A DNA stretch of 64,000 nt. Source: Planctomyces sp. SH-PL14. GTDB taxonomy: Bacteria > Planctomycetota > Planctomycetia > Planctomycetales > Planctomycetaceae. Position 1 is the first letter of the stretch. Every line of letters begins with the position of its first letter. Below, piece by piece: positions 1 through 64,000 of this stretch. The position numbers were made by a program, and so were the translations under genes. Where the stretch lies: positions 2,250,001 to 2,314,000 of the forward strand of contig NZ_CP011270.1 in assembly GCF_001610835.1 (NCBI RefSeq), written 5' to 3'. Under the pieces are notes generated by a model. It saw only the letters and a program-made list of their open reading frames with translations. It was not told the DNA's origin and did no database searches.

Positions 1-1
1 C

Positions 2-748
2 AATCGCCAGGCCAACTTCGTCGACAGCGTCACCCACGAACTCAAATCCCCCATCGCGGCCCTGCAGCTTTATCTCCAAACCCTCCGGATGCGGAACCTC
101 GACGCCGAACGGCGTGAAGAGTTCCACGCCACCATGGAGGCCGAACTCCACCGGCTCGACCAGCTCATCAACCAGCTCCTCGAAGTCGGCCGACTCGACG
201 CCATCGGCCAGAACGAGATGCCCGAAGACGTCGACATCCCCCGCCTGATCGCCGAATGCGCCGATGGAGCCGCCCTCCACCACCAGGTCCGGGTCGCCGA
301 CACGTTCGAATTCGACCTAGCCCCCGTCGCGGTCCACACACAGCAGATCGTCGTCCGGATGATCCTCTCCAACCTCCTCGACAACGCGGTCAAGTACGGC
401 GGCGAGCCCCCCAAGGTTCACGTCTCGCTCCAACTCAACGGCACCCGGGCCCGCCTGCGGATCACCAACAACGGAGCATCGGTCCCGTTCGACGACCGGA
501 AGAAGATCTTCCGCATCTTCTACCGCGGCGGAAACGAACTCCAGCGGACCCGCAAAGGGACCGGCCTGGGCCTCTACATCGTCCACACGCTCGTCCGCCG
601 CCTGAAAGGCTGGATCCACGTGACCGACCGCCTCGACGGCAAGCCCGGCTGCACGTTCGAAGCGGACATCCCGGACGCCCGCCCCCTGACCCCGGCAGCG
701 GAAACCGCTCCCTCCCCGCCCCGCGCCCCGGCGGAGGTCCGCCGCTGA
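2..748 (+). CDS. Sensor histidine kinase, C-terminal part (5' end outside window)
   Basis: This is the C-terminal 248 residues of a two-component sensor kinase. The open frame enters the window at base 2 with no start codon, so the sensor and membrane parts are missing. It begins inside the HisKA dimerisation domain: the H box FVDSVTHELKSPIAAL lies at bases 17-64, with the phosphoacceptor His at 35-37. A HATPase domain follows, with the N box LSNLLDNAVKYGG (about 364-402) and the G2 box GTGLGLYIV (about 557-583). The tail is Pro/Ala-rich. The stop codon overlaps the start of the response regulator by one base (TGATG), so the two are almost certainly one operon and a cognate pair. The stimulus cannot be read from this part. 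Confidence 0.93.
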   Translation, partial: NRQANFVDSVTHELKSPIAALQLYLQTLRMRNLDAERREEFHATMEAELHRLDQLINQLLEVGRLDAIGQNEMPEDVDIPRLIAECADGAALHHQVRVADTFEFDLAPVAVHTQQIVVRMILSNLLDNAVKYGGEPPKVHVSLQLNGTRARLRITNNGASVPFDDRKKIFRIFYRGGNELQRTRKGTGLGLYIVHTLVRRLKGWIHVTDRLDGKPGCTFEADIPDARPLTPAAETAPSPPRAPAEVRR

Positions 749-1542
749 TGGAGACCCGCAAACGGATCCTCGTCGTCGAGGACGAAGAGGCCATCGCCCG
801 CGGCCTGCGGTTCAACTTCGAGCAGGAGGGCTACCTCGCGATCGTCTGCCGCGACGGCCCGACCGCGCTGACGCACTTCGCCTCCGGCGCCCCGGCGATC
901 GACCTCGTGGTCCTCGACCTGATGCTGCCGGGCATGAGCGGCTACGAGATCTGCCGCGAGATCCGGGGCAAGAGCCGGCACGTCCCGATCCTGGTCCTGA
1001 GCGCCCGCACCCTGAGCGAGGACCGGGCCCACGCCTTCGACGTCGGCGTGGACCAGTACATGACCAAGCCGTTCGCCCTGCCTGAGCTCCTCAGCCGCTG
1101 CCGCAACCTCCTCGACCGCAACGAACGCCTCGGACTGGGAGCCGCCGCCCCCGTCGCGCCCGCCGTCCCGGCCGGCCCGTACCGCTTCCGGAACGTCGAA
1201 GTCGATCCCCGGACGTTTGAAGTCCGCGCCGGCGAGACGGTCTACCAGCTCACGACGATGGAGATGCAGCTCCTGCGGTACTTCCTCGACCATCCGGGGG
1301 AAGTCCTTCCGCGGGCACAGATCCTTCGCGACGTGTGGGACCAGAGCGCCGAGATCACGACCCGTTCGATCGACAACTTCGTGATGCGGCTCCGGAAGTA
1401 CATCGAACTCGACGCCGCCAACCCCCGCCACCTGCTGTCCGTCCGGGGGACCGGCTACCGCTTCATTCCCGACCTCGGAGACACGAATGGCCACGGATCA
1501 GTCCCTCCTTCCAGTGATCGCGACGAGCCAGCCGGCGCCTAG
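748..1542 (+). CDS. OmpR/PhoB-type response regulator
   Basis: A 264-residue DNA-binding response regulator, partner of the kinase just upstream. The receiver domain (about residues 5-120) has the acidic pair ED at 11-12, phosphoacceptor Asp57 in VVLDLMLPG, and the conserved Lys107 in MTKPF. After a Pro/Ala linker comes a winged-helix Trans_reg_C domain (about 150-245), with LTTMEMQLLRYFLDHPG and the terminal RGTGYRF signature. The ATG at 748 overlaps the kinase stop, and the METRKRILVVEDE start is typical of the family. The same frame is open further upstream, but only as a shadow of the kinase. The last 56 bases overlap the start of the DUF423 gene. Confidence 0.95.
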   Translation: METRKRILVVEDEEAIARGLRFNFEQEGYLAIVCRDGPTALTHFASGAPAIDLVVLDLMLPGMSGYEICREIRGKSRHVPILVLSARTLSEDRAHAFDVGVDQYMTKPFALPELLSRCRNLLDRNERLGLGAAAPVAPAVPAGPYRFRNVEVDPRTFEVRAGETVYQLTTMEMQLLRYFLDHPGEVLPRAQILRDVWDQSAEITTRSIDNFVMRLRKYIELDAANPRHLLSVRGTGYRFIPDLGDTNGHGSVPPSSDRDEPAGA

Positions 1543-2005
1543 CGCCTGCGCCGCCGGAGGCTGCGGAGGAACGGCCTGGATCCGGATCGGTGCGATCCTG
1601 GCGGGATTGGCGGTCGCCCTCGGAGCATTCGGCGCGCACGGCCTCGACGGGGTGCTGACGGCGAACTACGCCGGCAAGACGAAAGTCGTCGCCGGCGAGA
1701 CGGTCGCCGCGGCGACCAAGTACCTCGGCGACTTCAAGACGGCGGCGGAGTACCAGATGTACCACGCCCTCGGCATCCTGCTTCTCGGCGTCCTGATGCA
1801 GGGAAGCGCCTGCCGCGGGCTGCGGATCGCCGCCTGGTGCCACGCCCTCGGGATCCTGCTCTTCAGCGGCAGCCTTTACGTCCTCGTCCTGACCGGCCGG
1901 ACCTGGCTGGGGGCGATCACTCCGTTCGGCGGAACGCTGTTCCTCGCCGGCTGGGGAATCGCCGCGATGTCATCGATCAACAAACCGGCCACGGCGGCGG
2001 AATAG
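1487..2005 (+). CDS. DUF423 family small membrane protein
   Basis: A 172-residue inner-membrane protein of the DUF423 (YgdD-like) family, whose function is unknown. The N-terminal 30 residues are Ala/Cys/Gly-rich and not conserved-looking. The family signature then starts with IRIGAILAGLAVALGAFGAHG, followed by a variable insert and three more hydrophobic segments (YHALGILLLGVLM, AWCHALGILLFSGSLYVL, GGTLFLAGWGIAAMS). The length is somewhat above the usual ~125 because of the N-terminal tail and the insert at about residues 60-85. The annotated ATG lies inside the end of the response-regulator gene, a 56-base overlap, so a later start near the first membrane segment is possible. Confidence 0.85.
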   Translation: MATDQSLLPVIATSQPAPSACAAGGCGGTAWIRIGAILAGLAVALGAFGAHGLDGVLTANYAGKTKVVAGETVAAATKYLGDFKTAAEYQMYHALGILLLGVLMQGSACRGLRIAAWCHALGILLFSGSLYVLVLTGRTWLGAITPFGGTLFLAGWGIAAMSSINKPATAAE

Positions 2006-2015
2006 CCTCGCGGCC

Positions 2016-2789
2016 TCAGGCGGCCCACAGTTTCCGGATCACGATACAGAGGTCGGTCCACCAACCCTGCCGGGCGACGTACTCCATCTCGTCGATCTCG
2101 CCGGCGGGGGCAGGTTCCTTCGAAGCCGGCGCCTGTCCCCAGGGACAGAAGAGTCCCGGAGGCATGGCGGGCTGCGAGCCCGTCAGGTCCACGCAGGCTC
2201 CGCTTTCGTCCGAGACCTCGGGCGCCGACCCGACAAGGTGAATCTGCCCCGCCAGGACGTTCCACAGGCCGGGAAGCCGATCCCATCCGGACGCGACCAG
2301 CCATCGCTCGGGACCACCCTGCACCGTAGTACCGGGTCGCGAGGGGAGCCGAACGATCCCTTCCTCCGGCTCGCCGGCATCGGTCTCGGCGACGTCCACC
2401 GGGCGGGTCCGGAATCGCAGCAGCCGGATGCGGCGGCCATCGAGCCCGATCGCCGGGACGGCATCAAGCCAGTTCCCCGACCGCAGCACAGCCAGCACGC
2501 CGACGATGGCGACGAGCAGCGGCGAGAGAAAGGCCAGGAGCGCTCCTCCGACCACCAGATCGAAGAGACGTTTCCCGCGATACCCGTGGATCCAGAGCGA
2601 GGCGCCGGACCGTTCGGTCCCGGCTTCCGAGTCGGGCTTCGTGAAGCGGAGGATCACCGCCGACGCGGCGTCCCCCTCGTCGGAGGAGACGGTTCGAGCC
2701 GAGCCGACGGCAACCGGAATGAACCGGACCGTGGCAGGGGACGTTGTCGCAGGGGACGGAGCGGGAGGAGTCACAGACCGCGAATTCAT
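2016..2789 (-). CDS. Degenerate bacterial sugar transferase (polyprenyl-phosphate glycosyl-1-P transferase-like)
   Basis: About 257 residues if translation starts at the ATG at 2789; in-frame ATGs further upstream (to 2984) are possible and no clear ribosome-binding site decides. A membrane segment preceded by a basic stretch (GKRLFDLVVGGALLAFLSPL) matches the start of the WcaJ/PglC-type sugar transferase domain. It is followed by RIRLLRFRT, LPGLWNVLAGQIHLVGSAP and a C-terminal WWTDLCIVIRKLW, all recognisable blocks of that family. The family normally joins a sugar phosphate to undecaprenyl phosphate at the inner membrane. The usual Asp-Glu catalytic pair after the RFRT block and the PRP of LVGPRP are not evident here, so activity is doubtful. 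It lies back-to-back with a GT2 glycosyltransferase, suggesting a cell-surface polysaccharide context. Confidence 0.7.
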   Translation of the reverse strand: MNSRSVTPPAPSPATTSPATVRFIPVAVGSARTVSSDEGDAASAVILRFTKPDSEAGTERSGASLWIHGYRGKRLFDLVVGGALLAFLSPLLVAIVGVLAVLRSGNWLDAVPAIGLDGRRIRLLRFRTRPVDVAETDAGEPEEGIVRLPSRPGTTVQGGPERWLVASGWDRLPGLWNVLAGQIHLVGSAPEVSDESGACVDLTGSQPAMPPGLFCPWGQAPASKEPAPAGEIDEMEYVARQGWWTDLCIVIRKLWAA

Positions 2790-3081
2790 AGAGGAAGACG
2801 CTTCAGGGAGATGTCCCCTCAACATGTCACATCTCCCCAGTCGCACCGGGAACTTCGCCATGGGATCCCTGACAATTCGCAAAGACTTTGCGGAAGAGAC
2901 CGGACAACTCCGTTCGTTCGCAAGAGACCCGGCGGGCCGGGGGCCTTCCGGAAAATCTTTGCCTCCGGCGAAAAACACGCTCAAGTCTCGACGTCCGCCG
3001 GCCGAATGGAGACGCAGGTGACGGCCTGAGCGCTTCCAGTGCGCCCGGACCGCGCGAATCGTCCTCCGGATCCCTAGCTGA

Positions 3082-4119
3082 ATGTCGTCTGTCGCGGATC
3101 GTCCTCGCGCCGCTATGGTCCGGCGCGTCCTGCCCCTTCCCAGTCAGCCTCGCCCCCGCCCCCGCCCCGATCTCCTCCGTCCTCTGACGAGCCGCGAGCC
3201 CGTGTCGATCTCCGTCGTCATCGCGAATCACAACGGCGGGCCGCTCCTCGCGGCCTGTCTCGATTCGGTCCGCCGGCTGCTCCCCGAGGCGGAAGTCCTC
3301 GTCATCGACAACGCCAGCGACGACAACTCGCGGGAAGCAACGCGCCGCGACTTCCCCGATGTCCGGCTCGTCGAGCTGTCCGAGAACCGGGGGTTCGCCT
3401 CTGCCAACAACCTCGGCTGTGTCGAGTCCCGCGGCGACATCCTGATTCTCCTGAACTCGGACGCGGAGCTGCTCGAGCCGGGACTGGCCGCCTGCATCGA
3501 GAGGCTTGAGCGGGAGCCGACGCTCGCCGCGGTCTCGCCGCGGCTGATCGGGACCGATGGACTTCCGCAGCCCAACTGTCTTCCCGGCCCCTCGATGGGC
3601 CGGGCCCTCCGGCGGGTGTTCCTGTGGGAACCGCGGGAGGGGAGCGTCGATCCCCGCCGGGCGGTTGTGTGGCTTCCCGCCACGTGCCTCGTTGTCCGCC
3701 GGGACGCCCTGGAGTCGGTCGGCGGACTGTTCGACGAGCGGTTCTATCAGTATTGGGAGGACGCCGATCTGTGCGCCCGCCTGATCCGCCAGGGCTGGCT
3801 GCTCTCGGTCTGTGATGACTCGACGGTTCTGCACCATGGCCGCGCCAGCGACCTTGGTCCGCGGTCGATCAGTTCACCACAGCGGCTCTTGTGGTACGCG
3901 TGGGGTCGGCTGCAGTGGTTCCGGAAGCACCGGACCCGTTTTGAGTACCTGCTGATTCTGGGGATCGATGTCCTGTTCGCGGGTCGGCTGTTCGTGCGGT
4001 CGCTTTTTGGCGAGCGTCACCGGGTGGAACGGGCGCGAGCGTCGGCGATCCTGCAGGCGGTCCGTCTGACGATGCGGAACGAATCTCCACCGGTGCGCAC
4101 GGGCGACGGCTCCCGATAA
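3082..4119 (+). CDS. GT2 family glycosyltransferase (rhamnosyltransferase-like)
   Basis: Up to 345 residues. The GT-A domain opens with ISVVIANHNGG (about residues 42-52), followed by the nucleotide-binding EVLVIDNASDD, GFASANN, and the metal-binding LLNSDAELL (a DxD-type motif). GGLFDERFYQYWEDADLC is the acceptor-side block typical of rhamnosyl- and related transferases. A basic, partly hydrophobic C-terminus may associate with the membrane. The first ~40 residues are Arg/Pro-rich and unlike the family, so the real start may be the ATG at 3115 or the GTG at 3202. It probably transfers a sugar from a nucleotide donor during surface glycan synthesis; donor and acceptor are unknown. It ends five bases before a dispersed repeat. 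Confidence 0.88.
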   Translation: MSSVADRPRAAMVRRVLPLPSQPRPRPRPDLLRPLTSREPVSISVVIANHNGGPLLAACLDSVRRLLPEAEVLVIDNASDDNSREATRRDFPDVRLVELSENRGFASANNLGCVESRGDILILLNSDAELLEPGLAACIERLEREPTLAAVSPRLIGTDGLPQPNCLPGPSMGRALRRVFLWEPREGSVDPRRAVVWLPATCLVVRRDALESVGGLFDERFYQYWEDADLCARLIRQGWLLSVCDDSTVLHHGRASDLGPRSISSPQRLLWYAWGRLQWFRKHRTRFEYLLILGIDVLFAGRLFVRSLFGERHRVERARASAILQAVRLTMRNESPPVRTGDGSR

Positions 4120-4123
4120 GTCC

Positions 4124-4462
4124 ACCGGGGTCCAGGGGGTCACCCCTGGTGGGGGATGCAAGGGGGCAACGCCCCTCTTGCCCGCCGGAGGCCCTCTCGT
4201 CGAGAGGTGTCTGAAGGAGTGAGTATCCAAACGCGGACGCAGTGCCGGATGCCCCCTCCACCAACCCGCGGGATTGCAAAGCGAGTGGTGCGCATTGAGG
4301 GAGTCCTCATAGCTGGCACCACAAAGGGAACGTCCGTTGTGTCCCACGGTTCCTCATCGAAGCGCCTCCGGCGGCAAGGGGGCCTGTGTTGTTTCTTGGC
4401 CCCTTGACCCCGGCTGCCATGGCACGTTGTTTTGAGGTGGCATAGCCGAGCCGGCAAGGACG
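4124..4462 (+). repeat. Dispersed intergenic repeat, copy A
   Basis: First of nine copies of a ~310-340 bp element. It reads from ACCGGGGTCCAGG at one end to GCCGGCAAGGACG at the other. Near the first end is a hairpin (GCAAGGGGG...) followed by CCGCCGGAGGCC. Near the other end CGCCTCCGGCGGCAAGGGG is its inverted complement, so the element carries long imperfect inverted ends. This copy carries an extra 24-base insert in the second arm (4381-4404, CCTGTGTTGTTTCTTGG core). It fills the gap between the convergent GT2 and SRPBCC genes. No open frame is conserved between copies. Confidence 0.9.
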
Positions 4463-4482
4463 CGGTTCGACGCGCCGGATAC

Positions 4483-5016
4483 TCAACGCTTGCAAGACTT
4501 CATCCGCTCCACGAGCTGATCCAGCGCCGTCCCCCAACCCTCACGGAAACCCAACTCTTCATGCCGCTTCCGGGCCTCTTCGTCCCGATGAAGCGCGATC
4601 GCCGTGTACCGCGTACCGCTCCCCTCCGGAGCCATCAGGATGATGGCCGTCAGGAACGAACCGATCCCGCAACTCTCCAGCGGCGTGTGCCCCGGACGGA
4701 AGCCCGGCAGCAGAGCATCCGTCCACACAAGCCGCTCGTTCGGAACGACCTCCAGGTAACAGCCGACATTCGGAAACTGCTCCCCCTCGGGCGAGCACAT
4801 CACGGTGCGGAAGATCCCGCCCGGACGAAGGTCGATCTCGCACTCGGAGACCCCCCAGGGCCTGGGGCAGAACCACTCCTTGATGTGCTCGGGAGTCGTC
4901 CAGGCCTCCCACACCAGCTCGCAGGGAACGTCGATCACACGCTCCAGAACAAGATCGAGCTTCGGATCCACCTTCCAGACCGGGGCCACGTTCGACACGG
5001 ACTTGGACGTTGTCAC
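4483..5016 (-). CDS. SRPBCC/AHSA1-type protein
   Basis: A 177-residue START-like (SRPBCC, AHSA1 subgroup) protein that probably binds a hydrophobic ligand. Family blocks are visible: [59 protein letters not shown] and the C-terminal helix [13 protein letters not shown]. The GTG start at 5016 is chosen because its GTGA overlaps the stop of the ArsR gene and a GGAG lies eight bases upstream; the frame stays open further upstream only as a shadow. ArsR-SRPBCC pairs are common two-gene operons in which the regulator controls its partner. The substrate is unknown. Confidence 0.9.
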
Positions 5017-5351
5017 TTGCGTTTCTCCTTGAGCTTCAAGAGGTAACTGTCGAGCTGATCGAGGCGCCGCTCCCAAAGCGCCCGCTGCCGGGCGAGCCAG
5101 TCTTCCGCCACCTGCAGCCGCGCGGGATCGAGCCGGTACGTCCGGACCCGGCCGGACTTTGTCGAACTGACGAGGCCGCAACCTTCCAGGATCCGCAGAT
5201 GCTGAACAAAGGAAGGGAGCGCCATGTCGAACGGCTCGGCAAGTTCGCTCACCGACGCGGGACTCTCCCCCAGCCGTTCCACCACGAGTCGCCGCGTGGG
5301 ATCGGACAACGCGCGAAAAACGCCGTCGACCGGATCGGCAACACGAGCCAT
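5013..5351 (-). CDS. ArsR-family transcriptional regulator
   Basis: A 112-residue winged-helix repressor of the ArsR type. It begins with the family signature [19 protein letters not shown], then the recognition-helix region [28 protein letters not shown] and the wing [12 protein letters not shown]. No CxC metal site is seen, so it is probably not a classical metal sensor; this matches the subgroup linked to AHSA1 proteins. The stop codon overlaps the start of the SRPBCC gene by four bases, indicating translational coupling. A perfect 12+12 palindrome 84 bases upstream of its start is the probable autoregulatory operator. Confidence 0.93.
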
Positions 5352-5434
5352 GGACTCCCTCCCGCTCTGACCGCGGGCACGTCATTCCACTGCGTGTGGA
5401 GACCGCCCCGGCCCGGTTCGATCCTACCCCCGCC

Positions 5435-5462
5435 CAACACTTAGGTCAACACCTAAGTGTTG
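5435..5462. promoter_or_regulatory. Perfect palindrome, probable ArsR operator
   Basis: Arms CAACACTTAGGT (5435-5446) and ACCTAAGTGTTG (5451-5462) are exact inverted complements around a CAAC spacer. The site stands upstream of the ArsR/SRPBCC operon, in an AT-richer patch of otherwise GC-rich DNA. ArsR-family proteins bind palindromes of this size, so the assignment is by position and symmetry. Confidence 0.8.
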
Positions 5463-5640
5463 CACTCCTGCACGCCCCCTTGAGTACAAAGGTCCGAAGG
5501 ATCGAGCCGCGTCCAGCCGGCGCTCTTGAACGACGTCCCGCGGCCCGTATCTTCGAAGGTCCCCGGTCCGCCGGGCGGGCCTCCCCCCCTGTGATCGACG
5601 TCCCGGATCGACGTCCGGAATCCCCCTCCTCCTCCTCGTC

Positions 5641-6630
5641 ATGTCGTTTCGAGTCCACTGCACCTGCGGAGCGATGCTGCACGTCGGAGACCGGCTCCTC
5701 GGTAAGCGAGGCCGCTGCCCGACCTGCCAGTCCGCCCTCACGCTCCGCCCCAACGCCCCGCCCGCTCCCGTGGAGCGGCGGTGTGCCGGCTGCGGTGAAA
5801 CGATCCGCGTCAACGCCCGAGCCAACGAACTGCTTTGTCCCGAGTGTGCAGCCCTCGCCGACTCGGCCGCCCTGCCGGAAGAGGCGGAGCTGCCGGTCAT
5901 CGACCTCGACCGCTATCCCACCCCGGAAGCCGCCGCACCTCCGCCGCCCGCTCCGCTCCTGTCCCCGCTCCCGGCCGCAGTCCGCCCCACGGGCGAACCG
6001 GTCTGGGACGATGAGAGCGCCGGGTCCTCCGGGACGACACGGTCGACGCTTCTCTCCAAGGTCGACTGGCGGATCCTGGCGGCCGCGATTCCCCTGCTGC
6101 TCGTCGTCGTCATCGGCGGCTTCGCGGCAATGCAGGGCGGCGCGTTCTCCCTCAATCCCCTGCAGCTCGTCGCCAACATCGCGTTGCAACGGCAGCTCGC
6201 TCGCGCGATCGCCGACGATCCCCGCAACGCCGGCATCAAAGCATCCGCCTACTACCGGAACGCCTTCGACCAGTCCGTGCTCGTCTTCGACCTGCACGAG
6301 GTCTCCGGCGAACGGAACAAGCTCGACGTCTTCCGCGTCCTGCTCGACTTCGCCGCCGCCACGACCGACACCGACTGTGAAACGGTCGAGCTCGCCTTCC
6401 GCGGCACTCCGAGGTTCCTGATGAACGGAGACTACTTTCGAACGCTCGGCCGCGAGCGCAGCACCCAGAACCCCGCCTATACGATCCGCACGTTTCCCGA
6501 ACACCTCCGGACCCCGTCAGGAACGCAGGCCTTTCAGCAATGGACCGGCGGCGTCCTTGGAGTCTTTGCCGAGCAGATGAAGGACTTCAACGAGATGCAC
6601 GACCAGTGGTACGGCTACGCCGCACGTTGA
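5641..6630 (+). CDS. Membrane protein with two N-terminal zinc ribbons, function unknown
   Basis: A 329-residue protein not recognised beyond its architecture. Four cysteine pairs form two zinc-ribbon-like modules: C7/C9 with C26/C29, and C48/C51 with C66/C69. A Pro/Ala-rich linker follows (about 75-125), then a single membrane helix (about 140-162, AAAIPLLLVVVIGGFAAM) and a ~165-residue C-terminal domain with several aromatic residues that is likely periplasmic. Zinc-ribbon/linker/membrane-helix proteins are frequent in planctomycetes and another is encoded at 28.1-29.6 kb here. No ribosome-binding site is evident before the ATG. It converges with the phosphatase gene at 6664. Confidence 0.8.
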   Translation: MSFRVHCTCGAMLHVGDRLLGKRGRCPTCQSALTLRPNAPPAPVERRCAGCGETIRVNARANELLCPECAALADSAALPEEAELPVIDLDRYPTPEAAAPPPPAPLLSPLPAAVRPTGEPVWDDESAGSSGTTRSTLLSKVDWRILAAAIPLLLVVVIGGFAAMQGGAFSLNPLQLVANIALQRQLARAIADDPRNAGIKASAYYRNAFDQSVLVFDLHEVSGERNKLDVFRVLLDFAAATTDTDCETVELAFRGTPRFLMNGDYFRTLGRERSTQNPAYTIRTFPEHLRTPSGTQAFQQWTGGVLGVFAEQMKDFNEMHDQWYGYAAR

Positions 6631-6663
6631 CCGCGCAGGACGCACCGGTCGCGGGCAATCGCT

Positions 6664-7272
6664 TCAGTGGGACGGTCGCAACGCCGCCGGACTCTGATTC
6701 CAGAGCGTGATGACAGGACGCGAGACGTCGCGGTCGTAGCCGAGGGCGCTGAGGCTCGCGGTATCCAGCAGAAACTTGCGGCCCAGCAGTCCCGGATCCG
6801 AGCCGACCCAGCGGGCCGCCAGCACGCGGATGAAATGGCCGCTCGTGAACAGCAGCGTATTCTCGCCATGGGCCCGCAGGCGGCGGACGACCCGGTCGGC
6901 CCGCGCCGCGACCTGCTGCGGCGACTCCCCTCCCGGACAGCCGTCGACGAAGACGTCCCAGCCGGGATGCCGGACCCGGATCTCCGCGCCGGTCTTCCCC
7001 TCGTACTCGCCGTAGTCCCACTCGACGAGGTCCGGATCGACCTCCGCCGTCGGCAGGAACCCCGACAGCTCACACGTCCGCCGGGCGCGCTGAAGGGGAC
7101 TCGCATAGACCCGGGAAATCTCCAGCTCCCGCAGCCGCTCACCGAGAAGGAGAGCGTTCCGTTCGCCCTGCTCGGTGAGCGGGAGATCGGTGAGCCCCGT
7201 GTGCTGCCCCGTCCGGCTCCACTCGGTCTCCCCGTGCCGTGCCAGATAGACAACCGGAAGCGGCTCGCTCAT
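6664..7272 (-). CDS. Histidine phosphatase superfamily (phosphoglycerate mutase-like)
   Basis: A 202-residue branch-1 histidine phosphatase. The phosphohistidine motif LARHGETEWSRTGQHTG is at residues ~10-26. Other family residues are ASPLQRARRTCELSG, the acid WDYGEYEG and the second catalytic His in LLFTSGHFIRVLAA. The family includes SixA-, CobC- and GpmB-like phosphatases; the substrate cannot be told from sequence. The ATG at 7272 is preferred over the upstream in-frame start at 7407 because AGGA stands about seven bases before it and the catalytic motif follows directly. Confidence 0.9.
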   Translation of the reverse strand: MSEPLPVVYLARHGETEWSRTGQHTGLTDLPLTEQGERNALLLGERLRELEISRVYASPLQRARRTCELSGFLPTAEVDPDLVEWDYGEYEGKTGAEIRVRHPGWDVFVDGCPGGESPQQVAARADRVVRRLRAHGENTLLFTSGHFIRVLAARWVGSDPGLLGRKFLLDTASLSALGYDRDVSRPVITLWNQSPAALRPSH

Positions 7273-7464
7273 CTCGGTTCCTCGGATGTCGGTCCCGCGC
7301 GCCTCCGCAAGCGGGAGTTCAAAATCGGCCTGTATCGTGCCGCAAACAACCTCAGCGGCAGGTGGCAGGTGGCAGTCACGTTCTCCGAAGTGCGACAAGA
7401 AGTCCACAGCTTGCGGGGGACCGTTCGCGAGCGCCCGCGATCGTCCCTCGACAAAGGCCAGCGG

Positions 7465-8976
7465 TCAGAACTCCGCCTTGTACTTGTCCGTCATCGAGCG
7501 GCGGACCTTGACCCCTTCCTCGGCGATCGTCTGGAACTGTTCGGCCCGGTCCATGGCGGCGCCGGCCCGTTCGTAGCGTTTCGTGCGGGCCGCGTCGCTC
7601 TCCTGGCGGGTCCAGTAGGAGTAGGTGTTGCCGTAGTAGTTCGTGAAGTAGCCCCAGAAGTAGCTCGGCTGGGTCTGCTCCTGGCTGATCCGCAGGGAGG
7701 CCATCCGGTACCGCGTCGCCTGAACCCGCAGCCGCAGCACCACGTCGTCGCAGTACTCCAGGACCTCGGGATCGACGTTCAGCGAAGGGAGAACCTCGAT
7801 CTGCCGGGCGTACCGATCGAACCACAGGGCGTTCTCGCCCGCCCGCTGCGACTTCGCCTTATTGTCCTTCTTGAGGTCTTCGACGAGCTTGTCGCATGCG
7901 CGGAACCGGGCGAGCGACGCTTTGGCCATCCGCCGCTTCTCCTCCTCGGGCGAGAGCTTGGCGTCCGGCTGATACTCGCTCGGAACCTCCGTCGGGAATT
8001 CGACGAGGCTGAACATCTGCCGCAGCCCCGAAAGCGACAGCGGCCCCTCCAGAATCACGCGGTTGTCTTCCCGCCGGGCCTGCCAGTTCTCGATGTCGGA
8101 GATCCAGGCGCCGGTATCGGACAGGACCTCTTCGAACAGGTCCTTGCCCCAGGCGGTTGTGTCGGAGACCGGCTTCGAAAACTCGAGCGTCAGTTCCGCC
8201 GTCGGCTGGTCGCGGAAGCGGACGCGGATCGTCATCGACTTCAGCGTCTCCAGCACATTCGCCGCCCCGATCCGGGCGTTGGCCTTGTCGCGGAACGTCT
8301 CGCTCGACTGGATGTAACCGAGAATCTGCGAGCGGGCGAACATCCCCTCCAGATCGACCGCGATCAGGGCATCCGCCTTCGGTCCGAGCTGCGCCACCGT
8401 CGACACCAGGAACTCCGACGGCGGGGCCGGCTTGGTCGTCTTCGAAAGCCGGACGATGCGGCTCACCTGCTGCCGGTCGGGCGGAGTCAGGACGGCGAGG
8501 ATGTTCTTCCCGGTCGAGACCGCGACCGCTCCGTAGGGGAGGACGGCGTACTCCGTCGGCCCGACCTCTTCGACCGATCCGCCGTAGTTGGCGGCGACCC
8601 CCGCCACGGAGGGCTCGGTGTTGGTCAGGAGCAGCGCGGTCTGCCAGTCGATCATCGACTCGCGAAAGCCGCGGATATGGGCCGCAAGCAGGATCTGGGA
8701 GACCTCCGAGCGGGCGACGATATGAGAGCTCGCGGAGGCGTCTCCCTCGGACGCCGCGATCGAGCGGGCGAACTCGGTCCGGCGGATCCGTTCCGCGTCG
8801 ATCATGACGAGGACGTTGGCGTCGGCGGAGACCTGCTTCAGGAGGGGTGAGAACGGCGTTTCGGGGAGTTCCGAAGCGGGGGGAGCCGCGGACAACGGGG
8901 AAGCCGCGGCCCACAGGACCGCTGCGAGAAACCCGCTCGCGATGGCAGACGGACGGAGTGCTCTGAAGTTCCTCAT
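7465..8976 (-). CDS. Secreted protein of unknown function
   Basis: A 503-residue protein with a cleavable signal peptide (basic MRNFRALR, hydrophobic core, likely cleavage after PLSAA near residue 30). The mature part is rich in VLVMIDAERI, ALIAVDLEG and similar strand-helix segments suggestive of the DUF3352-like/planctomycete secreted protein group; this is a weak impression. The C-terminal ~130 residues are helical and charged, with a Tyr-rich patch (YFWGYFTNYYGNTYSYW). GGGGAG lies about 12 bases upstream of the ATG. It stands alone between the phosphatase and repeat copy B. No catalytic motif was found. Confidence 0.8.
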   Translation of the reverse strand: MRNFRALRPSAIASGFLAAVLWAAASPLSAAPPASELPETPFSPLLKQVSADANVLVMIDAERIRRTEFARSIAASEGDASASSHIVARSEVSQILLAAHIRGFRESMIDWQTALLLTNTEPSVAGVAANYGGSVEEVGPTEYAVLPYGAVAVSTGKNILAVLTPPDRQQVSRIVRLSKTTKPAPPSEFLVSTVAQLGPKADALIAVDLEGMFARSQILGYIQSSETFRDKANARIGAANVLETLKSMTIRVRFRDQPTAELTLEFSKPVSDTTAWGKDLFEEVLSDTGAWISDIENWQARREDNRVILEGPLSLSGLRQMFSLVEFPTEVPSEYQPDAKLSPEEEKRRMAKASLARFRACDKLVEDLKKDNKAKSQRAGENALWFDRYARQIEVLPSLNVDPEVLEYCDDVVLRLRVQATRYRMASLRISQEQTQPSYFWGYFTNYYGNTYSYWTRQESDAARTKRYERAGAAMDRAEQFQTIAEEGVKVRRSMTDKYKAEF

Positions 8977-9182
8977 GTGCGACCTTGCTCCCCGATGTGT
9001 TGAGGCGGTGGCCTGGCCGGGGCGTCTCCGTCTTCTGCCCCGCGGGAATGTCCGGCACCAATCCTTCCCCGCTCCTGCCGATCCGCCGCGGGCATCGTAT
9101 CACCGGTCGGGCCAAGGATCACGATGGTCGATGAAGGGCGGGTTCACATAGGCGTTCTCGACTCGATGCGTCGCGGATGGCT

Positions 9183-9497
9183 CTTGCCGGCACGACTTCC
9201 ATAGCTCAAACCCAATGTGCGACGGCAGCCTGGGGTCAAGGGGGCCTCGCCCCCTTGCCGCCGGAGGCATTTTCGATGGGGAACCGTGGTAAGCAACGGA
9301 CGTCCCCTTTGTGGAGCCGGCGTTGAGGACTCACTGCTCGCTTTGGAATCCCCGCGGGTTGGCGAGGGGGCATCCGGCACGTTGTCCGCGATTGGACACG
9401 CTCTCCTTCAGACATCTCTCGACGGCCAGGCCTCCGGCGGGCAAGAGGGCTTCGCCCCCTTGCATCCCCCACCAGGGGTGGCCCCCTGGACCCCGGT
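9183..9497 (-). repeat. Dispersed intergenic repeat, copy B
   Basis: Same family as copy A, inverted. It reads on + from TTGCCGGCACGAC and TAGCTCAAACCCAATGTG to CCCCCTGGACCCCGGT. Both hairpin arms are present (GGGTCAAGGGGGCCTCG... and CAAGAGGGCTTCGCCCCC...). It lies in the gap between divergent genes (8976 and 9592). The remaining flanks, 8977-9182 and 9498-9591, show no gene. Confidence 0.88.
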
Positions 9498-9591
9498 TAT
9501 GGGGGTAACGACGAACCGCCGCTGAGATTGCCTCCGGCACCGGCGCCATCCAGAATGCCCGCCCGATTCCCACTCCACCAAGAACACCATC

Positions 9592-10707
9592 GTGACGAAC
9601 CGCTCCGCCTCCGCCGCCCTCGTTACCGCCCTGCTTCTGATCTCCCTCCTCATCGCCCCGCGCGGCTCGGCACAAACCCCAGCGGCCAAGCCCGCCGCCA
9701 AGGAGCCGGTCCTCGGCACCTACCACTGGCCCAACGGAACCGCCGGCGTCGACGCCTTCGCCACTTGGCTCGGCCGCGACGCGGTATGGGGACTGGACTT
9801 CGTCGGCTGGGAATCGTGGGACAACGTCGGCTGGCCCGTCTGGTGGCTCGAAGCGTGGTCGAAGTGGGTCCACGAGAAGCCGTCGCGCCGGTTCATCCTT
9901 TCCATCCCGCTCCTCACCGGCCCGGTCGACGGCAGCGGACCGACGCAGGGAAGCAAGGACGTCCGCAAGCCGGTCTCCCTCGAGCAGGGAGCGGCAGGGG
10001 CCTACAACCAACACTTCCGCGATCTAGCGACCAACCTCGTCCAGCACCGCCTGGGGGACACCATCCTGCGTCCCGGCTGGGAGTTCAACGGGAACTGGTA
10101 TCCGTGGGGAGCCAAGGGGAAGACGGCCGCCTTCGCGGAGTACTGGCGGCAGATCGTGAAGACGATGCGGGCGGTCCCCGGCGCGGAGGGGCTCAAGTTC
10201 TGCTGGAACCCGACGCTGGGAGACCAGCAGTTCCCGGCCGACGAGGCCTGGCCGGGGGACGAGTTCGTGGACTATGTCGGGGTCGACGTTTATGACGAGA
10301 CGTGGACCGCGGACACCTATCCGTGGCCGGCGGACGCGACCGCGGCGGAGATTGAGCGGCGGCAGAAGAAAGCATGGGAGGAGTGGATCGTCCAAAGCCC
10401 ACGGGGACTGGCGTTCTGGACGAAGTTCGCCAAGGACCACAAGAAGCCGCTGGCGATTCCGGAGTGGGGGCTGGTCTGGTCTGATCATCAGCATGGTGGT
10501 CTGGACAATCCGTACTTCATCGAGCGGATGCATGCCTTCCTGACCGATCCGGCGAATGGCGTGGCGTTCCATTGTTACTTCGATATCAACGAGACGGACC
10601 ACGGGCATCAGTTGTCGCCGGGCGTGGAGGGGACGGGCAAGGAGGAGGGAACGCGGTTCCCGAAGTCGGCGCGTCGTTTCCGAGAACTGTTCGGCAAAAC
10701 GCCCTGA
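9592..10707 (+). CDS. Secreted GH26-like glycoside hydrolase
   Basis: A 371-residue exported clan GH-A hydrolase, most like GH26 (beta-mannanase/related). A signal peptide covers about residues 1-27 (ends at APRGSAQ). The general acid/base is probably Glu164 in LRPGWEFNGNWYPW and the nucleophile Glu291 in PLAIPEWGL; both motifs are hallmarks of GH26-type TIM barrels. KFCWNPT and DYVGVDVYDETW also fit. Translation starts at GTG 9592. It probably degrades a plant or algal beta-glycan outside the cytoplasmic membrane; the exact substrate is not readable. It ends 12 bases before repeat copy C. Confidence 0.82.
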   Translation: MTNRSASAALVTALLLISLLIAPRGSAQTPAAKPAAKEPVLGTYHWPNGTAGVDAFATWLGRDAVWGLDFVGWESWDNVGWPVWWLEAWSKWVHEKPSRRFILSIPLLTGPVDGSGPTQGSKDVRKPVSLEQGAAGAYNQHFRDLATNLVQHRLGDTILRPGWEFNGNWYPWGAKGKTAAFAEYWRQIVKTMRAVPGAEGLKFCWNPTLGDQQFPADEAWPGDEFVDYVGVDVYDETWTADTYPWPADATAAEIERRQKKAWEEWIVQSPRGLAFWTKFAKDHKKPLAIPEWGLVWSDHQHGGLDNPYFIERMHAFLTDPANGVAFHCYFDINETDHGHQLSPGVEGTGKEEGTRFPKSARRFRELFGKTP

Positions 10708-10718
10708 AGAATCCGTAT

Positions 10719-11029
10719 CGGGGTCCAGGGGCTCGCCCCTGGTGGGGAGTGCAGAGGGGCAACGCCCCTTTGCCCGCCGGAGGCCTGGCCGTCGAGAGAT
10801 GTCTGAAGAACGGCGTGTCCAAGCGCGGACACCGTGCCGTATGCCCCCTCGCCAACCCGCTGGGATCCGAGGCGAGCGAGGAGTTCCCAACGCCGTTCTC
10901 ACAAAGCGGACGCCCGTTGCTTACCACGGTTCCTCAACGAAGCGCCTCCGGCGGCAAGGGGTGACCCCCTTGACCCCGGCTGCCGTCGCACGTTGGGTTT
11001 GAGCGAGCAACGCTGCGCCGGCAAGGGCG
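10719..11029 (+). repeat. Dispersed intergenic repeat, copy C
   Basis: Copy of the dispersed repeat in the same orientation as copy A, 311 bp. It occupies essentially the whole convergent gap between the GH26-like gene (ends 10707) and the FecR/LamG gene (ends 11043), leaving 11 and 13 bases. Its first hairpin has the variant form GTGCAGAGGGGCAACGCCCC shared with copies E, F and H. Confidence 0.9.
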
Positions 11030-11042
11030 TCTTTCGCAGCAA

Positions 11043-12749
11043 TCACGGCTCCGCTGTTTCCGCGGCCATCTGCTCGATCTCCTTCGGAGAGAGCGCCCGC
11101 GAGTAAAGCAGGAACTCATCGATCCGCCCCATCAAAAATCGCTCCGGAAACGCCTGCACATTCCCCGGCGTCCAGTTCCCCAGCTCCGCATCCCCGAACC
11201 GCACCGGAATCTCCTGAACCAGCGGCAGCTCCGCCACCGCCCGCCCGTTGACATAGTGAATCACCTTCCGCGCCGCCCGATCATAGACCACCGCAAAGTG
11301 CGTCCACCGCCCCAGGAACTCCTCATCCAGCGGCTGCGACAAGGAATACCGGATCCCCCGCCCCGGCCCCATCACCCCCAGTTCCAGCGAGCGGCGATTG
11401 CTCAGATGCCAGTGCCCCTCGAACCTCTCCCACCCATCCGCCATCAGCAGCGAGCTGAACCGGTTCGGCAGAGCATCGACACACGCCCACACCGCAATCG
11501 TGAGCGCGTCAAAGTCCCCGGGAATATGAAGCCGCACGCGGTCACACACCTGGCGAAAATCCAAGGCCGCCTTTCCAGGCCACCGCCCCGGTCCCCACTG
11601 ACAGCCGACAATCGTCCCGTCGCCGGAGGGAGACCGCCCCGGCACCTGATTCTTCAGAGTCCGGATCCAGTCCTCCTGCCGATCGAACGTGTAATAGACC
11701 GCCAGACTCGGATCCCGCTGCCGGGCCTCCCGCCGCGCCTCCCACGTCCGCAGCCGGGCCTGCGCCGTCGCCTGCGCCCGGACCACAAGCTCCTCCGAAC
11801 TGAGGAACGCCCCGGAATCGCTGGCGATCCGGTTCGCGGACTCCTGATGGTCAATACGGATCGCCTCGCCGGTCGTCAGCTCCCGCTCGGGAGCGACTCT
11901 CCGTTCGCCCGTCTTGTAGAGCTCGACCTTCCCTTCGAAGACGTGAACCTCGGTCGACGCCGTCCCATCGACCCGCAGGCCGAACTCCGTCCCCCGATCG
12001 ATCAGGTCCAGCCGCGGCGTGCCGATCGTGAACCCCTTGGCGTGCGGCGGGACTGTCGCCCGCAGCTTGCCGCGGGAACAGAACGCCTCCATCGGCGAGA
12101 CGATCTCGAAGTCCGCCGGCCCCTCAAGCACGACCGCCGCCCCGCTGTAGAACTCAATCTCCACGAAGCCCGACTTCAGCCGCAGCGCCCCGGGCGCCAG
12201 CCGGGAGCCGGCGTGCACCGGAGCCATCCCGGACTCCCACTCGGCCGATGAGTCTGCCCGAACGAGCGCCACCGTGTTGTCGAAATGGTCTTCGTCAGAC
12301 TCACCCGTCTGCGGAGCGCTCTCCGTGATCGCCGCCGAAGGCGAATCGGCGGCCCGCCGGGGCCCTGTCCACCACAACGCGGCAATGGCCACCAGGACCG
12401 CAACAGCCGCGGTCGCGAGTGAAGCGAACGGCCGGAGTGTCCACCATCGCGTCGCCGGCGAAACGGGCCTGACGGCGAACGGCGAGCCCATCCCCTCCGC
12501 GACCTCGATATGCCGCCGCAGCGCCTCCTCCACGAACTTCGGCGGCACCGAGAGAGCGTGAGTGAGATCGGCGTACATCCCCATGAACTGGACGTAGTAC
12601 GCCTCGGCCTCGGGCCGGCTGAGCACGATCTCCTCCAGCCGCGCAATCTCCTCGGGCCGGATCCGCTCCTCACAGAGCTTGTCGAGCAGAGCCCGCAGCT
12701 CCTCGGCTTCGGGAAAGGAAGTCGGCTGCGGGTTTGGATCGGGGTTCAT
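11043..12749 (-). CDS. FecR-type anti-sigma-like protein with C-terminal LamG domain
   Basis: A 568-residue protein. The N-terminal ~90 residues are a cytosolic helical region (ELRALLDKLCEERIRPEEIA), likely the sigma-binding part. A membrane helix follows (about 108-128, ATAAVAVLVAIAALWW). Next is a FecR-like beta domain (about 150-290) with GTPRLDLIDRGTEFGLRV and EVHVFEGKVELY. The C-terminal ~200 residues (from LAVYYTFDRQEDW) form a LamG/concanavalin-like domain ending in GRIDEFLLYSRALSPKEI. The ATG at 12749 overlaps the sigma-factor stop by four bases (ATGA), so translation is coupled. The pair probably transmits an envelope signal to the ECF sigma factor. Confidence 0.9.
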   Translation of the reverse strand: MNPDPNPQPTSFPEAEELRALLDKLCEERIRPEEIARLEEIVLSRPEAEAYYVQFMGMYADLTHALSVPPKFVEEALRRHIEVAEGMGSPFAVRPVSPATRWWTLRPFASLATAAVAVLVAIAALWWTGPRRAADSPSAAITESAPQTGESDEDHFDNTVALVRADSSAEWESGMAPVHAGSRLAPGALRLKSGFVEIEFYSGAAVVLEGPADFEIVSPMEAFCSRGKLRATVPPHAKGFTIGTPRLDLIDRGTEFGLRVDGTASTEVHVFEGKVELYKTGERRVAPERELTTGEAIRIDHQESANRIASDSGAFLSSEELVVRAQATAQARLRTWEARREARQRDPSLAVYYTFDRQEDWIRTLKNQVPGRSPSGDGTIVGCQWGPGRWPGKAALDFRQVCDRVRLHIPGDFDALTIAVWACVDALPNRFSSLLMADGWERFEGHWHLSNRRSLELGVMGPGRGIRYSLSQPLDEEFLGRWTHFAVVYDRAARKVIHYVNGRAVAELPLVQEIPVRFGDAELGNWTPGNVQAFPERFLMGRIDEFLLYSRALSPKEIEQMAAETAEP

Positions 12750-13360
12750 GGACTCCCCTCCTGCCGGGCCAGCGTCCGCGTGATGCACTCAAACAGGACG
12801 TGGCGGACGCGGGACAGGGACTGATACACCGCCGCCACGCTCCGCTGAACCGCGGCCGCCGTCGACTCCGTCGTCGCCCCCTCGGCAAATCGCCGCGTCA
12901 GCAGGTCGCGATCCTTCTCGCTCAGCCGCGCCAGGCAGTTTAGGAGCGCCGCGCGGCGCTCGTCCAACTGGAGCGCGTCCCCCTGGTCCAGGATCGTCTC
13001 GGAGAGGCGTTCCAGCATCTCCTGGCGAAAGGGGACGCGGCGGCGGTTCTTCTTGAACAGCTCCAGGATCTTGAAATAGGCGATCCGGCAGCCCCATGCC
13101 GCAAAGTCGACCGGGGGCCGCTCCGGATCGAACTTTTCCCACAGGACGAAGCTGACTTCCTGAAGCACATCGTCCGCATCGGCCCGGTGAGGCACGAGCG
13201 TCAGGACGTAGCCATAGAGCCGCCTCTGGTTCTCCAGGAACAGGCGGAGGAAGACGCGGGTCTTGTCCCGCTCCGGGAGATCGTCGCCAAGGCGCGGAAA
13301 CTCCGTGCGGTCCGGCCCCATGTCATGCCCAGCCAGTGGGAACTCGTCGGTGAGTCGCAT
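12746..13360 (-). CDS. ECF RNA polymerase sigma factor (planctomycete type)
   Basis: A 204-residue group 4 sigma factor. Region 2 is recognisable in LRLFLENQRRLYGYVLTLVP, RADADDVLQEVSFVLWEKF and FAAWGCRIAYFKILELFKKN. Region 4 is NCLARLSEKDRDLLTRRFAE followed by the helix-turn-helix STAAAVQRSVAAVYQSLSRVR. This layout matches the Rhodopirellula/Verrucomicrobium sigma subfamily usually found next to FecR/LamG proteins. The stop overlaps the start of the FecR/LamG gene. Target promoters are unknown; nearby DUF1559 and lipoprotein genes on the same strand lie upstream, not downstream, of the pair. Confidence 0.93.
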   Translation of the reverse strand: MRLTDEFPLAGHDMGPDRTEFPRLGDDLPERDKTRVFLRLFLENQRRLYGYVLTLVPHRADADDVLQEVSFVLWEKFDPERPPVDFAAWGCRIAYFKILELFKKNRRRVPFRQEMLERLSETILDQGDALQLDERRAALLNCLARLSEKDRDLLTRRFAEGATTESTAAAVQRSVAAVYQSLSRVRHVLFECITRTLARQEGSP

Positions 13361-13432
13361 GATGCCTCCCCGGTCGCGGCCTGTCGGGATTCACGGGCTC
13401 GGGATCACAGCTGCGGAATCACACGTATGGAG

Positions 13433-14395
13433 TCATGGAGTCCCGATGTCATTCCCAGCCCGGCTCCCGAGGGCCAGCCGGAGGGCGTCCGCCATGTTGT
13501 GGCTGTAGAAGGTCACCGCCCCATCCATCATGAGGAACTGCGCCCCTCCGGCGTGAGGGCTGCTGAACCCGATCCGCTTCTGGTCGTCGGTGCCGGCAAT
13601 GTTGATCGGCATGCCGAACGAACCGCAGAACGTGTTATGGTTGTTCTGCGAATACTCGCTCCCCAGGGCGAAGAATTCGAGGGCCGTGCTCTGGGTCGGT
13701 CCCCGCCATCGTTCGCCAACCGCCACGGTGTTGCTGGTCCCGTCCTGGAAGTCGGACGTGCTGAAGGCGGTGTTCTGGTTGAACGCCCCGTTGTGGCGGG
13801 TCGTATCGCCGTTCCCGTTCACCCCGGGAACGTTGTCGTCGCCGTGGTTGCGGTTCTCGCCCCCCTTCGTGCCGGCCGGGTTCCCGATCGTGCCCGAGAT
13901 CGACACGCCGTAGTTGACGGTCATGATCCCCGGCAGCGCCGCCATGTTGCCGCTGTCGCGGTCCATCGAGGCGACTCCCTCGGAGGTCGGGACCGAGGGA
14001 CACCGGTAGGTCTCGATCCGCAGCTTGCGGGCCTCCAGGTTGTAGCCCGCGTTCCAGCCCAGCCCTTCGCCGAACGAGAGCTGGTTGTAGATACCGGCCT
14101 GGTCGACGTACGGGAGAATCATCGCCGACCAGTGGGTCGCCCGGCGGTTCAGGATCGTCGGGGTGTTGTCCTGGTTCAGCGTCTTGTAGCAGGCGGCGGG
14201 GAACCGGGAGTGCGTCTCCAGGTAGCTGTGGAGGGCGACGCCGATCTGCTTGAGGTTGTTCTGGCAGTTCGACCGCCGCGCCGCTTCCCGGGCCTGCTGG
14301 ACGGCAGGGAGCAGGATGGCGACCAGGACCGCGATGATGGCGATCACAACGAGGAGTTCAATCAGCGTGAATCCAAGGCGCTTGGAACCAGGCAT
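13433..14395 (-). CDS. DUF1559 protein with type II/IV pseudopilin-like N-terminus
   Basis: A 320-residue DUF1559 protein, the large planctomycete-typical family. The N-terminus carries a prepilin cleavage/methylation motif ([20 protein letters not shown]) followed by [20 protein letters not shown], so it is processed and inserted like a pseudopilin. Further family marks are NYGVSISG, DGTSNTVAVGE and the C-terminal H-x-G block HAGGAQFLMMDGAV. The second of two in-frame ATGs (14395) is chosen because GGAG sits six bases before it, whereas it abuts the first one. A small lipoprotein gene lies 82 bases upstream on the same strand, the usual pairing. The biological role is unknown. Confidence 0.93.
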   Translation of the reverse strand: MPGSKRLGFTLIELLVVIAIIAVLVAILLPAVQQAREAARRSNCQNNLKQIGVALHSYLETHSRFPAACYKTLNQDNTPTILNRRATHWSAMILPYVDQAGIYNQLSFGEGLGWNAGYNLEARKLRIETYRCPSVPTSEGVASMDRDSGNMAALPGIMTVNYGVSISGTIGNPAGTKGGENRNHGDDNVPGVNGNGDTTRHNGAFNQNTAFSTSDFQDGTSNTVAVGERWRGPTQSTALEFFALGSEYSQNNHNTFCGSFGMPINIAGTDDQKRIGFSSPHAGGAQFLMMDGAVTFYSHNMADALRLALGSRAGNDIGTP

Positions 14396-14477
14396 GGGCA
14401 TCTCCAGCAGACGGGACAGACGGACGGGAGTGACAAAGGGGCCAGAACGGCCAACTAGACGTGGAGGAAAGATGGCG

Positions 14478-14864
14478 TTACCGAACGAGCTGGATCTCGA
14501 CGGGATTGTCCCCCGGCTTGACCTCGACAATGAGGTCGTCGGGGCTCTTCCCCGGAAGCTTCCGAGCGGGATCGGGAGACCCGATGGAGACCTTGTGTTT
14601 GCCGACGACGGCGCCGTCCTTCTCGATGTAGGTGTTCAGATGAAAGGACCCGTCCGTCTCCACCTGACCGGTGGCCGCCTTTCCGGGTTCCTTGTCCTTG
14701 TCGTCCTTGGGGACCGGGGAGAACGTCACGGTCCCGAACGGGACCGGCTGTCCCTTGAAGGTCACCTTCCCCTGGACCTGTCCGGTCGTCCGCGTGTCTT
14801 CCTGGTTACCGCAACCCAGGGCAAAGGTGGTCGCTGTCAGCGCGAGCGCGAAAAGCCATTTCAT
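14478..14864 (-). CDS. Small lipoprotein with carboxypeptidase-regulatory-like fold
   Basis: A 128-residue lipoprotein. The signal peptide ends in a lipobox-like FALGC (Cys18). The rest looks like a single Ig-like beta-sandwich of the type usual for these planctomycete partners (GQVQGKVTFKGQPVPFGTVTF, SFHLNTYIEKDGAVVGKHKV). GAGGAGG stands nine bases upstream of the ATG. It precedes a DUF1559 gene on the same strand; the same pairing, in reverse order, recurs at 42.5-44.0 kb. It is presumably anchored in the envelope; no enzymatic residues are seen. Confidence 0.88.
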   Translation of the reverse strand: MKWLFALALTATTFALGCGNQEDTRTTGQVQGKVTFKGQPVPFGTVTFSPVPKDDKDKEPGKAATGQVETDGSFHLNTYIEKDGAVVGKHKVSIGSPDPARKLPGKSPDDLIVEVKPGDNPVEIQLVR

Positions 14865-15248
14865 GAGAACCCGCCTCCTCGGAAAGAGATCCGTCGATTG
14901 ACGGCCGGGAATGGCTCCGACTGGGTGCGACTGCGAGCCGTTGGCCAGCGGCAGCAGCAAGCCCCGGGGAGCTTGGGACGATGTGGTGGACAGAAGGGAA
15001 CGCGAACGAGCGGCGCGCAGCGGCCCCGTGCCTGGCGATTGCTGAATGGCCAACGAGACTGACTTCGGAACGGACCGTGACTGGTCCGGCCGTCCGTTCA
15101 ACAGGGAAGTGACCGAAGTCCGAAGTGTTTGAGGGAGAAAATCTCCGATCTCGAAAAAATCGAGGGAGACGAGACGCGCCGGATCAGAAGAGGTGACGCC
15201 ACTCCGGGAGAACCCGGAGGCCAACACTCAACTCCAACGTCCCCCCCT
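14865..15248. other. Non-coding stretch upstream of the lipoprotein/DUF1559 operon
   Basis: No convincing gene is seen. The only notable structure is a small hairpin CTCCGGG-AGAA-CCCGGAG at 15202-15219 without a T run. The stretch presumably holds the promoter of the minus-strand lipoprotein/DUF1559 genes, but no clear boxes can be pointed to. Confidence 0.5.
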
Positions 15249-15556
15249 ACCGGGTCCAGGGGCACCCTGGTGGGGGATGCAAGGGGGCAACGCCCTCTTG
15301 CCCGCCGGAGGCCCTCTCGTCGAGAGGTGTCTGAAGGAGTGAGTGTCCAAACGCGGACGCAGTGCCGGATGCCCCTCACCAACCCGCGATGTCTTCAGAG
15401 CGAGCCGTGAGTCCCCAACGCCGGTTTCACAAAAGGGACGCCCGTCGTCTACCACGGTTCCTCATGGAAGTGCCTCCGGCGGCAAGGGGGCGAAGCCCCC
15501 TTGACCCCAGCGGCCGTCGCACGTTGGGTTTGAGCAAACAAAGCTGCGTCGGCATC
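15249..15556 (+). repeat. Dispersed intergenic repeat, copy D
   Basis: Full-length copy, same orientation as A. It shows the cleanest second arm: CAAGGGGGC-GAA-GCCCCCTTG is a perfect 9-bp hairpin preceded by GCCTCCGGCGG. The GTCGGCA end stops 12 bases short of the stop codon of the giant M56 gene. Confidence 0.9.
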
Positions 15557-15568
15557 GAAAAGCCAACA

Positions 15569-18500
15569 TCAACGCCCCGATGTCGCCCCCTCCCCCAGTC
15601 GATCGAGCGCCATCCCCGCATCGCCAGCAAGGACACCCTTCGGCTGGCGATCAAGCAGCGTCCGGATCAGCCCGCGGCCCCGCGGGTTCCCGAGCAGCCC
15701 CAGACCAATCGCGGCCCCCTCACGAACAGACAGCTCAGGATGATCCAGAAGCTCGACCAACCGCGACTCGTAAGCGGCGTCGCCCGAATGCCCCGCCAGA
15801 CGGCACAGGAGCCCCAGCCCTTCCACATCCTGCCCCTCAACCAGCAGCCGTTCGAAGTGCGACCGGTACCGGCCAAGGACCTGAGCCGCCTCACTTCGCT
15901 GACGTTCCGGATGCTGCTCGTTGACCCGCAGGTAGCCAGTCCCACCATCGCGGTAGAGCTCATAGAGCCCCGCCCGCCAGATCTCGACGTGCGGACTCGC
16001 CAGGAGCCGATCGATCGGGAAGACGGGCCCGTCATCCATGAACCGTCCCCACATCGATCCGACGGGCCCCCCGATCACTTCGCTCTTCAGCCCCAGGAGC
16101 ACATGCGACGGACGAACCGCCTCCGGAAGCGTTCCCAGGTCAACGACGACATCCTGAACGTACGGGGAATCGATCACGCGACAGGTCAGGGAGGCTTGCC
16201 CCGACGCCAAGGGACGCCCCTCCTGATCCAGCAGAACCACCGCCGCCACGGACGATTGCTCCGTCAAGTACGCTTCGCTGACGACCTTCAGCGTCGCGCT
16301 CCACTCCCGGGCGTCGTTCCGGTGAAGCTGCACGGACCGGAGCCGAGTCTTGCGGCCCTCATCCGCCGCCACATCGACCAGCACCGCCCGATCCAGCACG
16401 GCCGAGGCGGCGGCCGTCCTCGCAAACGCGGCCTGGTTCGCCTGGGTCGTCGCGGACGTCACCCCGTCGGCGGTCACGCGATGCAGGGACCAGCCCAGGA
16501 GGTGCTCGCCGAATCTCGGATAGTTGAGCTTCACCCACACGCGCTGCTGACCATCCCAGACGGTCCTCTTCAACCCCTCGAACTCCGGCCGCGTCGTGAA
16601 GTCCCCATAGGAGACGAGCGAGCGCTCAAACGCCGTCGCCTCCGGCGGCAACGTCCGATCGGTCAGGGCCTTCACATCCAGCGGCAGAACTTCCGGCGCC
16701 GCGTCCTCCAGAACGTCCACCCGCTTCGGAGGCTGGCCGCCGACGCGGATCGAGTCGACATAGGCACCATTCCGGCCACCCGGCTCGATCGCCTGAGCAA
16801 AGAGCCAGGACCGGTCCTCGACGAGTTGAAAGCGGAAGTCCATCTGGCGCCGCGACGGCCGCCCCGCGCCCGTCGATCCGTACTTGGCGTCGCGAAACAT
16901 CGCCTCCAAATCCAACCCGGTGTGGGTGATTCGCATCGGGACGAACTGCCCGGCCTCCGGTTCCCGATAGTCGAGATAGCGAATCTCGTCATCGGAGAAA
17001 CGTTCGAGAAGCGGCCGCCCCGTATCGTGATCGATGACGAGGAGCGTCTGCTCCGACCGGCTGCTGACGTATCCTCCGACGTAGGTCCCCTGAATTCCAA
17101 TCCCCATCTGCCGATTGACCGGCGGCCCCACAATCACCGCCACATCCACCCGCCGTCCATCGAGGCTCGCCTCAAACTGGATCGGTGCCCGAAACTCCTT
17201 CGGCGCAGCGATCATCGCATCCAGCGCGGACCGGTACGTAATCCCGCGCAGCGCGTTCGCGTTGTTCGGGTCCCGGGTGGAATGCTCCGTTTCTTTGTAG
17301 TTCAGATGGAAGCGGTACAAGAGCTCCGGAAGCGCAGACCGATCGGGATCGATCCAGAGCCGGCTCGATTTCCGGATGCGGCTCAGGAACGGCTCGGCCG
17401 GACGCGCGAGTGATTCGAAACCGGCGATCGGAATGGCGAACGTATCGACCGGCGCTCCCTGCTTGTCGTAGAGCGTCACCGTCAAAGGCTCCGGCGACGC
17501 GATCCGGGCCGGCAGTTGTGGGACGACGAGTTCAAGACAGAGCGGCTGAAGCAGCGGCAGTCCGCCCGGTTCCCACCCGAATCGGTCAATCGTGAACCGG
17601 AGCGATTCGATCGACCGGCAGACCGGATCGTCCACCCCCGTCCATCGCAGGGGAACGGTGTCTCCAAGGTTCAGCGGGAGGACGGTATTCGAAACCGGCT
17701 GCGGCTCCACGGCGGGCTGCGCCAGCTCGTCGATGGCGGCCTGCAGCGAGGCGAGGTGGCGATCGACGTCTGGGGCGGCCACATCCCACTTCAGATCGAC
17801 CAGTTCTTCGGTCTGCGGCTCCTTCCCGTCGAACCACGATCGTCCTGCTTTCAGAATCCACAGCGGCTCGACCGGCATGTGGAACTCGTACTCCACGTGG
17901 AACTGGTGCCCGGGGATCTCGATCGTGATCCGCCCCGGAACGGAGCGTCCGTCGGGCAATTCGATCCAGCGGTCGAACGTGATGGTCCGGGAATCCTTGT
18001 CCAGATCCGCCGACTCCCGGAGGATCCGTCCCGTCGCGTCGTCGATCAGGAGATCGGTCCGACCGGCGAAGAGGTCATGCACGTAGGACCAGGAGGTCGT
18101 GTGGAACATCGCCCCGGCGTTGATCCGCCGCCGGTTGTCGCGAAACGTGGGATGCATGAAGTTCGTCTTGAGCGTCAACACCGTCTGGCCTGGTTCGCCC
18201 GGCCGGGCATCGACGACGAAGTAGCGGTCCGGATGCCGCCCCCAGTCGAGAGCCACGAAGCAGGTCCGCGTCCCCATCAGATGCCCCCAGCGCTCGTCAT
18301 CCCCCTTCTCGAGGGCCGTCGGCGTCCGGCGCGGATACGGCGAATCCGGGCGGCGTGTCAGCACATCGCCCCCTGACGTCAGGGCCCACAGACGCCCGAC
18401 TTCCTCCGGACCTTGCTTGTCCTCGCGAAGCAGCACCTCGACGGAGCAACTCCCATCGCGCCGCCACGAGAAACGCTCATCGAGCCGCGCCGGGGCCATC

Positions 18501-20743
18501 CGGTGGGTGAACTGGAGGTTCGCCAACCGGCTCATGTCCGGCCGCTGCCAGGCGCGGTTCCGCTCGAGCACCCGGGCCGTGTCATACTTCGCCCCCCGCT
18601 CGACCGCGGCTTTCTCCCGTTCCAGGACCGCCGCCATCGCCGCCGGCGCCGCTGGCCAGCCGGCTTCCGCCACAAGACGCCCCCCCGCCGCATCAAGCGG
18701 CTGGGACTCCTTCCCCAGCTTCAATTGTTTCCCGTCGTCCGACCACTCGAACGCGTGATCGACTTCCGGCCGGTCGTGCGCCAATTGCCGCAGTCCCGTT
18801 CCGTCGCGGTCCACCACCCACAACTGCCAGTCCGACAATCTCGTCTCCCCCTTCCGATGCCGCGCGAGAACTTCGAAGGCGATCCGCCGACTGTCGGGGG
18901 ACCAGGTCGGCCGGACGGCGCCGACCGTGAACGATTCGCCGGTCTCCTCGATCGAGACGGTCTGTCCCGGAGGCGTGACCTGCCGGAACTCGCGGCGGGC
19001 GACGTTCCAGATGCCGATGCGACCGTCGGGCTGCCCGTCGGCCCGATGGCGGTCGGTCACACAGGCGATCTCGGTCCCATCCGGAGACCACGCGGGGGCG
19101 TGCCCCAGGACGCCGGTCGGATCGACCTCGCCGGTGACGACATCGATCATCACCAGCGGATAGTCGACGACGTATCCGGCGGCGTGCCCTGTCGCGATCT
19201 TCCGCGAGTCAGGAGACCAGCAGAACCCCATCCGGATCGTCTTCCGGCTGAGTTGCCGCAGCTCGCCCGACTCCAGGTCGACCACAAACAACCCGGTGAC
19301 TGCCTGACCGGGTGACGGAACACGACCGACGAACGCCACCCGCTTCCCATCCGGCGAGAGATGCTTCTCGCTGATGTCCCAGGCGGCCGGGAGAGAATCG
19401 ATCCCCAGCGGCCGCGCGGCGGAGACCGTCAGGCGAGCACGATACAGGTCGTCCGCTTTCGGCCCGGCCGGCGCGTCGGGCTTGGCCGCGGGAACCGGAG
19501 CGGCGGTGTTCCTCGGCGGGGGCTCCTGAGCCACGACGGCGCGCTTCAGTCCAGCGCTGCAGGCCATCACGCCCGCGATCGCGAGCATGACAATCGCCGA
19601 TCGCGAAAGGCGCGGCGAAGTCCCTCCCTCGAACAGCCGGGTGATCCGCTGCTGAAGCTGTTCGAGACCGGTCAACCCCGTCGCCGGAAGTCCCACGTTG
19701 CGGCGCGAGAGCAGTTCCACGGCCGCCACCAGGCCGCGGGCGTAGTCGGCCGCCCGCTCCGGCCATGTCCCGATGAGGCAGGCATCGCAGGCCTCTTCTT
19801 CCGCCTCATGCAGCCGCCCCCGAACCCAGTACACGGTCGGCAGCCACCAGAAGCCGACTGTCGCCAGCAGCTCCAGGAACCGGATCCAGTGATCCCGCCG
19901 CCGAACGTGAATCAGCTCGTGCGAGAGCAGCGTCGCCAGCACCTCGCGCGGGAGTTCCTCGACAAGCGACCGGGGGAGAAGAACCGTCAGCCGCCCCACC
20001 GGCCACAGGGCCGGAATCACGTTCCCGGACGTGACGACAATCCGCGGCAAGCTCTTCAACCCCAGATCCCGGCCGACCTCCCGGCCCGCTTCGATCAGGT
20101 CCGGCCCGGCCGGCTCCGCGTTCCGGAGCCAGCTCCGGAACCGGAGCGTGCGATACAGGACGATTAGCATTCCCAGGAGCGATCCCCCCAGCCACACACC
20201 GCCAAGGAGAGTCGGGAACGAGACCACCCCAACCCGCGGGCGTCCCGCGGCAGGAACCTCCTGAGTCACCAGCGGCGATTGATCCCGCGGGGCCGACGCC
20301 GCAACGGCGGACGTCGCCGGATGAGTCCCCACCGGCACGCGCTCCTCCGCCGGCCTCATCGCCGGGACCGCCTCAACGAGACCGCTCCGCGGGGGAGGGA
20401 CCACGGAATCGCTGCCGCCCTTGGCGTACTCCGGGTGAAACAGCGGATCCGGTTCGACGGCGCCCGAAACATCCGGGCTCGCGAGAGCGACCGGGCCGAC
20501 CGGCCCCGCACCCTCTGAACGAACACTCGCCGCCGACCGGGAATCTTCCAGCGAAGGGAGGGGCACGGCGAACCGCCACCCCGGCAACGGAGGCAGGAGC
20601 AGGCGGACCAGGACCAGCACCCACAGGGCGTGCAGCAGGACCGGAGAGGTGCGGGGGCGGAGTCGCGCGAGCACCGCCACGAGGATCGCCAGTCCTGTCG
20701 CCAGGAGGGCGTTTCCCATTCCCCATTCGAGAAGTGCAGCCAT
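15569..20743 (-). CDS. Giant BlaR1-like M56 peptidase with beta-propeller and HEAT-like C-terminus
   Basis: About 1724 residues. The N-terminal ~400 residues are a BlaR1/MecR1-type membrane metallopeptidase: membrane helices near 10-55 and 175-200, the zinc motif HELIH at 275-279, and a downstream acidic ligand region EAEEEACD near 313-320. Residues ~440-700 hold TolB/WD40-like propeller repeats (LSPDGKRVAFVG, WSPDSRKIATG, WSPDGTEIACV, WSPDSRRIAFE). A long central region is unrecognised. The last ~100 residues resemble HEAT repeats (SVREGAAIGLGLLGN). The ATG at 20743 has GGAGG upstream; an alternative GTG at 20797 would overlap the BlaI stop. It probably cleaves the adjacent BlaI repressor on sensing a signal. 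The extracytoplasmic part is far larger than in BlaR1. Confidence 0.85.
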   Translation of the reverse strand: MAALLEWGMGNALLATGLAILVAVLARLRPRTSPVLLHALWVLVLVRLLLPPLPGWRFAVPLPSLEDSRSAASVRSEGAGPVGPVALASPDVSGAVEPDPLFHPEYAKGGSDSVVPPPRSGLVEAVPAMRPAEERVPVGTHPATSAVAASAPRDQSPLVTQEVPAAGRPRVGVVSFPTLLGGVWLGGSLLGMLIVLYRTLRFRSWLRNAEPAGPDLIEAGREVGRDLGLKSLPRIVVTSGNVIPALWPVGRLTVLLPRSLVEELPREVLATLLSHELIHVRRRDHWIRFLELLATVGFWWLPTVYWVRGRLHEAEEEACDACLIGTWPERAADYARGLVAAVELLSRRNVGLPATGLTGLEQLQQRITRLFEGGTSPRLSRSAIVMLAIAGVMACSAGLKRAVVAQEPPPRNTAAPVPAAKPDAPAGPKADDLYRARLTVSAARPLGIDSLPAAWDISEKHLSPDGKRVAFVGRVPSPGQAVTGLFVVDLESGELRQLSRKTIRMGFCWSPDSRKIATGHAAGYVVDYPLVMIDVVTGEVDPTGVLGHAPAWSPDGTEIACVTDRHRADGQPDGRIGIWNVARREFRQVTPPGQTVSIEETGESFTVGAVRPTWSPDSRRIAFEVLARHRKGETRLSDWQLWVVDRDGTGLRQLAHDRPEVDHAFEWSDDGKQLKLGKESQPLDAAGGRLVAEAGWPAAPAAMAAVLEREKAAVERGAKYDTARVLERNRAWQRPDMSRLANLQFTHRMAPARLDERFSWRRDGSCSVEVLLREDKQGPEEVGRLWALTSGGDVLTRRPDSPYPRRTPTALEKGDDERWGHLMGTRTCFVALDWGRHPDRYFVVDARPGEPGQTVLTLKTNFMHPTFRDNRRRINAGAMFHTTSWSYVHDLFAGRTDLLIDDATGRILRESADLDKDSRTITFDRWIELPDGRSVPGRITIEIPGHQFHVEYEFHMPVEPLWILKAGRSWFDGKEPQTEELVDLKWDVAAPDVDRHLASLQAAIDELAQPAVEPQPVSNTVLPLNLGDTVPLRWTGVDDPVCRSIESLRFTIDRFGWEPGGLPLLQPLCLELVVPQLPARIASPEPLTVTLYDKQGAPVDTFAIPIAGFESLARPAEPFLSRIRKSSRLWIDPDRSALPELLYRFHLNYKETEHSTRDPNNANALRGITYRSALDAMIAAPKEFRAPIQFEASLDGRRVDVAVIVGPPVNRQMGIGIQGTYVGGYVSSRSEQTLLVIDHDTGRPLLERFSDDEIRYLDYREPEAGQFVPMRITHTGLDLEAMFRDAKYGSTGAGRPSRRQMDFRFQLVEDRSWLFAQAIEPGGRNGAYVDSIRVGGQPPKRVDVLEDAAPEVLPLDVKALTDRTLPPEATAFERSLVSYGDFTTRPEFEGLKRTVWDGQQRVWVKLNYPRFGEHLLGWSLHRVTADGVTSATTQANQAAFARTAAASAVLDRAVLVDVAADEGRKTRLRSVQLHRNDAREWSATLKVVSEAYLTEQSSVAAVVLLDQEGRPLASGQASLTCRVIDSPYVQDVVVDLGTLPEAVRPSHVLLGLKSEVIGGPVGSMWGRFMDDGPVFPIDRLLASPHVEIWRAGLYELYRDGGTGYLRVNEQHPERQRSEAAQVLGRYRSHFERLLVEGQDVEGLGLLCRLAGHSGDAAYESRLVELLDHPELSVREGAAIGLGLLGNPRGRGLIRTLLDRQPKGVLAGDAGMALDRLGEGATSGR

Positions 20744-20793
20744 CGTCTCACTCCCTCCTGAACGCATTCCGCGTGAGCCCAACTCCGAGAGAA

Positions 20794-21210
20794 TCACGAC
20801 CGCCGGCGCCGCCCCGGCTCCTTGCGGGTCCGGGCCTCGAGGTCCTCCACCAGCTTCCGCAGCACGTCGACGTCCTCCGCGGAGATCGACCGCGTGTGCA
20901 GCAGGCCCGTCAGCAGCGGAGCCATCGAGCCCTCGCAGACGGTGTCGGCCAGGTCCTGCAGCCGATCCCCGACGAACTGGCTGCGGTCGATCGCGGCCCG
21001 AAACCGATGCGTCCGCCCGTCCCGATCCCGCGTCACCAGCCCCTTCCCCTCCAGCCGCTCCAGAAGCTTCTGAACGGTGTAATACTGCGAGGTCGACGCC
21101 CCGCCATAGAGCCGATCGGCGATGTCGCGGATCGGCACATCCGGCGACTCCCAGAGGACCTGCAGAACAGCGAGCTCAAACTGCGTCACGGCGGGCGAAG
21201 AGCGGGACAT
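20794..21210 (-). CDS. BlaI/MecI-family repressor
   Basis: A 138-residue Penicillinase_R family regulator. The winged helix is FELAVLQVLWESPDVPIRDIADRL with YYTVQKLLERLEGKGLVTRD as recognition helix and wing, followed by the dimerisation region. Such repressors dimerise on palindromes and are inactivated by their M56 partner, which is encoded immediately downstream. Two palindromes 15-70 bases upstream are probable operators for autoregulation. The ATG at 21210 gives the standard family start (MSRSSPAVTQFELAVLQ); the open frame continues upstream without family similarity. Confidence 0.93.
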   Translation of the reverse strand: MSRSSPAVTQFELAVLQVLWESPDVPIRDIADRLYGGASTSQYYTVQKLLERLEGKGLVTRDRDGRTHRFRAAIDRSQFVGDRLQDLADTVCEGSMAPLLTGLLHTRSISAEDVDVLRKLVEDLEARTRKEPGRRRRS

Positions 21211-21225
21211 CAGACGGCTCCAGAC

Positions 21226-21242
21226 AAAGTCAACCTGACTTT
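21226..21242. promoter_or_regulatory. Operator-like palindrome 1 upstream of blaI-like gene
   Basis: AAAGTCA-ACC-TGACTTT is a perfect 7+7 inverted repeat. It lies 16 bases upstream of the BlaI start codon, a position expected for repression of the BlaI/M56 operon. Confidence 0.72.
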
Positions 21243-21264
21243 TATCCTGACCAGAGCCGCTGTC

Positions 21265-21281
21265 AAAGTCAACTTGTCTTT
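21265..21281. promoter_or_regulatory. Operator-like palindrome 2 upstream of blaI-like gene
   Basis: AAAGTCA-ACT-TGTCTTT repeats the first palindrome with one mismatch. Its centre is 39 bases from the first, about four helical turns, which suits two dimers bound on the same face. The recurrence of the half-site supports a real BlaI binding site. Confidence 0.7.
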
Positions 21282-21437
21282 GTCTTGCGAACGACGCGAG
21301 CACAACGGGTGGCGTCCGCCCTCCCGACTGAGCCGCAGACCGAGTGTTGCCGGTCGTCCGGTGCACCAGAGCGGCACGGAGGGACAGTCTCCGGAGTGGC
21401 CGAGCCGTATTTCTGAACGCTGAACGCGTTGAACAAT

Positions 21438-21569
21438 GCAGCCTGAGGCAACGCCCCAGGAATGGAGGTCGCGTTGGTTCCAAGCCCCGAGGGGGCGCCA
21501 CAACAACCGGCGCTGTCGCGTCCCTTCAGGGCTTGCCGATCCTCCACGCGATCAACCTGGGGCGTTGCC
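21438..21569. repeat. Second type of intergenic repeat, left part, interrupted by the IS
   Basis: A stem-rich segment with CTGAGGCAACGCCCCAGG, a CCCCGAGGGGGCG patch and CCCTTCAGGGC. It ends in CCTGGGGCGTTGCC, which continues across the insertion as CCAGG at 23125. Restoring the target gives CCTGGGGC-GTT-GCCCCAGG, a perfect hairpin. Elements of this look are common between planctomycete genes, but only this one occurs in the window. Confidence 0.55.
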
Positions 21570-23115
21570 CTCGTTCTTCTACACATCTCTGTCTTTGCCG
21601 GTTCCGGGGCGGAAGATGTCCCGGCATTGGGCCATATCGTGGGCTCGTTGCAGGCCCAGCCACAGCGTTTGCGGCCCCGGTTCGTTCTCTTTGCGGTCCA
21701 CGAAGCCACCCAGTCTCGCCACCAGACGGATCATCGCCTTCAGCTTCGGCGGCTTTTGCGGCGGCCACTTCCCCGTCACCACCCGATACACCGCCTTCCA
21801 TTCGCTCGGCTCAAAGAGCGTTTCGCAGTCCAGATCCGGGAACGCTCGACCCAGACGGCATAAATACAGCGTCCGCCATCCCACGATCAGCGAGAGCGCC
21901 AAGGCCGGCAACACTTGATCCACCGTCTCGAACCGCCGCTCTTCGATCCGGCAGCCCGACTTCAGCACCCGGAAGAACACTTCGATCATCCACCGCAGCG
22001 TGTAGTCCTCCAGAACCCCAACGCCTCGTCGGCCGACTGGACCGGTTCGCTCGTCAGCAGCAGCCACTCGATGGCCGGCTCCTCGGCAGGGGGATTAACC
22101 TCGCTTGCCAGTACCACATTCAGCGTGACCTCCGACAGTGTCCGGTCGGGACGGGACGGAGGACGCAGCGTCACCCTCGTTGAGCGGACCTCCATTACCG
22201 CCATGCGATCGTTACGGGACTGGCGACGAGACCGTTGATCCGTGGAGATCCTGGCTTTCCTGCCCCGCACCGCGATCGTCTTGATGGTGAGGACCGGAGC
22301 TTTGAGAACTTCGGCCCGCAACCGGGCTTCACCCCAGTCATCCGACACCACAGCCCGATCCTGGCAAGCGCGCAGGATGTAGCCGCAGGCCGCCCCGGAG
22401 GTCTCTTCCAGCACCTCATAGATGTCCGACTCGCTGTCGGCCACCATCAGGAAACGGGTTCCAGGAACCTGTGCGGCCAGTTCTCCCGCGGCCCGCAGCG
22501 CCTCCACCCACCGCATGCTCTCCTTCTGCTCGATCGGTATCTGCGCCCGCTCGCTCCGCGTCATCGACTGGCTGGTCTGTGGCTTCTCCTCGCGATTCCA
22601 GACCTTGGCGTGAACAATCCCCAACGGGGTCCCGTCCGGGGTGAAGCCCATCAAGGGATGCAGGAACATTCCGAAGCGGGAGCTTCCATCCAGCGTTCCC
22701 GCCCCGCGGACCTGCTGGTTGGGCCGGGTGAGATCGATCTCGGTCGTGTCCTGAACAAGCAGGACCCGTTCCTGCCCTGCGATCCTCCGCCGGGAGGCGT
22801 GGACATGAGGATCCAGGACATTGTCGAAGTGGACTTTGTCGTTATCGAAGAAGCGGTAAGCCGCCGCCATTTGGGCATAGCCTTCGCAGGCGGCCGGGAT
22901 GCTGACCGCAGGAGCGGCGCTGAGATGATCGAGGATCAGTCGCATCCGGTCATTGAGTCTCTGGTCGCCCAGGTGGACATCTTTCGTCTCCTCCAGAACC
23001 CAGTCGGGCAACATGGCCATTCATCCTTGTGCGGCTTCGAGCTCCAATCTGTCCTGAGTGTCGCCAATCTCCCCTAATCAGCCGAGACTCACACAAACTT
23101 GTGTAGCAGAGCAAG
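21570..23115 (-). mobile_element. IS4-family (IS50/Tn5-like) insertion sequence
   Basis: A 1546-bp element delimited by imperfect 16-bp terminal inverted repeats (CTCGTTCTTCTACACA at 21570-21585; complement of CTTGCTCTGCTACACA at 23100-23115; 13 of 16 match). It is flanked by a 9-bp direct repeat GGCGTTGCC (21561-21569 and 23116-23124), the target duplication length of the IS50 group. It encodes one frameshifted transposase. The insertion splits a palindromic intergenic repeat. Confidence 0.85.
21579..23020 (-). pseudogene. Frameshifted IS4/Tn5-like transposase
   Basis: Two overlapping frames make one transposase. The first (23020 down to about 22016) has the N-terminal Tn5-type block LGDQRLNDRM, AAYRFFDNDKVHFDNVL, first catalytic Asp in LLVQDTTEIDLT, and second in FLMVADSESDIYEV. 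The second frame (from about 22020 to 21579) has the third acidic residue in YTLRWMIEVFFRVLKSGC. The frames meet at a GGGG run (CCCC at 22016-22019 on +): the first frame reads ALGFWRTT and stops, the second reads GVLEDYTLRW. One extra G, or a -1 slip on GGGG, would restore ALGVLEDYTLRW. Relatives are usually a single frame, so a one-base deletion is likelier than programmed frameshifting. AAGGA precedes the ATG at 23020. Confidence 0.85.
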
Positions 23116-23200
23116 GGCGTTGCCCCAGGCTCAGTTGTCTCACGCCGTTGGCGTGGCTGGCATCGAACGACCAGCCTTCTGGCGGAGTACACCTGAAAAC
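23116..23200. repeat. Second type of intergenic repeat, right part
   Basis: Continuation of the element interrupted at 21569. It starts with the duplicated target GGCGTTGCC, then CCAGGCTCAGTTGTC and the small palindrome ACGCC-GTT-GGCGT. Its outer limit is uncertain. The following bases to 23267 contain no gene. Confidence 0.5.
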
Positions 23201-23267
23201 AAGGGCCTCCTCGGGCGGGGGCATCGTCAGGACCCGTGAGCCCGAAATCCCTCGCTGCAGCTTCGGG

Positions 23268-23966
23268 CTAGTGGGTGGGGGAGAGGCCTTCGAAGAGACG
23301 GCTGCCGACACGGACCATTGTTGAGCCCTCCTCGATCGCCACAGCGAAGTCGCCACTCATTCCCATCGAGAGTTCGCTCAGGGCGATTCCCGGTTGGGCC
23401 GAGGCCTGGAGTTCGTCGCGGAGTTCGCGGAGGCGGCGGAAGACGGGGCGGGCGGTCTGGGGATCGTCCGTCAGGGGAGCCATCGTCATCAGGCCGGCGA
23501 CGGTGACGTTCTCGACTGCCTGGATCTGCGGCCAGTCGCCTCGCACGGTCGCGGCGGAGAAGCCGTCCTTCGACTCCTCGCCCGAGACGTTGACCTCGAG
23601 CAGGACGCGGGGGGTCAGCCCGAGTTCCCCGGCGATCTCCCCGATCCGCGCCAGCAGTTTGAGAGAGTCGATCGAGTGGATGCAGGAGGCGAACGGCAGG
23701 ACGGCCCGGACTTTGTTCCGCTGGAGGTGGCCGATGAGGTGCCATTCGGCACCCTGGAGCGTTCCGGCCCGCTCGATGAGTTGCTGCGGGCGGTTCTCGC
23801 CAAGAGCTGTCTGCCCGAGGGCCACGAGGCCGCGGACCCAGTCCATCTCGGCGTACTTCGTGACGGCGACCAGCCGGACCGAGTCGACGGGGCGGTTCGC
23901 CCGCTCGCAGGCAGCGGCAATCTCGGCCCGGACCGCGGTCCAGTTGGATGTCAGCCGGTCGGACAT
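23268..23966 (-). CDS. yggS: YggS/PROSC-family PLP homeostasis protein
   Basis: A 232-residue PLP-binding protein (fold-type III, PLPBP family) involved in pyridoxal phosphate and amino-acid homeostasis in the cytosol. The PLP lysine is in [13 protein letters not shown] (Lys37). Other family blocks are [54 protein letters not shown] and [23 protein letters not shown], which leads to the phosphate site. Length and start are standard. It lies downstream of rpsR on the same strand with a ~120-base gap and could be co-transcribed. Confidence 0.96.
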
Positions 23967-24088
23967 GGCGGTCGGAGGCGGGGAACTCGCGGAAAGTTCC
24001 GCGTGCCAACGAAAAAGGGCACGTCGACTGACGTGCCCTGAAATCTACAGTATGTCGCAGTGACCAGCGGCCCTGTGACCAACAGCGA

Positions 24089-24370
24089 TCATTCGTCGGA
24101 GACGAACGGCAGGAGGGCGATGAACCGGGCCCGCATGATGGCCTGGCGGACGGCCCGCTGGAAGATCGCACAGGTCCCCGAGCGGCGGCGCGGCTGAATC
24201 CGGCCTTCCCGGTCGACGAGGGTCTTCAGGGTCTTGGTGTCTTTGTAGTCGACGTAAACCGGGCGGGGAATGTCCCCACCGCCGGTGAAGCGGCACTTGA
24301 CCTTCTTCTTCAGGCGCGCCCGCTTCTTCCGCATCTTCTTCGGGTCGTTCTTCTGTCGTGGAAGCGGCAT
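24089..24370 (-). CDS. rpsR: 30S ribosomal protein S18
   Basis: A 93-residue S18. The family core is [21 protein letters not shown], then [20 protein letters not shown] and the C-terminal KRARFMALLP-like [12 protein letters not shown] very basic N-terminal extension ([18 protein letters not shown]) precedes it. S18 binds the platform of the 30S subunit with S6. rpsF is not next to it here; the neighbours on the same strand are glnS and yggS. Confidence 0.97.
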
Positions 24371-24546
24371 CGATCAATCCATCCAAACGCGGGAAAACGG
24401 GAAGGGAAGATTATGAGAAGGTGGGCGGGGAATTGCAACTTCAACGGGGCGAGAAGCTGTCAGCTCTCAGCGGTCAGCGGTCAGCGAGGAAAAATGCAGG
24501 CCACCGAGCCGTTTTCCCTCCGTCCCTAGACCCTGGTCCCTAGTCC

Positions 24547-26262
24547 CTAGCCCTTCTTCTGCACCTTCGCCCACGTATCCTTGAGGGTCACGGAACGGTT
24601 GAACACTGGTTTGCCGGGCTTGTGGTCGACGCTGTCCGGCGTGAAGTAGCCGAGACGCTCGAACTGGACGGGTGTTCCGGTCTGGGCGGCGGAGAGCGAC
24701 GGTTCCAGTTTGGCGTTCGAGATCGTCTCGAGCGACTTGGGGTTGAGGTAGCTCTTCCAGTCTTCGCCTTCCGGGACCTGGCTCAGGTCTTCGATCCGGC
24801 AGAGGTGGTCGTAGAGGCGGACCTCGGCGTCCATCGCTTTTTCGGCGCTGACCCAGTGGATCGTCGCCTTCACTTTGCGGCCGTCCGGGGCATCGCCGCC
24901 GCGGGTGGCCGGGTCGTAGGTGGCGCGGATCAACGTTACGTTGCCGGCGGCGTCCTTCTCGACCCCCGTGCACTTGATGAAGTAGGCCCACCGCAGGCGG
25001 ACCTCCTTGCCCGGCGAGAGCCGGAAGAATCCCTTGGGCGGGGTTTCTTCGAAGTCCTCGCGCTCGATGTAGAGCTCGCGGCCGAAGGGGACCTTCCGGG
25101 AGCCGGCGGAGGGGTCTTCGGGGTTGTTGACTGCGTCGAGTTCTTCGGTCTGGCCTTCCGGGTAGTTCTCGATGAGGACTTTGACCGGGCGGAGGACCGC
25201 CATCCGCCGCTGGGCGATCTTGTTGAGGTGATCGCGGAGGGCGTTTTCGAAGACGACCATGTCGGTCAGGCCGTTGTACCGCGTCACTCCGATCGTTCCG
25301 CAGAAGTTGCGGAGGGCTTCCGGCGTGTAGCCGCGGCGGCGGAGGCCGCGGAGGGTTGGCATCCGCGGGTCGTCCCAGCCGGAGACCATTTTCGCCTGGA
25401 CCAGTTCCAGCAGCTTCCGCTTGCTCATGACCGTGTAGGTCAGGTTGAGGCGGGCGAACTCGTACTGGTGGGACGGGAAGATGCCGAGCTTGTCGATGAA
25501 CCAGTCGTAGAGCGGGCGGTGGGTTTCGAATTCCAGGGTGCAGATCGAGTGGGTGACCTGCTCGATGGAGTCGCTCTGGCCGTGGGCGTAGTCGTACATC
25601 GGGTAGATGCACCACGCGTCCTTGGTCCGGTGATGGTGGGCGTGGCGGATGCGGTAGAGGACCGGGTCGCGCATCATGAAGTGCGGCGAGGCCATGTCCA
25701 TTTTGGCCCGGAGGACGTGGGTGCCGTCCGTGAATTCGCCTTTCCGCATCCGGCGGAAGAGGTCGAGGTTTTCGTCGACTTTGCGGCTGCGGTAGGGGCT
25801 GTCGACGCCGGCGGTCGAGGGCGTGCCGCGGCCGCGGCTCATTTCTTCGGCGGACTGGCTGTCAACGTAGGCGAGGCCTTTTTCGATCAGTTCCTCGGCC
25901 CACCGGTAGAGCTGTTCGAAGTAGTCGGAGGCGTAGTAGAGGCCGTCCCACTGGAAGCCGAGCCAGCGGATGTCGTCCTGGATGGATTCGACGTATTCGG
26001 TGTCTTCAGTGGTGGGGTTGGTGTCGTCGAAGCGGAGGTTGCATTTGCCTCCGAATTCTTTGGCGAGGCCGAAGTTGAGGCAGATCGACTTGGCGTGTCC
26101 GATGTGGAGGTAGCCGTTGGGTTCGGGGGGGAAGCGGGTCTGGACGCGTCCGTTGTGTGTGCCGGCGGCGATGGAGTCGGCGACGATCTGGCGGATGAAG
26201 TCGAGGGGTTTCTCGGGTGTGTTCTCGCCAGCGGGGGTGTTCGGGTTGGCGGCGTCAGACAT
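24547..26262 (-). CDS. glnS: Glutaminyl-tRNA synthetase
   Basis: A 571-residue class I synthetase that charges tRNA-Gln. The HIGH motif is in [20 protein letters not shown] and the KMSKS equivalent in [25 protein letters not shown] is the usual GlnRS/GluRS specificity block, and the C-terminal anticodon-binding beta-barrels ([31 protein letters not shown]) are GlnRS-specific. The ATG at 26262 is chosen because [22 protein letters not shown] leads directly into the family start. The frame is open further upstream toward repeat copy E without similarity. Presence of glnS predicts that a GatCAB route is not the only source of Gln-tRNA. Confidence 0.97.
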
Positions 26263-26370
26263 GAATCCGTTCTCGGGTTCGGCAACACGGGTGGCATGGG
26301 GGACCGAGGCGGTCCTGCCTGGGGATTCTATGGAAGGTTGGCTGGAATGCGAATTCGAGATTGGTGCGCC

Positions 26371-26679
26371 TGCCGGCACGACGTTTTAGCTCAAACCCAA
26401 TGTGCGACGGCAGCCGGGGTCAAGGGGGTCTCACCCCCTTGCCGCCGGAGGCGCTTCCATGAGGAACCGTGGGGCGCAACGGGCGTCCGCTTTGTGCAAC
26501 CGGCGTTTCGCGGTCCCCGCTCGCTTTGGAGTCCCCGCGGGTTGGTGAGGGGGCATACGGCAAGGTGTCCGCGCTTGGATACGCCCTCCTTCAGACATCT
26601 CTCGACGAGAGGGCCTCCGGCGGGCAAAGGGGCGTTGCCCCTCTGCACTCCCCACCAGGGGGAGCCCCTGGACCCCGGT
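26371..26679 (-). repeat. Dispersed intergenic repeat, copy E
   Basis: Full-length copy on the minus strand, between the start of glnS and the end of the GlmU-like gene. The ACCGGGGTCC end lies 25 bases from the stop codon at 26705. The second arm is TCAAGGGGG-TCTCA-CCCCCTTG, a variant loop of the same hairpin seen elsewhere. Confidence 0.9.
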
Positions 26680-26704
26680 ATGAGCTTGATTTGTCTGCGG
26701 GTGG

Positions 26705-27988
26705 TCAGACCCTGGCTGCGTCTTTGCGCTGCATTCGCTCGACCGCGGACAGGCGTTCGAGGCGTGTGTCGTCGTGAAGCCTGACCAGCATCCGCTCGAT
26801 CGCCGGCGTCAACATCCGATCCCTACGGCTCATCGCCACCCGCGCCGCCGCCAAACCCGGCTGAATCCCCCCCGGAATCTCGTCCAGCCGGCCATGCCAC
26901 AACCGCATGAACGACGGAATATGCTTCGGCATCAACTCCCCCGCCGGCAACAGCATCGACATCACCCCGATCGACGAGCCGGTGTTAAACAGACTGCACA
27001 ACGCCGTCTTCGTGTGATCCCCAATAAAACAACCCACCTTCGTCGACCCGGAGTCAATCGGCACACCGGACAGCGGGACCGTGACCGCCGAGTAATCATT
27101 CTTCAGATCGCTGTTCGAGGTCAGCGCCCCCAGGTTCACCCACGACCCCACATAACTGTGGCCCAGGAATCCGTCGTGGTACTTGTTCGAGAAGCCGTGA
27201 ACGACGCTCTCCTCGATCTCGCCTCCAATACGGCAGACCGGCCCGAAGCTGCATCCCGCTCGGACATTCGCCCGGAAGAGCTGCGTCTTCGGCCCGACAT
27301 AACACGGCCCCTCCAGCCGCGTAAACGCCTGGACCTTGGCTCCGGCATCGATGTAAACCGGCCCCGAGCGGGCGTCGATCACAACGAACGGGTCGACGTC
27401 CGCCGTCAGGTCGACGTGAACGTTGCGGTCCTCACCGAGGATCGCCACCTGGGCGCTTAGGTTCGCCTTCTTCGGGCTCTTGATCCGCGACCGGAAGTCC
27501 GCGGCGAGCTGCTCGCCGTTGTGATGAACGATGTCCCACGGGTAGCTGACGAGCGTCCCCTCCGCCGCGACCGGCCGGCGGTGCCGCGCGATCTGCGCCA
27601 GCGACTCGTCGACCGCCTCGGACCGGAACGCCAGTCCTTCCTCGGCCGTGAGCGTGAGGTAAGCGACCGTGTCGCCGATGACACCGACCTCATCCGCTTT
27701 CGCCGCGGCGAGCGCGCCAGGTGCCGGGAGGTAACGGCCGTTGATCAGGAACGTCGTCCCCGTGGTCAGCCAGTGCTCATCGTTGACCCGCACCGCCGGG
27801 TGCTCTTCGCGGTAGACCTCGGCGAGGTGGGGCCGGCAGAAGGCGCCCCACTCCGTCGGCTGGACCTGCCTGAGGACCCGTTCCCGGTTGGAGAAGTGCC
27901 CGCAGAGGAGCTCGTAGACGGGACGGGTGAGGGCGAGCGGCTGGAAATGCTCCGCCCGGCTGTCTTCGAAAAAGGCCACGCGCTGCAT
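26705..27988 (-). CDS. GlmU-like putative sugar nucleotidyltransferase
   Basis: A 427-residue protein resembling the alternative GlmU-like family found in Bacteroidetes and planctomycetes. The N-terminal part (FFEDSRAEHFQPLALTRPVYEL) has the shape of the divergent nucleotidyltransferase domain. The C-terminal ~230 residues form a left-handed beta-helix of hexapeptide repeats (PVYIDAGAKVQAFTRLEGPC, YVGPKTQLFRANVRAGC, IGGEIEESVVHGFSNKYHDG). HDGFLGHSYVGSWVNLGA is characteristic of the family. It probably makes or acetylates an activated sugar for the envelope, possibly replacing canonical GlmU; the substrate is inferred only. It lies upstream of copy E and about 120 bases from the zinc-ribbon gene on the same strand. 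Confidence 0.85.
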   Translation of the reverse strand: MQRVAFFEDSRAEHFQPLALTRPVYELLCGHFSNRERVLRQVQPTEWGAFCRPHLAEVYREEHPAVRVNDEHWLTTGTTFLINGRYLPAPGALAAAKADEVGVIGDTVAYLTLTAEEGLAFRSEAVDESLAQIARHRRPVAAEGTLVSYPWDIVHHNGEQLAADFRSRIKSPKKANLSAQVAILGEDRNVHVDLTADVDPFVVIDARSGPVYIDAGAKVQAFTRLEGPCYVGPKTQLFRANVRAGCSFGPVCRIGGEIEESVVHGFSNKYHDGFLGHSYVGSWVNLGALTSNSDLKNDYSAVTVPLSGVPIDSGSTKVGCFIGDHTKTALCSLFNTGSSIGVMSMLLPAGELMPKHIPSFMRLWHGRLDEIPGGIQPGLAAARVAMSRRDRMLTPAIERMLVRLHDDTRLERLSAVERMQRKDAARV

Positions 27989-28111
27989 GACGACGATCCG
28001 GTGCGGAGGCGATGGGAGGGAACGAAGCGCTCGCTGTCAGCGACCAGCTTTCAGCGGAACCGTGAAGGCATGGAGAATGGACGCCGAATTCCAGGAATCG
28101 AGCCAGCCGGC

Positions 28112-29593
28112 TCAGGCCGCCTTGTCCTCGTCGTTGACCGCGGACGACGCGCGGGAGGCGGCTCTGCGGCGTCGGCGGGCGAAGTGCGGGGATCGCAGCA
28201 TCTGCTGCGTCGCCTGCTCCATCCGGATCATACGTTCGCCGAGGTATTCGACGCGCGTGGAAACCTCGCTCGACGTCTGCTGCATCCCGCCGGAGACGAG
28301 AGTGACGACGCCGAGGAACAGGAGCATCTGTCCCGCCGTCGTCACCAGGAACCCGGTCGAGGTGTAGCGGCCCACGCCCCCGAAGTAGCCCCACAGAACC
28401 ATCGTGGTCCCGACGGTGAGGACGGCCACGCCAATGTAGGCGACGAGCTGCCCCCAGATCGACTCGGACCGGCCAGTCTTCTGTGGGTTCTGCGCCAGAT
28501 ACGTCTGGAGATCGAAGTGCGGGGCGGGGATTGCCGCCTCGGCCCGGTCCACGCGGCGCCGCGGACGGCGTTCCTGGGCGTCGGCGGCGGAGCCTCGGCG
28601 GGACTCAGAGACGTGTGCGGCCCCCCTCTGGGAGCGGGCGGTCCTGTGTTCGCCACGCGGCGCGCCTTCGGGGCGGGCCGGGGAGGAGGCTGTCGCGGAT
28701 CGTGGCGATGTCGATGCCTGAGGGAGTCCGCCGGCTGACTCGGCGGGGGTGAGGTTGAAGATCGCCTTGGGGGGAGTGATCGGGGCCGGGGGCGCTGTCG
28801 GCTTGGCCGGGGCCGACGGGTTGCCCGGTGTGGGGGGCGCGGTCAGGGGGAGGGCGATCGACTTCGCATCCCGGGAGGGGAGGGGGGCGGCGACGGACGG
28901 CTTCGCCTGTGCGCCGTTCGCCTCCTCTGGAGCGTGAGCGGAGTCGGCCCGCCACACGGTCTTGGGTTTGGCGGTGCGGGCAATCGCCGGGCGGTCGAGC
29001 ATCTTCCGCGGCGGAGGTCCGACGGGCGCGGGAGGGCCGGCGGGGCGGGCAGAGTCAGAGGACACGAGGGCGGGGGCGGGGGCGGGGGACGCCGGTTCGG
29101 GCGACCCTTGGGCGGATGGCGCCGCGGGCGGGGCGGGGGACCGCTCCAGGCTGATCGACGGGATTCCGTCCGCCGGAGGGCTGGCCGGAGCGGAGGCGGC
29201 ACTTGCGGTGGCCGGGCGTCCCTTGATCAGGGCGGCGACGGCGTCGGACGATACCGGGAAGGCCTTGCGAAGCTCGTCCGCGAAAGAGGCCGCCGGCTTC
29301 TCGGTTGTCGAAGCCGTGACCGGAGCGGGGGCGGCGGGGCTGGAGGTCAACGGAACGTTGCTGGCGATTCGCTCGGGCGCTGGAGGCGCGGAGGGACTGG
29401 CTTCGGCGGCCGGCACGGAGGCGCCCTCCTCACGGGACCAGCGCTCCAGCAGTTCGCGGGCGCTGCGGATCTCGGGGTGCTGCGAGGGCGTGTAGACCTT
29501 CTGGATCTCGTGCCCGCACTGCGTGCAGTTCAGCGACTGGCCTCCCGCTGCCAGTTCGGCCGCCACGTCGGCATGACACCGGGTACACCACAT
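28112..29593 (-). CDS. Zinc-ribbon, low-complexity, double-membrane-span protein
   Basis: A 493-residue protein of unknown function. A zinc ribbon is at the extreme N-terminus (C3/C6 and C23/C26, MWCTRC and LNCTQC). About 300 residues of Pro/Ala/Ser-rich disordered linker follow. Near the C-terminus are two membrane helices ([20 protein letters not shown] and [20 protein letters not shown]) and a basic, helical tail ([20 protein letters not shown]). The start at 29593 is chosen for the GGGAG just upstream and because it places the cysteines first; the frame is open earlier. It shares the zinc-ribbon/linker/membrane plan of the gene at 5.6 kb. It is divergent from glgB. Confidence 0.82.
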
Positions 29594-29970
29594 CCTTGCT
29601 CCCCCTCCCCTTCGCGGTCCTGAGTCCCTGGACCGGGCGATGCTGTTCGCGATCGAGATGCCTCTCGGCGGAAAGGAGATCCCGAGTCGGGCGGAGTATG
29701 TGCAAAATTTGCAAAATCGGACAAGACGAATGTCGGGAGGCGATCTGCGGAAGGCGGAAGACCTCAGACAGAAGGTCGAGGGGGAGGGGCGGACGTGGGG
29801 CGGGAAGCCTGTTTGATCGCGAAGAACAGCATTCGGACGCAAACGAGAGGCCGCCCCCGAAGTTCTTTCTACCTTCCGCCTTCCGCCGATTTCCGCCCAG
29901 ATCCTTGTTCCCGTTTGCGCCCCGTTGCTTTAGGATCTGGCCACGTCAGACCCTCGTGGATGGACCGAAC

Positions 29971-31944
29971 ATGTTGCAGGGACGTGCCCTTACGACGGAC
30001 TCCGCCGTCCAGCGCCCCCGCGGAGTGCCGGAAACGAAGGGAACTCCCAACCCCGAGTGGCGGGCCATACAGCGCGGCATGAGCAACACCTCTTATCTGC
30101 ATTTTGGCGCCCACCTCGAAGTTCAGAACGGGGTGAGCGGGGCCCGCTTCCTGGTGTGGGCTCCAGACGCGCGCGAAGTCTGCGTCATCGGCGACTTCAA
30201 CTCCTGGACCCACGGCGAGGACTACCTCAACTCCAGCGACTCCGGGAACTGGTGGGGCTTTGTCCCCGGGGTGAAGAAGGGGGACCGCTACAAGTTCAGC
30301 ATCCGGACGAAGGCGGGGGATCTTCTCGAAAAGGCGGATCCCTACGGCTTCTACCACGAGGAGCCTCCCCGCACGGCGTCGCTCATCTGGGACGTCACGG
30401 AGTTCGACTGGAAAGACAGCGCCTGGCTCGAGAAGCGGAAGAAGACGAACTGGTTCGAGTCGCCGATCTCGATGTACGAGGTCCATCTTGCTTCGTGGAA
30501 GCGGCCCTGGGACGGGCGGAAGTACCACACGTACCGCGAGCTGGCGGAGATGCTGGTCGAGTACGTCCAGGAGATGGGCTACACGCACATCCAGCTCATG
30601 CCGATCACGGAGTACCCGTTCGACGGCTCATGGGGCTATCAGACCGTCGGCTACTTCTCGCCGACGAGCCGGTTCGGCACGCCGGACGACTTCCAGTTCT
30701 TCATCGACTACCTGCACCAGAACGACGTCGGCGTCCTGCTCGACTGGGTTCCCGGCCACTTCCCGACCGACGCCCACAGCCTGGGCCGGTTCGACGGGAC
30801 CGCTCTCTACGAGCACGAGGATCCGCGGCAGGGGTTCCATCCCGACTGGAACACCTACATCTTCAACTACGGGCGGATGGAGGTCCGGAACTTCCTCCTC
30901 TCGAGCGCCCGGTTCTGGCTCGACACCTACCACATCGACGGACTCCGCGTGGATGCGGTCGCGTCGATGCTGTACCTCGACTACTCCCGCTCCCACGGCG
31001 AGTGGGTTCCCAACAAGTACGGCGGTCGGGAGAACATTGAGGCGGTCAAGTTCCTGCAGGACATGAACGTGGCCCTGCACGGCGAGTTCCCGGGGATCCT
31101 GACGATCGCCGAAGAATCGACCTCGTGGCCCGGCGTCACGCGGCCGGTCTATGACGGCGGCCTCGGCTTCAGCATGAAGTGGGACATGGGGTGGATGAAC
31201 GACACCCTCCGCTATCTCTCGCGGGAGACGGTCCACCGCCAGTACCACCAGAACGAGCTGTCGTTCCGTTCGCTCTATCAGTTCACCGAGAACTTCCTGA
31301 TGCCGCTCTCGCACGACGAAGTCGTGCACGGCAAGAAGGCGATCCTCTCCAAGATGCCGGGGGATGCGTGGCAGCAGTTTGCCAACGCGCGGCTCCTGTA
31401 CTCGTATCAGTACGCCGCCCCCGGAAAGAAGCTGCTGTTCATGGGAGGGGAGCTCGGCCAGTGGACCGAGTGGAACCATGACAGCCAGCTCGATTGGGAG
31501 CTGCTGAAGTACCCGGAGCATGCGGGGCTCAACCGCTGCCTCCGAGACCTGAACACGCTGATGCGGCAGGAGAAGGCGCTCCACGAACTCGACTGCAACT
31601 CCGGCGGGTTCTCGTGGGTCAGCGCCGACGACGCGACGCACAGCGTCTATGCCTGGTGCCGCTACTCCAAGGACCGCTCCGAGGTGCTCCTGGTCGTCAT
31701 GAACATGACGCCGGTGCCGCGGCATGAGTATGCGATCGGTGTTCCGATCGCCGGGCAGTGGAAAGAGATCTTCAACAGCGATGCCCGGATGTACGGCGGG
31801 ACCGACGTCGGCAATGGCGGCGTGGTCGAGACCGAGACGGTCCCGATGAACTGGCAGGAGCAGAGTCTGCTGCTGACGCTGCCGCCGCTGGGGATGATTA
31901 TCCTCAAGGCGGAACCGGTGGTCGCGCCCGCCGTGAAGAAGTAG
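29971..31944 (+). CDS. glgB: 1,4-alpha-glucan branching enzyme
   Basis: A 657-residue GH13 branching enzyme that introduces alpha-1,6 branches into glycogen. The N-terminal CBM48 domain (about 45-140) includes [20 protein letters not shown]. The barrel shows [20 protein letters not shown], the nucleophile Asp in [20 protein letters not shown], the acid/base Glu in [13 protein letters not shown] and the third acid in [10 protein letters not shown]. The C-terminal beta domain ends in [12 protein letters not shown]. Start choice: ATG at 29971; a later ATG at 30079 ([12 protein letters not shown]) is a plausible alternative. No other glg gene is adjacent. It ends 21 bases before repeat copy F. 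Confidence 0.95.
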
Positions 31945-31965
31945 GCGTCTCGGCGTCTCGAACTA

Positions 31966-32295
31966 CGTCCTTGCCGGCGCGGCTCTGTTAGCTCAAACCC
32001 AACGTGGTACGGCAGCCTGGGGTCAAGGGGGCCACGCCCCCTTGCCGCCGGAGGCATTTTGATGAGGAACCGTGGAGCACAACGGGCGACCGCTTTGTGG
32101 TCCCAGCTATGAGGACTCCCTCAATCCACACCGCTCGCTTCGCGATCCCCGCGGGTTGATGTGGGGGCATCCGACACGGCGTCCGCGTTTGGACACGATC
32201 TCCTTCAGACATCTTCCGACGGCCAGGCCTCCGGCGGGCAAAGGGGCGTTGCCCCTCTGCACTCCCCACCAGGGGCGTGGCCCCTGGACCCCGGT
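31966..32295 (-). repeat. Dispersed intergenic repeat, copy F
   Basis: Full-length minus-strand copy that fills the convergent gap between glgB (ends 31944) and the secreted protein ending at 32316. The second arm is TCAAGGGGGCCACGCCCCCTTG. The central section keeps the GGACCACAAAG-type box seen in copy A (complement at about 32095-32110). Confidence 0.9.
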
Positions 32296-32315
32296 TTGGC
32301 TTGCGCGAGGGACGA

Positions 32316-33227
32316 TCACCTGATGGCCGAAGTCGTTGCCGGCTGCGCCCCGATCTGCGGGGCGTGGGCAGCGTGGATCGACTTCGTCAGCTCGACCAGC
32401 TTGCCCGCGTCTTCCTTCTTCACTCCGTCGAGCTGGCCGGAGACTTCATAGATCCAGTCCGGACGGACCTGGCTTGCCTCGTCCATCATCCGCAGGAAGA
32501 GCGAGACCTCTTCGAAGTTCTTGTCCATGATCTTGTTGGTCACCGGCGCGATCGTCCGGGCGACGAAGTCGACCGCCTGCGACGGAAACGAGATGAACAT
32601 GTCGGCCTGCTGCGTCACCAGGGAATTCCCCAGCGAGTCCTTCTGCGTCGTGACCTGCAGGTGCATCAGCCCGGCCCCCTTGATCGGTTTCGGCAGCAGA
32701 GGGCTGGTGAAGGTCCCGGTGCAGACGACGAGGCTGCTGGACGGGGTGCGGTAGAGGACCTCCATGTCCCCGACCGTCCCGTCGCCGGCGTCGCATGTGT
32801 ATTTGCCGGGCGCGGTCTTGGTCATCTTGAGGCCCGAGACTCCCATGGCCCGCCAGATGCTGACCGCGACGTCCGGGTGGTCGCAGAAGTAGCCGTGCAT
32901 CCGCGGATCAGATTCGCAGCGGATCTTCGGCAGGCGGCGGAAGAGGCTGACGTCCTGAAGGACGGCGTTGGCCTTCTGCCGCTGCTCCGGCGTCAGCCTT
33001 TGCAAGGGGAGCGACTGGAGCGCGAGTTTGCGCTCGTCCCGTCCCGACGTCCCCGCGTTGAGCGTTTCGACGCGGATGTCCGGAACATCGCTGGCGATCA
33101 GCCCGGCGGAGCATGAGACTCCGAGCACGAGGGCGGCGACCCGGATCGTCCACGTCCACCGTTGAACCTGTGGCGGACGTGACGCACCGGGCGCGCGGAC
33201 GCCCTGAAAGGCGGTCGCCTGGACCAT
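32316..33227 (-). CDS. Secreted or membrane-anchored protein of unknown function
   Basis: A 303-residue protein. An N-terminal signal or anchor lies at about residues 26-46 (WTIRVAALVLGVSCSAGLIA). The mature part contains four cysteines that could pair (IRCESDPRMHGYFCDHPD and KYTCDAGDG, LVVCTGTFTS), followed by a helical C-terminus. No enzyme motif is recognised. The ATG at 33227 has GGGGAG four bases upstream. It reads away from repeat copy G and converges with glgB across copy F. Homologues would be expected mainly among planctomycetes, but that is a guess. Confidence 0.78.
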   Translation of the reverse strand: MVQATAFQGVRAPGASRPPQVQRWTWTIRVAALVLGVSCSAGLIASDVPDIRVETLNAGTSGRDERKLALQSLPLQRLTPEQRQKANAVLQDVSLFRRLPKIRCESDPRMHGYFCDHPDVAVSIWRAMGVSGLKMTKTAPGKYTCDAGDGTVGDMEVLYRTPSSSLVVCTGTFTSPLLPKPIKGAGLMHLQVTTQKDSLGNSLVTQQADMFISFPSQAVDFVARTIAPVTNKIMDKNFEEVSLFLRMMDEASQVRPDWIYEVSGQLDGVKKEDAGKLVELTKSIHAAHAPQIGAQPATTSAIR

Positions 33228-33494
33228 ATCGCTCCCCTTCCCCTGAGCGAAACGGCACGCCCCCGTGCTGATCCGGCTGTCGGCTCCTGTTGGAGCCTCC
33301 CCCCTCCGGATCATCCGGGCAGACTGAACGGCGGCCTATCGCTGGCTGCCGCGGGGATCGCACCCCGGAAAAGTCTGCCCAACCGTTCGCACTGATACCA
33401 TCGGCACAACCGCGATGGGTTGATCAAGGGAAAGTCGTTCAAAGGGGAGAATACGGAGGCCGGATCGGCGGGACTGGCCGGAAGTCTCGAAATG

Positions 33495-33815
33495 TGTCCA
33501 TGCCGGCACGGCTCCCATAGCTCAAACCCAACGTGCCACGGCAGCCGGGGTCAAGGGGGTCACCCCTTGCCGCCGGAGGCGCTTTCATGAGGAACCGTGG
33601 GACGCCACGGATGTCCCTTTTGTGGGACCAGCGTTGAGGACTCCCTCACATCACACAGCTTGCTCTGCAATCCCCGCGTGTTGGTGAGGGGGCATACGGC
33701 ACCTTGTCCGCGCCTGGACACGTGCTCCTTCAGACATCTCTCGACGAGAGGGCCTCCGGCGGGCAAGGGGGTGTGACCCCCTTGCATCCCCCACCAGGGT
33801 GCCCCTGGACCCGGT
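33495..33815 (-). repeat. Dispersed intergenic repeat, copy G
   Basis: Minus-strand copy in the 640-base gap between divergent genes starting at 33227 and 33868. Its ACCGGGTCC end lies 52 bases upstream of the UbiA-type start codon, so the repeat could affect that promoter. The remaining stretch 33228-33494 shows no gene. Confidence 0.88.
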
Positions 33816-33867
33816 GAGGGGAGAGATCTCGCGCTCTCCCTTCCGCCTTCTACCTCAATCTGCTGTC

Positions 33868-34821
33868 ATGGCCGTTTCCCCCCGTGAGCCACGCCACATG
33901 CGGTCCTACCTCCAGCTCTGCCGTTTTCCCGCCGTCTTCACCGCCCTCGGAGACATCCTGCTGGGGTACCTGCTCGTCCGGTCGACACTCACCCCCATCG
34001 TGAGCGTCGCGGCCCTGCTCGTGGCGACCGCAGGCCTCTACCTCTCGGGAATGGCCTGGAACGACATCTTCGACCGCGAAGAAGACGCCCGCGAACGCCC
34101 CAAGCGGCCCATCCCCTCGGGACGCATTCCGCTCCGGTCGGCAACCGTGTTCGCTTCCGGACTTATGGGGATCGGCCTCGCCGCGAGTGCCGTCGCCGGC
34201 GTTCCCTCGCTCTTCGTCGCGCTGATCCTCGCCGGATGCATTCTCCTCTACGACGCGTGGCTCAAGCGGACCCCCATCGGTCCGGTCGCGATGGGGACCT
34301 GCCGCTTCCTCAACGTGCTGCTCGGCGCGAGCGGCGGCGCGGCGACCTTCGCCGACGTCTGGCGGATGCCGCAGATCTGGGTCGCCGCCGCTATGGGGAT
34401 CTACATCGCCGGCGTGACCTGGTTCGCCCGGAAGGACTCCGGCGAGAGTCCACGCGGCTCGCTCGTTGCCTCGGGCTTCGTCGTCAACCTGGGCTTCCTG
34501 GGACTGGCGGCCTGGGTCAGCGGCGCGGCCCTGCGGTGGGGCTTCGGGGATCCCGTCCTCGATCCGCCCGGCGAATGGAACCTCGTCCTCGCCCTGGTGG
34601 TGATTGCGATCACGGTCAACCGCCGGATCGTGCTCGCCGTCGGTGATCCAAGCCCGCGAGTCGTGCAACTGGCGGTGAAGACAATGCTCCTGACCCTGCT
34701 GGTCCTCGATGCGCTGCTGATCTACTACTACCGCGGCGACCCGGGGATGCCGTACTCGCTGGTCTGCCTGGCCATGCTGATCCCGGCCCTGTTCCTTGGG
34801 CGGTGGCTGACGATCACGTGA
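33868..34821 (+). CDS. UbiA-family prenyltransferase
   Basis: A 317-residue polytopic inner-membrane prenyltransferase. The first Asp-rich motif is NDIFDREEDARERPKRPIPS at about residues 63-82, a classic N-D-x-x-D-x-x-x-D block that binds the prenyl diphosphate with magnesium. The second motif is weaker (LLYDAWLKRTPIGPVAMG, then GTCRFLNVLLGAS). About eight or nine hydrophobic helices are visible. The family makes quinones, hemes, chlorophyll side chains or archaeal-type lipids; this one most resembles the eboC-like/4-hydroxybenzoate-type group, without certainty. The ATG at 33868 gives MAVSPREPRHMRSYLQLCRF, the normal family start. Confidence 0.88.
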   Translation: MAVSPREPRHMRSYLQLCRFPAVFTALGDILLGYLLVRSTLTPIVSVAALLVATAGLYLSGMAWNDIFDREEDARERPKRPIPSGRIPLRSATVFASGLMGIGLAASAVAGVPSLFVALILAGCILLYDAWLKRTPIGPVAMGTCRFLNVLLGASGGAATFADVWRMPQIWVAAAMGIYIAGVTWFARKDSGESPRGSLVASGFVVNLGFLGLAAWVSGAALRWGFGDPVLDPPGEWNLVLALVVIAITVNRRIVLAVGDPSPRVVQLAVKTMLLTLLVLDALLIYYYRGDPGMPYSLVCLAMLIPALFLGRWLTIT

Positions 34822-35069
34822 TTGGTTCTCAGTGGTCCGTGGTCAGTCGTCAGTTTTCAGCCCGATCTCAGAACGGAAGACTGAGAACTGACAACCCCTC
34901 CACGTAACCCTTTGTCGCGTCAGGTCCTGCGAGCCTGTCGAAACCGAGAGAATCGGAGGCCATTTCTGTCGTCCGCCCGACGACGGCCCGCGTATTATTC
35001 TGTGCCGGAGATGAGACGGACATCATCTCCGTGCTTGAGAACTTCAAAGCACGTAAACCCACAACGACC
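34822..35069. other. Intergenic stretch with short direct-repeat motif
   Basis: No gene is seen. It holds TCTCAGTGGTCCGTGGTCAG and GTCAGTTTTCAG followed by ACTGAGAACTGAC, partly inverted copies of a CTCAGTYYTCAG-type motif. A looser version (GTCAGCTCTCAGCGGTCAGC) recurs at 24458-24485. These are short intergenic low-complexity elements of unknown role. Confidence 0.5.
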
Positions 35070-35753
35070 ATGATCCTCGACTTTCAATACTACTTGTTCC
35101 TCGCCCCCGCGCTGCTCCTCATGATGTGGGCGCAGTGGCGCGTGAAGTCCACGTTCGCGGAAGCCGAGCAGGTCCCCGCGAATCTGTCCGGTGCGGCGGC
35201 TGCGCGGCATATCCTCGACGCCGCAGGTCTGCAGGATGTCGCCATCGAGCAGACGCCCGGCATGCTGTCGGATCACTACGACCCCAGCACGCGGGTCATC
35301 CGGCTGAGCGACGCGGTCTACAGCCAGCGGAGCGCGGCGGCGGTGGGGGTGGCGGCGCACGAGGCGGGACACGCCATTCAGCACGCCACGCACTACGCCC
35401 CGCTCGTCTTCCGCAACATCGCGGTTCCGGCGGCGACGTTCGGAAGCAACATCTCGTTCATCCTGCTCATCTTCGGTGCGATCATGGGCTTCCGGCCCCT
35501 GATCTGGCTGGGGATCATCGCCTTCGGGATGGTCGTCGCGTTCCAGCTCATCAACCTGCCGTGTGAGTTCGACGCCAGCCGCCGGGCGAAGAAGCTGCTC
35601 GGTGAGATGGGGATCGTGGACTACGAAGGGGGTGTCGCTGTGGCCCGGACCCTCAACGCCGCGGCCTGGACCTATGTGGCCGGGACGCTCCAGGCGGTCC
35701 TGACCCTCCTGTACTACATCCTCCGCTTCACCGGTGGCTCGCGGGACGAGTAA
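35070..35753 (+). CDS. YugP-type zinc metallopeptidase (neutral zinc metallopeptidase)
   Basis: A 227-residue membrane metallopeptidase of the Zn_peptidase_2 (YugP) family. The zinc motif AAHEAGHAIQHA gives His97, Glu98 and His101. The family pattern DHYDPSTRVIRLSDAVYSQR precedes it and LINLPCEFDASRRAKKLL follows, supplying the downstream acidic residue. Hydrophobic helices lie at about 5-22, 118-137, 143-165 and near the C-terminus. The ATG at 35070 gives the canonical start MILDFQYYLFLAPALLLM; an upstream in-frame start at 35031 is less family-like. Substrates of YugP proteins are not known. A strong terminator follows at 35789. Confidence 0.93.
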   Translation: MILDFQYYLFLAPALLLMMWAQWRVKSTFAEAEQVPANLSGAAAARHILDAAGLQDVAIEQTPGMLSDHYDPSTRVIRLSDAVYSQRSAAAVGVAAHEAGHAIQHATHYAPLVFRNIAVPAATFGSNISFILLIFGAIMGFRPLIWLGIIAFGMVVAFQLINLPCEFDASRRAKKLLGEMGIVDYEGGVAVARTLNAAAWTYVAGTLQAVLTLLYYILRFTGGSRDE

Positions 35754-35788
35754 CCGCGGCCCGCGACAGCGGCAGACTGAGAGTCGGC

Positions 35789-35831
35789 ACCGGCCGACGG
35801 TGAAATGGTCACCGTCGGCCGGTTTGCTTTT
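35789..35831 (+). terminator. Strong rho-independent terminator after the YugP-type gene
   Basis: ACCGGCCGACGGTGA and TCACCGTCGGCCGGT form a perfect 15-bp stem with loop AATGG (35789-35823), followed by TTTGCTTTT. It lies 36 bases past the stop codon. The rest of the gap to 36103 holds a second small hairpin GGAATCG...CGATTCC (35971-35992) before a T-rich stretch and presumably the promoter of the GYF gene. Confidence 0.88.
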
Positions 35832-36103
35832 GGGCAGGTGTCGGTCGCCCGAAAGGGGCGCCGCGAGACGCAGAATCGGCTGGGAAGCGTGCGGGCCGGT
35901 ATTCGGGTGGTCTTCGCAAAGGTCTAACTTGTAGCGACTTATGATCTTGGTGGGGCCTGCGGCCGAGCCGGGAATCGCGAATTTACGATTCCTTCCTTTG
36001 TTTTACCGGTATAGCAGGTGCATAATGTCGGCCCCACCTTGGCTGAGATTCAGTCTCAATCGAATCTGGCCGCCTCTCGCCCGCCTCGAAATGGGTTTTT
36101 GAA

Positions 36104-37594
36104 ATGGAACTGAACTGGCTGTATCGCCGCCTCGGCGAAGACTTTGGGCCGGTGACGCTCGAGACCCTCCACGAACTGCTCACGACAGGGCAGGTCGATC
36201 CCGACGACCTCGTGCGCCGGGTCGATGAGACGGAATGGCAGCCGGCGACCTCGCTCCCGGCCCTGGAGATCGACTCCGACAGCCAGTTCGATCTCGACAT
36301 CGGATCGATGCTGTCCGCCGCCACACGGGCGAGCGCCCGCGAAGCGGCCGTCGACCACACCGCCTGCGAACGCCGCAACTTCGCCCCGGTCCGCAGCGCG
36401 AAGAACAAGAGATCGGCTCCGGCCCCGGTCGCGACCCCGGAACCCGCAGCGGTTCCGGCGAACTGGTACTGCTCCTCTCTCGGACAGGTGCTCGGCCCCT
36501 ACACCTTCGACGCCCTCAAGGAGATGGCGGTCGACGGGACTCTCTCCCCGACCGACGACGTCCGCGAAGGGGTTGAGGGGACGTGGCTCTCCGCCAAGCG
36601 GCTCCCCGAACTGTTCCCCAAGACTGCCTCGACCGGCAAGTCCTCCGACGAGATGGACGCCGTGAACCTCGATCGGGTCGAGTGGTTCTGCCGCATTGAC
36701 GGCGACGAGTTCGGTCCGATGTCGCTGAACGACCTCCAGAAGCGGATCGGCGAAGGGACGCTGGACCGCAAGGACCTGGTCCGCCGCTCGTGGGGGGCCG
36801 CCTGGCTCCACGCGCAGGACATTCCCGGTCTGGCGTTTCCGGTGGCGGCCGCGGTCGCTGCGCCGGTGGTTGCCCCGGTCGCTGCGAAGTCCGCCGCTCT
36901 CGAAGAGACCAAGTCGTTCGCCCCGATCCGTAAGGACAGCAATCGGGAGATCGACGCCGTCCCCGCCGAGCGACCGACTCCGCGGCCCGCCATCGCCGAA
37001 TCGACGCTCTCCAGCTACGCCGAAACGGCTCGCGCCGCGTCGCCGGTCGCGTCGTCCTACGGAGCTTCGTCCACCACGCCTCCTCCGAGCTATCGGCCGA
37101 CGCCGGTCGCTCCCCCGCCCCCACCTCCGCGGGCGTCCCGTTCGAGCTCCGGCCCGTCGTGGAGTTTCTCGCTCCCGTCGGGGCTGCTGGACAATCTCAA
37201 GAACCCGAAGCTCCTGGCCGGAGCGGGGGGCTTTGTCGTTGTGCTGGCTCTCGTGTTCGGCGCCAAGTTCTTCATCGGGGCGCCCGGAGTGAAGGAGTTT
37301 GCGACGATCCAGGAGTTGTGGGACGAGGTCGACAAGGCGATCCAGTCCAACGCGGCCGACGGCGCGTTCCAGGAGATGAAGTCCAAGCACACCGCTGAGG
37401 TGAAGGCTCTCAAGGCCGCGATCGAGAAGAAGGCGAGCGCGCAGAACCGCCTGGCCCAGATCATCCTCTACTGCACTCGCGACCACCTGCCGAAGATCTA
37501 CGAAGGCTCGGCCCCCGAACGGACGAAGCGGCACGCGATGATGAAGGCCGACATGCAGGAGGCGAGCGAGCTCTTCCAGCGGCATACGTCGTGA
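36104..37594 (+). CDS. Triple GYF-domain membrane protein
   Basis: A 496-residue protein with three GYF_2-type modules: residues ~3-50 (WLYRRLGEDFGPVTLETLHE), ~120-168 (WYCSSLGQVLGPYTFDALKE) and ~192-240 (WFCRIDGDEFGPMSLNDLQK). GYF_2 modules bind proline-rich peptides. A long Ser/Pro/Ala linker with a poly-proline patch (about 320-345) leads to one membrane helix (about 366-387, AGGFVVVLALVFGAKFFIG) and a ~100-residue helical C-terminal domain. It might bind its own or another protein's Pro-rich tails, such as those of the zinc-ribbon proteins here; this is speculation. SD-like GGG lies near the ATG. Confidence 0.88.
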   Translation: MELNWLYRRLGEDFGPVTLETLHELLTTGQVDPDDLVRRVDETEWQPATSLPALEIDSDSQFDLDIGSMLSAATRASAREAAVDHTACERRNFAPVRSAKNKRSAPAPVATPEPAAVPANWYCSSLGQVLGPYTFDALKEMAVDGTLSPTDDVREGVEGTWLSAKRLPELFPKTASTGKSSDEMDAVNLDRVEWFCRIDGDEFGPMSLNDLQKRIGEGTLDRKDLVRRSWGAAWLHAQDIPGLAFPVAAAVAAPVVAPVAAKSAALEETKSFAPIRKDSNREIDAVPAERPTPRPAIAESTLSSYAETARAASPVASSYGASSTTPPPSYRPTPVAPPPPPPRASRSSSGPSWSFSLPSGLLDNLKNPKLLAGAGGFVVVLALVFGAKFFIGAPGVKEFATIQELWDEVDKAIQSNAADGAFQEMKSKHTAEVKALKAAIEKKASAQNRLAQIILYCTRDHLPKIYEGSAPERTKRHAMMKADMQEASELFQRHTS

Positions 37595-37729
37595 GACGTG
37601 AGGCTTGAGGCGAAAGGCTGAAGGTAGAGATCAGAAGAGAGTCGGTTGAGGGGTGCGCCGGGGCTGGCGCACCTCCGATCTCGGGCTGTGGACCTGATCC
37701 TTGATACCTGGCACCGGATACTTCTCCCT

Positions 37730-38200
37730 ATGGCATCCCTCCAGGTTGGTGACCTTGTTCCGGATCTGTCGGGGACGGACCAGTCGGGGCGGACGGTCCG
37801 GCTCTCGGATTTTCGCGGGCAGTGCGTTGTGTTGTTCTTCTATCCCAAGAACAACACGCCCGTTTGCACGCAGGAGGCCTGCCGGTTCCGCGATCTCCAT
37901 GAGGAGTTTGTGGAGGAGAACACGGTGGTCATTGGTGTCAGTGGTGACTCGGAGGCTTCGCATCAGCAGTTCGCCGACAAGCAGCGGCTTCCGTACGTTC
38001 TGATCAGCGACTCGGCGGGGACGTGGCGGGGGGCCTTTGGTGTTCCCCGGATGCTGGCGCTGTTTCCTGGTCGCGTGACCTATGTGGTTGATCCGGAGGG
38101 CCGGATCCGGCACATCACGAACTCCGCGATGAATGCGCAGCGGCATGTTGACGAGGCGAGGGAGGCGGTGCGGGCGATTCGGGGCCAAGCGGGCGGGTAG
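37730..38200 (+). CDS. bcp: Peroxiredoxin, Bcp/PrxQ type
   Basis: A 156-residue thiol peroxidase. The peroxidatic Cys46 is in YPKNNTPVCTQEACRFRD and the resolving Cys51 is five residues later, the atypical 2-Cys PrxQ arrangement. The active-site proline/threonine context is TPVC, a slight variant of TPGC. VIGVSGDSEASHQQFADKQRLPYVLISD is the usual Prx core. It reduces hydroperoxides with thioredoxin as the likely donor. The ATG at 37730 starts the standard MASLQVGDLVPDL; the upstream frame is not conserved-looking. It ends 14 bases before repeat copy H. Confidence 0.93.
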   Translation: MASLQVGDLVPDLSGTDQSGRTVRLSDFRGQCVVLFFYPKNNTPVCTQEACRFRDLHEEFVEENTVVIGVSGDSEASHQQFADKQRLPYVLISDSAGTWRGAFGVPRMLALFPGRVTYVVDPEGRIRHITNSAMNAQRHVDEAREAVRAIRGQAGG

Positions 38201-38214
38201 CGTCCCACGATTTT

Positions 38215-38541
38215 ACCGGGTCCAGGGGCACCCTGGTGGGGAGTGCAGAGGGGCAACGCCCCTTTGCCCGCCGGAGGCCTGTCCGTCGAGAGATGTCCTG
38301 AAGTCGGGCGTATCCAGGCGCGGACACCGTGCCGTATGCCCCCTCACCAACCCGCTTGGTTTTCAGAGCGAGCAGTGAAATCGAAACGCCGGCTCCATAA
38401 AGCGGTCGTCCGTTGTGTCCCACGGTTCCTCATGGAAGCGCCTCCGGCGGCAAGGGGGTGCTGTGTTGTTTCTTTGGCCTTTGACCCCTGGCTGCCGTGG
38501 CACGTTGGGTTTGAGCTAAGGACGTCCGTCCGGCAAGGACG
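38215..38541 (+). repeat. Dispersed intergenic repeat, copy H
   Basis: Full-length plus-strand copy between bcp (ends 38200) and the esterase (stop at 38516). The last 26 bases overlap the 3' end of the esterase gene. Like copy A it carries the TGTGTTGTTTCTTTGG insert in its second arm (38459-38480). Confidence 0.9.
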
Positions 38542-41041
38542 TTGTTTCACGCGGTCCCGTCTCGTCGACGCGGATCTCGGAACCCGGCAGCACCTGGCCA
38601 TGAAGTCCGTTCCGCATCCGCCATTCGATCGGCGTGCCGCCAGGGTACTCATGGGCGCGGCGGGGAGGGAGGTCGTGCCAGTCCGACCAGTAGGACTCCG
38701 GCGTCCGGACCCGGTAGACGAACGGCCGGCGTCCCTCGTTCACGATCCGGAGGGGCGGCGGAACCATTCCGAGCTCCAGACGCGTCGGGCGGGATCCGAG
38801 CGACTGCAGCCGCAGCCGGGACCCGCCCATCTCGATGTCCTTCACCGGCTCCGCCTGGGAGCGGGAAGTCGTCCAGGCAATCCAGGCCGTACGGAACGAT
38901 TCCACGACCGGCCGCACATCGCTCTCCGGCGATTCCGGGGTGACGCGGGGCTCGGTCGACCAGGCCGTCTGCAGGACACGCTTCGCGGGACTCGGGCGCT
39001 CGAGGCGGACCGTCAGATCGTGCTCGACGCGGAACCGGACCTGACGCTCGACGAGACGCGTTCCGTCGATGCGGCACGGGGTCAGCGCGGCGACGGGGGC
39101 GACGAGCGTGGCGCTGATCGAGTCCGCATCGCCGGGGTTCTTGGCCCTGTCCGGCCCACCGGTGAGCTCCAGCCGCATCGGGGCCAGGATTTCGAGCTCG
39201 ACATCGAGCTGCGTCTCGCCCCGCTCGGGGGAAAGCCCGGGCCAGAGCGCCGGGGTGGCGAGAGAGTGAAAGGCCGCCTCCGGCAGGTCGAGGACGTTGA
39301 TCCGGGCCATCCCCTGCTCGACCTGCATCGTCGAACCCGCCTCGACCAGCCACGGCGAGGCGAGGATCGACAAGCCGGCGTCGGCGGGGAGCGTCGCGAG
39401 CGTGATGTCGCTGCCGGCCAGCGTTCGCGGAGCATGGGGCGAAGGGAGGGAGCTGCCGATCAGTCCCGTTCCGACGACCGAGAGACCGGTGCCGTCGATC
39501 CAGAGCTGCTGCGGCTGAATCCGCAACCGGGGGGACTGCACCGGGAGAGGCCACAGGAGCGACGAGAGGCTCGACGGGACGTCGAGCGCGAGCCGCTCTT
39601 CGAGCTGCGCGAGCATCCGCGGGACGACCGCCTTGATCTCGGCTTCGATCGCTTCTTTCTGAAGATAGACGCCGCCGACGATGCCGGTCGTCAACTCGTA
39701 CTCGCCGAGGCCGGTCCCGCGGCGGACGATCCGCTCCGGGCGGGTGACGTACCAGTTGTCATCCTGGACGCGGAACGAGGTGCCGTCGTGGTGCAGCCGC
39801 AGCTTTCCGTTCTCGATCACGGGTCGGACACGGATCGTCATCGGCACCGCCCGCTGATGTCCGAGGACGACCTGGATCGGTCCCGCCTGGGCGTCGAGGG
39901 TCCGGCTGTGGATCGCCACGTCCGCGACCCGGAGCGTGAGCCGTTCCAATCCCAGCGACAGTTCGAGGCAGGCGTCCCGGCAGGCCCGCAGGTCGGCGCT
40001 CGTCAGGGCGCCGGCGAAGGTCAGGCCGCGGAACTCCGCGCGGTAGGCGTCCCCTTTGACGTCGAACGTCTTGATGATCGGCTCGAGCTCCCCTTTCAGG
40101 GAATCGGCGGGCATCAGGCCCGGCAGGCCGTGACCGATGGCCCCCAGGGCGTCGTTCCCGAGCCGCAGGCCGACCGCCTGGGGGACGATGAACGCGGTCT
40201 CGAACGGTTCATCCGTCCGCTGGACGCGCGACGGGGACGCCGGCGGCCAGTCGACCGATTCAGGAACGGGGGCATCGGCGGAGAGCATCCAGGCTCGAAC
40301 CTGCGGCTGACGGTAGACCATCTCCCAGGAGTCGTGTCCGACCGGCAGCTCGGTGAAGCCCGGACTTCCTCCGGCCCGGCGAAGGGCCTCGATGCTGGCC
40401 TTCGTTTCCTCGGGGAGGACGATCTCGTCCTGCGCTCCATGAAAGGCCCAGAGCCGGGCGCCCTTGAGCGCGGCGAGTCGGTCCTGGTCATCGCCTCCGC
40501 CGCCGGCGATCGGCAGGATGGCGGACCAATGGTCGGGATGCGCCGTCGCGAGGGACCAGACGCCGAAGCCTCCCATCGACCAGCCGGTCAGGATCCGTCG
40601 CGCGGGGTCGGTGTGGTAGGTCTTCTCGACCTCCGACAGGATCGCCAGGGCACGCTCGCCCGCGGGGCGGTCGGGGGACCAGGCTTTGTGGATCCGGCCG
40701 CCGAGAGGAACCTGAGGAAAGACGACGATCGCGGGAAACGGCGGTTGCTTGCTCGCGAGCTCGTCCCGGATCACTTCGCCGAGGCCGACCCGGGTGGGGC
40801 GGACGCCGTCCGTTCCCCGCTCTCCAGCGCCGTGGAGGAAGAGAACGACGGGCCAGCGGTCGCGGGAGGTGTAGTTCGGGGGGACGTAGACCGAGTAGGC
40901 GTGGTCTCCCTGATCGTCGTGGAATGTCTTCGTCTGAAAGCCGATTCCCGCTGGCTCCGCGGCGCGGACCGTCGGGGACAGGAACAGCGCTGTCGTGACC
41001 GCCGCGGCGGTGACGAAAAAGCGGACGGCGGCGGGCAACAT
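38516..41041 (-). CDS. Large secreted alpha/beta-hydrolase (esterase) with unknown C-terminal region
   Basis: An 841-residue exported protein. A signal peptide spans residues 1-28 (ends VRAAEP). Residues ~35-270 form a PHB-depolymerase/phospholipase-like esterase: oxyanion region LFLHGAGERG, nucleophile Ser155 in TGWSMGGFGVWS, acid in FHGAQDEIVLP and His in PVGHDSWEMVY. The remaining ~570 residues are unrecognised, beta-rich, and unusual for this esterase type. The last nine residues and the stop codon are encoded within repeat copy H, so the natural C-terminus may have been altered by the repeat. It probably cleaves an ester in the periplasm or outside the cell. Confidence 0.85.
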   Translation of the reverse strand: MLPAAVRFFVTAAAVTTALFLSPTVRAAEPAGIGFQTKTFHDDQGDHAYSVYVPPNYTSRDRWPVVLFLHGAGERGTDGVRPTRVGLGEVIRDELASKQPPFPAIVVFPQVPLGGRIHKAWSPDRPAGERALAILSEVEKTYHTDPARRILTGWSMGGFGVWSLATAHPDHWSAILPIAGGGGDDQDRLAALKGARLWAFHGAQDEIVLPEETKASIEALRRAGGSPGFTELPVGHDSWEMVYRQPQVRAWMLSADAPVPESVDWPPASPSRVQRTDEPFETAFIVPQAVGLRLGNDALGAIGHGLPGLMPADSLKGELEPIIKTFDVKGDAYRAEFRGLTFAGALTSADLRACRDACLELSLGLERLTLRVADVAIHSRTLDAQAGPIQVVLGHQRAVPMTIRVRPVIENGKLRLHHDGTSFRVQDDNWYVTRPERIVRRGTGLGEYELTTGIVGGVYLQKEAIEAEIKAVVPRMLAQLEERLALDVPSSLSSLLWPLPVQSPRLRIQPQQLWIDGTGLSVVGTGLIGSSLPSPHAPRTLAGSDITLATLPADAGLSILASPWLVEAGSTMQVEQGMARINVLDLPEAAFHSLATPALWPGLSPERGETQLDVELEILAPMRLELTGGPDRAKNPGDADSISATLVAPVAALTPCRIDGTRLVERQVRFRVEHDLTVRLERPSPAKRVLQTAWSTEPRVTPESPESDVRPVVESFRTAWIAWTTSRSQAEPVKDIEMGGSRLRLQSLGSRPTRLELGMVPPPLRIVNEGRRPFVYRVRTPESYWSDWHDLPPRRAHEYPGGTPIEWRMRNGLHGQVLPGSEIRVDETGPRETTSLPDGRP

Positions 41042-41224
41042 GGACGTGTCCTCTCAACCTGGGCCCTCCAGTCTGGCACATCCCAGGACGGGAGTCACGA
41101 AAACGGAGGCGGCGGCCACGGTCGCAGCGGTCAATTTTGATCCCGCGGCCCGATCCTTTCACACGGCTGGGACTTCCGCTAAGACCCGGCTCAACGTCGA
41201 AACCGATTCCTTCCCCGCGCCGCC

Positions 41225-41821
41225 ATGTCCCGATCCAAGATCCACGCCGGTCCCCGCGTCCCCCGTTCGCGTCCCGCCGAACCGAAGGAGCGGGAAGAGG
41301 ACTGGGAGATCGTCCTCAACGGCGAGCTCGACGAAAAATCGCAGGACCTCGCGCAGCGGCTGATGGAGCTTCCCCGGCGGTCGCGGGGGACGATCTTCTT
41401 CGACTCCTGCGGCGGGAGCGCCTTCGTCGGGCTGGCTCTGGCGTCGCTGATCCGGCTCCGCGGCCTCAAGGCGGACGGCGTCGTGGCGGGGGAGTGTTCG
41501 TCGGCGGCCCTGCTGCCGTTTGCGGCGTGCGAGCGGCGGTTTGTGACGCCGCACTCGACGCTCCTGTTCCACCCGCTCCGGTGGCAGAGCGAGGAGAGCG
41601 TCCGGCTGGAAGAGGCGGCCGAGTGGGCCCGGCACTTTCAGATCCTGGAGAACGACATGGACGCGCTGCTGGTCCGGTTCCTGGGCTGTCCGGCGGAGAC
41701 GATCACCCGCTGGACCCGCCCCGGCCGGTTCGTCAGCGGTCAGGAACTTGTTGAGGCGGGGATCGCCCGAACCGTGACGCTGTTCGACGGCGACCTGTGG
41801 GCCCAGATCGGCAAGTCGTGA
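41225..41821 (+). CDS. ClpP-like (SDH clan) serine peptidase
   Basis: A 198-residue ClpP/crotonase-fold protein. GTIFFDSCGGSAFVGLALAS corresponds to the oxyanion-forming NSPGGS segment but reads DSCGGS. The probable nucleophile is Ser93 in GECSSAALLPFAA, and the probable His is His116 in TLLFHPLRW. The acidic third residue is not obvious. Family members degrade peptides as rings with a Clp ATPase or act as membrane-linked SppA-like peptidases. This one has no signal peptide and no ATPase neighbour. Arg/Pro-rich N-terminus (first ~25 residues) is not conserved-looking. Confidence 0.75.
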   Translation: MSRSKIHAGPRVPRSRPAEPKEREEDWEIVLNGELDEKSQDLAQRLMELPRRSRGTIFFDSCGGSAFVGLALASLIRLRGLKADGVVAGECSSAALLPFAACERRFVTPHSTLLFHPLRWQSEESVRLEEAAEWARHFQILENDMDALLVRFLGCPAETITRWTRPGRFVSGQELVEAGIARTVTLFDGDLWAQIGKS

Positions 41822-41918
41822 GCCAGAGACGGAGCGGCGCGGGAAACGGCGTCTAGCGCTTTCCGGGGGGGAGCTCCGCCGGTCCGATGGTGTCGCGTTT
41901 CATCAGCTTCGTTTTTTT

Positions 41919-42077
41919 GAAACACAGAGGCGCAGAGAGCGCGGAGCGAAAAGAGGCAGAGGCGAGACGGGAGCCTGCCGGGATCGCCGCCCGGCCTCTC
42001 CCACTCTCTCCCGGAACCTGTTGCGAACGTCGGCTCTCCTGCCGTCCCTCTCCGTGTCCTCTGTGCCTCTGTGTTTC
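41919..42077. repeat. Palindromic GAG-rich intergenic element 1
   Basis: Inverted 28-base arms (41919-41946, starting GAAACACAGAGGCGCAGAG; and 42050-42077, ending GCCTCTGTGTTTC) match at 24 of 28 positions around a ~100-base centre. A related element is at 56941-57020. This kind of CACAGAGGCGCAGAG element is widely scattered in several bacterial phyla. The rest of the gap to 42530 holds no recognisable gene and presumably the DUF1559 promoter. Confidence 0.75.
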
Positions 42078-42530
42078 CAGTCACTTCTTCATCCCGAACT
42101 CGACAGTGCGCAGAGATGGCCCCGGCGTCAGGTTCGTTCTGCTGCTCAATCGCTCTCGTCGGCTTGGACCAGGGGGATCGCGCCTCTGTTCCGGCGGGGC
42201 GTCGAGGCCGGTCACGTCGCTGTTCAACTGGACCGGTGAAGAGAAGATGAACGACTGTGCTGCGAAATCCGGCCGGGTCCCGAGGGCGTTGTTGGCTGCA
42301 GGCGGCATAGCGTTTGCCAAGTCTTGAAAACATGCCAAACCGCGCCGGTTTTGGCTCTAAGTTGCATGTCCATTGAGCATGGGCTGCGCGATGGAGTCGC
42401 AAGGGGTAGCCGGGCGGTGGCAACCACATCTTGGTTTTCTTGCGAGGCGTCGGGCGCTCCGAGGCTGTCGCGGCAGAAGGCGGTGTCGTTCCGTTCTGGC
42501 AACGACGGCCGCAGCGTTCCGGGGGAATGA

Positions 42531-43481
42531 ATGTCTAAACGTCGCGGGTTCACGCTCATTGAGCTGCTGGTCGTCATCGCCATCATCGCCGTGCTTGTGG
42601 CGATCCTGCTTCCTGCCGTCCAGCAGGCCCGCGAGGCGGCCCGAGCCAGCCAGTGCCGGAACAACCTGAAGCAGCTCGGCATCGCGCTCCACAGCTACCA
42701 TGAAACGATGGGCGTTCTCCCCCCCGGGCACATCGGCCGCTGCACCACCCCGCAGCTGAACACGTCGGGGCTGACGATGCTCCTCCCCTACCTGGATCAG
42801 GGGACGCTCTACAACAAGATGAACTTCAGCACGGCGATGACGACGTACAACAGTACGGCCCAGCCGACTCCCGCTCACGTGGATCCGGTCACCTCCGGCA
42901 ATGCTCCCCTCGAGAAGACGATCATCCGGACGTTTCTCTGTCCGTCGGATGCGGGAAATCCGATCCTGACCGAGACGACGGCGCACTACGGGATCTCGGC
43001 CACCAACACCGGCACGGGCGGGGCCAAGACGAGCTATGACTTTGTCACGGCCGGCTCCGGGTTCATCTCGACCTGCGAGAACTGGCTGACGACGACGCTG
43101 ACGATCCGCCGGATGTTCGGTGACAACACCGCGGTTCGCCTCACCGACGTCAAGGACGGAACGAGCAACACCGCCGCGATCTCCGAGACCTGCCTCGATG
43201 TCTACAACGGCCGGCCGCCGGCGTGGGCTTACCGCGGCTGGGTCATGGTCGGGATCGATCTGGCGACGTACCCGATCAACCTCTGGTACTACGCTCCGAC
43301 CAACATTCAGAACCCCCCCGGCAAGCTCGCCAGCTGGGCCTATCCGGGAAGCACCCACGTCGGGGGACTCCATCTCCTGATGGGGGACGGGGCGGTCCGG
43401 TTCGTGACCGAAAACATCGACACCAGCACGAAGCAGCGCCTGGCCTACATTGCCGACGGCCTGCTGCTCGGGGATTTCTAA
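42531..43481 (+). CDS. DUF1559 protein with pseudopilin-like N-terminus
   Basis: A 316-residue DUF1559 protein, paralogous to the one at 13.4 kb. The N-terminus has the prepilin motif [20 protein letters not shown] followed by [20 protein letters not shown]. Family features downstream include [36 protein letters not shown] and the C-terminal [23 protein letters not shown] lies just before the ATG. It is followed 114 bases later by a small lipoprotein, and the pair is closed by a terminator at 44131. Its role is unknown; the family is strongly expanded in planctomycetes. Confidence 0.95.
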
Positions 43482-43595
43482 GGTCGGACGGAGAGTCTGC
43501 GGCCGTCCGAGCGTCCCTCCAGCGGCGGCCGCCTCTCTCGACTTTCCCTTTCGTTCGTGTCGCGACGATCTCTGTCTCTTTCTCGCTCTCCACTC

Positions 43596-44042
43596 ATGAA
43601 ACGAACTGCTGCGCTGTTTCTCGTTGTCGGACTGTTCGGATGCGGCGGGGCTCCCCCGGCCAAGCCTCTGCCGACGACCGTTCCCGTGTCGGGCAAGGTG
43701 ACCCTGAACGGTCAGCCCCTGGCCGATGCCATGGTGACCTTCCGTCCCGACGGTGAGACCAAGGGGGTCGACAGCCTGGGGATGACCAACACGGCCGGGG
43801 AGTTCAGCCTCGACCAGATCCGTGGCGGCCAGGGGGCGTCGCCGGGAACCTATCGCGTCACGGTCAACCGCTTCGTCGCGGCCGACGGGAAGCCCGTTGT
43901 GCTCGATGCCGCGACGCCGCCCGCCGATGCGGGGGCCGTGGAGTCGCTGCCGGCCAAGTACAGCAGTGCCGGCGAAACGACCCTGAAGGCGACAGTGGCT
44001 CAGACCGGGAATGACGGTCTCAAGTTCGAATTGAAGAAGTAG
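43596..44042 (+). CDS. Small lipoprotein paired with DUF1559 protein
   Basis: A 148-residue lipoprotein. The lipobox is LFGC near residue 16 (ALFLVVGLFGCGG). The mature part is a carboxypeptidase-regulatory-like beta-sandwich: VSGKVTLNGQPLADAMVTF, GMTNTAGEFSLDQI, ASPGTYRVTV, a fold typical of these planctomycete lipoproteins. The start at 43596 gives a compact signal peptide (MKRTAALFLVV). It ends about 90 bases before the terminator and is the last gene of its operon. Confidence 0.9.
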   Translation: MKRTAALFLVVGLFGCGGAPPAKPLPTTVPVSGKVTLNGQPLADAMVTFRPDGETKGVDSLGMTNTAGEFSLDQIRGGQGASPGTYRVTVNRFVAADGKPVVLDAATPPADAGAVESLPAKYSSAGETTLKATVAQTGNDGLKFELKK

Positions 44043-44125
44043 CGGTTGCTTCCGAGGCCGGGGACAAGTCTGCACGGGGCGAATCGCGTTGGCCGACGAA
44101 CGCTGTCCCGGTCTGAGCAAGTCTT

Positions 44126-45157
44126 GTGATAAGCGTCGTGTGCGGATCCCGCCACGACGCTTTTTTGTTGTCTGTTAAGGATCGCCTCGCCGCCGCCAGC
44201 GTCCAACCCTCGCAAGAGACTCCTCCCGAATCCACCTTGACGGCATTCGTAGACAGATACGTCGTCAAGCGGCGTGAGTCCAGAATCACCCCCACGGCTG
44301 CCGACAACATCCGACGGCATCTGGAGTACATGCAGAGAAAGCTCGGCCCAGGCCTTGATGCTTCGGCAGTCGGGGGCAAGCATGTCGACGATCTCCATCA
44401 GGCGTTGCTGCAGGACTGCGAAGGAAAACGCTTCACGAAGACATATGCGGCGGACATCTTCAAGACTGCGAAGATGTTCATTCGCTGGCTCCACGAAACT
44501 GACGTTCTTACCCAGCTCCCGAAGAACTTGACGTCCCGGGCTCTGCGGATCACTCGGGTACCGCCCGTCATCAAGACCTACCCTGTGGAACAGATCCGAG
44601 AACTGTTTGCAGCCGCTCCCGAGGACCTCAAGCTCTACATCCTCCTGGCTCTGAATTGCGGAATGACGCAGGTCGACATCAGCACGCTGAAGCCTGAGAG
44701 CGTCGATTGGGAGGCCGGAACGCTGACTCGCAAGCGAGGAAAGACCATCCACTTTGAGCGGGTTCCCACGGTCACCTACAAGCTGTGGGGCATCACGCTC
44801 AGGCTCCTGAAGAAGCTACGATCTGACGATCCGAACCATCTGCTGCTTTCCTCGAATGGGAAGACTCTTCGAGGCGAGGAACTCAGGAATGGCAAGCTTG
44901 TTCGACGGGATCCGATCCGCGTGGCATTCCAGCGACTTCGGAAGTCACTAGGGCGGTCGGGCGATTTCAAGAGCCTGAAGAAGACGAGCGCCTCACTTCT
45001 GCGAGACAATGTTGAGTTCAATGGCATCGAGGCGGTCTTCCTCGACCACGCGCCAAAGTCGATGTCGGATCGACACTACGCCACGGTTCCAACGGCCCTG
45101 CTGGCGAAGGGGCTCAAATGGTTGGAAACGGTTTACGATCTGACCTCGCTTCCTTGA
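44126..45157 (+). CDS. Tyrosine recombinase/phage-type integrase, possibly N-truncated
   Basis: At most 343 residues. The core-binding domain is about residues 38-135 (TLTAFVDRYVVKRRESRITP) and the catalytic domain about 150-335. The C-terminal boxes are LKKTSASLLRDN (the position of H-x-x-R in the family) and FLDHAPKSMSDRHYATVP, with the nucleophilic Tyr in DRHYATV. Box I reads NCGMTQVDISTLKP, lacking the usual Arg, so catalysis is doubtful. The first ~14 codons run through a perfect terminator hairpin, so true translation probably starts later, for example at a TTG near 44164, or the gene has lost its original 5' end. Base composition looks less GC-rich than the neighbours, suggesting transfer. 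The following gap, 45158-45404, is AT-richer and holds no gene. Confidence 0.8.
   Translation: MISVVCGSRHDAFLLSVKDRLAAASVQPSQETPPESTLTAFVDRYVVKRRESRITPTAADNIRRHLEYMQRKLGPGLDASAVGGKHVDDLHQALLQDCEGKRFTKTYAADIFKTAKMFIRWLHETDVLTQLPKNLTSRALRITRVPPVIKTYPVEQIRELFAAAPEDLKLYILLALNCGMTQVDISTLKPESVDWEAGTLTRKRGKTIHFERVPTVTYKLWGITLRLLKKLRSDDPNHLLLSSNGKTLRGEELRNGKLVRRDPIRVAFQRLRKSLGRSGDFKSLKKTSASLLRDNVEFNGIEAVFLDHAPKSMSDRHYATVPTALLAKGLKWLETVYDLTSLP
44131..44166 (+). terminator. Rho-independent terminator of the DUF1559/lipoprotein operon
   Basis: AGCGTCGTG (44132-44140) pairs with CACGACGCT (44153-44161), and an inner GCGG/CCGC adds four more pairs around ATC. TTTTTT follows directly. It lies 89 bases after the lipoprotein stop and overlaps the nominal 5' end of the integrase frame. 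Confidence 0.88.
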
Positions 45158-45404
45158 GAGCTGCCATCGCAGTTCGCAATTGCTGGGAGAGGATGAAGCG
45201 GACGAAACGTCAACAAGTTGGTACGTGTTCGGCGGTCCACGTGAGTGATCCGAATTCCTGAGCGGGAGTTGGGAGCATTCGCCCCGAGTGGGTTTCTTAC
45301 CAAACTCTTTTATGCTCTATGAACAGTCTGTTTGCCAACGGTCGGTGATGGGGTTAGAGAATAAATCGTCGATCGTTCCACTGGTTGTTTCCTGACATGC
45401 GCAC

Positions 45405-47342
45405 TTGGATGTTTGGGAGTCTGCCGGAAGTGAGCTGGTCGCGGAACACAGGCCAATGTTCAATCGCATTCGCACATCGTGCTGGGAATGGACCGCGGAA
45501 CGGATCCTCCGAAAGGCAAAACAACTCGAGCAATGCTCGAGCGACCGGCTCGAACGGGATCGTGCGGAACTGGGGGGCGCCGTCCGGCGCCGGCAACCGG
45601 TCTCTTCGATCATCGGCGAGGTCTTCGCGCTTGGCATCGAGACGACGCGGCGCGTGCTGGGCAAGAGGCACTATCCCGTCCAGGTCATGGGGGCGATCGC
45701 CCTGGCACGGGGGTTCGTGGCCGAGATGCAGACCGGTGAAGGGAAGACGTTGACCGCCGTCCTGCCGACATTGCTGCACGCCCTGGCCGGCAAAGGCTGC
45801 CATGTCCTGACCGCCAACGAATACCTCGCCCGCCGCGACGCCGCCGAGATGGCCCGGATCTTTGCGGAACTGGGGCTCACGACCGGCTGCGTCCTCGACG
45901 ACATGGACGATGACGCCCGCCGGACCGCCTACGCCTGCGACATCACCTATGGAACCGCCGCCCAGATCGGCTTCGATTTCCTCCGGGACCGCCTGAAACG
46001 GGGCCCCCATCCCGACGAAGCCGCCCCCAAGGGGGCGGCCGGAGGGTGGCGCGAGTCGAGAGTTCAGCGCGGACTTCACATGGCCCTAATCGACGAAATC
46101 GACAGCGTCCTGATCGACGAGGCGAAGACGCCGCTGATCATCGGCATCGAAGACCGGGACCGGCCGGAGATCGAGAGCCTGTACCGGTGGGCCGATCACT
46201 GCGCCCGGACCTTCGACCCGGCGGAGGATTTCCAGGTCGATCCCCGCACGAGACAGGTCGACCTGACGGACCTGGGCAGCCGCAAGGTGACGCTCCTCTC
46301 CAAACCGCTTGCCCTGGACCAGATCGATTCGGAGACGATCTGCCTGCACGTCGAACGGGCATTGACCGCGCATCGCGTTTTCCACCGGGATCGGGACTAC
46401 GTCGTACGGGAAGAGGAGATCGCGATCGTCGACGAGGGGACGGGCCGGATCATGGAGGGGCGGAAGTGGCAGGACGGACTCCATCAGGCGATCGAGGTCA
46501 AGGAACGGGCCCCCTTGTCCGCCCAGACAGGCTGTGCGGCGCGGATCACCGTCCAGTCGCTGTTTCGACGCTACGAGCATCTGGCCGGGATGACCGGGAC
46601 CGCCGGTCCCGCGCGGCGGGAGTTCCGGAGTGTCTATCGGCTCCCCGTCGTGCGGATCCCGACGCACCGCCGCTGCCTGCGGTTCGGACTTCCCCCCCGC
46701 GTCTTCCCGACGCTCCGGGCGAAATGGGAGGCGGTCGCGGAATCGACCCTCCAGGGGATCGCGACGGGACGGGCCGTTCTGATCGGGACTCCTTCCGTCG
46801 AGGCGTCGCAGGGGCTGAGCCGCATCCTCGCGGAGGCGGGCGTCGAGCATGAGGTCCTCAATGCGATCCGGCACGCCGAGGAAGCCCCCATCGTCGCGAG
46901 GGCGGGCGAAGCGGGACGGGTCACGGTGGCGACCAATATGGCGGGACGCGGGACCGACATCCTCCTCGCCGAATCGGTCCGCCGCGCCGGCGGGCTGCAT
47001 GTCATCGCCACGGAGCTCCACAGCTCGGCCCGGATCGACCGCCAGCTGGTCGGCCGCGCGGGCCGACAGGGGGATCCGGGGAGTTTTCAGTTCTTTCTAT
47101 CACTGGAGGACGAGCTGCTCCGCACCCTCCCTCCGTCGCGGCTCGCCCGCCTGCGGAAGGGGGGGCAGGCGTCGGGCTCGTCCGAGCTGGCTCCCGAGTG
47201 GGCCCGCCTCTTCGAGACAGCCCAGCGCCGCATCGAGATCGGGCAGTCGCGCCAGCGTCGACAACTGCTGACCACCGAGAGACAGCGGGCCCAGCGCTAC
47301 CACTACCTCAGACTGGACCCGTTCCTGGAGCTTACGGAATAA
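45405..47342 (+). CDS. Short SecA paralogue (SecA-like translocase ATPase)
   Basis: A 645-residue SecA-type motor, well below the 850-1000 residues of housekeeping SecA. Walker A is AEMQTGEGKTLTAVLP (GEGKT at 111-115). The Walker B/DEAD region is LIDEIDSVLIDEAKTPLIIG. A preprotein cross-linking domain-like segment follows, then the second motor domain with VATNMAGRGTDILL and GRAGRQGDPGSFQFFLSLED. After that only ~75 residues remain, so most of the helical scaffold/wing domain and the C-terminal zinc tail are missing. Start is TTG 45405; an ATG at 45456 is an alternative. It sits head-to-tail with a set of HlyD, M50 and TolC-like genes, suggesting a dedicated rather than general export role. 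Confidence 0.9.
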   Translation: MDVWESAGSELVAEHRPMFNRIRTSCWEWTAERILRKAKQLEQCSSDRLERDRAELGGAVRRRQPVSSIIGEVFALGIETTRRVLGKRHYPVQVMGAIALARGFVAEMQTGEGKTLTAVLPTLLHALAGKGCHVLTANEYLARRDAAEMARIFAELGLTTGCVLDDMDDDARRTAYACDITYGTAAQIGFDFLRDRLKRGPHPDEAAPKGAAGGWRESRVQRGLHMALIDEIDSVLIDEAKTPLIIGIEDRDRPEIESLYRWADHCARTFDPAEDFQVDPRTRQVDLTDLGSRKVTLLSKPLALDQIDSETICLHVERALTAHRVFHRDRDYVVREEEIAIVDEGTGRIMEGRKWQDGLHQAIEVKERAPLSAQTGCAARITVQSLFRRYEHLAGMTGTAGPARREFRSVYRLPVVRIPTHRRCLRFGLPPRVFPTLRAKWEAVAESTLQGIATGRAVLIGTPSVEASQGLSRILAEAGVEHEVLNAIRHAEEAPIVARAGEAGRVTVATNMAGRGTDILLAESVRRAGGLHVIATELHSSARIDRQLVGRAGRQGDPGSFQFFLSLEDELLRTLPPSRLARLRKGGQASGSSELAPEWARLFETAQRRIEIGQSRQRRQLLTTERQRAQRYHYLRLDPFLELTE

Positions 47343-47381
47343 GTCCCGTGATGGGGTGTCGCGGGGGGGGCGGGCCGCCGC

Positions 47382-49463
47382 TCACCACCATAGCTTCCGC
47401 TGCACGAACTCCAGCAGGTCGCCGAACAGCACGTAACCGAGGCTCCGCGGACCGCAGTGCAGCCGGGCGGTCACCTCGGCCCCGATCCTCCGACCCGGCA
47501 GGTCGTTGGGAACGATCTCCACGAAGACTTCGACGACGCTCCCCTTCTCCTGGGATTCGTTGGACCGGCTCCCGATGGCGGAGAGCGCCCCTCGCTTCAC
47601 CTGCGTGACCGCCGTCGCCGCCACGAACTCGACTTCGACCGGGGGCACCGGGGCGGCCGGGGCGGTCCCCGGCCCGCGGTGGGCCTCCAAGAGGTGCCCC
47701 ATCCGGTACTCCGGGACGTCGAGCTCCAGCCGCCACGGTCCGTCAACGTCCATAATCTGCAGCAGGAGGTCGCCCCGCTTGACCGGACGGTCCAGCAGGT
47801 TCTGTCGCGTCTGGAAGGTCGCCACGCATCCATTGGCGGGCGATCGAACGACGAGGCCCTCTTTTCGGCTGAGGACCTTCGCGCGGCGTAGCCGGGTCCC
47901 TTCCAGTTCAATCTCCACCTTGCGGAGTTCGCCCGCCAGACGCAGGGCCTCCTCTTCGTTGCCGCGCGCTCCGGCCCGCTCCCGTTGCTGCCCCAGGGAC
48001 TCGATCTGCTTCTGTTTCTCGCGAACGACGTTCTCCGCCTCGAGAAGCTCGGTCTCCAGGTCGTCGCTCCGCAACACCGCCAGCACGGTCCCCCGCTCCA
48101 CGGTCTGGCCGTTCTCGGCCGAGACATCCACCACGATCCCGTCCCACGGAGCGAAGATCTCGTGCTGGACCGCCGGCATCGCCTGGCCGCGGGCTTCGAC
48201 CCGGTACTCCCAGGGGACGAAGGCGAGCGCCCCCCCGACGAGGGCCAAGAGGGCACAGACCGCTCCGGCCAGGGCCAGCCGTCGTCCGCGGCCCCACCGG
48301 CAGGCGCGGCCGACCGCTTTCCATAGCGGTAGAAGGAAGATCGTCTCGTGGTCGCGGGCATTGCTCAGAGCGGCCGCGACCTGTTCCGCCACGAGCACGC
48401 CCCGGGCACGGACGAGGTCCGTCGGGGCGCTCTCCGAGAACTGCTCCAGGACCAGGCAACCGATCACCTCGCCCGCCGGGGGGCGGCGGCGATCGACGAG
48501 GTCCTGTTCGATCCGTTCGTGCGGGACGTTCTTCCGCAGCGGGAGGATCGTCACCATCCGGGACCGGCTCTCCTCAAGGAACCCTGCCAGCGGGTCCGCC
48601 AGAAACGAGGGGAACCCGTCGAGCGTCCCCTCGTAGAGGACCGGCTCTCCGTATCTGGACGCCTCGCGAGCCAGGGTTGCCAGCCGCCGGACGAGGTTCG
48701 CCCGATTCTGCAGGGACTCCTGTCCGCTCACCGCCGCCACGCGGCAGGACGATCCCGTGCGAAGGGCGACGCTGATCCGGTCGCACTCCAGCAGGACGCG
48801 GCCGTCGTTGGCGGCGACCTGGGCCACGGCGGAGACCGAGAGGCTCTGCTGCAGCGAGAGCACGAACGCGCTGAACGGTTCCCAGAACGGATCGGCGGCC
48901 GCAGCCGGCGCCGGAACGGGAGCCGCGTCGAGGCGGCTCAGGAGCGCGCCGATTTCGCTGCAGACAAGAGTCTGCCATTCCGGGTCATGCGGGGCGGCCG
49001 CCGGGAAGGCGAGTTCGAGGACGACCGTTCGCCCCGCTGCCCAATCGACACGTCGCCGGACAATCCGGACATCCGTTCCGGCCGGCGTGCTCCATTCGGC
49101 CGTGCTGACCGTTCCCGACTGGAAGGCGGCCCGGACGGCGTCCATGTGCCCCCCCTCCAACAGCAGGCGGCCTCCCGCGGCGACGAGACGGCTAACGCCG
49201 CCGCTGGCGACGAGTTGGAACCGGCCCGGAGCCTCCTGCTGCCACAGGAAGGCGGCCGCCAGGTGCTCGCCGTCCGATGCCGCGTCGAAGAAGCGGGCAA
49301 TCCGCGCCGGGCCGTTCCCCGGAGCGTCTCTCAGCTCCTCAGCCCGCTGTCGCGCCCAGGAAAGCCATACGGCCTGCGGCGACTCCGCCCTCATCGGTGA
49401 ATTCCTTGTTGCGATCTGTCTCCAGAGGGGCATAGCATCCAGTGGCTTTGCGACCGATTGCAA
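47382..49463 (-). CDS. GAF-domain membrane-fusion (HlyD-like) adaptor
   Basis: Up to 693 residues. Residues ~30-380 are cytosolic and contain one or two GAF-like sensory domains (SAVAQVAANDGRVLLECDRISV, ESRSRMVTILPLRKN, GEVIGCLVLEQFSE). One membrane helix follows (about 395-417, ALAGAVCALLALVGGALAFV). The periplasmic part starts with the lipoyl half-motif EIFAPWDGIVVDVSAENGQT, then a coiled-coil hairpin (LLEAENVVREKQKQIESLGQ), the second lipoyl half (KEGLVVRSPANGCVATF) and beta-barrel domains. It is divergent from the next gene with only 42 bases between them if the first start is used; in-frame ATGs at 49433 and 49394 leave more room. GAF on an adaptor is unusual and suggests cytosolic ligand control of export. 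Confidence 0.85.
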   Translation of the reverse strand: MQSVAKPLDAMPLWRQIATRNSPMRAESPQAVWLSWARQRAEELRDAPGNGPARIARFFDAASDGEHLAAAFLWQQEAPGRFQLVASGGVSRLVAAGGRLLLEGGHMDAVRAAFQSGTVSTAEWSTPAGTDVRIVRRRVDWAAGRTVVLELAFPAAAPHDPEWQTLVCSEIGALLSRLDAAPVPAPAAAADPFWEPFSAFVLSLQQSLSVSAVAQVAANDGRVLLECDRISVALRTGSSCRVAAVSGQESLQNRANLVRRLATLAREASRYGEPVLYEGTLDGFPSFLADPLAGFLEESRSRMVTILPLRKNVPHERIEQDLVDRRRPPAGEVIGCLVLEQFSESAPTDLVRARGVLVAEQVAAALSNARDHETIFLLPLWKAVGRACRWGRGRRLALAGAVCALLALVGGALAFVPWEYRVEARGQAMPAVQHEIFAPWDGIVVDVSAENGQTVERGTVLAVLRSDDLETELLEAENVVREKQKQIESLGQQRERAGARGNEEEALRLAGELRKVEIELEGTRLRRAKVLSRKEGLVVRSPANGCVATFQTRQNLLDRPVKRGDLLLQIMDVDGPWRLELDVPEYRMGHLLEAHRGPGTAPAAPVPPVEVEFVAATAVTQVKRGALSAIGSRSNESQEKGSVVEVFVEIVPNDLPGRRIGAEVTARLHCGPRSLGYVLFGDLLEFVQRKLWW

Positions 49464-49505
49464 GGTCGTCTTCCGATCCAGAACTCATCCAGTTAAGGGC
49501 CGTTC

Positions 49506-50444
49506 GTGACACCCTTGCGCTCGGGGTCCGCCGGCTGTCGGCATGCGACAGCCATCCTGCTCCTGTTGCTCGTGGCACGGCCCGCGGTCGCCGCGGAGGA
49601 ACCGCGCCGCGCTGCCGCGGAGGTCGAGTCCGTTCCCGCCCGGCTCCTCTTCGTCGACCGGCACTCACTGGCGTTCGAACGGGCCGGCGTCCTGGCCGAG
49701 GTCGCGGCCGAAGGAAGCTGCGTCCGACGGGGCGAGGTGGTCGCCCGGTTGAAGGCCGAGGTCGCGGCGGCCGCGCTGGCGGTGGCCCGGGCCCGCGTCG
49801 CGAATGAGGCAGAAGTCGTCGCGGCCCGATTGCAGTTCCAGGCGGCGGAGGCGGAGTTCGAGGCCGCTCAGGCCGCCAACTCCCGCGCGCCGGCGCTGAC
49901 CAGCCTGTCCCTCCCGCCGGTGTCCCTCAACGTCTTCGAGTCGACCGCGCTGAATCGGCTGCGGCTGGCCCGGGAAACCGCGGCGGCCGAGATCGAAAGG
50001 GCCCGGAAGGAACAGACCGTCCAGGAGCGCTCCCGCGACCAGGCGGCGGCGGAGTTGGAGTCGTTTCGGCTGCTCTCTCCCCTGGACGGACTGGTGACGC
50101 GAGGCTTCAAGCGGCAGGGGGAAGGAGCCCAGGGAGGAGAGACGGTTCTGGAAGTCCTCTCGACCCGGAGGATCCGCGTGGAGGCGGACATCCAGGTGGC
50201 CCAGACCGCGCGGCTCGCGGTTGGAGAGGAGATCGACGTGCTCGTCACCCGCATCCCCGGGGACGAGGCGGGTCAGGAGACGCGCCGCGCGAGACTCGGC
50301 TTCGTCGATCCGACCGTCGAGCGGGTCTCGCAGACCGTGCGGGTCTGGGCCGACATCGACAATGGGGACAACCGCCTTCGGGAAGGGCTCCCAGCGAAAC
50401 TCCTGCTTCCGGGCCGCGGACCGGCGGCCGGGACCGCGCGCTGA
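49506..50444 (+). CDS. Secreted HlyD/RND-type periplasmic adaptor subunit
   Basis: A 312-residue membrane-fusion protein. A signal peptide lies at about residues 14-31 (TAILLLLLVARPAVAAEE). The first lipoyl half is ERAGVLAEVAAEGSCVRRGE, a long coiled-coil hairpin spans ~85-185, the second lipoyl half is FRLLSPLDGLVTRGFKRQGE, and a beta-barrel domain follows (IRVEADIQVAQTARLAVGEE). Translation begins at GTG 49506. It ends 12 bases before the M50 fusion gene, indicating one operon. It presumably bridges the inner-membrane parts to the TolC-like protein. Confidence 0.88.
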   Translation: MTPLRSGSAGCRHATAILLLLLVARPAVAAEEPRRAAAEVESVPARLLFVDRHSLAFERAGVLAEVAAEGSCVRRGEVVARLKAEVAAAALAVARARVANEAEVVAARLQFQAAEAEFEAAQAANSRAPALTSLSLPPVSLNVFESTALNRLRLARETAAAEIERARKEQTVQERSRDQAAAELESFRLLSPLDGLVTRGFKRQGEGAQGGETVLEVLSTRRIRVEADIQVAQTARLAVGEEIDVLVTRIPGDEAGQETRRARLGFVDPTVERVSQTVRVWADIDNGDNRLREGLPAKLLLPGRGPAAGTAR

Positions 50445-50456
50445 GGAGAGACGAGG

Positions 50457-52682
50457 ATGCTTCAGGGATCGCTCGAACAGGGGGGGGCGGCGCTCGACCG
50501 TCCCGTCCCCTTCCGGAGACGGGTCGACCTCGACGTCGCTTGGATGGACTTTCGCGGGCGGCGATACGCCGTCCTCAAGGACCCGTTGTCTCTCCGCTAC
50601 CACCGGCTCTCCCTGGACCAGCACGGCGTCCTGGCGCGGCTCGACGGAGAGCGGAGTCTCCGCCAGATCCGGGCCGATCTCCAGAGGGAATTCCCATCAG
50701 AATACTTCGCGCTCCCGGACGTCCAGGGGGTAATCCTCGGGCTCCACGAAAAGGGGCTGCTCACGGCGCTGCGGATGGGACAAGGTCCGACACTCGCCCA
50801 CCGGGAACGGGAGCAGCAGAGACGGACGCTCTTCGCCGCCCTGAGGAACCCGCTGTCGATCCAGCTTCCAGGCTGGGATCCCGACCGGTTCCTGACGCGG
50901 CTCGAGCCGCTGGTCGGGTGGCTGTTTCGGCCGCTGACGCTTGCACTGGCCGGAGGAGTGATCGCCGGCGCGCTCGTCTTCGTGGCGGCTCACTTTCGGG
51001 ACGTGCAGAACCGGCTGCCGGAGTTCCAGCGGTTCTTCGGCTGGCCCAATCTCCTGTTCCTGTGGCTGACGCTGGCGACGATCAAGGTGGTCCATGAGCT
51101 GGGACACGGGTTCGCCTGCAAGCATTTCGGGCGGGAGTGCCATTCGATCGGCGTGATGCTCCTCGTCTTCAGCCCGACGATGTACTGCGACGTGACCGAC
51201 GCCTGGATGCTGCGGAGCAAGTGGGAGAGGATCCTGGTCAGCGCCGCCGGGATGTACTTCGAGGCCCTTCTCTCGACGGTGGCGCTCGTGGTGTGGTGGA
51301 ACACCGAACCGGGGCTGCTGCACTTCCTCTGTCTCAACACGTTCTTCGTCTCCGCCGTCTCGACGGTGATCTTCAACGCCAACCCACTGCTTCGGTACGA
51401 CGGCTACTACATCCTGTCCGACCTCCTCGAGATCCCGAACCTGCGGCAGACCGCCGACCGGCTCATGCAGCGGACCATCGCCCGGACTGGGCTCGGGATC
51501 GAGCTCCCGCCGCAACGGGACCTGCCCGAGTCGGGGAGGCCCTGGTTCCTGCTTTACGTCGTCGCGAGCGCAGTCTACCGCTGGATCGTCTTCGCCGGCA
51601 TCCTCACCTTCTTCTACACCGTCCTGAAGCCTTACCGGCTGCAGAGCCTGGGGATCGTGATGGCCGTCGCGACCGTCGGGCTGGCGCTCGGCGGAACCGT
51701 CATGAACTTCGTCAAAATGTTGAAAGAGCCTCGTCGCGATCCGCCGTCGGCGCGCCGCATCCTCATCGCCTCCGGGGTCCTGGCGGCGAGCCTCGCGGGA
51801 GTCCTCTTGCTGCCGGTGCCCTGGTCCATCGAGGCTCCATTTTACATCGAGCCCGTCAGGGCCGTTCACCTCTACAACACAGTGTCAGGAGAGATCGTCA
51901 AGAGGGAAGTCGGGGAGGGAGATTCTGTCGCGGCCGGGGATGTCGTGATCGTCCTCGACAGCCCCGAGTTCGAGGCGCGGTTCGACGCGGTGCGAACGGA
52001 TTTCGAGGCGTCCCTGGCGGAGGCGGAGGCGTGGGAGGCCGCGGGACGACCTGATGCCGTGGCCCTGGCTCGACAACGCGTGCGCTCGACCCAGGAGACG
52101 CTCAACCAATTGAAGGAAGAGTCTCATCGTCTTGTCGTGCGGAGCCCGATCGCAGGGAGAGTCTGCGCCCCGCCCCGCGTCGCCGCGCCGACCTTGGAGG
52201 TCGAACGTGAGCGTCTCTCTGGATGGTCAGGCACACCGCTCGACCGGAGGAATCTCGGAGCTTTCCTGCAGGAGCAAACCCACATAGCGACGATCGCCCC
52301 TGTGGAGCAATGGCAGGCGGTCCTCGTCATGGACCAGACGGAACGGGAAGAACTTTTGGTCGATCGTCCCGTTCGGTTGAAGCTCGAGGAACTCCCCCAG
52401 CGGGTCCTGGATGGGCGGATTGCAGAAATCTCCCACCGGCATCTGGAGCTTGCCCCGCGGGGCCTCTCCAATCGCTACGGCGGACCGCTGGTGACCGTGA
52501 CGGACCCGCAAGGACGGGAAAAGCTCACGAGCGTGACTTACCAGGCGATCGTCCCGCTGGACATCGAGTCAAACTTAGCCCGTAGTGGCATGCGCGGAAC
52601 GGCCCGCATCCATCTGACCGACCGATCGCTTGGGGAGTGGCTCTGGAGATCTTTTTGGACCACATTCCAGTTTCGACTGTAG
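50457..52682 (+). CDS. PqqD-like / M50 metallopeptidase / HlyD fusion protein
   Basis: A 741-residue three-part protein. Residues ~20-108 look like a PqqD/winged-helix module (YHRLSLDQHGVLARLDGERS), a fold that binds peptide substrates in RiPP systems. Residues ~155-470 are a polytopic M50-type peptidase: HELGH at 213-217 in KVVHELGHGFACKHFG and the second motif NANPLLRYDGYYILSD (309-324) with Asp315. The C-terminal ~260 residues are a HlyD-like periplasmic arm (LYNTVSGEIVKREVGEGDSV, then VVRSPIAGRVCAPP). GAGGAGAGACGAGG-like SD precedes the ATG. It follows the adaptor by 12 bases and precedes the TolC-like gene. A peptide-binding, processing and adaptor role in one export complex is inferred. 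Confidence 0.88.
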   Translation: MLQGSLEQGGAALDRPVPFRRRVDLDVAWMDFRGRRYAVLKDPLSLRYHRLSLDQHGVLARLDGERSLRQIRADLQREFPSEYFALPDVQGVILGLHEKGLLTALRMGQGPTLAHREREQQRRTLFAALRNPLSIQLPGWDPDRFLTRLEPLVGWLFRPLTLALAGGVIAGALVFVAAHFRDVQNRLPEFQRFFGWPNLLFLWLTLATIKVVHELGHGFACKHFGRECHSIGVMLLVFSPTMYCDVTDAWMLRSKWERILVSAAGMYFEALLSTVALVVWWNTEPGLLHFLCLNTFFVSAVSTVIFNANPLLRYDGYYILSDLLEIPNLRQTADRLMQRTIARTGLGIELPPQRDLPESGRPWFLLYVVASAVYRWIVFAGILTFFYTVLKPYRLQSLGIVMAVATVGLALGGTVMNFVKMLKEPRRDPPSARRILIASGVLAASLAGVLLLPVPWSIEAPFYIEPVRAVHLYNTVSGEIVKREVGEGDSVAAGDVVIVLDSPEFEARFDAVRTDFEASLAEAEAWEAAGRPDAVALARQRVRSTQETLNQLKEESHRLVVRSPIAGRVCAPPRVAAPTLEVERERLSGWSGTPLDRRNLGAFLQEQTHIATIAPVEQWQAVLVMDQTEREELLVDRPVRLKLEELPQRVLDGRIAEISHRHLELAPRGLSNRYGGPLVTVTDPQGREKLTSVTYQAIVPLDIESNLARSGMRGTARIHLTDRSLGEWLWRSFWTTFQFRL

Positions 52683-52816
52683 CGGTTGCGCCGGCGCTTC
52701 CGGCGGCTTTGGACCGGGACCGCAGGGGACGACGATACGAGCGGTCGACGGAACAGGGAGTCTCCGTCAGGGTCTTTCAATTCTCTTCTCCCACATCAAC
52801 GTGACGGATCCGCACG

Positions 52817-54694
52817 ATGGGCCAGCGGGAGGGCAGAGCGGGGCGACGCGGACGGTGCGCCCTCGTATGCCTCTGCGTCTTCAGTCTTGCTCTCTCTGCT
52901 TGCCGGTCTCGGTGCACACATAATGGAAACTCACCGTTAGTTGAGTTGCACGAGGCTCCCGCAAACTCTGCCGATTCGGTGTCACCAAGTAAAACGAGCC
53001 TCGTGTCATTTGAGGCGGTGCCGATCGACGAGCCTCTCCGGTTGAGAAACCGCAGAGACCTGGAGTCGTGGGACCTGCCGCTTCAGGAGGCGATCTTCGT
53101 CGCGTTGTCACGTGCCGAAGTGATTCGCCAGAACGGGCAGTTTTTTTCTCCGACCAACACGCTGCTCCGATCGCCCGACGGACTTCCTACGGTCTATGAC
53201 CCGGCGTTGCAGGAGTCCGGTGTTCTGTTCGGACAGCGTGGGGTTGAGGCGGCTCTGTCCGATTTCGACACCCAGTTCACCACGCGGACAGTTTGGGGGA
53301 ACAGCCAGCAGATTCAGAACAATCCGTTCATTGCCGGAGGGCTGCCAGCCGGTGCAACCTTGGATGAAGACGCGGCGCAGTTCCAGGCATCGTTGGACAA
53401 GACGCTTGCAACAGGCGGGCGAATCGGCATCAGCCACAATTGGAACTACTCCGCCAACAACTCCCTCGGACGGCTTCTCCCTTCGGTTTATGAAGGGAAT
53501 CTCCGCGCCGAGTTCCGGCAGCCGCTGCTGGCAGGAGCGGGAACCGAGTTCACGCGGATTGCGGGCCCCATCTCGGACAACATCCAGGGGGTGACGGGGG
53601 TCCAGCAGGGGGTCCTCATCGCCCGGATCAGCGGCAACATCACCGTCACCGAATTTGAGAGCAACGTCGCCAGTTTTCTGCGGGACGTCGAGCGGCAGTA
53701 TTGGCAGCTCCATCTCGCATATCGGACGATCGAAAGCGAGCTGGCGGGACTGCGGACTGCTCGCGAGATCTACGAGGTAGTGCAGGGCCGTGTTGGCGCC
53801 CAGGCTCCGGGCGGTGGAGCGGGACGGCTCGTCGAAGCCAGAGAAGGTGTTCTGCAATCAGAAAAACGCTCTCTGCAGGCTCTGGACGATCTTTATGCCG
53901 CGGAAGGTCAGCTCCGGCTGCTGATGGGACTGTCGGTCAATGACGGGTGCTTCATTCGGCCGAGCGATACCCCAGTCACGGCCGAGATCGCCCTCGACTG
54001 GGACTGCTCGCTCGGTGAGGCATTGGCACGCCGGCCGGAACTGCGTCGTCAGAAACTGGTTGTCGGAAGCGAGGAGCTTCAACTCATCGCGGCTGAGAAC
54101 CTCCTCCGTCCCCGGCTCGATCTCGTGGCTAGCCAACAGCTCAACGGGTTTGGGGACGACCTACTCGGGTCGGGCGAGGTCCCCGGCACGACCCGAGCGC
54201 TCGGAAGCGCCTACGGCCGCCTGTTTGGTTTGGAGGAGAGATCTTGGACCGCGGGCTTCGAGTATTCCCAGGTCATCGGACGTCGGTATGCCATCACTCA
54301 GGTGAGAAACCATGAGCTCCGCCTGGCCAAGGCCCAGGCCATCCTCCGGACGCAGGAGACGGAGATCAGCCACGAGCTGGCGGCGGCGTTTCGAGAGGTC
54401 GATCGGACTTGGCTCTCGCTCCGCAGCGAGACGGCGCTGCTGGATAATGCGCGGCTCCGCGTGGAAGTGGCCCGCCAGGAATACCTCGCCAATCGGGACG
54501 GGACCGCATTCCTGTCGCTCGAAGCGCTGAATCGTGCGGTGGAAACCCTCGCCAGGGCGGAGTCAGACATGGCGAAGGCCGAAGTCGACTACACGCTCTC
54601 GTTGACTGAAATCGAGTACCGCTGCGGACGGCTCCTGCAGTTCAACAACGTGAATCTCCAGGAAGATCTTCGGGCTGCCTGTCCTCCGCCGTGA
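52817..54694 (+). CDS. TolC-like outer-membrane efflux lipoprotein
   Basis: Up to 625 residues. A signal peptide ends in the lipobox LALSAC (Cys29). The mature protein has the two long helical OEP halves: SVAS-type first repeat around FESNVASFLRDVERQYWQLH and second around EISHELAAAFREVDRTWLSL, each followed by beta-strand-rich segments, as in TolC/OprM. LREVLARRPELRRQKLVVGS-like text (EALARRPELRRQKLV) is a family hallmark. It lies 134 bases after the M50 fusion on the same strand and is the obvious outer-membrane channel for the cluster. No clear ribosome-binding site precedes the ATG, so the start is uncertain. Confidence 0.88.
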   Translation: MGQREGRAGRRGRCALVCLCVFSLALSACRSRCTHNGNSPLVELHEAPANSADSVSPSKTSLVSFEAVPIDEPLRLRNRRDLESWDLPLQEAIFVALSRAEVIRQNGQFFSPTNTLLRSPDGLPTVYDPALQESGVLFGQRGVEAALSDFDTQFTTRTVWGNSQQIQNNPFIAGGLPAGATLDEDAAQFQASLDKTLATGGRIGISHNWNYSANNSLGRLLPSVYEGNLRAEFRQPLLAGAGTEFTRIAGPISDNIQGVTGVQQGVLIARISGNITVTEFESNVASFLRDVERQYWQLHLAYRTIESELAGLRTAREIYEVVQGRVGAQAPGGGAGRLVEAREGVLQSEKRSLQALDDLYAAEGQLRLLMGLSVNDGCFIRPSDTPVTAEIALDWDCSLGEALARRPELRRQKLVVGSEELQLIAAENLLRPRLDLVASQQLNGFGDDLLGSGEVPGTTRALGSAYGRLFGLEERSWTAGFEYSQVIGRRYAITQVRNHELRLAKAQAILRTQETEISHELAAAFREVDRTWLSLRSETALLDNARLRVEVARQEYLANRDGTAFLSLEALNRAVETLARAESDMAKAEVDYTLSLTEIEYRCGRLLQFNNVNLQEDLRAACPPP

Positions 54695-54767
54695 GTCCAC
54701 TCAACACGACGTCGGTTGGTCACGAACTGAAGCCCCCCTGTTAATCAGAATCCTGAAGGCATCCGCC

Positions 54768-56117
54768 ATGCAACCGCAAATCCTTCTCGGCCTCGGGGCC
54801 GGACACTGCGGCCTGAATGTCCTGCTGGAGATTCTGAACCATCAGCCCCAGACCCGCCTAACGCTGGAGCAGTCTCCGCTCCTCCCCTGGCAGGCGATCC
54901 CCGGCCGGCCCGGGATCCGGGAGCGGTTTGCACGATGGCGGAAGAAGCCCGCCGCCGAGCGGATTGGTGATGTCGCGACCTTCTATCTTCCGTACCTTCG
55001 CGAGGCGATCGCGTTAGAGCCCAACCTCCGGGCCGTCTGTCTCCGCCGCCCCAAGGAGGAGATCGTGGCCGCCTATCTCCGCCATCTTGATCAGCCAGGC
55101 CGTCCGCGCCTCAACCACTGGTCGCGTTCTCCGGAGGTGGGGTGGACGCAGGACCTCGTCTGGACTCCCACCTTCCCGAAGTACGATGAGCCGGACCGCC
55201 AAGCCGCCCTCGAGCAGTACTGGGAGGACTACTATACGCAGGCGGACGAGCTGGCGAATCGCCATCCGGACAACGTCCTGCTCCTCGACACGGCGGAACT
55301 GGCCGAGCCTGCCGGTGTCCGGAGGCTTCTCCAGTTTGTCGGGATCCCGGAGGCGCAGCAGGTGGTCGTGCAGGCCCGTCCCCCAATTCGCTCTGCGGTC
55401 CGTACGGACGAGGCCGTTGCCGATGCTGATCCGCTCTCGCCGCGGCGGTGCGTCATCCTGGTCCCCAATTCGGGGTCGATCCATCCGGAGTGCGACCAGT
55501 CGCTACGGCAGCTTGAAGCCCGCGGATACGAGGTTCGGCGCGTCTCGGGTTACGCAGCCATCGACCAGGGACGAAACCAGATCGCGACCGATGCCCTCCG
55601 CGATGGCTTTGAGGAGACGTTCTGGATCGACTCGGATATCGGGTTCTCCCCGGAGAGCGTCGAGCGGATCCGGCAGCACGGCCTCCCGATCTGCTGCGGC
55701 ATCTATCCGCAGAAGGGGAAGCGGGCCCTGGCGTGCCACGTCCGCCCCGGGACGACGAAGATCCAGTTCGGAAAGACTGGTGGGCTGATTGAGATCCTCT
55801 ATGCCGGGACCGGATTTCTGCATGTCCGACGGCAGGTCTATCTCGACGTCGCGCAGAAGCTGCGGCTCCCGACCTGCAATGAACGATTCGACCGGCCGAC
55901 CTTCCCGTTCTTTCTGCCGATGGTGAAGCCGATCGAAGATGGGCACTGGTATCTGGCCGAGGACTACGCCTTCTGCGAGCGTGCCCGGCAGTGTGGACAC
56001 ATCGTCCAGGCCGACACCGGCGTCCGCCTGTGGCATCTTGGCCACTACCGTTACAGCTGGGAGGACGCCGGGAGGGAAACACCGCGGTTTGAGGATTTCA
56101 CGCTCAACCTGAACTGA
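54768..56117 (+). CDS. Sulfotransferase-like / glycosyltransferase-like fusion
   Basis: A 449-residue protein that seems to join two domains. The N-terminal ~200 residues resemble a sulfotransferase: GLGAGHCGLNVLLEILNHQP at the position of the PAPS-binding loop and LRAVCLRRPKEEIVAAYLRH at the 3'-phosphate loop, though the P-loop is not canonical. Residues ~225-445 look like a GT-A type glycosyltransferase (RRCVILVPNSGSIHPECDQS, FWIDSDIGFSPES with a DxD, and YLAEDYAFCERARQCG). The two halves might modify and extend one glycan or glycoprotein. It is 73 bases after the TolC-like gene and may belong to the same operon, perhaps modifying the exported cargo. Domain calls are by eye. Confidence 0.7.
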   Translation: MQPQILLGLGAGHCGLNVLLEILNHQPQTRLTLEQSPLLPWQAIPGRPGIRERFARWRKKPAAERIGDVATFYLPYLREAIALEPNLRAVCLRRPKEEIVAAYLRHLDQPGRPRLNHWSRSPEVGWTQDLVWTPTFPKYDEPDRQAALEQYWEDYYTQADELANRHPDNVLLLDTAELAEPAGVRRLLQFVGIPEAQQVVVQARPPIRSAVRTDEAVADADPLSPRRCVILVPNSGSIHPECDQSLRQLEARGYEVRRVSGYAAIDQGRNQIATDALRDGFEETFWIDSDIGFSPESVERIRQHGLPICCGIYPQKGKRALACHVRPGTTKIQFGKTGGLIEILYAGTGFLHVRRQVYLDVAQKLRLPTCNERFDRPTFPFFLPMVKPIEDGHWYLAEDYAFCERARQCGHIVQADTGVRLWHLGHYRYSWEDAGRETPRFEDFTLNLN

Positions 56118-56322
56118 CGCCGGAGTCCCGCTGGATCGGAGGGCGGTGGAGCGATGGGAGCTGTGCCGGACGGCGGAGTCTTTGTACGAAGAGGGGGATA
56201 CGAAAAGTGCTCCCTTGATAGTCAGCAGACGTTCATGGAAGCGTGAGGGCACAGAGCGCGAGCCCAATTGTACCTACCGGGGGCACTGCAACGCCTCTTG
56301 CCAAGGCACGCCGCTGCCGGCA
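56118..56322. other. Non-coding stretch after the fusion gene
   Basis: No gene, terminator or known repeat can be identified with confidence. It is the start of a ~1.3-kb gene-poor stretch leading into the IS cluster. Confidence 0.4.
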
Positions 56323-56556
56323 TCACAGCTGGGACCGGAGCAACAGATCCTTCCCATCTACTGGTGCTCGAACCAGCAGTGCCCATTTTACTTCGGGCGT
56401 CCAATCACTGCTGGCCCAACGATGCCAGCGGCGGCACCCGGCGTTGTAGTGGAGTCCACGGGAGACGCCGGACTTGGCGGCGGCAATCCGGACGATGCCG
56501 TAGGTCCGGTAGGCGGTGAGGAAGGCTTGTTGCTTTGTTGTGAGGGGTTTGGGCAT
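56323..56556 (-). pseudogene. Possible remnant of a small helix-turn-helix (terminase-small-subunit-like) protein
   Basis: The first ~40 residues (PLTTKQQAFLTAYRTYGIV, RIAAAKSGVSRGLHYN) resemble the DNA-binding helix-turn-helix of phage terminase small subunit-like proteins, which have AA..AGVSR..HY at this place. The remaining ~37 residues do not continue the family, so a frameshift or truncation after LHYN is likely. No ribosome-binding site is seen. It may equally be a chance frame; the surrounding stretch to 57272 holds no other gene. Confidence 0.35.
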
Positions 56557-56940
56557 GGGCGTCGTACCGAGGAGGGGACGCCGGTCTATCGGCACGACGA
56601 CGGTTCCACGCGCCCGGGCCGCCAAAAGTCGCCCCATGGTCAGATGGGCTGTCCACGGACCAGGGTGAGGGCCATTGTTGCCCCCCGTTAACCGGCACGC
56701 GGGGGCGTGCGTTCGGCGCGGCGCAGAGGACGCACCGCGAGCGGGAGCCACCGTCGCGGCTCGGCCGGAGCCTCGCCCTCCCATGGAAGCGAGAGCTTCT
56801 TTCGTCACTGACGGGACTCGTTCCGAATTTGCGCCGTGTTACCCCCCCCCCCGTTGAAACGGTGGGCTATTTCCTTCCGTCCCTTGCGGGACTGAGGACA
56901 TCGAACGTTGAGACCGAAGCGCGAGCGGGGCGGAATGAGC

Positions 56941-57020
56941 CTCACGAGGAGGCGCGGAGAACGCGGAGGAAACTGCAGGAGGCGTGTCTCTTCTCCGCGG
57001 CCTCCGCGTCTCCGCGTGAG
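56941..57020. repeat. Palindromic GAG-rich intergenic element 2
   Basis: 28-base arms (56941-56968, CTCACGAGGAGGCGCGGAG...; and 56993-57020, ...CTCCGCGTCTCCGCGTGAG) match at 24 of 28 positions around a 24-base centre. The inner half (AGGCGCGGAGAACGCGGAG) resembles that of element 1 at 41919. The downstream 57021-57272 contains further short GGCC-rich palindromes and no gene. Confidence 0.75.
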
Positions 57021-57272
57021 CATTTCCTTCATTCGAGTTCGGAACCGAATGGTTGGCCCGTTCGGCCGTCCTTCTGTTTCATCGGCCCACACCAAGGCCG
57101 GTGGCCCTGGCTGGAAGAACGGATGGGCCTTTGGGCCGGAATGCCCTATGTCCGTCGTCGGCCGGGTGCCACTTCTATGAAAGGCTGCTGCTCGTCAAGT
57201 CGGAATCGGTCGGAAGGTGGATCGCTGCGGGAAGCCCAGTCTTCTATCCGAGCCTCGGTGCGGCCCACCTAG

Positions 57273-58663
57273 TACTACAGCTGTAGTTCACCGGGGTGGC
57301 GGGTCATGCCCCCGAGACCGGTAATGGCACGCTTTCGCGGTCTGTTGGTGTCGACGCCGCCAGTCAGGCCAATCCAACACGCGTTGCGGCGCCATCACTG
57401 TGGCGAGGAGCAGCCGGGTCAGCAGGCTGCGAACTTCCGGGACCGTCACCGGAATCAGGTCCTCCTCTTTTTGGGGGCCACGGCCTGCACGCGATGGCGG
57501 ATCACCGCCAGCGTCGCATGCGCCAGCATCGACAACGTGATGTGGCGATACCAGCCGGGCCAGGACCGGACCTCGTAGTCGTCCAGCCCCGTTTCCCGCT
57601 TCGCCTGCTCGAAGCACTCTTCGATGGCCCACCGGCTGCCGGCGATCTGGACCAGTTTCTTCAGAGGCGTTCCCTTCGGAGCGTGGGTGAAATAGTGAGC
57701 GATCTCGTCAGGATCGCTGATCGAACGACGCACCAGCCAGCCCCGCCCGAACCCCTCCTCATGGGGGCTGGGCCAAGAGACGAACGCCCAGTCATAAAGC
57801 CGCTCCCCCTTCGTACCGGGCCCGCACGACAGACGCTTCCAGTCTCGGGAGGGGATCCCCGCCAGATGCTGGTCGACGCGCACCCGCTTTCCCTTCAGGA
57901 ACAGGTGGATCTGGGACGAGACTGCGACGACATAGCCCAGCCCCCGCTCTTCGCACAGCCTGCGCAAAGCATGGTCCGAGCCGGAGACCTCGTCCGCCGT
58001 CACCCACTGGGCCAGGATCCCTGCCTCGAGCGCTCGTTTGAGCATCTGCCGGGCCAGCTCCGGCTTTGTGGCAAAAGTCACGGACTCCGGCACCTTGGCC
58101 ACCCGTCGCCGAGTGGGGTCTTCGGCCCACTCCTGCGGAAGGTACAAGGCACGATCGATCAAAGCGTGTCCGGCGGTGGCGCGGTACCCCAAGAAGACCC
58201 CCACTTGGCAGTTCTCAATCCTCCCCGCCGTTCCGCTGTATTGTCGCTTCACCCCGACAGACTTGTCTCCCTTCTTGAGGAACCCCGTCTCGTCAACGAT
58301 CAGGATGCCATCCGCTGTCCCCAGCTGTTCAGACACATAGCCCCGGAGATCGATTCGGACCTCATCAGCATCCCAATCAGCCCGCCCCAGGAAGTGCTGC
58401 AGATTAACGGGTGTTGGTTCCCCCAGTTCCTCCGCCAGTTGCCAGCCGTTCTTCCGCTCGATCCGACTGATCAGCCCCTGCAAGTAGCGCGTCGCCCGTC
58501 GACGCAGCTCGGAGCGGGAAAAGCGTGGCCCGATCCGCTTTCCGACCGCCTCGACTTCAACCATCCACTCCCGAACATCTTCTGTTGTCGGCATCCTTGC
58601 CTCCTGGGTTGGACAGGAAGACTCTATAAACACCTCGCATTTCTCTCAAATACAGCTGTAGTA
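57273..58663 (-). mobile_element. IS701-family insertion sequence
   Basis: A 1391-bp element with short inverted ends TACTACAGCTGTAGTT (57273-57288) and its near-complement AAATACAGCTGTAGTA (58648-58663). Flanking bases are CTAG on the left and CCAG on the right; IS701 elements usually duplicate a 4-bp YTAG target, so the duplication is imperfect or decayed. It carries one intact transposase. Confidence 0.85.
57455..58594 (-). CDS. IS701-family transposase
   Basis: A 379-residue DDE transposase that appears intact. The catalytic acids are in ILIVDETGFLKKGDKSVGV, AQWVTADEVSGSD and SRWAIEECFEQAKRETGLDD. YSGTAGRIENCQVGVFLGY and AYRA-like spacing are typical of IS701. The ATG at 58594 has AGGAGG five bases upstream and is preferred to the earlier in-frame start at 58633. 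The frame fills most of the element, so the copy could be active. Confidence 0.93.
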   Translation of the reverse strand: MPTTEDVREWMVEVEAVGKRIGPRFSRSELRRRATRYLQGLISRIERKNGWQLAEELGEPTPVNLQHFLGRADWDADEVRIDLRGYVSEQLGTADGILIVDETGFLKKGDKSVGVKRQYSGTAGRIENCQVGVFLGYRATAGHALIDRALYLPQEWAEDPTRRRVAKVPESVTFATKPELARQMLKRALEAGILAQWVTADEVSGSDHALRRLCEERGLGYVVAVSSQIHLFLKGKRVRVDQHLAGIPSRDWKRLSCGPGTKGERLYDWAFVSWPSPHEEGFGRGWLVRRSISDPDEIAHYFTHAPKGTPLKKLVQIAGSRWAIEECFEQAKRETGLDDYEVRSWPGWYRHITLSMLAHATLAVIRHRVQAVAPKKRRT

Positions 58664-58687
58664 CCAGAGCGTTTTCACAATTCGTGT

Positions 58688-59286
58688 TCAGTAGCCGCAG
58701 TGTTGGATGTAGTTCTGGCATTCGGACGGGGAGAAGCGGTCGAGGGCTTCTGCCAACGTCGCGCACAGCGTCTCGAACGTCTTGGACGCCGCTTTGCGGA
58801 GCAGCGTTTTGAGCTTCGAGTACGCGTTCTCGATGGGGTTCAGGTCCGGTGAGTATGGCGGGAGATACAGCAGCTTCGCTCCCGTCTGATGGACCAGTCT
58901 CTCGATCCGTTCATCCTTGTGAGGAGCGACATTGTCCAGGATGACGCATTCCCCCCGCTTGAGCGTCGGAGCCAGGGACTGCTCGACCCACACGGCAAAG
59001 GCATCTCTCGTCATCGCTCCCTCCAGGACGAGCGGAGCGGAGAGTCCAGTGGTCCGGAGGGCGCACAGAAACGTGAACGTCTTCCAGTGACTGAGCGGCT
59101 GATGGTCGACGACACGCTGCGAAGTCTCTCCCCACCCATACATCCGCAACAGGCCCGTCTGGACGGCCGTCTCGTCCAGGAACACCAGCCGCTCGGCCGG
59201 AATCCGCTTCCGCAACAGAATGTCCCACCAACGACGACGCTGCCGAACATCCGGCCGCAATTGCTCAGCGGCGTACAGGCCTTCTT
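58688..59286 (-). pseudogene. IS630-family transposase, 5'-truncated
   Basis: About 190 residues of the C-terminal DDE half of an IS630 transposase: first Asp in RLVFLDETAVQTGLLRM, second in CVILDNVAPHKDERIERLV and Glu in YLPPYSPDLNPIENAYSKLK. The frame can be followed upstream through LYAAEQLRPDVRQRRRWW to about 59286, where similarity ends and an aldo/keto reductase fragment begins on the other strand. The N-terminal helix-turn-helix part is gone. It cannot transpose by itself. Confidence 0.87.
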
Positions 59287-59559
59287 TTCCAGAACGCCGT
59301 GTTGATGTCCATCGCCCAAAAGCACGGCAAAAGTGTTGCCCAGGTCATCCTGCGGTGGCTGATTCAACGCTGCATCGTCGCGATTCCCAAGTCCGTGCGC
59401 AAAGAGCGGATCGCCGAGAACTTTCAGATCTTCGACTTCCAGCTCGACGGGGATGATCTCCAGGACATTGTTGGTCTGGAGACCGGGAAGAGCGCTATCT
59501 TCGATCACCGCGATCCAAAGATGGCAAAGTGGCTCGGGGCGGCCCAGCGGAACACCTAG
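59287..59559 (+). pseudogene. Aldo/keto reductase, C-terminal fragment
   Basis: The last ~90 residues of an aldo/keto reductase of the 2,5-diketogluconate reductase type. Family text is clear: SIAQKHGKSVAQVILRWLIQ, then RCIVAIPKSVRKERIAEN, the NADPH-binding end, and FDHRDPKMAKWL. The catalytic Asp, Tyr, Lys and His all lie upstream and are missing. The 5' part was replaced at about 59286 by the IS630 remnant, so this is a deletion or insertion scar. Confidence 0.85.
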
Positions 59560-59638
59560 GCTCTTTCAGGAAACGAAAGTCGCAGGATGCGGGACGAACG
59601 GCTGACTTCCGTCGCGTCCCGTGCTGCGGAGACGTCGC

Positions 59639-60003
59639 TCAGCCCGGCTTCGCCGCCTTGGCCGCCTGCTCGGTGACATCCAGACGCGCTTTCTTGCGAT
59701 CGGGGGCATTGACAGCCGATCCATCAGCCCGGAACTCGAAGACCTCGTCTTTTTCAGGACTGTATGCGGGCCATTCCGGCAGCCCCTTCCCGTTGGGACT
59801 TCCCGTCTTGGCGAAGTTCGCCCAATAGGTGTTCATCATCTTGGCCATCTCTTGATCCGAAGCAGCCACGTTCGATCGACCTCGACCGAACGGTGTCCCG
59901 AAGACGTAGGGAATTTCGGACGCGTGCGCCGCGCCGTAACGCATCCATTCTCGCATCGGAGGTGAGACGTAGGAGAACAGGTAGAGGTAGGCCGGAGTGC
60001 CAG
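59639..60003 (-). pseudogene. Type B carboxylesterase, C-terminal fragment
   Basis: About 120 residues of the C-terminus of a COesterase (type B carboxylesterase). [12 protein letters not shown], then [16 protein letters not shown] (the catalytic His is normally in the GAxH segment) and [27 protein letters not shown] are standard blocks. The N-terminal two thirds, including the nucleophile elbow, are cut off exactly at the left end of the adjacent IS4-type element (60004). Confidence 0.85.
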
Positions 60004-61474
60004 CCCTTTGAAGGTGCATCCTCCTTCATGGTAAACCGGTGTCATGTCGAGACATGCACAGGATTTCCAGGGAGGAGGCGACCATGGTTGGTCAATCGGT
60101 CCTCGACCGCTTCATTCAGCAGGCTCCGCTTTGTGTTATGGCCCGGGCGACGCTTGAGAAAGTCTTCGCCCCGCAAAGATTGGATGCCCTGTTTCAACGG
60201 ACGGCTGTCCGACAGTACGAACGGGAGCTTCTGTTCTCGACCGTCGTCGATCTCATGAGCCTGGTCGTCTGTCGCGTCACACCGTCCGTTCATCGGGCCT
60301 ATCAGCAGAAGAAGGCCCAGATTCCCGTCTCCATCCGGGCTCTCTACGACAAACTGGGGCATATCGAACCGGCCACGTCCCGAGAACTGGTGCGGCAGAC
60401 CGCCTCTGAGATGGCCGAGCTGATCCGGACGCTGCCGGCGATGGCGGCTCCCCTCCTTCCCGGATACCGGGTCAAGATTCTCGACGGCAACCACCTAGAG
60501 GGAACAGAGCATCGGCTCAAGCCGCTGCGAACTCAAGGAGGCGGAGCCTTGCCCGGCCAGTGCGTCGTCCTGCTCGATCCCCAGCTCCGCATGATCCTGG
60601 ACGTGATTCCTGACCTGGATGCCTACACCCAGGAGTGTCGTCTCTGCCTGCCGCTGTTGGAGGGGATCGAACCCAAGGATGTGGTGATCGACGATCGGAA
60701 CTTCTGTACGAGCGAACTCCTGTTCGGTCTGGCCCGACACGCCGCGTTCTTCATCACCCGGCAGCATCGGGGCCGGCTGCGATGGGAGGTTACCGGGAAA
60801 GCCAAATCGCTCGGCCGGGGCGATTCCGGCCGCCTGACGGAAGAGCCTGTCCGCCTGACGGATCCCACAACCGGTGAGGTCCTGCCGGTCCGCAGAATCA
60901 CCATCGAGTTGGACGAACCAACCCGGGATCACGACTCCACGCTCCACTTGCTGACGAACCTGCCCGCCAGTGAGGTCACCGCAGCACAGGTCGCTGAGCT
61001 GTATCGGGAGCGATGGACGATCGAGACAGCCTTCCAGGAACTGACGACACACCTGAGGTGTGAACTCAACACCCTTGGCTATCCGCCTGCGGCCCTCTTC
61101 GGCTTCTGCACGGCGGTTGCGTGCTACAACGTCCTGGCGGTCGTGCAGGCCGCTCTGGCTTCTGCTCATGGCCAGGAGTTCGTTGACGAGCAGTTCTCGC
61201 ACTGGCGGATGTCGGATGAGCTCAGCCGCACCTACGTCGGGATGATGATCGCGATTCCGGCGGATCAATGGGAACAGTATGGAACTCTTCCCACCGAAGC
61301 TCTCAGCCGGCAGCTCCACGTCTGGGCCCAGAGCGTCGATGTCATCCGATATCGCAAATCGATTCGTGGTCCCAAGACACGCACCAAACGTCCAGCCGCG
61401 AGGGCTCAGCACTTCTCGACCGACAGGCTTCTCAAGCAGCGGAGATCCAACACGGGATAGCCACCTTCAAAAGG
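60004..61474 (+). mobile_element. IS4-type insertion sequence 1
   Basis: A ~1471-bp element bounded by CCCTTTGAAGGTG (60004-60016) and CACCTTCAAAAGG (61462-61474), inverted repeats matching 12 of 13. No clear target duplication is seen (left flank GAGTGCCAG, right flank TTACCCCCTT), so one border may have been lost. It truncates the carboxylesterase gene and stands directly left of a related element. Confidence 0.8.
60084..61460 (+). CDS. IS4-type DDE transposase 1
   Basis: A 458-residue DDE_Tnp_1 transposase. The first Asp is in VKILDGNHLEGTEHRLKPLR, the second in DVVIDDRNFCTSELLFGLAR, and the Glu in YRERWTIETAFQELTTHLRC, giving the Y-(2)-R-(3)-E signature of IS4. AGGGAGGAGG lies 5 bases upstream of the ATG at 60084, which is therefore preferred to the upstream start. 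The frame is intact. It is clearly related to the transposase immediately downstream (same three motifs, same length). Confidence 0.93.
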   Translation: MVGQSVLDRFIQQAPLCVMARATLEKVFAPQRLDALFQRTAVRQYERELLFSTVVDLMSLVVCRVTPSVHRAYQQKKAQIPVSIRALYDKLGHIEPATSRELVRQTASEMAELIRTLPAMAAPLLPGYRVKILDGNHLEGTEHRLKPLRTQGGGALPGQCVVLLDPQLRMILDVIPDLDAYTQECRLCLPLLEGIEPKDVVIDDRNFCTSELLFGLARHAAFFITRQHRGRLRWEVTGKAKSLGRGDSGRLTEEPVRLTDPTTGEVLPVRRITIELDEPTRDHDSTLHLLTNLPASEVTAAQVAELYRERWTIETAFQELTTHLRCELNTLGYPPAALFGFCTAVACYNVLAVVQAALASAHGQEFVDEQFSHWRMSDELSRTYVGMMIAIPADQWEQYGTLPTEALSRQLHVWAQSVDVIRYRKSIRGPKTRTKRPAARAQHFSTDRLLKQRRSNTG

Positions 61475-61477
61475 TTA

Positions 61478-62951
61478 CCCCCTTGACCTACCCCTTTAAA
61501 GGTGAGCGAGTCAGTCCTTACCCTGTCTCTGTCTGGAGGTTGCGACGGACTCCTGGAGAGGACAACAGGGATGTTGCCAGCCGAAGTGTTGGAGCGTTTT
61601 GTCGAACGCTGTCCCGCCGCGGTCATGGTGCGGGCCGAGCGGCTGGATGAGGTCTTCCAGCGGGCCGCCCAGCGGCAATACAGCCGCCAGCTCCTGTTCT
61701 CGCAGCTCGTGGCGATCATGTCGGCTGTCGCCACCCGTTCGCAGCCGTCTGTCCATGCCGCCTATCTGGCGGCTCAGGACAAACTCGACATCTCACCCCA
61801 GGCCCTGTACGACAAACTTCGACGGCTTGAACCGGCCGTCACGGCCGCCCTGGTCCGCGAGACCGCCCGCGATGCCGCACGAGCCATCGATGCTCTGCCG
61901 GGCCTGCGGCCACCCGTGCTGACCGGGGGACTGAAGACGTACGACGTCTATTGTGTCGACGGGAATCACCTGACCAGCACGGAGCACCGGCTTGCCGAGT
62001 TGCGGACGACCCGCGAAGCGGCCCTCCCCGGACAGACGCTGGCCCTGCTGGACCTTCGTCGGGGGCTGATCACGGAACTTGTTCCCGGCGAGGATGGCCA
62101 TGCCCAGGAACGCTCGCTCGTCCCGGAGCTGCTGGAGCGGTTGCGGAAGGGGATGGTGCTCGTCGCCGACCGGAACTTCTGCACGAGCCGGATCCTGTTC
62201 GGAATCGTGGAACACGCGGCCAGCTTTGTGATCCGCCAGCATCGCTCGACGCTCTCCTGGGAGCGGGAGGGGAAGCGGCGGCGGATCGGCCGGACGGCGA
62301 CGGGGATGATGTTCGAGCAGACCCTGGACCTGAACTATGAGGGCCAGACGCTGCCGGTCCGGCGGCTGACGATCGAACTGGACGGACCGACGAACCAAGG
62401 GGAGAGCGAAGTCCACATCCTGACGAATCTTCCGGCTGAAACGGTCCCGCCCGGCGAGGTGGTGGAGGCGTACCGCCTGCGGTGGACGATCGAAGAGGCG
62501 TTCCAGTGTCTGACGGAGGTTCTGCGGTGCGAGGTGGAAACGCTGGGCTATCCGCGGGCGGCCCTGTTCTCGTTTGCCGTGGCGGTGGTGGCCTGGAACA
62601 CGTATGCGGTGGTCAAGGGGGCGCTGAAGTCGGTTCACGGCTGGGAGACGATCGAGGCGACGCTGTCCGACTATCACCTGATGCATGACGTGCTGCTGAC
62701 GCACTGCGGCCTGGAGATCGCTGTGGAGGCTTCGGCGTGGTGCTGGCACCAGGGGTTGTGCCCCCAGGGGCTGGCGAAGGAGCTGGTTCGTCGGGCGAAG
62801 ACGGTGAAGTTGTCCCGGTATCCCAAGCGGAAGCGAGGTCCGAAACACCCGCCTCCCGCGAAAACAGGACGCCGCAACGATCACCTTTCGACCGCCAGAC
62901 TCCTTGAGAAACGCAAACGCAAACGACCTTGAAAGGGGTAGGTCAAGGGGG
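61478..62951 (+). mobile_element. IS4-type insertion sequence 2
   Basis: Bounded by inverted repeats of 26 bases matching 25 of 26 (61478-61503, CCCCCTTGACCTACCCCTTT...; and 62926-62951). By analogy with IS 1 the true ends may be the inner CCCTTTAAAGGTG/complement (about 61492-62937), because the outer CCCCCTTGACC also occurs inside the dispersed repeat. It has removed one end of repeat copy I. Confidence 0.75.
61571..62932 (+). CDS. IS4-type DDE transposase 2
   Basis: A 453-residue DDE_Tnp_1 transposase. The catalytic acids are in YCVDGNHLTSTEHRLAELRT, MVLVADRNFCTSRILFGIVE and YRLRWTIEEAFQCLTEVLRC. The ATG at 61571 is chosen because it aligns with the start of transposase 1 and has GAGAGGA upstream; a GTG at 61502 lies inside the terminal inverted repeat. 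The frame is intact. The basic C-terminus (RKRGPKHPPP) parallels the RGPKTRTKRP end of transposase 1. Confidence 0.93.
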   Translation: MLPAEVLERFVERCPAAVMVRAERLDEVFQRAAQRQYSRQLLFSQLVAIMSAVATRSQPSVHAAYLAAQDKLDISPQALYDKLRRLEPAVTAALVRETARDAARAIDALPGLRPPVLTGGLKTYDVYCVDGNHLTSTEHRLAELRTTREAALPGQTLALLDLRRGLITELVPGEDGHAQERSLVPELLERLRKGMVLVADRNFCTSRILFGIVEHAASFVIRQHRSTLSWEREGKRRRIGRTATGMMFEQTLDLNYEGQTLPVRRLTIELDGPTNQGESEVHILTNLPAETVPPGEVVEAYRLRWTIEEAFQCLTEVLRCEVETLGYPRAALFSFAVAVVAWNTYAVVKGALKSVHGWETIEATLSDYHLMHDVLLTHCGLEIAVEASAWCWHQGLCPQGLAKELVRRAKTVKLSRYPKRKRGPKHPPPAKTGRRNDHLSTARLLEKRKRKRP

Positions 62952-63222
62952 CCACGCCCCCTTGCCGCCGGAGGCACTTCCATGAGGAACCGTGGTCAGC
63001 AACGGATGTCCCCTTTGTGGTAGCCCCGTTGAGGACTCCCTCAATCCATACCGCTCGCTTTGCAATCCCCGCGGACTGGTAATGGGGCATCCGGCACGTT
63101 GTCCGCGTTTGGATACGTACTACTTCAGGCATCTGTCGACGGCCAGGCCTCCGGCGGGCAAAGGGCCCCAAAAACAACACAGGCCCCCTTGCATCCCCCA
63201 CCAGGGTGCCCCTGGACCCGGT
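62941..63222 (-). repeat. Dispersed intergenic repeat, copy I (truncated)
   Basis: Minus-strand copy that starts at GGTCAAGGGGG, inside the second arm, and so lacks the outer ~45 bases (TGCCGGCA...TAGCTCAAACCCAACGTG...). The missing end coincides with IS 2. Its first arm carries the CAAAAACAACACAGGCC insert (63165-63186) that other copies carry in the second arm. Its other end lies 23 bases from the ruvA stop codon. Confidence 0.88.
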
Positions 63223-63245
63223 GAGGCGGTGAAGATGACGTGGTC

Positions 63246-63887
63246 TCAGCCCCCGGCCTTCTCTTCCCGCACCTGCCGGTACACCTCCTGAATCAAGTCT
63301 TCCACCGACTTGAGCTTCGCCTTCCCCTGCGTCGCCTTCATCACCTTCGACCGCGCATCGGCAGGACTATGGCCCAGCGCCAGCAGCGCCTCATAACCCT
63401 CGTTGATGATGTCCGACTGCGGCGCCGCGGTCCCAGGCGCTTCACGGGCAATGAGCAGAGCAAACTTCGCCATCTTGCGGCGAAGCTTGGCCACAATCCG
63501 CTCTGCCATCGCCGGACCAATCCCCGGCAGCGCGCTCAGGCCCTTGACGTCCTGCTCCTCAATCGCCTCCGCCACCTCCCGCACCGGCCGGACCATCGCA
63601 TTGAGCGCCTTGCGGACACCCACGCCATCCACCGAGCAGATCATCTCAAAGAACTCCCGCTCCACGGCATTCTGAAACCCGACCAGCCGGGGAACCATCC
63701 GCCCCCCCTTCTGCGGATTCCCGTCGATGTACTCGATCGTCTGGAGCGAGATCGTCTGCCCGATCTGCGACTGAAGCTGCCGCCGCACGAACTCGGGAAG
63801 AAACACCTCGTATTCAAACGCGCCGACCTCAATCGACGCATCCGCCCCCGAGAGTCCCACCAGCTTCCCTGTGATCTTCGTGATCAT
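63246..63887 (-). CDS. ruvA: Holliday junction branch migration protein RuvA
   Basis: A 213-residue RuvA, the tetramer that binds Holliday junctions and loads the RuvB motor. The N-terminal OB fold starts [21 protein letters not shown]. The helix-hairpin-helix pair follows: [16 protein letters not shown] and [20 protein letters not shown]. The C-terminal RuvB-binding three-helix domain is [20 protein letters not shown]. Length and start are standard. No ruvB or ruvC is adjacent in the window; the upstream 63888-64000 shows no gene. Confidence 0.96.
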
Positions 63888-64000
63888 GCGTCGCTTCCGT
63901 TGCCTTTATCCGAAATTCATCCAAGAAAAAGTGTGTCCCGCTTCCATCCGCCGGGACTGCGTCAGTGTGGAGATCCGAATCGCGAACCGCAAGAAGCGAA

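What the first reader, a model, noticed from the sequence alone, without database searches (positions are those of the whole stretch)
10708..11042. The dispersed repeat is positioned flush against stop codons
Measured from the calls here: distance from repeat edge to the nearest stop codon is 5 (copy A), 12 and 14 (C), 13 (D), 26 (E), 22 and 21 (F), 15 or overlapping (H) and 24 bases (I). Only B and G, both in divergent gaps, are far from a stop. Four copies fill convergent gaps almost exactly. This suggests either insertion targeted to transcription-termination regions or a retained function as a bidirectional terminator/3'-end processing element. Both ends have GC-rich hairpins but no T runs, so a simple intrinsic terminator does not fit well.
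Basis: partly seen in the sequence, partly recalled or inferred. Interest (0 to 1): 0.7.

Follow-up and report, generated by a model that had tools for sequence, protein, structure and literature searches.

The report
Structured repeat abutting gene ends
One bacterial genome carries roughly a thousand copies of a 320-letter folded DNA repeat, never seen twice in one gap between genes and pressed against the ends of genes but kept away from their starts, which suggests an old element now sitting as a marker between neighbouring transcription units.

Summary
A systematic sample of 1.664 Mb (19.7% of the 8.44 Mb genome) holds 231 copies (173 full), or about 1,170 per genome. Of full-copy sides facing a stop codon, 84 of 185 lie within 15 nt; of sides facing a start, 0 of 157. 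Allowing a 60-nt promoter-free zone, 41 of 84 tandem-gap copies lie within 15 nt of the stop, against 19.7±3.2 for random placement. Occupancy does not rise with gap length, operon-internal gaps are nearly empty, and no gap holds two independent copies (21.6 expected). Orientation is random. Divergent gaps are also occupied (42 of 193), so copies sit singly at transcription-unit boundaries, off promoters, flush at 3' ends. The element folds, has near-invariant stems, no linkage between distant variable sites, no target duplications, no mobilising gene found, and no relative outside this genome in the collections searched. It is not an intrinsic terminator. Best reading: an old REP/MITE-like expansion, now mostly immobile, constrained in place, with the spacers to stop codons worn away. 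A boundary or 3'-end role is inferred, not shown.

The parts
10720..11033 (+). Repeat copy at the given coordinates (core by profile match); convergent gap, 12 nt after the stop at 10705-10707 and 9 nt before the stop at 11043-11045
10725..10742 (+). Hairpin 1 (CCAGGGG..CCCCTGG)
   Evidence: sequence; RNAalifold
10751..10773 (+). Hairpin 2; compensatory A-T/G-C changes and G.T wobbles on the + strand only
10774..10784 (+). 5' arm of the central stem CCGCCGGAGGC (6 deviations in 1902 cells of 173 full copies)
10944..10954 (+). 3' arm of the central stem GCCTCCGGCGG (13 deviations in 1903 cells)
10955..10972 (+). Hairpin 3; insertion sequences sit here in other copies
10977..11033 (+). Tail domain; its right end fades out and often runs into a neighbouring stop codon
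4127..4466 (+). Repeat copy, convergent gap
9181..9494 (-). Repeat copy, divergent gap
15251..15558 (+). Repeat copy, tandem gap, 10 nt from a stop
26368..26676 (-). Repeat copy, tandem gap, 28 nt from a stop
31962..32292 (-). Repeat copy, convergent gap, 17 and 23 nt
33491..33814 (-). Repeat copy, divergent gap
38216..38545 (+). Repeat copy, convergent gap; the gene 38516-41041 (-) ends inside it
62941..63221 (-). Partial copy (model 1-259), broken in hairpin 3 by an insertion sequence

Best explanation
A ~320-nt folded intergenic repeat spread through this genome to roughly 1,170 copies in the past (mechanism unknown, REP/MITE-like in outcome) and is now mostly immobile. Copies survive only between transcription units, one per gap: outside reading frames, outside operons and 60-120 nt from starts. 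Most full copies appear to be held in place by selection on the fold. DNA between the copy and a stop codon is unconstrained and has been lost by deletions that halt at the stop codon, leaving the copy flush. The most likely job is an orientation-independent boundary or 3'-end element (limiting read-through or antisense from the neighbour, or protecting transcript 3' ends). Shown: copy number, placement, single occupancy, fold, uneven constraint. Inferred: age, in-place selection, erosion, function.
For: Copy number: 231 in 1.664 Mb. Placement: 84 of 185 stop sides within 15 nt, 0 of 157 start sides; 3 of 163 tandem gaps with residual length up to 50 nt occupied (0 of 75 overlapping, 1 of 39, 2 of 49), 104 of 480 at 75 nt or more. 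Single occupancy: 871 eligible gaps, mean 0.241 copies, 21.6 gaps with two or more expected, 3 seen, each consisting of two pieces of one copy by model coordinates. Occupancy not proportional to length: convergent 27 of 65 at 0-50 nt, 10 of 63 above 150 nt. Fold: hairpin 2 pair 34-48 is AT 78, GC 77, GT 17, AC 1; + strand more stable in 53 of 60 copies. Constraint: central stem 19 deviations in 3805 cells against about 12.5% in the inner region, nearest neighbours only 82-92% identical, r2 at the noise floor beyond 60 nt. Truncated copies have 2.4 times the change at constrained sites (1.94% against 0.84%, cross-validated). Broken sides of partial copies still end a median 14.5 nt from stops. 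Two other short repeat families in this genome are less flush: 3 of 28 and 0 of 7, 1 of 9 and 1 of 8 stop sides within 15 nt.
Against: Random orientation (44 same, 46 opposite) argues against a strand-specific RNA role. Truncated left-kept copies keep the 5' stem arm perfectly (0 of 286 cells), which a loss of in-place selection should have disturbed if they were old. No transcript data. Convergent gaps without a copy are not clearly longer once gaps over 300 nt are removed (median 67.5 against residual 36, p=0.08), so 'replaces the terminator' is weak. The two other families were measured by motif cores, which inflates their distances. Orthologous empty sites could not be compared: only 3 and 1 conserved gene pairs with two relatives, and the pyrH and hisH neighbours are not syntenic.
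Confidence: 0.45

Rival explanations
1. A mobile non-autonomous element (MITE or REPIN-like) whose insertion machinery prefers sites just downstream of genes; copies are passengers and variation is inherited from many source copies.
For: Sharp left end (AAC[C/G]GGGTCC), inverted terminal arms, TIR-like CCGGGGTC..GACCCCGG. Stop-side preference beyond promoter avoidance. Truncated copies carry the same variable and constant sites as full ones. Single occupancy would fit target immunity.
Against: No target-site duplication at any tested offset (167 copies, 8509 offset and length tests, best z 5.0 on 3 cases). No copy pair above 92.4% in the sample of 173, 93% best in one genome search. No bias relative to inferred replication direction (122:109, p=0.43; the origin estimate from weak GC skew is shaky). 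None of 2 Y1 transposase and 5 reverse transcriptase genes is bracketed by copies; one lies downstream of each of two loci.
Confidence: 0.3
2. Random insertion filtered by selection against damage to genes, operons and promoters, with no targeting and no function.
For: No full copy lies mostly in a called gene (0 of 81); starts are avoided in all gap types; divergent gaps are occupied (42 of 193).
Against: Occupancy should rise with gap length and does not; two or more copies in a gap expected 21.6 times, 0 independent pairs seen; stop-side excess remains after removing a 40-, 60- or 80-nt start zone; uneven site constraint.
Confidence: 0.17
3. A dedicated family of ordinary intrinsic terminators.
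For: GC-rich hairpins just after stop codons, both orientations.
Against: No T run; T-run hairpins are equally rare with and without a copy (13 of 198, 56 of 919); present between divergent genes; about 240 nt more than a terminator needs.
Confidence: 0.03
4. Scattered copies of a trans-acting structured RNA gene (guide-RNA or HEARO-like).
For: Long conserved fold, sharp end, high copy number.
Against: No Rfam family at gathering score, and only chance-level hits at E up to 10; no associated gene found; flank placement follows genes.
Confidence: 0.05

Closest known systems
REP / BIME sequences (E. coli, Pseudomonas and others)
   Same: High-copy palindromic intergenic repeats, mostly near 3' ends; about half of one E. 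coli REP set lies within 15 nt of a stop (passages read in PMC12306157, which cites Liang et al. 2015, not read); biased to convergent and unidirectional gaps, some supply the stop codon (passages read in PMC3733652).
   Different: About 320 nt instead of 20-40; no GTAG or CGTC tag; no RAYT gene bracketed; never two in a gap; divergent gaps well occupied.
REPINs (Pseudomonas fluorescens SBW25)
   Same: Inverted arms that fold as single-strand hairpins; more than a thousand REP units in one genome (passages read in PMC3116915).
   Different: Larger, without a short invariant core repeated twice; REP doublets are described there as randomly spread in extragenic space, these are flush with stops and singly placed.
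Intergenic stem-loop repeats such as Ype and Efa elements
   Same: Repeats larger than REPs that lie preferentially near CDS 3' ends (passages read in PMC1590033).
   Different: Different sequence and host; about 1,170 copies here; one copy per gap.
MITEs
   Same: Non-coding, inverted terminal arms, dispersed.
   Different: No target-site duplication found, no parent element found.

Membership tests
REP (GTAG/CGTC class) | 20-40 nt palindromic unit | tested here: not met
   Unit is about 319 nt with three hairpins and a long central stem
REP (GTAG/CGTC class) | GTAG or CGTC tag at the hairpin base | tested here: not met
   Left end is AAC[C/G]GGGTCC in 208 copies
REP (GTAG/CGTC class) | RAYT (Y1 transposase) gene flanked by the repeat | tested here: not met
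   2 Y1_Tnp loci in the genome; one has a single partial match at its left edge, 1.3 kb from the Y1 match, the other none (about 1.5 kb per side seen)
REP (GTAG/CGTC class) | location near gene 3' ends | tested here: met
   84 of 185 stop sides within 15 nt, 0 of 157 start sides
MITE | terminal inverted repeats | tested here: met
   11-nt perfect inner arms and CCGGGGTC/GACCCCGG near the ends, but the true right end is diffuse
MITE | target-site duplication | tested here: not met
   167 copies, 8509 tests, none convincing
MITE | related full-length transposon | tested here: inconclusive
   No longer copy with a gene between the ends in 231 sampled copies; 80% of the genome not read
Intrinsic terminator | hairpin followed by a T run | tested here: not met
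   and sequences
Known structured RNA (Rfam 15) | match at gathering score | tested here: not met

The most novel reading that the evidence does not exclude
A single bacterial lineage has turned a repeat into a chromosome-wide set of roughly 900 full-length, orientation-independent transcription-unit boundary elements, one per boundary and each under selection in place, a bacterial analogue of insulators made from mobile DNA.
Probability: 0.2. Interest if true: 0.8.

Novelty: new variant of a known kind. Interest (0 to 1): 0.5.

Why it matters
3'-end bias of bacterial repeats is known, but whether it reflects targeting, filtering or function is open. This family has enough copies in one genome to separate them: occupancy is per gap and not per base, single, orientation-free and tied to the fold. 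If the boundary role is right, it is a cheap system for asking how a bacterium keeps neighbouring transcription units apart without T-run terminators.

Tried and rejected
Intrinsic terminator: no T runs, and terminator-like sites equally rare with and without a copy. Rfam RNA families: none. Target-site duplication: none. Lagging-strand orientation bias expected of Y1 transposition: none. Autonomous partner: Y1_Tnp and RVT_1 loci carry no bracketing copies. Group II intron and integron attC ideas came from recall, were judged by eye only (no GUGYG start, no attC boxes) and dropped. Orthologous empty sites: two relatives sampled (400 kb each), only 3 and 1 conserved pairs; the single pair with a copy (549 against 40 nt) has 30-31% protein identity and is not firm. 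pyrH and hisH downstream gaps in relatives gave no syntenic neighbour; loci lying on the minus strand were not turned round in that script, so its 'after stop' strings for those rows are not reliable. RNAalifold on the tail alone returned zero energy and was not used. Covariance model of hairpin 3 plus tail: 1 of 101 family genomes, this one (strict filters). Spacing of occupied gaps: not different from permutation over all gaps (42 against 44.4±5.3), slightly fewer within stretches (50.3±5.0).

The literature searches that found no description of this repeat were made; they cover only the held open-access library.

Full report
What was checked. The finding concerns a dispersed repeat whose edges lie close to stop codons. 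I located the copies in the window by BLAST and profile search, called genes with a codon-usage model that I wrote and trained on this DNA, and measured edges.

Scale. The genome is one 8,442,773-base contig, of which the window is 2,250,001-2,314,000. I read 80 stretches of 20 kb spread over it plus the window, 1.664 Mb in all. The second profile finds 231 copies of at least 35 bits there: 173 full, 37 that keep only the left end, 20 only the right end, 1 neither. That scales to about 1,170 copies.

Placement. Of 173 full copies, 169 are single copies in a gap between two called genes: 47 convergent, 90 tandem, 32 divergent; 4 others were not placed. Distances to stops have medians of 20.5 nt (94 sides, convergent) and 19.5 nt (90, tandem); to starts 119.5 (90, tandem) and 127 (64, divergent). 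A second count by nearest gene gives 84 of 185 stop sides within 15 nt and 0 of 157 start sides. Random replacement of each copy inside its own gap predicts 38.4±3.3 copies within 15 nt of a stop where 72 of 137 are seen. Excluding 40, 60 or 80 nt next to starts leaves 41 of 87, 41 of 84 and 32 of 67 against 14.1, 19.7 and 15.1. So the stop-side bias is more than promoter avoidance.

What the bias is not. It is not confined to stops: divergent gaps are occupied in 42 of 193 cases, convergent in 60 of 196, tandem in 115 of 725. Tandem gaps with residual length up to 50 nt, mostly inside operons by inference, are occupied in 3 of 163 cases and those of 75 nt or more in 104 of 480; convergent gaps of 0-50 nt in 27 of 65 and those above 150 nt in 10 of 63 (bins summed). 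A random inserter should hit long gaps more often. Among 871 eligible gaps with a mean of 0.241 copies, 21.6 should hold two or more; 3 do, and by orientation and model coordinates each is one copy split by a deletion or an insert. The rule is one copy per transcription-unit boundary, flush at 3' ends and held back from 5' ends. Of 20 tRNA genes, 3 have a copy within 250 nt, all on the 5' side.

Anatomy. The consensus begins AAC[C/G]GGGTCC, with a sharp left edge (208 copies), and fades at the right after GCCGGCAAGGACG and a weaker CGGTTCGAG. On the + strand it folds into hairpin 1, hairpin 2, a long stem whose 11-nt arms lie 160 nt apart, hairpin 3 and a tail. Hairpin 2 shows compensatory change (pair 34-48: AT 78, GC 77, GT 17, AC 1; pair 39-43: CG 145, AT 22) and 167 G.T against 4 A.C cells, which favours the + strand; hairpin 3 shows 9 against 15. 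The + strand is the more stable in 53 of 60 copies. Orientation to the neighbouring gene is nevertheless random (44:46). There are no T runs next to the hairpins.

Evolution. Mean pairwise identity is 83%, nearest neighbours 82-92%. Common variable sites more than 60 nt apart show r2 of 0.007-0.008, against a noise floor of 0.006, and shuffling each column independently gives nearest-neighbour identities almost as high (median 0.873 against 0.893). So there is hardly any family tree among copies. Sites differ enormously: the central stem deviates in 19 of 3805 cells, the inner region in 3425 of 27503. A single old burst followed by neutral decay would hit all sites alike, so this points to constraint on copies after they parted. 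Truncated copies change 2.4 times more at constrained sites in a cross-validated comparison (the 26 truncated copies are the same in all 200 splits). Against this, the same truncated copies keep the 5' stem arm in 286 of 286 cells; they may be recent, or part of the element may suffice. Inherited variation from many source copies is the alternative I cannot exclude.

Why flush. On the broken side of partial copies the stop is still a median 14.5 nt away (28 sides), while broken sides facing starts keep 119.5 nt (26 sides). I read this as deletions that stop at the gene's end or at the promoter. In two full copies a gene runs at least 9 nt into the repeat. Two other repeat families in this genome lie nearer stops than starts in tandem gaps but are less flush (3 of 28 and 0 of 7; 1 of 9 and 1 of 8 stop sides within 15 nt), and palindromes of a related genome are not flush (0 of 35) (motif cores only, small numbers, no T test made). 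General compaction is therefore not the whole story.

Origin. No target duplication, no orientation bias to replication (122:109; origin from weak skew), no bracketing transposase or reverse transcriptase (about 1.5 kb each side seen). The repeat was not found in 58 relatives, in 389 of 391 other genomes of the phylum set, the other two having 27-38-base matches (two candidates scored per genome), in 100 other family genomes by a covariance model of hairpin 3 and tail, or by exact patterns in genome contigs (own genome excluded) and viral contigs.

Known ground. Bias of stem-loops and REPs to CDS 3' ends, to convergent and unidirectional gaps, and within 15 nt of stop codons is in print (passages read: PMC1590033; PMC3733652; PMC12306157). 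REP doublets in P. fluorescens SBW25 are described as randomly distributed in extragenic space (PMC3116915). This family shares the placement but not the size, tag or partner gene, and adds single occupancy. I file it as a new variant of 3'-end-biased extragenic repeats, not as a REP.

Verdict. The likely story is an old expansion, immobile now, constrained in place at transcription-unit boundaries, with spacers to stop codons worn away. A boundary or 3'-end function is the best guess and is untested.

Noticed in passing
window 60039-63221; L052, L053, L070, L020, L080, L018, L022: Insertion sequences of at least two kinds sit inside hairpin 3 of the repeat (breaks at model positions 236-265). 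The window copy at 62941-63221 is broken this way, with 473- and 476-aa ORFs that look like DDE transposases (recall, no family search). As with insertion sequences known to target REPs, the repeat seems to be a landing site.
   Followed up: partly
L047, L027, L072, L046, L042, L086, L015, L028, L014, L059, L030: A second, smaller family (15 hits in 1.664 Mb) joins a different hairpin (CCAGCGTCCCGCTGG) to a relative of the main repeat's tail; several copies start within 0-10 nt of a stop codon.
   Followed up: partly
L058, L025, L030, L063 and others: Short repeats of the type CACAGATnnACACAGAT in intergenic DNA, 14 of 23 gaps convergent.
   Followed up: partly
L183, L186, L197 (genome G062): A related genome of the same family has quite different 25-30-nt palindromes packed in its gaps (GGCAGACA..TGTCTGCC, GCTGGGAC..GTCCCAGC, GCCACGGCTC..GAGCCGTG), so lineages seem to carry their own repeat sets.
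   Followed up: partly
window 56847-56893 (+): Rfam Acido-Lenti-1 RNA just over its gathering score (37.3 against 37 bits), function unknown.
   Followed up: no
repeat model positions 27, 28, 33, 34: Two haplotypes, AG..GA and GA..AG, in near equal numbers with almost no intermediates, linked to pair 34-48 but not to distant sites. They are not base pairs; recombination between copies or two sources could explain them.
   Followed up: no
L028, L036, L086, L049, L053, L024: Partial copies whose break lies within or a few nt from the stop codon of the facing gene, as if a deletion fused the gene end to the repeat interior.
   Followed up: partly

Follow-up and report, generated by a model that had tools for sequence, protein, structure and literature searches.

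A SecA-associated locus without an ABC transporter as a candidate leader-guided export machine for giant surface proteins in planctomycetes and proteobacteria

A locus type built around a secondary SecA protein has been described from planctomycetes and proteobacteria (Kamneva et al., 2015; PMC4452313). Its gene set consists of a short secondary SecA, a GAF-HlyD protein, an HlyD protein, an M50-HlyD protein and sometimes an OEP, and an ABC transporter is absent. The M50 protein was suggested as the pore and SecA as the ATPase, and Methylobacterium extorquens AM1 carries the four-gene operon META1p2399-2402, in which META1p2401 encodes the M50-HlyD protein. Three of these four genes were reported there to show little or no expression. 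Planctomycetes are also rich in giant genes, as stated in the accessible portions of two reports (PMC5177795; PMC11573180). A planctomycete cell-surface motif (Pfam PF07595), found at the start of many of the group's longest proteins, is presented as a suspected export signal in the available part of PMC8567305, which cites Studholme (2004); the same text places the motif, considered to be a new type of export signal, at the start of 8 of the 10 longest Tuwongella proteins. The accessible portions of the literature searched name no export machine for the PF07595/LEPR-XLL motif. In addition, the daptide protease MpaP is described (PMC10036551) as joining an RRE to a site-2 protease in one protein, which cleaves off a leader containing the motif ELExMEAP.

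The locus analysed here lies in Planctomyces sp. SH-PL14, within a window (the whole stretch of DNA analysed) of 64,000 nucleotides. An ORF check recovered its five genes at the positions reported in an earlier note on this DNA, contiguous as described there; strands were added here (Table 1). The five genes do not form one operon, because the GAF/HlyD gene is on the opposite strand. The earlier note called the export system undescribed, which has to be withdrawn, since the locus type is that of PMC4452313. The SecA_DEAD protein has no SecA_SW domain (Pfam, structure match and model), its neighbours are M50-HlyD, HlyD, GAF-HlyD and OEP proteins, with GAF recognized only via homologues, and the window scan found no ABC transporter. 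The same gene set occurs at two further places in the genome, which encodes three more M50-HlyD genes beyond the window copy. The earlier reading of the gene downstream of the channel gene as a sulfotransferase/glycosyltransferase cargo modifier is unsupported; its product matched nothing in Pfam (E 0.1) or NCBIfam (E 0.01).

Table 1. Genes of the window locus, their coordinates in the window and the basis of each assignment.
Feature	Position	Strand	Length and basis
Short secondary SecA-like ATPase	45405-47342	+	645 aa, TTG start; Pfam, solved-chain match, model
GAF/HlyD fusion adaptor	47382-49463	-	693 aa; HlyD families by Pfam
HlyD/RND-type periplasmic adaptor	49506-50444	+	312 aa; HlyD_D23 2.6e-13; hydrophobic N-terminal segment
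Predicted RRE (PqqD-like)-M50 site-2 protease-membrane-fusion adaptor, one chain	50457-52682	+	741 aa; Pfam/NCBIfam, invariant residues, model
TolC-like outer-membrane channel, lipoprotein-like start (LSAC, by eye)	52817-54694	+	625 aa; OEP 1.4e-12
Gene downstream of channel gene	54768-56117		No Pfam or NCBIfam match

The SecA-like product matches SecA_DEAD (4.2e-93), P-loop_SecA (2.8e-52) and SecA_PP_bind (2.2e-31) in Pfam and matches a SecA chain of solved structure over residues 35-605 of the latter. Its domains run in the order DEAD motor, preprotein cross-linking domain, second motor domain and a single long helix, and the ATPase motifs are invariant across 23 aligned short SecAs. The solved-chain match and the model (pLDDT 83.4) both leave out the wing and the two-helix finger region of canonical SecA; usual SecYEG threading therefore cannot be assumed. 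The protein scored under the cut-off of every SecA2 model in NCBIfam that was applied, namely the equivalog models TIGR03714 (505.9 of 930) and TIGR04397 (578.5 of 1085), NF012136 (428.6 of 1100) and TIGR04221 (421.8 of 725).

By our reading of the searches, a short SecA is present in 16 of the 24 sampled planctomycete genomes with M50-HlyD. In 11 of them it is no more than 10 kb away from M50-HlyD and in 5 it is elsewhere, while the remaining 8 genomes have none; in G036, G052 and G078 (same family, best SecA match) it is far from M50-HlyD. Plasmid loci are without SecA in 8 of 20 cases. The idea that SecA energizes the system is thus only partly supported. Separation of SecA from the other genes in relatives, which the earlier note held to count against the system, was likewise seen in part. 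As a separate observation, the SecA-less form of the core also occurs on E. coli plasmids.

M50-HlyD is the presumed core of the export system. Pfam recognizes Peptidase_M50 (5.4e-8) and HlyD_3 (2.7e-5), and the HExxH and N-x-N...D-x-Y residues are invariant in all 28 M50-HlyD sequences. In the structural model (pLDDT 85.5), an RRE fold is predicted at the PqqD position and resembles the lasso-peptide B1 protein with bound leader (Z 9.8), the protease part is RseP-like (Z 10.4), and the C-terminal part is MacA/MexA-like (Z up to 16.7). Only positive matches were used, as a comparison of this kind may overlook folds. The model thus agrees with the earlier picture of a peptidase that carries its own adaptor arm, with RRE, site-2 protease and adaptor folds predicted in one chain. 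The PqqD assignment fares less evenly: the modelled RRE fold and matches in 9 of 28 homologues speak for it, but the match in the window copy is weak (Pfam E 0.071; TIGR03859 0.0041). The closest NCBIfam match is the daptide protease (NF041824; 1.1e-55), at 189.3 bits under an equivalog cut-off of 300.

Both adaptors match HlyD families in Pfam. A GAF domain was matched in 15 of 21 homologues of the GAF/HlyD protein but not in the window copy; the earlier assignment of a GAF adaptor is supported through these homologues. An HlyD adaptor and an OEP channel (Pfam, fold match) are what a Type I secretion system would contain, and in an ordinary system of that kind the ABC transporter would be encoded elsewhere, with SecA and M50 as unrelated neighbours. 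The MacA/MexA/TolC-like character of adaptors and channel fits such a reading, as does the fact that planctomycete M50-HlyD genes often lack SecA and OEP genes as neighbours (6 and 3 of 47 loci; named neighbour clusters judged from the 25 largest). No ABC-type ORF was found in the window, either with a Walker A plus LSGGQ-type pattern or by BLAST with ABC ATPases, in line with the earlier proposal that the tripartite exporter has no ABC or RND transporter encoded nearby. Near the relatives, members of one ABC ATPase cluster occur at a distance of up to about 10 kb from 7 of 47 loci. The same cluster is present near 3 of 26 control regions, so that its density is about 7 per Mb at the loci and 6 per Mb in the controls. 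For ABC ATPases, then, the constant partner whose discovery would have spoken against the proposal did not appear; their frequency is that of the background and their position varies. One Type I ATPase with its own HlyD lies near a SecA-less Phyllobacterium locus. Moreover, a second SecA gene is nearly confined to genomes with M50-HlyD (16/24 versus 1/74 without, by our reading). An ordinary Type I system is thus very improbable. Polymorphic-toxin secretion was also considered and dropped; the accessible part of PMC3482391 has nothing on the locus.

On alphaproteobacterial plasmids, the SecA-bearing operon adjoins a giant gene. In all nine SecA-bearing loci for which the start was fetched, the giant product begins with a basic stretch followed by ...E-P-R-x-L-L-x-A-D; the tag takes the form E-P-R-x-L-L-[S/N/A]-A-D and the proteins are at least 8,199 aa long. 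All nine also exceed, at 25-35 bits, the cut-off of NF012209, the curated LEPR-XLL model of NCBIfam (17 bits, N-terminus), as does the Thalassospira protein. Among SecA-less plasmid loci, a tagged large protein is nearby in 5 of the 7 with a visible start; at the Phyllobacterium and Indioceanicola loci, the large neighbour lacks the motif. Of the cargoes guessed at earlier, the large surface protein is the one to which these nine loci point. M50-HlyD, the predicted leader-binding membrane protease of the locus, probably reads the short start tag of the giants.

An RRE and a protease resembling the daptide enzyme could instead mature and export a short precursor in the manner of a RiPP, the giant neighbours being coincidental or co-regulated. 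This is distinctly unlikely given the tagged giant beside every readable SecA-bearing plasmid locus, and beyond the known genes no family of ORFs of at least 150 aa recurs widely. It is also disfavoured by the presence of three adaptors along with a TolC-like channel, a combination that is uncommon among the RiPP clusters known so far.

A further alternative is that the giants cross the inner membrane through SecYEG in the normal way. The tag and the RRE/site-2 protease would then only release or mature the cargo, the adaptors and channel would serve the outer-membrane step, and the short SecA would be a SecYEG-linked accessory ATPase. Such a route accounts for the SecA-type domains, for a machine without an obvious inner-membrane pore and for the SecA-less versions, which would use housekeeping Sec. 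However, the highest 15-residue mean hydropathy of the tags is at most 1.83 in 22 of 23, while two window proteins with signal-like starts score 2.3 and 2.5 in the same measure. A strong hydrophobic core is missing from the tags, which are therefore not classical signal peptides. As the short SecA also lacks wing and finger, normal SecYEG crossing is considered unlikely, though less so than a RiPP-like role. The preferred reading, held with somewhat better than even confidence, is that giant proteins leave the cell through a tripartite system that is guided by a leader and coupled to a protease, the truncated SecA being an optional motor.

Co-occurrence was examined in 98 planctomycete genomes, 24 with and 74 without M50-HlyD; a profile search found full-length M50-HlyD in the identical 24. 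NF012209 matched in 10/24 genomes with M50-HlyD and 1/74 without (p 1.3e-6), so that 10 of the 11 LEPR-XLL-positive genomes have M50-HlyD. The contrast persisted when three borderline genomes were dropped (7/24, p 1.7e-4) and when families were counted (7/16 versus 1/35, p 6.5e-4). Most M50-HlyD genomes (14 of 24) have no NF012209 match, and the model gave no hit whatsoever with five further tagged ORFs from planctomycetes. PF07595, the older model of the planctomycete motif, was tried as a cargo marker and rejected for its weak, non-exclusive signal (5/24 with versus 6/74 without M50-HlyD, p 0.09; 11/98 genomes at E 0.01).

By eye, large tagged ORFs were seen near 8 of 80 planctomycete loci. 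A regex search of matched 20-kb regions gave 4/20 target and 3/20 control matches, no difference by raw counts. Among the targets, L163, L164 and L176 were judged genuine and L170 chance, L176 having been included, not blind, because its motif match was already known. All three control matches were chance by eye, without basic stretch and without LLS/LLA/FDA context. A stricter rule returned 14 ORFs in 80 loci (1,257 kb), of which 6 were taken as genuine and the other 8 as chance matches; in 497 kb of control sequence (including 398 kb of matched controls) it returned 2 ORFs, both chance; L067, L087 and the second L124 ORF come from a separate open-ended scan. Adjacency in planctomycetes is therefore suggestive only.

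As the earlier note had it, no cargo gene is visible in the window: ORF scans of it and of 18-19 kb past its ends gave no tagged cargo, only matches judged to be chance. An initial motif search at the DNA level, with a pattern that was too strict, had no match in the whole genome. One of the three further M50-HlyD genes lies 2.5 kb from a 4,353-aa ORF, and the two are separated by an oppositely oriented ORF of 475 aa. The 4,353-aa ORF is a borderline LEPR-XLL match and the only NF012209 match of the genome, at the cut-off of 17 with its neighbours but below it, at 14.6, on its first 150 aa. We infer that the window copy would serve tagged proteins whose genes are located in other parts of the genome.

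The window locus would then be one of at least three genomic copies of a tripartite machine that exports very large surface proteins without an ABC transporter. The cargo would carry a cytosolic N-terminal tag, made of a basic stretch and then a motif centred on L-E-P-R-x-L-[LF]-[SD]-A, which the N-terminal RRE of M50-HlyD may bind as RREs bind leader peptides. The intramembrane site-2 protease would cut at or after the tag. The C-terminal adaptor domain, both separate adaptors (HlyD and GAF-HlyD) and the TolC-like channel would together pass the chain across the envelope, and truncated SecA, where present, might push it with ATP or keep it unfolded. Tentatively, this may be a separate secretion class, in which an RRE recognizes the RiPP-style LEPR leader, an adaptor-joined site-2 protease cuts it, and adaptor-TolC export follows without an ABC transporter. 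Within it, a stripped-down SecA could quite possibly drive the giant, or transport could run without SecA; one core may, again tentatively, serve both planctomycetes with scattered cargos and proteobacteria with one cargo per operon. If true, leader recognition by RREs is not confined to small peptides but includes proteins about 4,000-13,000 residues long, and a SecA relative works together with a TolC-type conduit. The motif-locus link would supply the 2015 locus with a cargo and the motif with a machine.

Several known systems share parts of this arrangement. Type I secretion (HlyB-HlyD-TolC), including its large-adhesin forms, has in common with it the periplasmic adaptor, the TolC-like channel and giant adhesin-like cargo. 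However, Type I systems have an ABC transporter, whereas the window locus has a SecA relative and an adaptor predicted to be fused to an RRE and a site-2 protease. The secretion signal of Type I cargo is usually C-terminal, in contrast to the N-terminal tag proposed here. Accessory Sec (SecA2, SecA2-SecY2) likewise employs a second, diverged SecA, and in SecA2-SecY2 systems SecA2 is encoded near its own cargo gene. The window protein differs in lacking wing and finger, in falling below every SecA2 cut-off and in having adaptors and a site-2 protease as partners. MpaP and the window M50-HlyD both combine RRE and site-2 protease in a single chain, predicted for the latter from invariant residues and the model, and the daptide leader core LExME resembles the [hydrophobic]-E-x-L-E of LLSAD-type tags; FDA-type tags lack the E that precedes x-L-E. 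The substrates of MpaP are small peptides, whereas the window protein has an adaptor arm fused and a presumed giant cargo. The PF07595/LEPR-XLL motif places L-E-x-R at the N-terminus of large surface proteins, as in the proposed cargo. Gene content is shared with the secondary SecA_DEAD, or Type-I-secretion-related, locus that Kamneva, Poudel and Ward described (PMC4452313). Its description is without cargo, tag or RRE, all three of which are proposed here; the locus type is thus published, and the cargo assignment is the new part of the present work.

The earlier note placed five genes at the window locus, and all five are real open reading frames (ORFs), four on the forward strand and the GAF/HlyD gene on the reverse. 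It also called the export system undescribed, which is wrong because PMC4452313 reports the same locus type. According to that paper, planctomycetes, verrucomicrobia, proteobacteria and other groups encode secondary SecA_DEAD proteins whose wing-scaffold domain is largely missing, next to M50-HlyD, HlyD, GAF-HlyD and sometimes OEP genes; these loci lack an ABC transporter. Its available part mentions no cargo, and a proposed cargo is what is new here. A cargo link was not found in the open-access literature searched. The GAF domain, the PqqD/RRE domain and the reduced SecA shape were decided via homologues or a structure model. The GAF domain was matched in 15 of 21 adaptor homologues and not in the window copy itself, and the PqqD/RRE domain of the M50 fusion was matched in 9 of 28 homologues and seen in the model. 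The transposase and integrase-like flanks of the locus are in keeping with horizontal transfer.

Coordinates of the genes, loci and protein segments discussed
Feature	Position	Strand	Remarks
Phage-integrase-like ORF	window 44126-45157	+	upstream of locus; weak, under cut-off
GAF/HlyD gene	window 47382-49463	-	between SecA and HlyD genes
DDE transposase ORF	window 57455-58633	-	downstream of locus
DDE transposase ORF	window 58688-59260	-	downstream of locus
Second-locus M50-HlyD, HlyD, GAF-HlyD, OEP	SH-PL14 genome, 5.570-5.582 Mb	-	
Second-locus SecA	SH-PL14 genome, 5.570-5.582 Mb	+	
4,353-aa giant ORF	SH-PL14 genome, 5554374-5567435	-	start ...RPQGLEPRIVLDATFAV; 2.5 kb beyond M50-HlyD
Fourth M50-HlyD gene (L166)	G000:C1:1282033-1284231		SH-PL14 genome
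Rhizobium johnstonii short SecA (L144)	NZ_CP140822.1, 3429-5413		two overlapping ORFs, perhaps frameshift
E. coli SecA-less locus (L153)	NZ_CP081687.1, 43000-65000		IncF-type plasmid
M50-HlyD, RRE part	residues 17-104		like lasso-peptide B1 protein with leader: 6jx3_B, Z 9.8, rmsd 3.0 over 84; 5v1v_A, Z 9.6
M50-HlyD, protease part	residues 197-392		like RseP: 9j82_A, Z 10.4, rmsd 4.5 over 165
M50-HlyD, adaptor part	residues 431-730		like MacA: 9qgy_G, Z 16.7, rmsd 7.9 over 243

The locus type is probably linked to giant proteins, as its cargo, that carry an N-terminal tag recognized by the NCBIfam LEPR-XLL model NF012209. Searches of a plasmid collection with M50-HlyD matched 77 and 66 records, from which 20 loci in 19 records were picked by hand (they include all of the best 13 records of the second search except Rhizobium beringeri). 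Twelve of the 20 encode a short SecA, typically in the order giant gene, DUF3467, GAF-HlyD, M50-HlyD, SecA, then HlyD and TolC if present. The giant's start lies within the fetched DNA in nine of these 12; the M382 and Ensifer giants run beyond it, and the R. johnstonii record starts inside the operon. All nine giants contain E-P-R-x-L-L-[S/N/A]-A-D, which in Alisedimentitalea is visible only if the start is set earlier than annotated, and all nine pass the NF012209 cut-off (25-35 bits). Giants of the SecA-bearing loci measure 8,199 aa (Alisedimentitalea), 10,630 aa (Pontibrevibacter), 12,776 and 12,939 aa (two of Pseudosulfitobacter), 8,865 aa (Methylosinus), 10,518 aa (Mesorhizobium), 10,175 aa (Rhizobium) and 9,022 aa (Sinorhizobium); that of Pseudohalocynthiibacter is split by the start of its record. 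On the 62-kb plasmid NZ_CP049043.1 (L155/L157), the giant gene apparently takes up more than half of the replicon. The small DUF3467 gene separates giant and adaptors in 7 of the 20 loci (L137, L138, L140, L141, L142, L154, L155), and SapC-family genes adjoin two giant-protein loci (L136, L139). SapC is associated with S-layer export.

SecA is absent from the other eight plasmid loci. The tag was found in five of the seven with a visible start, four times in the F-D-A/G form: IEPRILLSAD in Thalassospira, LEPRFMFDAA in Azospirillum and LEPRMLFDGA in Kosakonia (NF012209 15.3 and 14.7, both under cut-off), LESRQLFDGA on the E. coli plasmid (no NF012209 match) and LEPRMMFDAA, 4.4 kb downstream, in Tistrella. 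Phyllobacterium and Indioceanicola have a large neighbour without the motif; the Niveispirillum protein, annotated DUF4347, starts outside the fetched DNA. The E. coli locus encodes a 4,459-aa Ig-like protein with the tag at its start, TolC, two HlyD proteins and M50-HlyD, and its four machine genes recur, usually plasmid-borne, in 24 of the 5,426 E. coli genomes that are complete.

Among 98 planctomycete genomes, M50-HlyD was found in 24 (E 1e-20); a profile search gave full-length matches in the same 24, the other matches listed being almost all to the adaptor part. NF012209 exceeded its cut-off in 11 genomes, ten of them with M50-HlyD (10/24 versus 1/74 without, p 1.3e-6, phylogeny not fully corrected). 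Without the borderline-only genomes G000 (SH-PL14), G057 and G065 the count is 7/24 (p 1.7e-4), and by family it is 7/16 versus 1/35 (p 6.5e-4). The older motif model PF07595 showed no clear association of this kind (5/24 with M50-HlyD, 6/74 without, p 0.09). By eye, large tagged ORFs lie near 8 of 80 fetched loci (L057, L067, L072, L083, L087, L107, L112, L124), and genes for most planctomycete cargo would need to lie dispersed over the genome, a pattern suggested by the 52 genes with the motif in Tuwongella (PMC8567305).

The 8.44-Mb SH-PL14 genome contains four M50-HlyD genes and four SecA_DEAD genes (one open frame of 1,312 aa, three of 648-696 aa), and the gene set of the window locus is repeated at two other loci. 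Its sole NF012209 match at a threshold of E 1 is the start of the 4,353-aa ORF, with a borderline score (17 with neighbours versus 14.6 in another scan; cut-off 17). This giant contains DUF5649 and passenger-associated repeats, and a 475-aa ORF on the opposite strand lies between it and M50-HlyD. A second giant elsewhere in the genome (4,696 aa, ...IETLEDRRLLSAG) contains Laminin_G_3. For the window copy, no tagged cargo turned up in the window or in the 18-19 kb beyond its ends. Partners of the fourth M50-HlyD gene were not recognisable within about 9 kb.

Of the 80 fetched planctomycete loci, 47 measured at least 16 kb; near these, GAF-HlyD was found at at least 36, HlyD at least 35, SecA at least 6, DUF3467 at least 4 and OEP at least 3, all lower bounds because BLAST used single sequences. 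ABC ATPases occurred near 7 of the 47, as in controls (3/26), and so the view that no ABC transporter is a constant partner held. The expectation that SecA stays beside the other genes in relatives held in part: by manual reading, 11 of the 24 genomes have a short SecA no more than 10 kb from M50-HlyD, five have one elsewhere and eight have none. In the same-family genomes G036, G052 and G078 the best SecA match is distant from M50-HlyD. One of the 74 genomes without M50-HlyD (G013) has a second SecA gene.

All 23 short SecA sequences compared retain the residues of Walker A, D-E-x-D and motif VI. The short SecA matches the solved SecA 3jv2_A (B. subtilis) only over residues 35-605, and its model ends in a single long helix (597-634). 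The wing and two-helix finger of canonical SecA are therefore missing, which makes it unlikely that the protein pushes by a finger in the canonical way. The SecA-energised exporter proposed earlier is only partly supported, given the missing finger and the absence of SecA in 8/24 genomes and 8/20 plasmid loci; SecA as a pushing motor is possible, if somewhat doubtful. In the best account, giant surface proteins would be exported by a leader-guided, protease-coupled route whose putative core is M50-HlyD and in which SecA would serve as a motor where present.

The M50-HlyD model (28 sequences, mean pLDDT 85.5) combines three known folds, and all 28 sequences share H213, E214, H217, N307, N309, D315 and Y317. 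Among NCBIfam models, that of the daptide protease matches best. In the daptide system of PMC10036551, a single protein joins an RRE to an intramembrane site-2 protease, ORFs carrying the motif ELExMEAP occur alongside it, and the leader is taken off by the RRE-dependent peptidase. The tag core is hydrophobic-E-x-L-E, with E at -3 in 15 of 23 and L at -1 in 19 of 23 (the selection rule itself required E at position 0 and R at position +2). These likenesses make it fairly plausible that the RRE/S2P part of M50-HlyD reads the tag. The core of LLSAD-type tags resembles LExME of the daptide leader, whereas in E. coli, Kosakonia, Azospirillum and Tistrella, whose tags are of the FDA/FDG type, the first E of the tag core is missing.

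Follow-up and report, generated by a model that had tools for sequence, protein, structure and literature searches.

Introduction

Giant adhesins such as SiiE and LapA, a cargo of the Ig-like or RTX type, are secreted by classical type I systems through HlyD and TolC, using a C-terminal signal and an ABC motor. In C39 peptidase ABC exporters of the PCAT/LagD type, leader recognition, cleavage and export are combined on one chain. Closest to the locus that we describe here is the T1SS-like module with secondary SecA_DEAD proteins reported by Kamneva, Poudel and Ward (2015, PMC4452313), which comprises M50/HlyD, GAF/HlyD and truncated SecA proteins, sometimes with an OEP protein, and whose hosts include Planctomycetes and Proteobacteria. 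The text of that paper names no cargo, and mentions neither PqqD nor LEPR, giant proteins or adhesins. Fusion of a leader-recognition domain (RRE) to an M50 core has also been described: the intramembrane peptidase MpaP (NF041824; PMC10036551) depends on its RRE and has been assigned the removal of daptide leaders. M50 proteases act on other RiPPs too (PMC10885120), and those of the YydH/LiaK/EpeP type (NF058609) belong to loci for peptide maturation and export.

Both the module and RRE-M50 fusions are therefore already known. What we add, from analysis of the window (the whole 64,000-nucleotide stretch of Planctomyces sp. SH-PL14 DNA analysed here), is an RRE on the M50 protein of the module and a proposed class of cargo. 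We found neither the RRE on the module nor a link of LEPR-XLL proteins to this machine in the open literature; subscription journals and preprint servers lay outside that scope, and an earlier report is possible.

Three unrelated folds on one chain

An earlier note on this DNA had read a 741-residue open reading frame with HELGH and NPLLRYDG motifs as a PqqD-like winged-helix N-terminus, an M50 core and a periplasmic lipoyl-type arm. The frame and both motifs are present, and Glu214 is the catalytic glutamate as had been claimed (Table 1). The product matches Pfam Peptidase_M50 (E=5e-8) and HlyD_3 (E=3e-5), both over cut-off. Since its Pfam match to PqqD is weak by itself (E=0.07), we used profile and structure comparisons for the N-terminus instead. 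A profile of 41 N-termini matched PqqD 3g2b at E=3.5e-4 and the lasso RREs TfuB1 (E=7e-4) and TbiB1 (E=4e-3). AlphaFold modelled the whole chain with a pLDDT of 86, and residues 1-118 alone, built from planctomycete rows only, with a pLDDT of 91; the latter is a winged helix with the order strand-strand-strand-helix-helix-helix.

Comparison of the whole-chain model with solved structures matched residues 17-104 to 6jx3, the TfuB1 RRE with its leader (Z 9.9, rmsd 3.1, 84 aligned), residues 197-392 to RseP 9j82 (Z 10.7, rmsd 3.7, 160 aligned) and residues 431-726 to MacA (Z 15.7, rmsd 10.5, 239 aligned), with LipC and HlyD matched by the last region too. When the N-terminal domain was aligned alone, the leader-bound RREs 6jx3, 5v1u and 5v1v ranked top by Z (9.2-9.5), and a Foldseek search placed PqqD and these RREs within its first five ranks. 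The earlier note had named an unrelated fold for residues 1-110, together with homologues that never associate with peptide or protein export, as grounds for giving up its reading; by profile, AlphaFold model and structure alignment, this region has an RRE fold.

The membrane core has the M50 fold and an intact active site, carrying the HExxH and NPxxxxDG-type motifs of site-2 proteases. In an alignment of 38 planctomycete homologues, all of which keep the three-domain architecture, H213, E214, H217, N309, P310, L311, D315 and G316 are invariant, and HExxH occurs at the correct spacing in 80 of 80 further homologues, the majority from outside the Planctomycetes. The arm has the lipoyl barrel-sandwich with helical hairpin of HlyD/MacA adaptors and gives PDB profile matches to MacA/MexA. 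Hydropathy and the model together suggest about seven membrane helices, an odd number that would put the RRE on the cytoplasmic side of the membrane and the arm on the periplasmic side. We conclude that three unrelated folds lie in series on one 741-residue chain, and that, given its conservation in distant homologues, this fusion architecture is far past chance.

Table 1. Features of the export locus and its downstream flank, in window coordinates.
Feature	Positions	Strand	Basis or remark
Truncated SecA-like ATPase, 645 aa	45405..47342	+	Pfam SecA_DEAD E=4e-93, P-loop_SecA 3e-52, SecA_PP_bind 2e-31
Long HlyD-type adaptor, homologous to the module's GAF-HlyD	47382..49463	-	HlyD_3 E=5e-8
HlyD/RND-type periplasmic adaptor	49506..50444	+	HlyD_D23 E=3e-13; 12 bases upstream of M50 gene
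RRE-M50-HlyD fusion	50457..52682	+	ATG start, 741 aa plus stop
RRE/PqqD-like leader-recognition domain, residues 17-104	50505..50768	+	Profile and structure matches
M50 site-2-protease membrane core, residues 197-392	51045..51632	+	RseP 9j82 match and Pfam M50
Zinc motif HELGH, residues 213-217, catalytic Glu214	51093..51107	+	H213, E214 and H217 invariant in homologues
NPLLRYDG, residues 309-316, third zinc ligand Asp315	51381..51404	+	N309, P310, L311, D315 and G316 invariant in homologues
MacA/HlyD-type periplasmic arm (lipoyl barrel-sandwich and helical hairpin), residues 431-726	51747..52634	+	MacA match
TolC-family outer-membrane channel (start codon uncertain)	52817..54694	+	OEP E=1e-12
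Transposase-like ORF	57455..58633	-	By eye
Transposase-like ORF	58688..59260	-	By eye
Transposase-like ORF	60039..61460	+	By eye
Transposase-like ORF	61502..62932	+	By eye

The window locus

The gene set of the Kamneva module (PMC4452313) is found in the window: at 45405-54694, an M50/HlyD gene stands with a truncated SecA_DEAD gene and further HlyD genes. The SecA-like protein keeps NBD1, PPXD and NBD2 and lacks the scaffold/wing C-domain, its match to the SecA profile ending near position 600 of 789. Its TGEGKT, DEID and GRAGRQGD motifs are intact, and it is a likely ATP-driven motor in loci of the window's type. Homologues of it lie beside M50-HlyD genes in 8/41 planctomycete and 54/80 other loci. 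The long HlyD-type adaptor has homologues in 25 of the 41 planctomycete loci; a GAF domain is matched in a proteobacterial counterpart (E=4e-10), with no such match in the window's own protein. The HlyD/RND-type adaptor was likewise found in 25/41 loci.

By Pfam and NCBIfam, the scanned genes of the locus include no ABC transporter ATPase, as would be found in a classical type I system, and none appears in annotated homologous operons; nor do the locus genes encode an ABC transporter with a C39 peptidase domain, the mark of a PCAT. The earlier note had compared the protein with C39 exporters of bacteriocins. The logic of that comparison is sensible, but it is a likeness in logic only: M50 stands here for C39, the locus is without an ABC ATPase, and the bacteriocin setting is not supported. 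The same note had placed recognition, cleavage and channel coupling on one chain; what stands of this is the presence of recognition-type, protease and arm domains inside a TolC/HlyD export locus, while the three acts themselves belong to the model proposed below.

The protein shares with MpaP an RRE fused to an M50 core, and matches it with 189.3 bits over residues 47-414, but this is under the 300-bit cut-off, and it differs in its added HlyD arm and in having giant partners instead of short peptides. To the YydH/LiaK/EpeP model it scores 55.7 bits against a cut-off of 225, over the M50 core only.

Several neighbouring elements were also noted. The gene at 54768-56117 has no significant Pfam or NCBIfam match, nothing related to it is encoded next to the homologues, and it was dropped as a member of the locus. 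A small DUF3467 protein recurs beside M50/HlyD genes in Planctomycetes and Proteobacteria (L058:8375-8710, L059, L050, L052, L131:11821-12102) and may act in the system as a chaperone or adaptor. Downstream of the module, an Acido-Lenti-1 RNA match lies at 56847-56893 (37.3 bits against a gathering score of 37), and a run of transposase-like ORFs, assigned by eye from the sequence only, occupies 57455-62932.

Giant LEPR-XLL genes in Planctomycetes

Giant genes near homologues of the M50-HlyD gene start with a basic stretch followed by LExRxLL, the motif of the NCBIfam model NF012209 (LEPR-XLL). In planctomycetes this motif was first spotted in the M50-HlyD loci themselves, and it was for that reason that further tests were run. 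Across 59 related genomes, 57 of which have at least one copy of the M50-HlyD gene, eight NF012209 matches among the 150 listed lie within 10 kb of such a gene, against 1.2 expected (P 2e-5). The two relatives lacking M50-HlyD gave no NF012209 match and no giant carrying the motif. The motif with a basic leader was present in 10/41 loci centred on M50, of which two are probably wrong-frame ORFs, compared with none of 40 control loci drawn from those genomes (Fisher 6e-4).

The 8.44 Mb genome of Planctomyces sp. SH-PL14 itself has three M50-HlyD paralogues besides the window copy, and three giant motif ORFs, of 3043 (LEARTLLSG), 4734 (LEDRRLLSA) and 4357 codons (LEPRIVLDA), the last of which adjoins one of the paralogues. 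A motif scan found no LEPR-XLL motif in the ORFs of the window, and no giant lies beside the window's own M50-HlyD copy; its substrates would thus be encoded elsewhere, or are not yet recognised. Elsewhere in the phylum, one planctomycete genome (G101, L219) has 42 LEPR-XLL matches, so that a small number of machines, or even a single one, may handle many substrates. At another locus (L054:885-3578), a few genes from M50-HlyD, the encoded LEPR-XLL protein combines RTX repeats with a haem peroxidase domain of the animal type, from which we suggest that the cargo may include enzymes besides adhesins.

Homologous operons in Proteobacteria

A tblastn search of plasmids found M50-HlyD homologues in Alpha- and Gammaproteobacteria. 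Where the N-terminus of the large gene of the operon can be read, it carries the motif in seven of eight cases. Pseudosulfitobacter has a giant of 12.9k aa with LEPRFLLSAD, and Pontibrevibacter one of 10.6k aa with MEPRVLLSAD, both named 'LEPR-XLL domain-containing protein' by NCBI; the giants of Methylosinus, Kosakonia and Azospirillum carry LEPRVLLNAD, LEPRMLFDGA and LEPRFMFDAAG respectively. In Tistrella, the motif gene (LEPRMMFDAAG) lies downstream. The sole exception is Phyllobacterium sp. 628 (L142), in which the large neighbouring gene has an HrpK domain in its annotation and no LEPR-XLL motif.

These operons are of two types. The first consists of the giant, GAF-HlyD, M50-HlyD, SecA and HlyD, with TolC in some, while the second, or E. 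coli type, consists of the giant, TolC, two HlyD genes and M50-HlyD, and is without SecA. Plasmid pABWA45_1 of E. coli (L128) has such a SecA-less operon, encoding a 4,457-residue protein with LESRQLF (LESRQLFDGA). E. coli-type operons contain no ATPase gene, and an energy source is not evident there. The motif type (LLSAD or LFDGA) seems to track the clade of the M50 protein, as judged from few operons. Among 5,426 complete E. coli genomes, 24 have the adaptor and M50 genes, for the most part on plasmids. Taken as a whole, the M50-HlyD system is near-universal in the sampled planctomycete relatives and patchy in Proteobacteria, where it extends to some E. coli plasmids.

Association at the level of genomes

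A profile of M50-HlyD drew 80 loci, 45 of which lie in 44 genomes that we searched for LEPR-XLL. All 44, chosen for the M50 gene alone, gave an NF012209 match at E<=1, and 42 of them exceeded the curated cut-off; many of these matches fall in ORFs of 5,000-14,000 codons. At E<=1e-3, 14 well-known control genomes gave no LEPR-XLL match.

We then have the counts for two families of genomes, in which carriers and non-carriers can be compared. In the Thetidibacter halocola family (149 genomes), 17 have both genes, 6 the M50 gene only, 2 LEPR-XLL only and 124 neither (Fisher 1.7e-15); the corresponding numbers for the Achromobacter piechaudii family (151 genomes) are 11, 12, 0 and 128 (Fisher 8e-11). 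These Fisher values overstate independence, because the genomes are related and shared ancestry is ignored. Pooling the two families, the M50 gene is present in 28/30 genomes with LEPR-XLL and in 18/270 others. Those 18 genomes have no LEPR-XLL match at E<=1e-3, and a divergent motif of the 'LFDGA' type may have been missed in them.

The two genes are usually close neighbours. In 22 of 26 tabulated pairs on the same contig and strand, 1.6-4.1 kb separate the giant from the M50 gene, and the giant is almost always directly upstream. Outside this table are a giant lying downstream of the M50 gene by 0.2 kb (G091 C12), an opposite-strand pair ∼26 kb apart (G152), a pair separated by more than 1 Mb (G371) and further pairs split between contigs. 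LEPR-XLL open frames of 17,824 (G171:C4:103221) and 19,455 codons (G364:C3:192283) adjoin M50-HlyD genes; to our knowledge, they are among the longest bacterial ORFs. At both the operon and the genome level, then, the genetic link of this export machine to LEPR-XLL giants is strong.

Proposed mechanism and alternatives

Our preferred explanation, which we consider probable, is that the 741-residue protein serves a tripartite exporter both as its gate in the inner membrane and as its leader peptidase, the cargo being giant surface-type proteins with an N-terminal LEPR-XLL leader. The cytoplasmic RRE would bind this leader, a basic stretch with LExRxLL at its end, and the M50 core, situated beside it in the membrane, would clip the leader at or just past this motif. 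The giant chain would then travel by way of the periplasmic HlyD arm of the same protein, through the partner HlyD and GAF-HlyD adaptors, to TolC and the cell surface, with truncated SecA driving export by ATP in those loci that have it. The three folds, the intact active site, the module and the genetic link to LEPR-XLL giants come from computation; that the RRE binds the leader, that cleavage takes place and where, that SecA is the motor, and in what order these steps follow, we infer. The largest gap in the model is energy, since operons of the E. coli type are without a gene for an ATPase. The daptide peptidase MpaP provides a precedent for RRE-dependent leader removal within the membrane (PMC10036551). 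Achromobacter ArtA (PMC9430717) was considered as experimental support and rejected, as it is a classical T1SS adhesin.

Two other explanations accept that LEPR-XLL giants are exported. The M50 part could be a mere pore or scaffold, with its protease unused on the cargo and the leader serving as an address tag. Kamneva et al. (PMC4452313) suggested that the M50 protein forms a trans-membrane pore in place of the ABC transporter, and in the E. coli-type operon M50-HlyD alone has an M50-type polytopic membrane domain. However, the zinc ligands and the catalytic glutamate are invariant in very distant homologues, which would be needless in a pure pore, and the protein is joined to an RRE; we regard this as unlikely. 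Alternatively, another component, either the SecA-like protein or one of the partner adaptors, might read the motif, leaving RRE-M50 to quality control or some other cleavage. Truncated SecA retains its preprotein-binding domain and the adaptors are co-encoded, yet neither SecA nor the GAF adaptor is present in E. coli-type operons, which keep M50-HlyD and the motif, and the RRE fold is the classic reader of leaders. We rank this second alternative just below the first.

The remaining explanations dispense with giant cargo. Cleavage and export of short modified peptides, in the manner of MpaP (daptides) or YydH/EpeP (epipeptides), would suit the RRE fold and the fact that the nearest named NCBIfam families are the daptide metalloprotease and YydH/LiaK. 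Both family scores are under cut-off, however, and it is giants that recur near homologues. The earlier note had looked to short precursor genes in these neighbourhoods; among the clustered neighbour ORFs of at least 70 aa in the 41 loci, neither a short precursor nor a tailoring enzyme is encoded recurrently, and the sole recurrent small gene is that for DUF3467. We hold a role in bacteriocin or RiPP maturation to be improbable. Many such genes are annotated as parts of efflux pumps, and the HlyD_D23/RND-adaptor domains and TolC would fit a small-molecule or metal pump with odd adaptors. The window locus, however, contains no RND, ABC or MFS pump, and efflux leaves the RRE, the M50 core and the link to LEPR-XLL unexplained; it is the explanation in which we place least belief.

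Implications

Returning to export of LEPR-XLL giants, we also favour, with somewhat less assurance than the role of the 741-residue protein itself, the broader view that this secretion system is distinct, widespread and independent of any ABC transporter. It would handle giants of up to ∼19,000 residues, among the largest of bacterial proteins, whose LEPR-XLL leader is read by the RRE and cut by the M50 peptidase of the conduit. One branch would be driven by a motor derived from SecA, and the other, found on E. coli plasmids, by another source of energy. The common tag of the proposed system is N-terminal, whereas SiiE and LapA are secreted by a C-terminal signal. Pairing LEPR-XLL, a named tag at the start of giant proteins, with the M50/SecA/HlyD module, a secretion candidate that had no cargo, gives each a likely partner. 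If this pairing is true, the leader logic of RiPPs, an RRE combined with a peptidase, serves the export of giant adhesin-like proteins too, and a tripartite exporter can work without an ABC transporter.
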